In this document: positions 1 to 19,302 of the stretch, piece by piece
Layout: each line of letters starts with the position of its first letter
Numbering within the stretch: the stretch's first letter is position 1
NCBI GenBank assembly: GCA_017481395.1
Contig: JAFUPE010000089.1
Location: 1-19,302 of the forward strand
Direction of reading: 5' to 3'
Origin: Ruminococcus sp.
Lineage (GTDB): Bacteria; Bacillota_A; Clostridia; Oscillospirales; Acutalibacteraceae
Length of the DNA: 19,302 nt
Notes under the pieces: generated by a model
Told to the model about the DNA's origin: nothing
The model's input: the letters and a program-made list of their open reading frames with translations, nothing else
Database searches by the model: none
Made by a program: the position numbers and the translations under genes

Positions 1-75
1 GGAGCTGGTGGACGGACTTGAACCCCCGACCTGCTGATTACAAATCAGCTGCTCTACCAACTGAGCTACACCAGC
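1..75 (-). tRNA. tRNA-Thr (anticodon TGT), 3' A of CCA lies off the window
   Basis: Read on the minus strand, the gene begins GCTGGTGTAGCTCAG and folds into a cloverleaf. The acceptor is GCTGGTG/CACCAGC, the anticodon stem GCTGA/TCAGC encloses loop TTTGTAA, and the anticodon TGT decodes ACA threonine codons. The discriminator base is T at position 3, and positions 2-1 supply CC of an encoded CCA whose A would be position 0. The T-arm is odd: GGGGG opposite CCGTC leaves a G51-G63 mismatch and a G-T wobble, where a C at position 63 would pair. A consensus promoter lies upstream at 121-149. Confidence 0.95.
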
Positions 76-120
76 GTAGATTACCTTAGGCTTTACAATT
101 TGCATCGCCAACAGTTAGAG

Positions 121-149
121 ATTATAACAGAGGAAAGCAGAAAAGTCAA
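121..149 (-). promoter_or_regulatory. SigA-type promoter for tRNA-Thr
   Basis: On the minus strand TTGACT (144-149) and TATAAT (121-126) are separated by 17 bp, giving a predicted start near 114, about 40 nt before the tRNA. Such a near-consensus promoter is normal for stable RNA genes. Confidence 0.8.
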
Positions 150-279
150 TAGGTTTTTGCAAAATTTTTTAAATATTTTTGTCGCCACATGTCCGATGCA
201 AATTAACTAAGCCTTTTTGTATTAATAGTATACAGTTTATCCCCCAAAAGCCTTTTATTTCTTGGCTTTCCTACAAAAC

Positions 280-305
280 TTTACAGATAACTTGACACTT
301 GTAAA
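280..305 (+). promoter_or_regulatory. candidate operator overlapping the nadA -35 box (possible NiaR site)
   Basis: TTTACA (280-285) and TGTAAA (300-305) form a perfect 6-bp inverted repeat with a 14-bp spacer. The -35 hexamer TTGACA (292-297) lies between them and also resembles a half-site. A dimeric repressor bound here would block RNA polymerase. NiaR is encoded in the same operon and is known in Firmicutes to repress NAD synthesis and niacin uptake genes, so it is the natural candidate. I cannot confirm a match to its published consensus. Confidence 0.4.
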
Positions 306-321
306 CCTTAAAATGTATAAT
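292..321 (+). promoter_or_regulatory. SigA-type promoter of the nadABC-niaR operon
   Basis: TTGACA (292-297), an 18-bp spacer and TATAAT (316-321) make a near-perfect vegetative promoter, with a likely start near 328 and a leader of about 38 nt before the nadA ATG. Confidence 0.85.
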
Positions 322-365
322 AATCGGGACTTGAGAACAGATATAATTTTATTAAGGACGATTGT

Positions 366-1262
366 ATGAAAAACAGAATTGAAACCCTTAAGAAAGAAAA
401 AAACGCTATAATCATGGCTCATTACTATGCCCCCGCCGAGGTTCAGGAAATTGCCGATTGTGTAGGTGATTCCTTTTATCTTGCAAAGGTTGCAAAAGAA
501 AGCGAAGCCGACGTAATTGTATTTTGCGGTGTTGGCTTTATGGGTGAAAGTGCAAAAATTCTTTGCCCCGACAAAACGGTGCTTATGCCCGACCTGAGTG
601 CCGACTGTCCTATGGCCCATATGGTAAAGGAAGGCAAAATCAAAGAAATGCGAGAGAAATACTCTGACCTTGCTGTAGTTTGCTATATAAATTCTACTGC
701 TGAACTCAAATGTCAGAGCGACGTTTGCGTTACGTCCTCAAACGCCGTCAGAATAGTAAGGTCTCTGCCTCAGAAAAACATCTTCTTTATTCCCGACAGA
801 AACTTAGGTCGCTTTGTAGCCTCTCAGATACCTGAGAAAAACATTATTCTCAACGACGGTTGCTGTCCTATACATGCCGACATTAATGCTACTTCGATTA
901 AAGACGTTCTGAACAAGCATAAAAATGCCCTTGTACTCTGCCATCCCGAATGTGAAGAGGGCGTGCTTGCTCTTGCTAATTTCAGCGGAAGCACTGCCGA
1001 GATTATCGACTACGCAAAAAAAAGCGATGCCGAGGAATTTATCATCTGCACCGAAGAAGGTGTGGCATATAAGCTTATGGAAGACAATCCCCATAAGAAA
1101 TTCTACTTTCCTTCTCCCTGCCCTGTTTGCAAGGATATGAAGCTAAACACAGTAGAAAATGTACTTAAAGCTTTAGAAAACAACGAAAACAAGGTTGAAG
1201 TTGCCGAGGACGTTCGCACCCGTGCACTTTTGCCCTTAAACAAAATGTTAGAGCTGGGTTAA
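366..1262 (+). CDS. nadA: quinolinate synthase NadA
   Basis: NadA condenses iminoaspartate (from NadB) with dihydroxyacetone phosphate to give quinolinate, the second step of de novo NAD synthesis from aspartate. It is a cytosolic [4Fe-4S] enzyme. The 298-residue length fits the compact three-domain NadA of Gram-positive bacteria and archaea. Visible hallmarks are the N-terminal IMAHYY segment (residues 16-21), Cys81 in LSADCPM, Cys166/167 in the NDGCCPIH motif, and Cys252/Cys255 in the C-terminal CPVCKDMK motif. One cysteine from each site should ligate the cluster. The ATG at 366 follows an AAGGA Shine-Dalgarno sequence (about 354-358). It is first in the operon, five bases ahead of nadB, behind the promoter at 292-321. 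Confidence 0.96.
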   Translation: MKNRIETLKKEKNAIIMAHYYAPAEVQEIADCVGDSFYLAKVAKESEADVIVFCGVGFMGESAKILCPDKTVLMPDLSADCPMAHMVKEGKIKEMREKYSDLAVVCYINSTAELKCQSDVCVTSSNAVRIVRSLPQKNIFFIPDRNLGRFVASQIPEKNIILNDGCCPIHADINATSIKDVLNKHKNALVLCHPECEEGVLALANFSGSTAEIIDYAKKSDAEEFIICTEEGVAYKLMEDNPHKKFYFPSPCPVCKDMKLNTVENVLKALENNENKVEVAEDVRTRALLPLNKMLELG

Positions 1263-1267
1263 TAATT

Positions 1268-2542
1268 ATGAAGACTGACATTATTATTGTAGGATGCGGT
1301 GTAGCAGGTCTTTACTGTGCACTTAACCTGCCAGAGGACAAACAAATTGTTATTGTTACCAAAAACAAAGCTCGCCGAAGCGACTCTTACCTTGCACAAG
1401 GCGGAATATGTGTATTAAGAGACGAAGAGGATTTCTCAGATTTCTATGAGGATACAATGCGTGCAGGGCACTATGAAAACGACCCCGATTCCGTTGAAAT
1501 TATGATTCGCTCCTCGCAGGAGGTAATAAGCGACCTCGTTGAATTCGGTGTTCGTTTTGAGAAAAACGGCAAAGAGTTTGTTTACACCCGAGAAGGTGCC
1601 CACTCTCGCCCTCGTATTCTTTTTCATGAGGATGAAACCGGCAAAGAGATTACGTCAAATCTGCTTGAAACCGCAAGAAGTAAAGAGAACATTACTTTAA
1701 TCGAAAACTTCACCATGGTTGACCTGATTGTAGAAAATGATATCTGCAAAGGTATTATCGGACATGACGCTGATAACAATTACATAAGCATTGCCGCAGA
1801 CTACACAGTTCTTGCTACAGGCGGCATAGGCGGACTTTTCAAGCACTCTACAAATTATCCGCACCTGACAGGCGACTCGTTGGCTCTTGCTCTTAAATAC
1901 GGCATAAAATTGCAGGATATAGACTATATTCAGATTCATCCTACTACCTTGTTTTCCAAGAAACATGGCAGAGAATTTCTGATTTCCGAGTCGGTTCGTG
2001 GTGAAGGTGCCGTGCTTTTAAATTCAAAGGGAGAAAGATTTGTCAACGAGCTTTTACCCCGCGACGTTGTAGCAGATGCCATTTTTGACGAAATGAAGAA
2101 AGAAGGCACTGAGCACGTTTGGTTGTCTCTTAAGGCTATACCGGAAGAAGAAATCAAAAGTCACTTTCCAAATATTTACAAGCATTGCCTTGAGGAAGGC
2201 TACGACATAACCAAGGAGCCTATTCCCGTTGTGCCTTCTCAGCACTATTTTATGGGCGGTATAGAGGTCGACACAAAAAGTAAAACCTCTATGGAAAGGC
2301 TTTACGCCGTCGGCGAAACCGCCTGCAATGGTGTTCATGGCAAAAACCGCCTTGCCAGCAACTCGCTTTTAGAAAGCCTTGTATTTGCCAAGCGTGCCGC
2401 TGAGGATATGACCGCAGATTACACCGAGCTTTCGGACAAAAACGACTTTACAGTAAACAAGAAGCTTTACGAAAATTATCAAGAAGCGTATAAAGAAATG
2501 GTGCTAAAGGCCATAGAAAAGGAGAAGAAAAACCGTGAATAA
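1268..2542 (+). CDS. nadB: L-aspartate oxidase NadB
   Basis: This FAD-dependent enzyme oxidises L-aspartate to iminoaspartate, the unstable substrate of NadA; clostridial versions can use fumarate as electron acceptor when oxygen is absent. The N-terminus has the dinucleotide-binding GxGxxG in VGCGVAGLYC. Further family motifs are SYLAQGGI, the IQIHPTT substrate-site segment, the RGEG...ELLPRDVV segment and the C-terminal GKNRLASNSLLE flavin motif. At 424 residues it is shorter than the roughly 540 of E. coli NadB, lacking most of the C-terminal helical extension, as is common in Clostridia. It starts six bases after the nadA stop and overlaps nadC by 8 bp, consistent with tight co-expression of the NadA-NadB pair. 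Confidence 0.95.
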   Translation: MKTDIIIVGCGVAGLYCALNLPEDKQIVIVTKNKARRSDSYLAQGGICVLRDEEDFSDFYEDTMRAGHYENDPDSVEIMIRSSQEVISDLVEFGVRFEKNGKEFVYTREGAHSRPRILFHEDETGKEITSNLLETARSKENITLIENFTMVDLIVENDICKGIIGHDADNNYISIAADYTVLATGGIGGLFKHSTNYPHLTGDSLALALKYGIKLQDIDYIQIHPTTLFSKKHGREFLISESVRGEGAVLLNSKGERFVNELLPRDVVADAIFDEMKKEGTEHVWLSLKAIPEEEIKSHFPNIYKHCLEEGYDITKEPIPVVPSQHYFMGGIEVDTKSKTSMERLYAVGETACNGVHGKNRLASNSLLESLVFAKRAAEDMTADYTELSDKNDFTVNKKLYENYQEAYKEMVLKAIEKEKKNRE

Positions 2543-3386
2543 TATTACAATGCTAATGAATGCTGATGAAATGATTTTAAGTGCCCTCAGAGAAGACATA
2601 ACTTCTGAAGATATCACAACCAACTCGGTTATGCCTGACTTTGCCTTAGGCGAGGTTGACCTTATCTGTAAGCAGGAGGGCGTTATTGCAGGTCTCGGCG
2701 TTTTCAAAAGGGTATTTGAGCTTTTAGATAAAGAAACCGAAGTAACCTTCTTTGCAAAAGACGGCGACAAGGTAGAAAACGGCCAGCTCTTAGGCAAGGT
2801 TAAGGGCGATATCCGCGTGCTTCTGTCAGGAGAGAGAACTGCACTTAACTACTTACAGCGTATGAGTGGAATTGCCACCTACACAAGAGCAATCGCCAAC
2901 CTTTTAGAGGGCACCTCCACAAAGCTTTTAGACACAAGAAAAACCACACCTAATATGCGAGTTTTCGAAAAATACGCAGTTAAGGTTGGCGGCGGATACA
3001 ACCACCGCTTTAACTTAAGCGACGGCGTACTTCTTAAGGATAATCACATCGGTGCCGCAGGCTCGGTAAAAAAAGCCGTTATGATGGCTCGCGAATATGC
3101 TCCCTTTGTACGCAAAATTGAAATTGAAGTTGAAAATCTTGAAATGCTTAAAGAAGCTCTCGAAGCTGGTGCCGACATTATTATGCTTGATAACATGAGT
3201 GTTGAGGAAATGAAAGAGGCAGTAAACCTTTGCAAGGGCAAGGCAGAGACCGAGTGCAGCGGTAACGTTACAAAGGAAAACGTGGCAAAGCTTGTTGATA
3301 TCGGCGTTGACTACATTTCAAGCGGTGCTTTGACTCACTCCTCACCTATTCTTGACCTTTCTCTCAAGAATCTTCACGCAATTTAA
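2535..3386 (+). CDS. nadC: nicotinate-nucleotide pyrophosphorylase (quinolinate phosphoribosyltransferase) NadC
   Basis: NadC converts quinolinate and PRPP to nicotinate mononucleotide, the third step of the pathway. The 283-residue protein is full length. It shows the family blocks ERTALNYLQRMSG, DTRKTTP and the KVGGGYNHRFNLSDGVLLKDNH segment that form the quinolinate/PRPP site, then the IEVEV and IMLDNM barrel strands and a SSGALTHS end motif. The GTG start at 2535 lies inside the nadB stop region (8-bp overlap) and has an AAAGGAG site about nine bases upstream, which favours it over the internal ATG at 2550. It is followed ten bases later by niaR. Confidence 0.96.
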   Translation: MNNITMLMNADEMILSALREDITSEDITTNSVMPDFALGEVDLICKQEGVIAGLGVFKRVFELLDKETEVTFFAKDGDKVENGQLLGKVKGDIRVLLSGERTALNYLQRMSGIATYTRAIANLLEGTSTKLLDTRKTTPNMRVFEKYAVKVGGGYNHRFNLSDGVLLKDNHIGAAGSVKKAVMMAREYAPFVRKIEIEVENLEMLKEALEAGADIIMLDNMSVEEMKEAVNLCKGKAETECSGNVTKENVAKLVDIGVDYISSGALTHSSPILDLSLKNLHAI

Positions 3387-3396
3387 GAGGTAGCCT

Positions 3397-3909
3397 ATGA
3401 AAGCTAATGACAGGCGAAGGGAAATTGCCGCACAACTTTTGTCGGCTGATGGTCCTGTTTCGGGCAGTATGCTTGCCCAAAGGTTTGGTGTATCGCGTCA
3501 GATTATTGTGCAGGATATTTCACTCCTAAAAGCCTCGGGGTACGTTATTCTTTCAACTCACCACGGTTACATTGTGCAAAGCTCGCCTTTAAAGGAAAGG
3601 GTTTTTAAACTTAAGCACACCAAAGAGCAAACAGAAGACGAGCTTAATACCATTGTTGATTTAGGCGGTACTGTTGTTGACGTTTTTGTCTGGCACAAGG
3701 TCTACGGCAAGGTAGAGGCAAAGATGAACATTTTTTCACGTCTTCACGTTAAGCAGTTTATCGAAGGAGTACGAAGCGGAAAATCCACCGAGCTTATGAA
3801 CATTACAGGAGGTTATCATTACCATACGGTAAGTGCCGACAGCGAAGAAATCCTTGATAAAATAGAAAAAGCCCTCGACGAAAAGGGTTATATCGCGCCG
3901 GAAATATGA
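3397..3909 (+). CDS. niaR: NAD-biosynthesis transcriptional repressor NiaR (YrxA family)
   Basis: NiaR is the Firmicute repressor that senses niacin and controls NAD synthesis and niacin-uptake genes. The N-terminal part (about residues 5-60) is an HTH_11-type winged helix with a recognition stretch around RFGVSRQIIVQDI. The C-terminal part (about 70-170) is a 3H domain. His74, Glu82, His141 and His143 fall at the spacing of the four metal ligands I recall for the Thermotoga homologue, so a bound Ni/Zn ion is likely. The start has a GAGGT site. Its place as last gene of the nad operon implies autoregulation through the promoter at 292-321, and possibly control of the adjacent pnuC. The stop codon touches the pnuC promoter. 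Confidence 0.93.
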   Translation: MKANDRRREIAAQLLSADGPVSGSMLAQRFGVSRQIIVQDISLLKASGYVILSTHHGYIVQSSPLKERVFKLKHTKEQTEDELNTIVDLGGTVVDVFVWHKVYGKVEAKMNIFSRLHVKQFIEGVRSGKSTELMNITGGYHYHTVSADSEEILDKIEKALDEKGYIAPEI

Positions 3910-3938
3910 TTGACAAATTGTATTTTTCGGTATAAAAT
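3910..3938 (+). promoter_or_regulatory. SigA-type promoter of pnuC, starting at the niaR stop codon
   Basis: TTGACA (3910-3915) begins directly after the niaR TGA and is followed, 17 bp on, by TAAAAT (3933-3938). The predicted start is near 3945. An intrinsic-terminator-like hairpin follows before pnuC, so transcripts from here must pass a terminator to express the gene. Confidence 0.75.
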
Positions 3939-3944
3939 AAACTA

Positions 3945-4044
3945 ACTGCCACCGGGTAGTGAATGTTGTTGATTAAATCAAGCATTCGTTTACACATCAT
4001 TAGGTCTTAGAAGATGTGTACGCGAATGCTTATTTTTTTGGAGG
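3945..4044 (+). promoter_or_regulatory. candidate riboswitch/attenuator leader of pnuC
   Basis: Three helices can be drawn. P1 is ACTGCC (3945-3950)/GGTAGT (3955-3960) with loop ACCG. Alternative helix A is TGAATG (3960-3965)/CATTCG (3983-3988) closing TTGAT/ATCAA (3969-3973/3977-3981). The terminator is AAGCATTCG (3980-3988)/CGAATGCTT (4023-4031), a 2x2 internal loop, then TACACATC (3991-3998)/GATGTGTA (4013-4020), followed by T7 at 4033-4039 and the GGAGG ribosome site at 4040-4044. Helix A and the terminator compete for 3980-3988, so only one can form. This promoter-terminator-SD order is that of regulated attenuation. I do not recognise a published riboswitch class; the ligand is unknown and an NAD-related metabolite is only an inference. 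Confidence 0.6.
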
Positions 4045-4055
4045 CTTGAAGCTTT

Positions 4056-4745
4056 ATGAAAAATATAAAAAGTTATTTTTCTAAATTTGAAATATTCCTT
4101 TGGTGTATCTCGGTAATTCTAATTACCGCATCATTTATTATTTTTGACAGAATTAAATACCACACACCCCTTGCCTCGATTTTAGGCGTAACGGCAATTT
4201 TGCTTAATGCTAAAGGAAACCCTTTAGGACAGCTTCTTATGGTAATTTTCAGCCTTGTTTACGGCGTAATCTCTTACGGCTTTTCTTATTACGGCGAGAT
4301 GATTACTTATATCGGCATGACTATGCCAATGGCGGTTGTGGCACTTATAACGTGGCTTAAAAATCCCTTTAAAGGAAACAAAAGCGAAGTTAAGGTAAAC
4401 AGAATATCAAAAAAAGAAACCGCCTTTATGCTGATTATTTCGATAGCGGTGACAATTCTCTTTTACTTTATTCTAAGGGCTTTTAATACTGCAAATTTAC
4501 TGCCCTCTACTCTTTCGGTTACTACAAGCTTCATAGCTGTTTACTTAACAAGCAGGCGTAGCCCTTACTTTTCTTTGGCTTACGGTGCAAACGACGTAAT
4601 ACTAATAATTTTATGGGTAATGGCGGCTACCGATAACCCTTCGTATATATCTGTTGCGGTATGCTTTGTAATGTTTTTGGCAAACGATATGTATGCCTTT
4701 GTAAGCTGGCGAAAAATGGAAATCCGCCAACGTACATTTGACTAA
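4056..4745 (+). CDS. pnuC: PnuC-family nicotinamide riboside (NMN-type) transporter
   Basis: PnuC proteins are small membrane facilitators that import nicotinamide riboside or a related vitamin, which is then trapped by phosphorylation. The 229-residue protein has about seven hydrophobic segments. It carries the family signatures GNPLGQ in the first half, YYGEMITYIGMTMPMA near residues 77-92, LKNPF, and the second-half block with SRRSPY and AYGANDVILI. The GGAGG site at 4040-4044 is 11 bases from the ATG. Its position behind nadABC-niaR supports a role in NAD precursor salvage over another PnuX-family substrate such as thiamine. Expression probably depends on the switchable leader at 3945-4044. 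It is followed by a small gene 48 bases downstream without an intervening terminator. Confidence 0.9.
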   Translation: MKNIKSYFSKFEIFLWCISVILITASFIIFDRIKYHTPLASILGVTAILLNAKGNPLGQLLMVIFSLVYGVISYGFSYYGEMITYIGMTMPMAVVALITWLKNPFKGNKSEVKVNRISKKETAFMLIISIAVTILFYFILRAFNTANLLPSTLSVTTSFIAVYLTSRRSPYFSLAYGANDVILIILWVMAATDNPSYISVAVCFVMFLANDMYAFVSWRKMEIRQRTFD

Positions 4746-4793
4746 AGCCGCTTTAGATGATAGAATAGATAAAAAAGTTAAGGAGACTATCAT

Positions 4794-5198
4794 ATGGCAA
4801 GTAATATGTACAGAGTAAAATGCAGTTGCGGTAACGTTTTAGACGCAGGTGCAGGCAACGTTTGCCCTAAATGCAAGCAACCGATTAACTTTCCTCAGGG
4901 CGGTATGATTCACCTTTACCGCAAGGGCTCACCCTACGGCATTGCAGGCGGATTCGGCATTTACATCAACAACGTTCCTTTAGGCCACATCGGCAACAAG
5001 CAGACTGTTAACATTCCTGTAAGCTACGGCACATATACACTGCACGTTGCTGTTGGTATGAGCCGCAAATGTACAGATTTAACAGTAAACATCACACCCG
5101 AAAATCCCGTAGCATACGCAAAGGTTTACATCAAACCGGGATTCTGGGCAAATTCCTTTGTTATCGAGCCTTCTACAAAAGAAGAAATGCCTTTATAA
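4794..5198 (+). CDS. zinc-ribbon protein of unknown function with C-terminal beta-rich domain
   Basis: I do not recognise a named family. The 134-residue protein opens with a CxC...CPKC zinc-ribbon knuckle (Cys10, Cys12, Cys24, Cys27). From about residue 38 it continues with a beta-strand-rich, glycine-rich domain: IHLYRKG, GGFGIYINN, PLGHIGN, YGTYTLHVAVG. This pattern resembles DUF2846-like or PEGA-like small beta domains, but I cannot verify that. There is no signal peptide or membrane segment, so it should be cytosolic. It has a good AAGGAG site, enclosed in the loop of a short 7-bp hairpin (4757-4793), and is followed immediately by a strong terminator. It may be read from the pnuC promoter, since no convincing promoter lies in the 48-base gap. 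Confidence 0.75.
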   Translation: MASNMYRVKCSCGNVLDAGAGNVCPKCKQPINFPQGGMIHLYRKGSPYGIAGGFGIYINNVPLGHIGNKQTVNIPVSYGTYTLHVAVGMSRKCTDLTVNITPENPVAYAKVYIKPGFWANSFVIEPSTKEEMPL

Positions 5199-5202
5199 AA
5201 CT

Positions 5203-5232
5203 AATGCCGCACTACAAAGTGCGGCATTTTTT
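5203..5232 (+). terminator. intrinsic terminator after the zinc-ribbon gene
   Basis: ATGCCGCACT (5204-5213) pairs with AGTGCGGCAT (5218-5227) around loop ACAA, followed by a run of six T. The T-run touches the stop codon of the convergent symporter gene, so one hairpin separates the two converging units. Confidence 0.9.
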
Positions 5233-6673
5233 AGTCGTTCCAATAATCAGTTTTAACTGGCAGGTCAATATTTTTCGCCTTAAATACAGGCTCTTTGCCC
5301 TCTTTACGCTGTTTTACGTAATCGTTAAGTGCTCGGTAAACATACTTGCCCAAGATAAATATTACAGGCATATTTATAAGTGTCATACCACCCATAAGCA
5401 CGTCAGAAATATTCCACAACAGGTCGGCACTTAAGCCTGCACCTACAAAAATTATCAAAGATGCTATAATGTGGTAAACTGTCATAAACACCTTACCCGG
5501 CTCTCTGCCTATAATAAACTTTATAGCCTTATCTACGTAAAACAGGTTGCCGATAAGAGTAGTAAAGGCGAAAAACACCATAGCAACAGTAATGAAAACA
5601 GGACCAAAGTCGCCGAGAGTAGCATTCAGCGAAAGCTGAATGTACTGAGCACCCGAAATTTCTGCAGAAGGCTCAACACCCGAGCACATACACATAAACG
5701 CAGTAGCAGAGCAAACAAGCAAAGTATCGATAAATACTGAAAGAACCTGCACCAAGCCCTGCTTTACGGGATGGCTTACAACCGCAGAAGCAGAAGCATT
5801 AGGGGCAGAACCTACACCTGCTTCGTTACTGAAAAGTCCACGCTTAATGCCGTACATTACGCAGGAGCCGCTGAAACCGCCGAAGATTGCCTCAAAATTA
5901 AATGCTTCGGTAAAAATTCTGCCAAAAACAGAGGGAAGCTGAGGAATATTAATAAGGCTGATAATAATTGCAACAAGTATATATGCAACGCCCATAACAG
6001 GCACAATAAACGTTGTTGCATTTATAATTCTTTTACCGCCGCCAAAAAGGCAGAATGCAACCAAGCCTGCAATAACAAGGCCGATAAGCCAAGGCATAAT
6101 ATTAAAAGTAACATCATTGCCGAAAAGACTAAAGCTTACGTTAGTGTTGTAAAACTCATAGGCAGAAAAGGTTGACTGCAGATTGTAAGAAGCCAGCATA
6201 TTAAAGCCAACGCCATATGTAAGAATAAGAAAAACCGAGAAAACCACAGCAAGCCAACGGCTTTTTAAAGCGGCACTTATGTAGTAAGCAGGACCGCCGT
6301 AACATCCGTCTGCACCCTTTTTCTTAAAAATCTGAGCTAATGTGCTTTCTACAAAAGCAGAAGCACTGCCCACAATAGCAATAAGCCACATCCAAAAAAC
6401 CGAACCAAAGCCGCCAAGGCAAATCGCAGTAGAAACACCGATAATGTTACCTGTGCCTACTCGTGATGCTGTAGAAACCATTAACGCCTGAAACGAAGAC
6501 ACCGAGCCCTTTTTGTCGGGCTTTTCGGTTACACAGCGTATTTGCTCCTTCAAAAGCCTGAACTGCACAAACTTTGTCCTTATAGTAAAGAAAATACCGC
6601 CAAGTATAAGAATAATAATCAGTATGTAGCTGTAAAGTGCATCATTAAGAAATGCAATAACCTGGTCGAACAT
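5231..6673 (-). CDS. AGCS-family sodium:alanine/amino-acid symporter
   Basis: Members of this family import alanine, glycine or related amino acids with Na+. The 480-residue protein has about 11 membrane segments. It shows the AGCS signature near residues 70-120: SRVGTGNIIGVSTAI, GGFGSVFWMW and CYGGPAYYI. Further motifs are the KRGLFSNEAGVGSAPNASA segment around the middle and a charged cytoplasmic tail. I chose the ATG at 6671-6673 because family members start near MFxxxIxFLN. The only alternative is a GTG three codons upstream (6680-6682), directly behind an in-frame TGA. No strong Shine-Dalgarno is visible for either. It is a single-gene unit with a perfect consensus promoter at 6706-6734. 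The exact substrate cannot be read from sequence. Confidence 0.93.
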   Translation of the reverse strand: MFDQVIAFLNDALYSYILIIILILGGIFFTIRTKFVQFRLLKEQIRCVTEKPDKKGSVSSFQALMVSTASRVGTGNIIGVSTAICLGGFGSVFWMWLIAIVGSASAFVESTLAQIFKKKGADGCYGGPAYYISAALKSRWLAVVFSVFLILTYGVGFNMLASYNLQSTFSAYEFYNTNVSFSLFGNDVTFNIMPWLIGLVIAGLVAFCLFGGGKRIINATTFIVPVMGVAYILVAIIISLINIPQLPSVFGRIFTEAFNFEAIFGGFSGSCVMYGIKRGLFSNEAGVGSAPNASASAVVSHPVKQGLVQVLSVFIDTLLVCSATAFMCMCSGVEPSAEISGAQYIQLSLNATLGDFGPVFITVAMVFFAFTTLIGNLFYVDKAIKFIIGREPGKVFMTVYHIIASLIIFVGAGLSADLLWNISDVLMGGMTLINMPVIFILGKYVYRALNDYVKQRKEGKEPVFKAKNIDLPVKTDYWND

Positions 6674-6705
6674 TTTATCCACTCACTCATAAAAATCATG
6701 TTTTT

Positions 6706-6734
6706 ATTATAGCTTATTACGGCAAGAGTGTCAA
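6706..6734 (-). promoter_or_regulatory. perfect-consensus SigA promoter of the AGCS symporter gene
   Basis: Minus-strand TTGACA (6729-6734), 17-bp spacer, TATAAT (6706-6711): identical to the consensus in both hexamers and spacing. It lies just downstream of the ddh terminator. Confidence 0.9.
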
Positions 6735-6742
6735 ATTATAGC

Positions 6743-6774
6743 AAAATAAAACTGCTTCACAAAAGTGAAGCAGT
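6743..6774 (-). terminator. intrinsic terminator of ddh
   Basis: ACTGCTTCAC (6751-6760) and GTGAAGCAGT (6765-6774) form a 10-bp stem with an AAAA loop (plus-strand letters). On the minus strand the stem is followed by TTTATTTT. It sits seven bases after the ddh stop. Confidence 0.85.
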
Positions 6775-6780
6775 TAATTG

Positions 6781-7767
6781 TTATAAAAGATGAGCACGAA
6801 GCTCCTCGGGGCTTTGTACGCTTAAAAGTGCAGGAGGAATATCAAATACAGTCTTACAGCCTGTGTCACCCTTAGCGGCCATTCTTACGGCAGCTCTTGC
6901 AAAGGCAACGATTACAGAAGCCGTAAACTCGGGATTAGAGTCAAGCTTCAAGCTATATTCTATAACATGGTTATTCTCTTTATTGGCACCTGTTTTGCCT
7001 GTGCGGATAACAAAGCCGCCATGGGGAATTCCGCTGTGGTCTCGCTTTAATTCCTCCATAGAAATAAAATGCACTGTTGTATCATAGTCTGCAAAATAGT
7101 TAGGCATTTCCTTGATTTCTCTTTCAATTTTAGCCTTGTCAGCATCCTCAGCGGCAACTACAAAGCATTCGCGTGTGTGCTTTTCGCGAGTTGTAAGCTC
7201 AGGAGCAGAGCCGCTTCGAACTGCATCAAGTGCAGCTTCTACGGGGATTGTGTACTGCTTTGCATCAATTACACCCTCAATACGGCGGATAGCATCAGAG
7301 TGACCCTGACTTACGCCCTTGCCCCAGAAAGTGTAATCCTTGCCCTCGGGCAAAACTGCAGATGCATAAAGTCGGTTAATAGAAAACATACCGGGGTCCC
7401 AGCCTGCCGAGATAATAGCAACCTTGCCACCCTCGATTGCCGCCTTGTTGACATTATCAAAATGCTCGGGAATTCTTGCGTGAGTATCAAAGCTGTCAAC
7501 AACTGTGAACATCTTAGCAAGCTCGGGAGTCTGCTGAGGTAAATCTGTAGCAGAGCCTCCGCAGAGAATCATAACATCTATTTTATCGGTATAATTCTTG
7601 ACGTCACTTACATGCTTAACCTCAACGCCCTCTGTACCGATTTTAAGGCTTTCGGGGTCGCGTCGGGTAAACACAGCAACTAAAGCCATATCGGGATTCT
7701 GGCGGATAGCATTTTCAATACCTCTGCCAAGGTTGCCGTAGCCGTAAATACCTACTCTTGTTTTCAT
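6781..7767 (-). CDS. ddh: meso-diaminopimelate D-dehydrogenase
   Basis: Ddh reductively aminates tetrahydrodipicolinate with ammonia and NADPH to meso-diaminopimelate in one step, bypassing the succinyl or acetyl branches, and so feeds both lysine and peptidoglycan. The 328-residue protein is full length. An N-terminal Rossmann motif GIYGYGNLGRG (residues 7-17) is followed by FTRRDP, a cofactor-phosphate-contacting motif. The dimerisation/catalytic domain carries FWGKGVSQGHSDAIRRI, TREKHTRECFVV, YDTTVHFIS and SGIPHGGFVIR, and the end returns to FDIPPALLS. An AAAGGAT ribosome site precedes the ATG. It is monocistronic, with a promoter at 7809-7837 and its own terminator. It implies a meso-DAP type cell wall. 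Confidence 0.96.
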   Translation of the reverse strand: MKTRVGIYGYGNLGRGIENAIRQNPDMALVAVFTRRDPESLKIGTEGVEVKHVSDVKNYTDKIDVMILCGGSATDLPQQTPELAKMFTVVDSFDTHARIPEHFDNVNKAAIEGGKVAIISAGWDPGMFSINRLYASAVLPEGKDYTFWGKGVSQGHSDAIRRIEGVIDAKQYTIPVEAALDAVRSGSAPELTTREKHTRECFVVAAEDADKAKIEREIKEMPNYFADYDTTVHFISMEELKRDHSGIPHGGFVIRTGKTGANKENNHVIEYSLKLDSNPEFTASVIVAFARAAVRMAAKGDTGCKTVFDIPPALLSVQSPEELRAHLL

Positions 7768-7808
7768 AAACTATCAATCCTTTCCGGATACAAAATAAAT
7801 ATGTGCTT

Positions 7809-7837
7809 ATTTTAACTCTATATTTAAAAGTTGTAAA
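7809..7837 (-). promoter_or_regulatory. SigA-type promoter of ddh
   Basis: Minus-strand TTTACA (7832-7837), 17-bp spacer, TAAAAT (7809-7814), about 40 bases ahead of the ddh start. Confidence 0.65.
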
Positions 7838-7943
7838 TAGTATGAGAAGAAAAATCATTTATATTTTTTAAAAAAATTATGTTTTATATTACCAAAGGTA
7901 TATCTTTTCACAATAAATATTTACAATACTAATAACAGGCAAT

Positions 7944-7976
7944 AGAAAAAGGACTTGAGTTTTATAAACTCAAGTC
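7944..7976 (-). terminator. intrinsic terminator of the interrupted zinc-ribbon gene
   Basis: Positions 7951-7976 are a perfect 26-base palindrome (GGACTTGAGTTTA and its exact complement) and on the minus strand are followed by TTTTT. It stands 12 bases beyond the stop codon at 7989. Confidence 0.9.
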
Positions 7977-7988
7977 CTGTAGTTTTAA

Positions 7989-8312
7989 TTAAAGAGAGCC
8001 GAGAATTCCGACAATAATTATGAAATAGAATGCCCAGAAAGCAGTAAAGGCAATACCTACGCCAAAGCCTACTCTGCCTAAGATAGAGCCAACCTTTGCT
8101 TTGCCGAAAATCTGACCGCCGTTTTCTGCCATAAACTGTGCAGCAAGCTTCTTGGCGATAGAACCGAAAATAATACCGGGAATACCGAACTCACAAAGTG
8201 CAATTGCTAAAATACCCTTAATAAGAAGGGAGCCTGCATCCACATTAGAAACAGGTGCAGCATTAAAAGTTGGTGTCTGCTGGTATGTAGGTGCCTGCTG
8301 ATATGTAGGCTC
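7989..8312 (-). pseudogene. C-terminal membrane part of the zinc-ribbon protein, separated by an in-frame TAG
   Basis: This reading frame continues exactly in phase from the upstream fragment (8313-8546). After the TAG at 8313-8315 it resumes EPTYQQAPTYQQTPTF, the same PTYQ repeat as before the stop. It then encodes a glycine/alanine-rich hydrophobic segment (GSLLIKGILAIALCEFGIPG), an amphipathic stretch, and a final membrane helix ending in GILGSL. Together, 185 codon positions would form a zinc-ribbon / flexible linker / two-TM protein, a common small-protein layout in Clostridia. No independent start with a ribosome site is visible (only a GTG at 8241-8243). It is expressed only if the TAG is read through, or is a remnant if not. 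Confidence 0.65.
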
Positions 8313-8546
8313 CTAATAAGTGGGTGCCTGATATGTGGGAGCATAAACATTCTCGTTCACAGGTGTCTGAGGCTCAGCTACGGGTGCCTCTACTACAGGG
8401 GCTGCTACCTCAACGGGTGCCTCAACCGCAGGAGCTTCTGCTGTTACAGGTGTTTCTGCTACAGTGCCCATATTCAGTGCACTACCGCAATTAGCGCAAA
8501 AAGCCGCACCCTCAGCAGCCTGTGTGCCACATTTACTACAAAACAT
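8313..8546 (-). CDS. zinc-ribbon protein, N-terminal part (truncated by TAG at codon 78)
   Basis: The 77-residue product starts with a classic double-CxxC zinc ribbon (Cys3, Cys6, Cys17, Cys20; MFCSKCGTQ...FCANCGSAL). It then has an Ala/Pro/Val/Glu-rich linker with APVE-like repeats and the first two of about five PTYQ repeats. The frame is cut by TAG where the repeat pattern predicts a CAG glutamine codon, so a single C-to-T change explains it. The gene has a GAGGAG ribosome site and a plausible promoter at 8603-8631. The ribbon binds zinc by family knowledge; the role is unknown. Without the C-terminal membrane part the product would be soluble. Confidence 0.7.
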   Translation of the reverse strand: MFCSKCGTQAAEGAAFCANCGSALNMGTVAETPVTAEAPAVEAPVEVAAPVVEAPVAEPQTPVNENVYAPTYQAPTY

Positions 8547-8602
8547 AATTCATTCTCCTCATCTGTTACTTAGTAAAAATATATTTAAATTCTTACGTAG
8601 AT

Positions 8603-8631
8603 ATGTTACCATAGTCTAAGATATACTTCAA
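8603..8631 (-). promoter_or_regulatory. probable promoter of the zinc-ribbon gene
   Basis: Minus-strand TTGAAG (8626-8631), 17-bp spacer, TAACAT (8603-8608). It is a weaker match than the other promoters in the window, but correctly placed about 50 bases from the start codon. Confidence 0.5.
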
Positions 8632-8708
8632 TAGTTTAAAAATAACTTTATAAAATCCGCACAATAAAGTGAAAATTTGTTTATTTAATTTTAAGGAGAA
8701 ATGTAGTT

Positions 8709-9227
8709 ATGGCTCTTTCTTTTTCTTTTTATAATCGCGACTGCCTTACGGTTGCAAAGGATTTAATCGGTAAAGTTTTGGTAAAAAAGACAGAAAACGG
8801 AGAGATACGGCTTAGAATTACCGAAACCGAAGGCTACCTTGGCGAAGCCGACACAGCATGTCACGCACACAAAGGCAGAACAAAACGCACAGAGGTTATG
8901 TATATGAAAGCAGGCACAATTTACGTTTATCTTTGCTACGGTATGCATTGGCTTTTGAATATTGTCACAGGTAACCCGGATGACCCTCAGGCGGTACTTA
9001 TAAGAGCTTGTGAGGATTTTGAAGGCCCTGCAAAGCTTACCAAAAGGTTAGGCATTACAGGCGAATACAATCGAAAAGACATCACTGCCTGCGAGGATTT
9101 TTGTATCGAGGACGACGGCTTTAAGTGCAAAGTAGATACCAAAAAACGTGTAGGAATAAGTTATGCCTCCGAAGAAGACCAGAATAAACTCTGGCGGTTT
9201 GTTATAAAAGATAAAAAGCATCGGTAA
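8709..9227 (+). CDS. DNA-3-methyladenine glycosylase (AAG/MPG family)
   Basis: This enzyme flips out and excises alkylated or deaminated purines such as 3-methyladenine and hypoxanthine, the first step of base-excision repair. The AAG-family blocks are all present: DLIGKVLVK, the ITETEGYLG segment with the catalytic Glu41, DTACHAHKGRTKR, the MYMKAGTIYVYLCYGMHWLLNIVT core, AVLIRACE and the GPAKLTKRLGI motif. At 172 residues it is on the short side for bacterial homologues (about 190-210), with reduced C-terminal loops. An AAGGAG site lies 10 bases before the ATG. A weak candidate promoter (TTCAAT-16-TATAAA, 8627-8654) overlaps the divergent one at 8603-8631. The stop codon sits inside the loop of its own terminator. 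Confidence 0.93.
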   Translation: MALSFSFYNRDCLTVAKDLIGKVLVKKTENGEIRLRITETEGYLGEADTACHAHKGRTKRTEVMYMKAGTIYVYLCYGMHWLLNIVTGNPDDPQAVLIRACEDFEGPAKLTKRLGITGEYNRKDITACEDFCIEDDGFKCKVDTKKRVGISYASEEDQNKLWRFVIKDKKHR

Positions 9228-9252
9228 AAACCGATGCTTAATTTATTTTTTT
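9216..9252 (+). terminator. intrinsic terminator overlapping the glycosylase stop codon, probably bidirectional
   Basis: AAGCATCGGT (9216-9225) pairs with ACCGATGCTT (9230-9239), loop AAAA, then AATTTATTTTTTT. The TAA stop at 9225-9227 lies at the loop. On the minus strand the stem is followed by TTTTTATCTTTT, so it can also end the convergent acyltransferase transcript. Confidence 0.85.
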
Positions 9253-10280
9253 AACCACTTTGTAACGGGAGTTAACCACTTTTCGCATTTTGTGCAGGGA
9301 TAAAGTACGTATTCAAACGGCTTTAAGGAAAGCACAATAGAAATCACTACCGAGCCTGCAATCATAATCACACCTAACCACAAGTCAGACATTGCCGACA
9401 CTGCGAAGGGCAGCACAGTATACTGAAGTATATATAATACTTGTCGGTGAAGCGAGTAAACTGTTAAGGTTTTTGAACCTATATTGGTAAATACAGGTAT
9501 TTTTTTGTTTGGCATAATACTAAGCACTGCAAAACCTACAAGAGAACTGAAAATATAACACCCTAACCTTAGCAACGCCCCAAAAGGGTACCAATCATCA
9601 CCAAACTCAATATAAGGGTTATTACCCGAAAAAACATATCTTAAGCTAAGAATCCTATCCCCTACGGTAAAAATACCTAAAGTAAAAATTACCAGCACTA
9701 TCCAGCTTACTGCTTTTACGTATTTTTTACTTATAAAGCAAAGCAGTCTGTCGCCTTCAAGCATATACCCCAAAAAGAAATAAGGATAAAAGGTAAACAT
9801 TTTTGACAATGTAAGCACGTCGCCTATTTCGCTTACATAACCAACAGCTAAAGAAAGCAAAAGAGAAATCAAAAGCACCTTTTTACGGTTAAATCCCTTG
9901 ATTAAATAAGTAAACGCCATAAACACAGCTGTGACAAATATATACCAAGGGGTACCCTTTTCCGTAATAAAGCTAAAACTTCCTTTTCCCCTGCAAAATA
10001 TCAGTGTAATATGAATGGTAAGCTTTATAAAATAAAACAAAAGCATATAGGAAATTATTTTGTTTAACTTAAATCGAGGGGCATTAACAAAGCTTTTTGA
10101 AAAAAAACCTGTAAGAAACATAAACAGCGGCATATGAAAAACTGTCAGCCACAAATAAATATTGCTCAAAAACTGACTATCATTAATATACGCCGAAATT
10201 GCGTGTCCCAATACTACTAAAATCATAAGAAAAGCCTTTGTATTGTCCCACTTGGCAACTCGGTTTTGCGAAACACTCAT
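9243..10280 (-). CDS. membrane acyltransferase, acyltransferase-3 (OatA/NodX-like) family
   Basis: Proteins of this family move acetyl or other acyl groups across the membrane onto cell-surface sugars or exported molecules. The 345-residue protein consists of about ten membrane segments. The N-terminal family motif VAKWDNTKAFLMILVVLGHA holds the probable catalytic His, followed by VFHMPLFMFLTGFF; the ITEKGTPWYIF region is also typical. There is no C-terminal SGNH domain, unlike OatA. I chose the ATG at 10278-10280 because a GAGGTG site lies six bases upstream; the GTG at 10289 would be inside that ribosome site. It is a single-gene unit. The acceptor substrate cannot be told from sequence or neighbours. 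Confidence 0.88.
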   Translation of the reverse strand: MSVSQNRVAKWDNTKAFLMILVVLGHAISAYINDSQFLSNIYLWLTVFHMPLFMFLTGFFSKSFVNAPRFKLNKIISYMLLFYFIKLTIHITLIFCRGKGSFSFITEKGTPWYIFVTAVFMAFTYLIKGFNRKKVLLISLLLSLAVGYVSEIGDVLTLSKMFTFYPYFFLGYMLEGDRLLCFISKKYVKAVSWIVLVIFTLGIFTVGDRILSLRYVFSGNNPYIEFGDDWYPFGALLRLGCYIFSSLVGFAVLSIMPNKKIPVFTNIGSKTLTVYSLHRQVLYILQYTVLPFAVSAMSDLWLGVIMIAGSVVISIVLSLKPFEYVLYPCTKCEKWLTPVTKWLKK

Positions 10281-10301
10281 TTTGTTCACCTCAGTTCATA
10301 C

Positions 10302-10330
10302 ATTATACAATAGTTTTAATTACATAGCAA
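10302..10330 (-). promoter_or_regulatory. SigA-type promoter of the acyltransferase gene
   Basis: Minus-strand TTGCTA (10325-10330), 17-bp spacer, TATAAT (10302-10307), close to the start codon, giving a leader of only about 15-20 nt. Confidence 0.7.
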
Positions 10331-10424
10331 CAAAAAACTTGATTATTTAGTAAGGTAACGGGAATAATAAAAGCGACAGCTGAAAACTTAAAAGCTATCA
10401 TAATTTAATTCAAGGAGAAAAAAT

Positions 10425-10679
10425 ATGAAAAAAGTAATTGCACTCTTGCTTGTTGCTCTTATGGCTGTGTCACTTGTGGCGTGCTCTATGGGCAAAAACG
10501 ACACCACAACCACCACAAATGCCGCAGGCACAAACAATAACAGCAATAATAACGGAAATGTTACAGGCGGGACAAATAACTCTGCCAATAATAACAACAA
10601 TACAAAAAACACAGAAAACATGCTCGAAAGTATGATTCCCGATGTCAGCACAAATGTCAGCACCGAGGGTCAGCGATAA
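10425..10679 (+). CDS. small Asn/Thr-rich lipoprotein of unknown function
   Basis: The 84-residue product has a clear lipoprotein signal (MKK, hydrophobic stretch, lipobox LVAC with Cys20). The mature part, about 64 residues, is low complexity. It is a Thr run (residues 27-31), then Asn-rich NNN clusters broken by G/T/A, and ends in a slightly more complex MLESMIPDVSTNV tail. It would be anchored to the outer leaflet with an unstructured, hydrophilic tail. It has a good AAGGAG ribosome site and a terminator right behind it, which together support it as a real gene. An overlapping antisense frame is a shadow. I see no confident promoter in 10331-10424. No function can be assigned. Confidence 0.75.
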   Translation: MKKVIALLLVALMAVSLVACSMGKNDTTTTTNAAGTNNNSNNNGNVTGGTNNSANNNNNTKNTENMLESMIPDVSTNVSTEGQR

Positions 10680-10702
10680 AGACAGTTTCTGACATAAATT
10701 TC

Positions 10703-10733
10703 GGGAAGTGGGTAAAACTCACTTCCCTTTTTT
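10703..10733 (+). terminator. intrinsic terminator of the small lipoprotein gene
   Basis: GGGAAGTG (10703-10710) pairs with CACTTCCC (10720-10727), followed by T6 (10728-10733). Confidence 0.88.
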
Positions 10734-10751
10734 AAATTTTGGTAAAATCTG

Positions 10752-10779
10752 TTGTAATTCTTTTTAAAAGGTGTATAAT
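10752..10779 (+). promoter_or_regulatory. SigA-type promoter of the trkA-trkH-HAD operon
   Basis: TTGTAA (10752-10757), 16-bp spacer, TATAAT (10774-10779). The leader to trkA is about 52 nt, too short for the known c-di-AMP riboswitch that often precedes K+ transport genes. Confidence 0.7.
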
Positions 10780-10838
10780 ATGAGGCGACAACGAGGTTAA
10801 TCGTATTATCGGTTATCCTTAATAAAAGAGGAATATGT

Positions 10839-12197
10839 ATGAACATTATTGTAGTTGGTTGCGGTAAAATCGGTCAATCTATTATTTCAAGCCTTATCAG
10901 CGAAGGCCACGACGTAGTAGCAATTGACAAGGACCAAGAAATCATTGAAGAAGTAACTAATATTTACGACGTTATCGGTGTTTGCGGCATCGGCACTGAC
11001 TGCGAAATATTAACCGAAGCAGGTGCTAATAAGGCCGATATATTCATTGCCGTTACAGGCTCCGACGAGCTTAATATGCTTAGTTGCTATCTTGCTAAGA
11101 CCCTTGGTGCAGAAAACACCATTGCAAGAATCCGTAATCGCGAATATAACGAAAAAAGCCTTGGATTTTTACAACACGAGTTGGGACTTTCGATGTCAAT
11201 TAACCCCGAATTTTTCGCGGCGCATGACATCTACAATGTTCTTAAGCTTCCCTCTGCTGCTCATATAGAAACCTTCTCCACCCGAAATTTCGAGATTATC
11301 GAGCTTGTGCTTCGTTCTGACTCTCCCCTTTCGGGCATGAAGATTATAGATTTAAGACGTCAGCACAAAGCAAAGTTTCTTATCTGTGCAGTTTGCAGAG
11401 AGGGCAAGGTTTATATCCCCGACGGTAATTTTGAGCTAAAAAGCGGCGACAAAATTGCCCTTACTGCCGCACCAAGCGAAATAATCAAACTACTTAAAAG
11501 TCTTAAAATCACCCAGCGTTCTGCTAAAAAAGTAATGATTTTAGGTGCAAGCCGCACAGGATATTACCTTGCAAGAATGCTTCTTTTGTCAGGCTGTTCG
11601 GTTGTAATTATCGACAAAGACCCTAAAAGATGTCAGGAAATCTGCGAAGCTCTGCCTAATGCAACGGTTATTTTAGGCGACGGTGCCCAGCAGGAGCTTT
11701 TACGCGAGGAAGGCATAAACAATGTTGACGCCTTTATTTCACTTACAGGTATGGATGAGCAGAATATTCTTATCTCTTACTATGCTCAAAGCGAAAACGT
11801 GCCTAAGGTTATTACCAAGGTTAACCGAAATGAATTTGTGCCTCTTGCCACAGGCTTAGGACTTGATACAATTATTTCTCCCAGAAGAACCATTACCGAC
11901 GTAATTTTAAGATACGTCAGAGCTCTTAAAAACTCTGTGGGAAGTAACGTTGAAAAGCTTTACAAAATTATGGACGGCAACGCCGAAGCACTTAAATTTA
12001 ACGTTCGAGAGGACTTTAAGTATATAAACACCCCCTTAAAGGATATAAGCTTTAAGTCGAATATTCTTATTGCAGGAATACTACGCAACCGCAAGGCTAT
12101 GGTGCCTACAGGCGACAGCGTTATTCTTCCCGGTGACAAGGTTATTGTTATAAGTACCGAGCACAGGCTTTACGACCTTGCAGATATTATTAAATAA
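10839..12197 (+). CDS. trkA: Trk/Ktr potassium uptake system, cytosolic NAD-binding subunit TrkA
   Basis: TrkA-type proteins form a cytoplasmic gating ring that binds NAD(H)/ATP and controls the TrkH channel. The 452-residue protein is the duplicated form with RCK-N (residues 1-120, GCGKIG at 7-12 and acidic Asp30), RCK-C (about 140-225), a second RCK-N (from about 230, GASRTG then VVIIDKD) and a second RCK-C (about 370-450, ending in GDKVIVIST). Both Rossmann halves keep glycine motifs, although the second has the variant GASRTG in place of GxGxxG. It is soluble. A GAGGA ribosome site precedes the ATG, and trkH follows nine bases after the stop, so subunits are co-expressed. Confidence 0.94.
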   Translation: MNIIVVGCGKIGQSIISSLISEGHDVVAIDKDQEIIEEVTNIYDVIGVCGIGTDCEILTEAGANKADIFIAVTGSDELNMLSCYLAKTLGAENTIARIRNREYNEKSLGFLQHELGLSMSINPEFFAAHDIYNVLKLPSAAHIETFSTRNFEIIELVLRSDSPLSGMKIIDLRRQHKAKFLICAVCREGKVYIPDGNFELKSGDKIALTAAPSEIIKLLKSLKITQRSAKKVMILGASRTGYYLARMLLLSGCSVVIIDKDPKRCQEICEALPNATVILGDGAQQELLREEGINNVDAFISLTGMDEQNILISYYAQSENVPKVITKVNRNEFVPLATGLGLDTIISPRRTITDVILRYVRALKNSVGSNVEKLYKIMDGNAEALKFNVREDFKYINTPLKDISFKSNILIAGILRNRKAMVPTGDSVILPGDKVIVISTEHRLYDLADIIK

Positions 12198-12206
12198 GAG
12201 GTTTAT

Positions 12207-13649
12207 ATGAATCGCAGAATGGTACTAAACACTGTGGGGCATATTATTTTAGCAGAAGCCGCACTTCTGATTTTGCCCGCTATAGTGTCGGTTATTTATT
12301 TAGAACAATGCGTATGGGCATTTCTTATTACCATAGGCATTGCGTTAGCTTTAGGCTTGGTTTTTAAATTTGTCTCTAACCCCGGCAACAAGGTTATTTA
12401 CGCCAAAGAAGGCTTTGTAATTGTTACATATGCTTGGATTTTGATGTCGGCAATTGGAGCTTTACCCTTCTTTTTAAGCGGTGAAATTCCAAATTATGTA
12501 GACGCCTTCTTCGAAACCGTCTCAGGCTTTACTACTACAGGTGCCTCTATACTTACAGATATTGAGGCTATGAGCAGAGGACTTCTTTTCTGGCGAAGCT
12601 TTACGCACTGGATTGGCGGTATGGGCGTAATTGTATTTGTTATGGCGATTATTCCTAACATAGCCGACCGTTCGATGCATATTATGAAGGCAGAGGTTCC
12701 CGGTCCTACCGTTGGTAAATTGGTGCCCAAAGCAAGGGATACCGCAAAAATCCTTTACCTTATTTATATCGCCATGACAGTTATAATGATTGTCATGCTT
12801 TTATTCGGCGGAATGCCGCTTTTTGATAGCATAGTTCACGCTTTCGGCACAGCAGGCACAGGCGGTTTTGGTATAAAATCTACAAGTATAGGCGGCTACA
12901 ACGCCTACTGCCAATGGGTTATTACCGCTTTTATGCTTATATTCTCTCTTAATTTCAATCTTTACTACCTAATACTATTAAGAAAGTTTAAGACTGTACT
13001 AAAAAGCACCGAGCTTTGGTTTTTCCTGGGTCTTGTAGTAGTGTGTATTGCTATTATCACAGTTGATATAGCTCCTATGTACGCAAGCTTTGAAGAAACC
13101 ATAAGAACCTCGTCGTTTCAGGTTGCCACAATTATTTCTACTACAGGATATGCAACAGCTAACTTTAACACATGGCCAAGCCTCAGCAAGGCAATTTTGC
13201 TTATGCTTATGATTATAGGCGGTTGTGCAGGCTCGACTGCAGGCGGACTTAAAAATGCCAGAGTTGTAATGCTTATTAAAACCGTCCACCGCGAGCTTAA
13301 AAAGCTTTTACATCCTCGTTCTGTGCGAGCTGTAAGCATGGAAAGCAAGCGTGTTGACGAGCAAACCTTAGGCGGAGTTACTTCTTACTTTGCAATTTAC
13401 GTAATGTGCGTTATCGGCATTTTTGTGCTTCTCAGTATGGAGCCTTTTGGAATTGAAACCAACCTTTCGGCAACTCTTGCCTGCTTTAATAACGTTGGCC
13501 CCGGTTTTGGTGCGGTTGGTCCTATTGGCAGCTACGCTGATTACTCTATTTTCTCGAAGCTGCTTTTGTCTTTGGCAATGCTTTTGGGACGACTTGAGAT
13601 TTTCCCACTTGTTTTAGGACTTAATCCTCTTGTTTGGAAAAAAAGATAA
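12207..13649 (+). CDS. trkH: Trk/Ktr potassium uptake system, membrane channel subunit TrkH
   Basis: TrkH/KtrB is the K+-conducting membrane subunit. The 480-residue protein has the four-fold M1-P-M2 layout. The four selectivity-filter loops are visible: SGFTTTGAS (Gly112), FGTAGTGGFG (around Gly219), IISTTGYATANF (Gly314) and FNNVGPGFGAVG (around Gly431). The GGCAGSTAGGLK segment (residues 338-349) lies in the gating-loop region between repeats 3 and 4. An AGAGG ribosome site precedes the ATG, nine bases after trkA. The next gene starts 17 bases after its stop. Clostridia use such systems for K+ homeostasis and osmotic adaptation, usually under c-di-AMP or NAD control through the RCK subunit. 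Confidence 0.95.
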   Translation: MNRRMVLNTVGHIILAEAALLILPAIVSVIYLEQCVWAFLITIGIALALGLVFKFVSNPGNKVIYAKEGFVIVTYAWILMSAIGALPFFLSGEIPNYVDAFFETVSGFTTTGASILTDIEAMSRGLLFWRSFTHWIGGMGVIVFVMAIIPNIADRSMHIMKAEVPGPTVGKLVPKARDTAKILYLIYIAMTVIMIVMLLFGGMPLFDSIVHAFGTAGTGGFGIKSTSIGGYNAYCQWVITAFMLIFSLNFNLYYLILLRKFKTVLKSTELWFFLGLVVVCIAIITVDIAPMYASFEETIRTSSFQVATIISTTGYATANFNTWPSLSKAILLMLMIIGGCAGSTAGGLKNARVVMLIKTVHRELKKLLHPRSVRAVSMESKRVDEQTLGGVTSYFAIYVMCVIGIFVLLSMEPFGIETNLSATLACFNNVGPGFGAVGPIGSYADYSIFSKLLLSLAMLLGRLEIFPLVLGLNPLVWKKR

Positions 13650-13666
13650 TTTTTAAAGGAAATTCT

Positions 13667-14308
13667 ATGAGTAAAAACGGTATTATTTTTGATTTAGACG
13701 GAACCTTGTGGGACTCCTGCGTAGCTATTCTGCCTTCATGGCAGAAGGTTATAACCGCCCATGGTATTGACAGACCGCCCCTAACAGAAGAGGAAATGGG
13801 AACTTACATGGGAAAAACGGTAGAGCAAATTGCACCCTTGATGCTTCCTATGCTGACTGTCGAGGAAGGTGTCGCTATTATCATGGAGGGCTGTGAAGAG
13901 GAGTGCGACGAGCTTAGACGTAACGGCGGCACCCTTTATGAAGATATAATCGAAACACTTTATACACTAAGCAAGGACTACAGCCTTTACATTGTCAGCA
14001 ACAGTCAGGACGGATATGTGCAGACCTTTGTAGACCACTATAAGCTTCACGATATAATCGAAGATTTCGAAATGGCAGGCAGAACAGGCAAGTGCAAGGG
14101 CGACAACATAAGGCTTGTAATCGAAAGAAACAACCTTTCAAAAGCTGTTTACGTTGGCGACACTGTTATGGATAAGGAAGCCGCAGACAAGGCAAAGGTT
14201 CCCTTTGTTTTCGCATCTTACGGCTTTGGCGACGTAAAAAATCCCGACTTCACCCTTACTAAACCTGCAGACCTTATCAAAATCGCAAAAGACTACTTTA
14301 ATCAATAA
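13667..14308 (+). CDS. HAD-superfamily hydrolase, phosphoglycolate-phosphatase-like
   Basis: The 213-residue protein has all four HAD motifs: DLDGTLWDS (motif I with nucleophile Asp, about residues 9-17), IVSNSQ (motif II), a lysine-containing GKCKGDN region (motif III) and VYVGDTVMDKEAA (motif IV). An alpha-helical cap (about residues 20-90) places it in subfamily I, like Gph and PgmB. It is probably a cytosolic phosphatase of a small phosphorylated metabolite; the substrate is unknown. The ATG at 13667 has AAAGGA six bases upstream, so the longer frame starting with TTG inside trkH is rejected. It is third in the trkA-trkH operon, 17 bases after trkH, with no obvious functional link. Confidence 0.9.
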   Translation: MSKNGIIFDLDGTLWDSCVAILPSWQKVITAHGIDRPPLTEEEMGTYMGKTVEQIAPLMLPMLTVEEGVAIIMEGCEEECDELRRNGGTLYEDIIETLYTLSKDYSLYIVSNSQDGYVQTFVDHYKLHDIIEDFEMAGRTGKCKGDNIRLVIERNNLSKAVYVGDTVMDKEAADKAKVPFVFASYGFGDVKNPDFTLTKPADLIKIAKDYFNQ

Positions 14309-14320
14309 TCACACATATAA

Positions 14321-14352
14321 AAAGACAGCTGAAAAAATCAGCTGTCTTTTTT
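14321..14352 (+). terminator. intrinsic terminator of the trk operon, probably bidirectional
   Basis: AAAGACAGCTGA (14321-14332) pairs with TCAGCTGTCTTT (14338-14349) across an A5 loop, followed by more T. The AT-symmetric ends let it also terminate the convergent dockerin-protein gene. Confidence 0.9.
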
Positions 14353-14364
14353 ATTTGCTTTGCG

Positions 14365-15546
14365 TTATTCAATTACAAAGTTATCAAATCCGAGGTCACG
14401 AATAGTTACAGGGAAAGCTGTACCTTGTTCCTCGTAAATTGCCAATGCGGCGTCGATGAAAATAAGAGTATATTCAAGGCACTCGTCCTCGGGAATTTCA
14501 TCGATATAGTAGTAATACTCTATGTTGCTGATACTATCAAGCTCAAGAGAATAAGACTCTCTGTTGCAGGTACCGATAGCCTCAAAGTAGCCCTGAGAGC
14601 TCATATAGAAGGAAAAATCTTCTTCCTCAGTTGAAAAACCGATTGAGATAACATCTACACCATCCTCAAAAGCAACTGCATAAGTAAGAATAATGCTTTT
14701 TTCTTTTTCATTATAAAAAACGCCGTAACCATCGCTTTCGTATCCTGTATCTACATCTATGCAATAGCTGTCCATTTCCTTAACATACTCGCCGTTTTTC
14801 TTAATATAGTCACCTAAACGGCTGATAGGATACTCTAAGTATCTCTCCTTACAAACCTTACAAACACCATCTTTTTTGAAATCGTGCTTTCCTGTTGCTT
14901 TAACTACGTTATCTTTGTAGCTATGGTAGCAATTTTTGCAATCATAAAGTGTGTAGCCGTCGTCAACACAGGTTGCTTTTACTTGCTTAACGTCGTAATC
15001 GTGACCCTTTGCCTCTACTATATTTTCCTTACGCTCGTCTCCGCAGATACAGCTAAAGTAAGTGTAACCCTCGGTTTCGCACTTAGCCTCAACTACAAGC
15101 TCCATATAATCGTGCACGTGGGTACCTGTTTCATACACAAGGTGCCAGATTAAAGACTCAACCTCGAAGCTTGCAAGGTACTTCTGAAGAGTTGTAGCAT
15201 CTCTTACGTTAACCTTTCCGTTATTGTCAACGTCAGCAAGCATTTGTGACTTTAATGAAAAAGTAATTATCCTTGCGGTGCACTTCTGAATTGCAGTTGC
15301 GTCCTTAACGTTTATTTTATCGTCGTCATTTACATCGCCGATATATCCGATTACCATGCCATCAACAGAATATGCAGGCACCTTAGGCTCGTCGGAAATG
15401 ACGATTTTTGCTTCATCCGTAGTTGCTTCGTCAGCTGTTGCCACAACCTCGGTTGCTTCCTCGGCAGAAGCAGTAAACATTGTTAAGCTCGCCGCAGATA
15501 AAATTACCAGCATAGCAAGTATAATGCTCATTGTCTTTTTAATCAT
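14365..15546 (-). CDS. secreted protein with N-terminal dockerin-like domain, Cys/His repeats and unknown C-terminal domain
   Basis: Signal peptide at residues 1-28 (ending TASA). An acidic Thr/Ala linker runs to about 58. Residues 70-124 are a type I dockerin-like domain with two calcium loops (Asp71, Asn73, Asp75, Asn79, Asp82; Asp105, Asp107, Asn109, Asn113, Asp116), each followed by DAT-x-x-QK. Residues 142-235 hold three degenerate repeats of the GHxY...TCxxxGYTxYxCxxC type with paired cysteines and histidines, common in Ruminococcaceae surface proteins. Residues 240-393 form an acidic, aromatic-rich domain I do not recognise. There is no visible catalytic or sortase motif. Dockerins normally bind cohesins, so attachment to a scaffoldin or surface protein is possible but unproven. 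The start has a GAGGAG site and a good promoter (15604-15632). Confidence 0.85.
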   Translation of the reverse strand: MIKKTMSIILAMLVILSAASLTMFTASAEEATEVVATADEATTDEAKIVISDEPKVPAYSVDGMVIGYIGDVNDDDKINVKDATAIQKCTARIITFSLKSQMLADVDNNGKVNVRDATTLQKYLASFEVESLIWHLVYETGTHVHDYMELVVEAKCETEGYTYFSCICGDERKENIVEAKGHDYDVKQVKATCVDDGYTLYDCKNCYHSYKDNVVKATGKHDFKKDGVCKVCKERYLEYPISRLGDYIKKNGEYVKEMDSYCIDVDTGYESDGYGVFYNEKEKSIILTYAVAFEDGVDVISIGFSTEEEDFSFYMSSQGYFEAIGTCNRESYSLELDSISNIEYYYYIDEIPEDECLEYTLIFIDAALAIYEEQGTAFPVTIRDLGFDNFVIE

Positions 15547-15603
15547 GGTATCTCCTCTTTTCAGATAAAATCAGAATGATTTTTCGCTCATTCTTTGTTT
15601 ACT

Positions 15604-15632
15604 ATTTTAGACTACCAATAACCGTTTGTCAA
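15604..15632 (-). promoter_or_regulatory. SigA-type promoter of the dockerin-protein gene
   Basis: Minus-strand TTGACA (15627-15632), 17-bp spacer, TAAAAT (15604-15609), giving a leader of about 50 nt. Confidence 0.8.
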
Positions 15633-15654
15633 TAATTATTTTAAAATATTAGAC

Positions 15655-15692
15655 AAAAAGCCTTATGAAGTTTTTTCGTTACTTCATAAGGC
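15655..15692 (-). terminator. intrinsic terminator of the NSS symporter gene
   Basis: GCCTTATGAAGT (15660-15671) and ACTTCATAAGGC (15681-15692) form a 12-bp stem with a 9-base loop; on the minus strand TTTTTGT follows. It sits eight bases beyond the symporter stop. Confidence 0.9.
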
Positions 15693-15700
15693 TAATTTTT

Positions 15701-17101
15701 TTAAAACAAGCTTTTAATCCAACCCCAAATCGTAAATCCGTCGGCAAATTCAAAGCTTACTATACCAACAATAAAAATAAACAGTATAACCGTAGGCAAA
15801 ACGTAGGTCATATAAGGCTTCATCCACTTTTTAAGCTGAAGTCCTTTACCGGTATTGGCTTCATTAAGGAAATTATCAAAACCCCACCCCTTTTTACTAA
15901 CACAGAAAAGCACGTAGCATAATGCACCAAGAGGTAACAGACAGTTAGTAACAAGAAAATCCTCTAAATCAAGGATAGAAGATTTACTTGTAAAAGGAGT
16001 AAATCCTGACCACAGATTAAAACCTAAAGCACAAGGCATAGATAGAACAAGAATTGCAACACCGCAAATAATACAAGTTTTAATTCTTCCCCAGCCGGTA
16101 AGCTCCTTAATGCAGGCTAAAATATTTTCAAATACCGCAATAACAGTAGACATTGCCGCAAAGAACATAAAAAGAAAGAACAAACTTCCCCATATTCTGC
16201 CGCCTGCCATATTATTGAAAACTTTTGCCATTGCAACAAACAAGAGTTTCGGACCTACGGTAGGCTCTACGTCAAAGGTATAACAAGCAGGGAAAATAAT
16301 AAGTCCTGCAGTAATTGCAACAAAGGTGTCAAGTATAAGGATATTTATACTTTCGCCCATAAGCGAGCGTTCTTTATCGATGTAACTACCGAAAATTGCC
16401 ATAGACCCTATGCCAAGGCTAAGCGTGAAGAAAGCCTGATTCATTGCACCAACTATTACTTCACCATTAATCTTTGAAAGGTCAGGTTTTAAATAGAAAG
16501 TAAGTCCTTCTTTTGCGCCACTAAGTGTAAAGCTGTTTACAGCAAGCACCACCATCAGAAGTAAAAGTACAATCATCATATATTTGGTTGCTCGCTCAAC
16601 ACCCTTTTGAACTCCGAAAGAAAGAATTACAAAACCAAGCACAACTACAATTGCCATGAATCCTACTGTTATAGCAGGGCTTGAAAGCATATTATCAAAA
16701 AGCTGAGCCGATACCTCGTTTGTAATGCCCGTCATATCGCCTTTTAGAAAGCTTATGAAATAATAAAGTATCCATCCCGAAACCGAGGTGTAAAACATCA
16801 CTAATATCACGTTCGCCGCCAAAGCTCCGTAACCATGAAAATGCCACTTCTGTCCCTTTTTCTCAAGCTTTTGATACAGCCTTACTGGACTCGCCTGACT
16901 TGCTCTTCCCAATGAAAACTCCATTACCATTACAGGAAGCCCTAATAAAAACAAAAAGAATAAATACACAAGTACGAAGGCACCGCCGCCGTACTGCCCC
17001 GCCATCCATGGGAATTTCCAGACATTTCCCACACCAATAGCACAGCCGGCACTTAAAAGAATAAACCCCAAGCGACTGCCTAAGCGTTCGCGTTGCTCCA
17101 T
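15701..17101 (-). CDS. NSS-family sodium:neurotransmitter/amino-acid symporter
   Basis: This family (LeuT, MhsT, TnaT) imports amino acids with Na+. The 466-residue protein has about 11-12 membrane segments. The N-terminal signature runs from RLGFILLSAGCAIGVGNVWKFPW, the unwound TM1 that binds Na+ and substrate, to GGGAFVLVYL and GLPVMVMEFSLGR. TM6/TM8 regions such as QAFFTLSLGIGSMAIFGSY and FFAAMSTVIAVFE follow. The length is typical of bacterial short forms. I placed the start at the ATG 17099-17101, which has AGGTGA six bases upstream. A longer frame beginning with TTG would run through the promoter. It is monocistronic. The substrate (Trp, Tyr, Leu or other) is not readable. Confidence 0.94.
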   Translation of the reverse strand: MEQRERLGSRLGFILLSAGCAIGVGNVWKFPWMAGQYGGGAFVLVYLFFLFLLGLPVMVMEFSLGRASQASPVRLYQKLEKKGQKWHFHGYGALAANVILVMFYTSVSGWILYYFISFLKGDMTGITNEVSAQLFDNMLSSPAITVGFMAIVVVLGFVILSFGVQKGVERATKYMMIVLLLLMVVLAVNSFTLSGAKEGLTFYLKPDLSKINGEVIVGAMNQAFFTLSLGIGSMAIFGSYIDKERSLMGESINILILDTFVAITAGLIIFPACYTFDVEPTVGPKLLFVAMAKVFNNMAGGRIWGSLFFLFMFFAAMSTVIAVFENILACIKELTGWGRIKTCIICGVAILVLSMPCALGFNLWSGFTPFTSKSSILDLEDFLVTNCLLPLGALCYVLFCVSKKGWGFDNFLNEANTGKGLQLKKWMKPYMTYVLPTVILFIFIVGIVSFEFADGFTIWGWIKSLF

Positions 17102-17130
17102 AGAATCACCTAATTTCAAAACATATGATG

Positions 17131-17159
17131 ATTTTATCAAATTTACGTGTTGTAGTCAA
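17131..17159 (-). promoter_or_regulatory. SigA-type promoter of the NSS symporter gene
   Basis: Minus-strand TTGACT (17154-17159), 17-bp spacer, TAAAAT (17131-17136). Its position just upstream of 17101 supports that start codon. Confidence 0.75.
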
Positions 17160-17163
17160 TGGA

Positions 17164-17195
17164 AATAAAAAAAGAAGACGCACATAGGTGTCTTC
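17164..17195 (-). terminator. intrinsic terminator overlapping the stop of the 305-residue lipoprotein gene
   Basis: GAAGAC (17174-17179) pairs with GTCTTC (17190-17195), extended by one more pair past a mismatch. On the minus strand a T7 run follows. The 3' stem base lies inside the stop codon at 17194-17196. Confidence 0.75.
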
Positions 17196-18111
17196 AATAC
17201 AAATCTATTACTGTTATCGGTAAATTATCAACCTTCAATTCTAAACCATCATATCTAATCTCATATACAGAATACTCTTCAGCTTCATTGGGTTTATATG
17301 CCAGCATAGGCTTTCCTGTATCATTTAGAAAGACATCCACATTTCCGTGTTCTATAGTAAAAATACCACTACATTTTACAACGGGTACACCATCAATAAT
17401 ATTAATCACAGAAATAGTAATGGTGAAAATACCGCTGGTAGGACCATACCCTAAAACAATAATATCAGTAATGCCGTCTTCATTAATATCACAAACTTTA
17501 GGTGAAGAAATAGCATTATTAATATAAACACTGCCTTTTTCGCTGACTATAATCTTAGCATTAATATACCCTGTATTTTCAGGTATTTTCGAAATATTCT
17601 CGTCATATTCAAATCTATGGACCGGTGCAAAAAAATACTGAGCACCGGTAGCTTCAAAAAAGCCGTCGGGTGTTCGCTCTAATAAGTAAAATACTGCCTC
17701 ATCATCAATTATATTTAAAGTCTCCGCCCCAGTAAGAGCACCTTCGCTCTCAAAATTTACCGCTGTATATCCAGTAACGCTACAACCATTTATGCTATTA
17801 GTATTATCAGTTATCTGAATCATCACATCCTCTTTATATAGAAGAATATCATACATATTGCGTTTACATTCAAAGCCATCTGCAACCATAAAGTTAATAT
17901 AATCATCAAGCATATCAGATGTTACATTCATATAGTACACTGTATTATCATGCATAGAAGAAACTTCAAAATCGGGAAAATAAGAAACATCTACTGTTAA
18001 ACTTTCAGAATTCTCACAATAAGTCTCTTGATTATTACCAATATTAATATCAAGACTACATCCAGAAACCAAAAGTACAATAAGAATTACAAAGAAAAGG
18101 AACTTTTTCAT
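17194..18111 (-). CDS. lipoprotein of unknown function with a calcium-loop (FG-GAP-like) motif
   Basis: The 305-residue product has a lipoprotein signal with lipobox LVSGC (Cys18), so it is anchored outside the membrane. The first half (about 35-160) is an unrecognised alpha/beta region. From about 160 the protein becomes beta-rich. It contains DINEDGITDIIVLGYG (residues 208-223), the acidic Dx[DN]xDGxxD loop found in FG-GAP/VCBS and EF-hand-like calcium sites, followed by repeated I/V strands. This suggests a single degenerate beta-propeller-type blade, not a whole propeller. A strong AGGAGGT ribosome site lies upstream. It is a single-gene unit between two terminators. I do not recognise a family. 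Confidence 0.82.
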   Translation of the reverse strand: MKKFLFFVILIVLLVSGCSLDINIGNNQETYCENSESLTVDVSYFPDFEVSSMHDNTVYYMNVTSDMLDDYINFMVADGFECKRNMYDILLYKEDVMIQITDNTNSINGCSVTGYTAVNFESEGALTGAETLNIIDDEAVFYLLERTPDGFFEATGAQYFFAPVHRFEYDENISKIPENTGYINAKIIVSEKGSVYINNAISSPKVCDINEDGITDIIVLGYGPTSGIFTITISVINIIDGVPVVKCSGIFTIEHGNVDVFLNDTGKPMLAYKPNEAEEYSVYEIRYDGLELKVDNLPITVIDLY

Positions 18112-18144
18112 TCATCAACCTCCTGTCTACTTGGTTACACTGCT

Positions 18145-18173
18145 ATGGTATCACACTAATGTTTAAAAGTCAA
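18145..18173 (-). promoter_or_regulatory. promoter of the 305-residue lipoprotein gene
   Basis: Minus-strand TTGACT (18168-18173), 17-bp spacer, TACCAT (18145-18150). The -35 box begins only a base or so after the T-run of the upstream gene's terminator. Confidence 0.6.
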
Positions 18174-18204
18174 GAAAAAAGCTCAGATGACAAAACATCT
18201 GAGC
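18174..18204 (-). terminator. intrinsic terminator after the two-TM protein gene
   Basis: GCTCAGATG (18181-18189) and CATCTGAGC (18196-18204) make a perfect 9-bp stem; on the minus strand T6 follows directly. It lies about 100 bases after the stop at 18304, with only AT-rich DNA between. Confidence 0.88.
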
Positions 18205-18303
18205 TTCTAATCATACGATAACTCTGTAACCCCATGAGGTACAAAAATAAATCACATAATAAAAAAATTTTAACAAGTGATAAAAATTAAATAATTCAAT
18301 AAA

Positions 18304-18726
18304 TCAAAAACCGAAAATACGAATCATCATATCATTAATAAAATTAAAAATCAAATTTAAAATATAATGTTCATCCCTATTCTTTTTAGATACAAAATAA
18401 ACAATGAGGATGCCCAACAAAATTAAAAAAATAAAAATAAAGATAATTGATAAAACAGCTTTATCTATAAACATTAAAATAACCGAACCGAAAAATAATA
18501 AAACAAGAAAAATAATTAAGCAATAAAACAAAAAGTTTTTATGTTTTATTCTATCAGACTCTTCAGCTAACTCTAAGACTCGTTTATGTTCTCTATAATC
18601 GGTATCTTGTGATTTGTCAGAATCCGTCTTAACATATGTTATAGAGGAAATATTAAGATTGCTTTCATTACATTGATTTTGTTTTTTCGGATACTTCCCA
18701 CTATCCGAAGGAAATCTCGCTTGCAT
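18304..18726 (-). CDS. two-TM membrane protein of unknown function, AT-rich
   Basis: I chose the ATG at 18724-18726 because GGAGTGA lies eight bases upstream; the longer frame starts in non-coding DNA. The 140-residue product has a hydrophilic N-terminus (residues 1-63, charged, many S/N/K/D). Two adjacent membrane helices follow (about 65-87 and 91-112, separated by DKA), then a short KKNRDEH linker and an amphipathic C-terminal helix rich in Ile/Phe/Asn. The base composition is clearly more AT-rich than that of the metabolic genes to the left, with AAA/ATA/ATT codons throughout, which may point to recent acquisition. No family recognised; both ends should face the same side of the membrane. 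Confidence 0.7.
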   Translation of the reverse strand: MQARFPSDSGKYPKKQNQCNESNLNISSITYVKTDSDKSQDTDYREHKRVLELAEESDRIKHKNFLFYCLIIFLVLLFFGSVILMFIDKAVLSIIFIFIFLILLGILIVYFVSKKNRDEHYILNLIFNFINDMMIRIFGF

Positions 18727-18764
18727 AATTATCACTCCAAATAGTAAATAAAAAGAAATATTCA

Positions 18765-18794
18765 ATTTTAATCTATATAAAAGCACTTCGTAAA
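18765..18794 (-). promoter_or_regulatory. possible promoter of the two-TM protein gene
   Basis: Minus-strand TTTACG (18789-18794), 18-bp spacer, TAAAAT (18765-18770). The region is AT-rich, so chance matches are easy. Confidence 0.35.
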
Positions 18795-18819
18795 AGAATC
18801 ATCGAAACACTACGTGAAG

Positions 18820-18859
18820 ATTTTACACTATTGTTATTTTTATTACAATAGCGTAAAAT
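18820..18859. repeat. long inverted repeat in the AT-rich intergenic region
   Basis: Two 15-base arms, ATTTTACACTATTGT (18820-18834) and ACAATAGCGTAAAAT (18845-18859), are separated by 10 bases. There is one mismatch, which becomes a G-U pair in minus-strand RNA. No T-run follows on either strand, so it does not look like a terminator. It may be an operator or a structured RNA. Confidence 0.7.
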
Positions 18860-18894
18860 AAAATTCTACTTTTTATATGTAAATTTGTTATTTT

Positions 18895-18939
18895 GTTAAA
18901 AAAATATAGGGAATTACCATAAAATATGGTAATTCCCTA
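18895..18939 (-). terminator. terminator of the 5S/tRNA operon
   Basis: TAGGGAATTACCAT (18907-18920) and ATGGTAATTCCCTA (18926-18939) form a perfect 14-bp stem with a 5-base loop; the minus strand then reads TATTTTTTT. It begins two bases after the tRNA-Asn CCA end. Confidence 0.9.
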
Positions 18940-18941
18940 AC

Positions 18942-19017
18942 TGGCTCCCCCAGTTGGACTCGAACCAACGACAACTCGGTTAACAGCCGAGTGCTCTACC
19001 GACTGAGCTATGGAGGA
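18942..19017 (-). tRNA. tRNA-Asn (anticodon GTT) with encoded CCA
   Basis: The minus strand reads TCCTCCATAGCTCAG and folds into a full cloverleaf. The anticodon stem CTCGG/CCGAG encloses loop CTGTTAA (anticodon GTT), the T-stem GTTGG/CCAAC pairs fully, and a G discriminator and CCA are encoded. It is the last gene of the cluster. Confidence 0.97.
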
Positions 19018-19025
19018 ATATATAT

Positions 19026-19141
<116 letters not shown>

Positions 19142-19188
19142 TATAGTATATGTACAAACTGCGAACATTATGCAGTAAATACCTAAAA

Positions 19189-19263
19189 TGGTGACTCGTG
19201 GGGGAATCGAACCCGCGTTACCGGAGTGAGAGGCCGTTGTCTTAACCGATTGACCAACGAGCC
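19189..19263 (-). tRNA. tRNA-Glu (anticodon CTC) with encoded CCA and mispaired stems
   Basis: The minus strand begins GGCTCGTTGGTCAATCGG, the typical tRNA-Glu 5' end, with acceptor GGCTCGT/ACGAGTC, A discriminator and encoded CCA. The anticodon loop CTCTCAC gives CTC, reading GAG. The anticodon stem ACGGC/TCCGG has mismatches at 27-43 (A-G) and 31-39 (C-T), and the T-stem GCGGG/CCCCC has a C50-C64 mismatch. It may be a divergent minor isoacceptor or a decaying copy. Confidence 0.85.
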
Positions 19264-19267
19264 AGAT

Positions 19268-19302
19268 TGGTGCACCATCAGGGACTCGAACCCGGGACAC
19301 CC
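19268..19302 (-). tRNA. 3' part of a tRNA (probably tRNA-Lys) cut by the window end
   Basis: Four bases upstream of tRNA-Glu, a T-arm (CCGGG, loop TTCGAGT, CCCTG), acceptor strand ATGGTGC, A discriminator and encoded CCA are visible. The anticodon lies beyond 19302. The acceptor sequence (its partner would be GCACCAT) fits clostridial tRNA-Lys as I recall it, but identity is inferred. Position 50-64 of the T-stem is a C-T mismatch. Confidence 0.7.

Follow-up and report, generated by a model that had tools for sequence, protein, structure and literature searches.

The leader that precedes the pnuC-family gene in the analysed DNA of Ruminococcus sp. (a stretch of 19,302 nucleotides, referred to below as the window) is very probably a riboswitch of the guanidine-IV type (GGAM-1, mepA motif), predicted to switch pnuC transcription on in response to guanidinium or a close relative. 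Membership in this class is supported by the covariation among related leaders, by the way in which two covariance models find each other's members, by a kissing contact between two loops, by the architecture together with the gene set, and, more tentatively, by the spacing of residues in loop 2; the assignment is based on published text, architecture and gene set rather than on the consensus figure or alignment. Both the riboswitch class and its association with pnuC are already in print. The initial annotation had proposed a candidate new riboswitch class, which is not supported: the leader agrees with guanidine-IV as published, a class with which PnuC genes have already been associated. A likely misannotation is thus removed, as a leader resembling a new NAD riboswitch agrees with a guanidine class that is already known but that the Rfam copy used here does not see. 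A second and clearly more tentative proposal, which we regard as plausible without quite favouring it, is that the pnuC members may form a three-hairpin guanidine-IV subtype with an antiterminator, which would control new PnuC transporters of guanidinium or guanidine derivatives, with the WxxW motif traded for two invariant aspartates. No earlier description of the subtype with helix A or of the PnuC residue pattern was found in the literature examined, subscription papers lying outside it.

Architecture and conservation of the leader

The window carries nadA (366-1262) along with nadB and nadC, and niaR (3397-3909), whose stop codon at 3909 is followed by the leader and the pnuC-family gene. 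Directly after this stop lies the consensus promoter noted in the initial annotation, a sigma-70-type element, TTGACA-17-TAAAAT (3910-3938, plus strand), with 11/12 consensus matches. In 31 of 51 leaders, the 60 nt 5' of the motif also contained promoter-like pairs (at least 9/12), where a mononucleotide shuffle predicts 4.8; this fits a transcript start near 3945. The small hairpin expected at 3945-3960 was borne out. This P1 stem (3945-3950 with 3955-3960, 6 bp, plus strand) is closed by the tetraloop ACCG and constitutes the first half of the aptamer; the ACC of loop 1 (3951-3953) has its kissing partner GGU at 4003-4005. Helix A, an antiterminator hairpin on the plus strand, is real as well, but it spans 3961-3987 (3961-3966/3982-3987, with an inner stem 3969-3973/3977-3981) rather than 3960-3988 as first described. 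The intrinsic terminator (3980-4039, plus strand) is present as annotated, with its T7 run at 4033-4039. It is composed of a lower stem (3980-3988/4023-4031), a U3989-G4022 pair, a mismatch (3990/4021), the P2b stem (3991-3998/4013-4020) and loop 2, AUUAGGUCUUAGAA (3999-4012), which forms the second half of the aptamer inside the terminator and is near invariant in 50 pnuC leaders. The ribosome binding site GGAGG (4040-4044, plus strand) abuts the T-run, and the gene for the PnuC-family transporter (PF04973; 4056-4745, plus strand) comes next; it belongs to a subfamily without WxxW and with D180 and D211 (own numbering). The folding energy of 3945-4047 was -34.9 kcal/mol (z -5.2), a value equalled by 0/200 shuffles. 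The 3' strand of helix A (3982-3987) falls within the 5' half of the lower terminator stem, and the two helices are mutually exclusive. Such a leader was expected to control pnuC and not to end niaR, and the data support this; an ordinary niaR terminator was rejected as there is a promoter between niaR and the terminator.

The comparison of orthologous leaders suggested at the outset was carried out on 56 related loci, which had been collected by searching the genome collection for PnuC. The RNA was found upstream of pnuC in 51 of them; among the five without the full motif, two contigs begin at or inside the gene (L019, L050), one locus retains only the 3' part (L032) and two have none (L028, L033). 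The alignment A1 consisted of 50 distinct leaders, and L014 (identical in sequence to L006), the incomplete L032 and L051 were omitted from it. The pnuC leader of L051 (4839-4955) carries an extra loop-2 hairpin, which resembles feature D2 of the Gd4v RNAs discussed below. Two stretches were invariant across A1, ACCG in loop 1 and AGGUC in loop 2, and the linker was free to vary in both length and sequence. Standard pairs occupied 97.2% of the cells, and pairing dropped to only 29-43% when the partners were slid by 1-3 columns. Both sides had changed in 14/27 pairs (7.1 in shuffles) and in 101 cells (23.0 in shuffles), values that 0/500 shuffles reached; the P1 stem is among the covarying elements. 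This conservation and covariation exclude a chance origin of the leader fold.

Covariance models, gene contexts and riboswitch class

The covariance model R1, built from pnuC leaders, matched 20/398 genomes of the phylum and 52/245 of the class (both at E <= 0.01). The first downstream gene at 70 R1-match loci, which are partly non-independent, was assigned by BLAST to 11 Pfam-typed reference proteins and encoded PnuC in 36 cases, MATE in 14, a PNPOx-like protein in six and SMR in five; four were unassigned, and the remaining genes were radical SAM (two), DUF1989, NUDIX and PPDK (one each). A second model, R2, was derived from alignment A4, which holds non-pnuC members only (23 of the 30 assigned non-pnuC matches, with L062, L070, L071, L076, L078, L086 and L127 omitted) and lacks the lower stem, left unaligned by MAFFT. 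In the window, R2 gave a single match up to E 10, at 3944-4036 (59.1 bits, E 4.3e-12), and it recovered 51/56 pnuC loci. It also matched 22/398 genomes of the phylum (E <= 0.001), and in seven further loci that were inspected the downstream gene was MATE (three), SMR (three) or PNPOx-like (one). R1 also picked up the palindromic terminator in antisense, at lower scores (32 bits in the window, and a few other cases); this echo was absent in the window with R2. Among plasmids, one leader match was obtained, in a Subdoligranulum record (R1, 79.9 bits), and the viral contigs searched for a PnuC relative yielded none.

The Rfam search proposed in the initial annotation revealed no riboswitch in the window, with only unrelated sub-cut-off families at E <= 10 and none of the NAD classes among them. 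This silence is uninformative about novelty, since the same Rfam copy gave zero matches on seven SMR, MATE, PNPOx and DUF1989 member loci. At the gathering score, the pnuC loci examined (7 close, 13 distant) gave one T-box (L028) and tRNAs, but neither a guanidine or NAD riboswitch nor one for any other metabolite.

The initial annotation saw no pseudoknot like that of the NAD-II class, but the leader does contain a pseudoknot, the covarying contact between loop 1 and loop 2 (3951-3953/4003-4005). The outer kissing pair was A-U in 97, G-C in 13, G-U in six and A-C in none of 116 unique sequences (Fisher 4.9e-13, kinship ignored; 4/120 sequences, namely L117, L126, L128 and L129, were unparsed and omitted). 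In the non-pnuC set, the contact was paired in 23/23 members, with three pair types.

Guanidine-IV has been described as a motif with conserved loops, a pseudoknot and an intrinsic terminator within the motif, acting as an ON switch and associated most often with sugE, and also with MATE and PnuC genes (PMC7736828). Its aptamer comprises two distant loops, one of them in the terminator stem (PMC12186494), and both a kissing loop and an anti-terminator have been reported (PMC11611296). Guanidine is bound at about 0.2 mM and promotes read-through. The window RNA shares with this class a 5' hairpin and a Rho-independent terminator hairpin, whose conserved loops pair in a pseudoknot, and the sugE/MATE/PnuC gene set. 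The critical loop-2 nucleotides of the Lactococcus lactis RNA are G62, G66, U67 and G72. The G-U-x3-A-G spacing of the window (G4004, U4005, A4009, G4010) fits L. lactis G66, U67, A71 and G72, compared by published positions only, and on the same basis a counterpart of G62 would require a one-nucleotide shift. The position mapped to G72 was G in 50/50 aligned pnuC leaders. Compared with the published text, the pnuC members differ by the addition of helix A between P1 and P2, which was absent in the five SMR and six PNPOx members measured. Counting against the guanidine-IV reading are the sugE gene of a Paraclostridium bifermentans plasmid (L178, the sole named sugE locus examined), which had no match with R1 or R2, and the loop-2 16-mers of the pnuC leaders, which occur exactly in 0/5 SMR and 0/6 PNPOx members, where close variants stand instead; the energetic advantage of the terminator and the difficulty of export, both considered below, are to be added.

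A guanidine-IV-like variant that keeps the kissing-loop ON switch, but whose specificity has shifted to a derivative of guanidine or some other small cation that this PnuC subfamily would handle, is the alternative that survives best, although we consider it unlikely. Such a shift has been proposed for Gd4v, a variant of the guanidine-IV scaffold with another, unnamed ligand, gut-enriched and characterized by an extra hairpin, D2, on the terminator hairpin, which shows that the scaffold can change its ligand (PMC9788692). The gene classes of Gd4v include transaminase, GNAT and MATE, and 'pnuC' is absent from the main text of that paper. Many of the metagenome-assembled genomes considered here likewise appear, by title, to come from the gut. 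Moreover, the kissing pair was ACC/GGT in 81/83 pnuC members versus GCC/GGC in 4/5 SMR members, and the absence of helix A from the SMR and PNPOx members measured, the lack of the pnuC 16-mers in SMR members and the D2-like hairpin of L051 would also suit a variant ligand. However, the exact loop-2 16-mers of pnuC leaders recur in 8/14 MATE members (and in two unassigned loci), and loop 2 has 14 nt in each of the 50 aligned leaders, that of the window among them; the D2 hairpin is absent in 50/50, L051 standing outside the alignment. The G72 counterpart is retained throughout. The nucleotide that may correspond to Gd4v position D1 ('not G' in that motif) is G in 50/50 leaders. The scaffold is common to Gd4v and the window, and guanidine-IV itself remains the preferred assignment.

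The PnuC subfamily and the NAD neighbourhood

PnuC matches were found in 50/245 genomes of the class and comprised a close group (41 genes plus an additional fragment, counted from the list; 44-66% identity) and 13 distant genes (22-28%). The RNA was located upstream of 35/41 close genes and in the DNA around 0 of the 13 distant ones. Six close genes had no clear match: L157 lies at a contig edge, in L162 the motif is interrupted in loop 2 (21 bits), and the RNA was absent at L160, L161, L163 and L164. The interruption in L162 (minus strand) consists of about 280 bases with inverted-repeat-like ends. A similar insert was observed in L151 (the same gene as L117, minus strand; one of the 35), where P1 and the terminator are separated by about 279 bases whose ends likewise resemble inverted repeats.

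The conserved WxxW motif of PnuC binds the substrate (PMC7162841). This motif, found in TM6 of nicotinamide riboside (NR)-transporting PnuC, is missing from the window protein; a pairwise alignment shifts the stretch by one residue, and W is absent either way. In 90/90 distinct close-group sequences with letters, which include a few from genes without the RNA, the positions of W182 and W185 (4QTN) were occupied by A/S and Y/F, and the residues at 189 and 221 (4QTN) were both D. In distant PnuC proteins, W was found in 10/12 and 9/12 at the WxxW positions, and D in 3/12 and 0/12. Acidic residues of this kind would suit a cation. The riboswitch class suggests that the product of the neighbouring pnuC gene acts on guanidine or a related compound and not on NAD precursors. 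PnuC is a facilitated-diffusion carrier, a type that would not by its own action move a cation out of the cell against the membrane potential. The PnuCs linked to guanidine-IV have been proposed as possible guanidine exporters (PMC7736828), and among the openly accessible papers listed for guanidine with PnuC this is the only one on that link. The naming of a subfamily and its distinguishing residues makes this suggestion from 2020 testable.

The initial annotation considered NAD+, NMN and NR as obvious ligand candidates. A riboswitch for one of these compounds, feeding back on NR uptake, would agree with the name pnuC and with the fact that, in the window, L001 and L002, the gene comes directly after nadABC-niaR. 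We regard this explanation as highly improbable. The NAD genes adjoin pnuC only in these places (2/56 loci, flank lengths differing), and the DNA examined at the other 54/56, with some short flanks, contained no nadABC or niaR match (E <= 1e-8). The same RNA also precedes SMR, MATE and PNPOx genes, and the adjacent PnuC subfamily is without WxxW; moreover, the ON switch of the guanidine-IV architecture has the wrong sign for uptake feedback. The NAD+-II riboswitch (pnuC motif) also lies before pnuC genes. Described from Streptococcus, it possesses an internal-bulge aptamer and a pseudoknot able to mask the ribosome binding site, and its PnuC is, according to a legend in the paper, closest to a proven NR transporter (PMC7749635; PMC8632094). 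By this published description, it differs from the window RNA in structure and host.

The operator consensus of NiaR has been published for Streptococcus pneumoniae (PMC5343564). Allowing up to 3 mismatches, its sole match in the window was at 282-304 before nadA (3 mismatches; a match arose in 3/200 shuffles), overlapping a stretch that looks promoter-like by eye. This suggests niacin-responsive repression of nadABC-niaR through 282-304. No NiaR-operator-like site was found at the pnuC promoter under the same settings; such a site was rejected and the NiaR-linked mechanism mentioned in the initial annotation is unlikely at pnuC, since the consensus matches only before nadA. Given the rare adjacency and the location of the NiaR-like site before nadA only, the NAD genes and pnuC are probably separate units. 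Together with the missing WxxW, these observations count in favour of the guanidine-IV reading, and the pnuC-named gene beside nadABC is probably no NAD-precursor importer.

Helix A, the proposed switch and the downstream region

The mean energy of helix A in 83 pnuC leaders (L117, L128 and L129 omitted) was -5.26, compared with -3.72 when the linkers were swapped, and 0/200 swaps were as good (kinship ignored). Helix A reached -2 kcal/mol or better in 79/83 of these leaders versus 4/14 MATE members, for which the swap test gave no signal (52/200). At the same threshold, it was found in 0/6 PNPOx, 0/5 SMR, 0/2 radical SAM, 0/1 NUDIX and 0/1 PPDK members, and in 1/1 DUF1989 and 3/3 unassigned ones. 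This comparison of energies and swaps across gene classes indicates that helix A is mainly an addition of the pnuC type.

In the window, P1 and helix A together amount to -14.4 kcal/mol, the antiterminated fold with P2b to -22.6 and the terminated fold to -31.3, so that the terminator is favoured by 8.7 kcal/mol on secondary structure alone. Because of this advantage, switching should be either kinetic or strongly driven by the ligand. In the proposed mechanism, P1 and helix A would form once transcribed. When the ligand is absent, the lower stem would oust helix A and transcription would end at 4033-4039. The kissing of loop 1 and loop 2 may be stabilised by guanidinium, or by a closely related compound, while helix A persists, and this stabilisation would have to act before 4023-4031 invades, or else contribute much stability. 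The lower stem would then be late to close, and RNA polymerase would read into pnuC, whose product may handle the compound, probably by export, as suggested in PMC7736828.

An ordinary terminator or attenuator without a small-molecule aptamer, operated by a uORF, an RNA-binding protein or simply the 3' end of the niaR transcript, hardly deserves credence: the strong terminator with T7 and a 15-codon ATG frame at 3963, read by eye, would agree with it, but it is opposed by the invariant loops with their covarying tertiary contact, the leader's own promoter and the many gene contexts, and a conserved uORF, left open as a mechanism in the initial annotation, was rejected as unlikely, the linker varying freely in length and sequence.

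Some observations concern the DNA beyond pnuC. In L038 and L044, the gene after pnuC is PNPOx-like, as judged from a look at the translation, a type that stands behind the same RNA elsewhere. In the window, positions 4794-5198 encode a 134-aa protein without a Pfam or NCBIfam match, and the proteins encoded after pnuC in L001 and L002, which belong to one cluster, begin in a manner resembling it. The 134-aa gene is followed on its 3' side by a hairpin (5203-5228) that is terminator-like in both directions.
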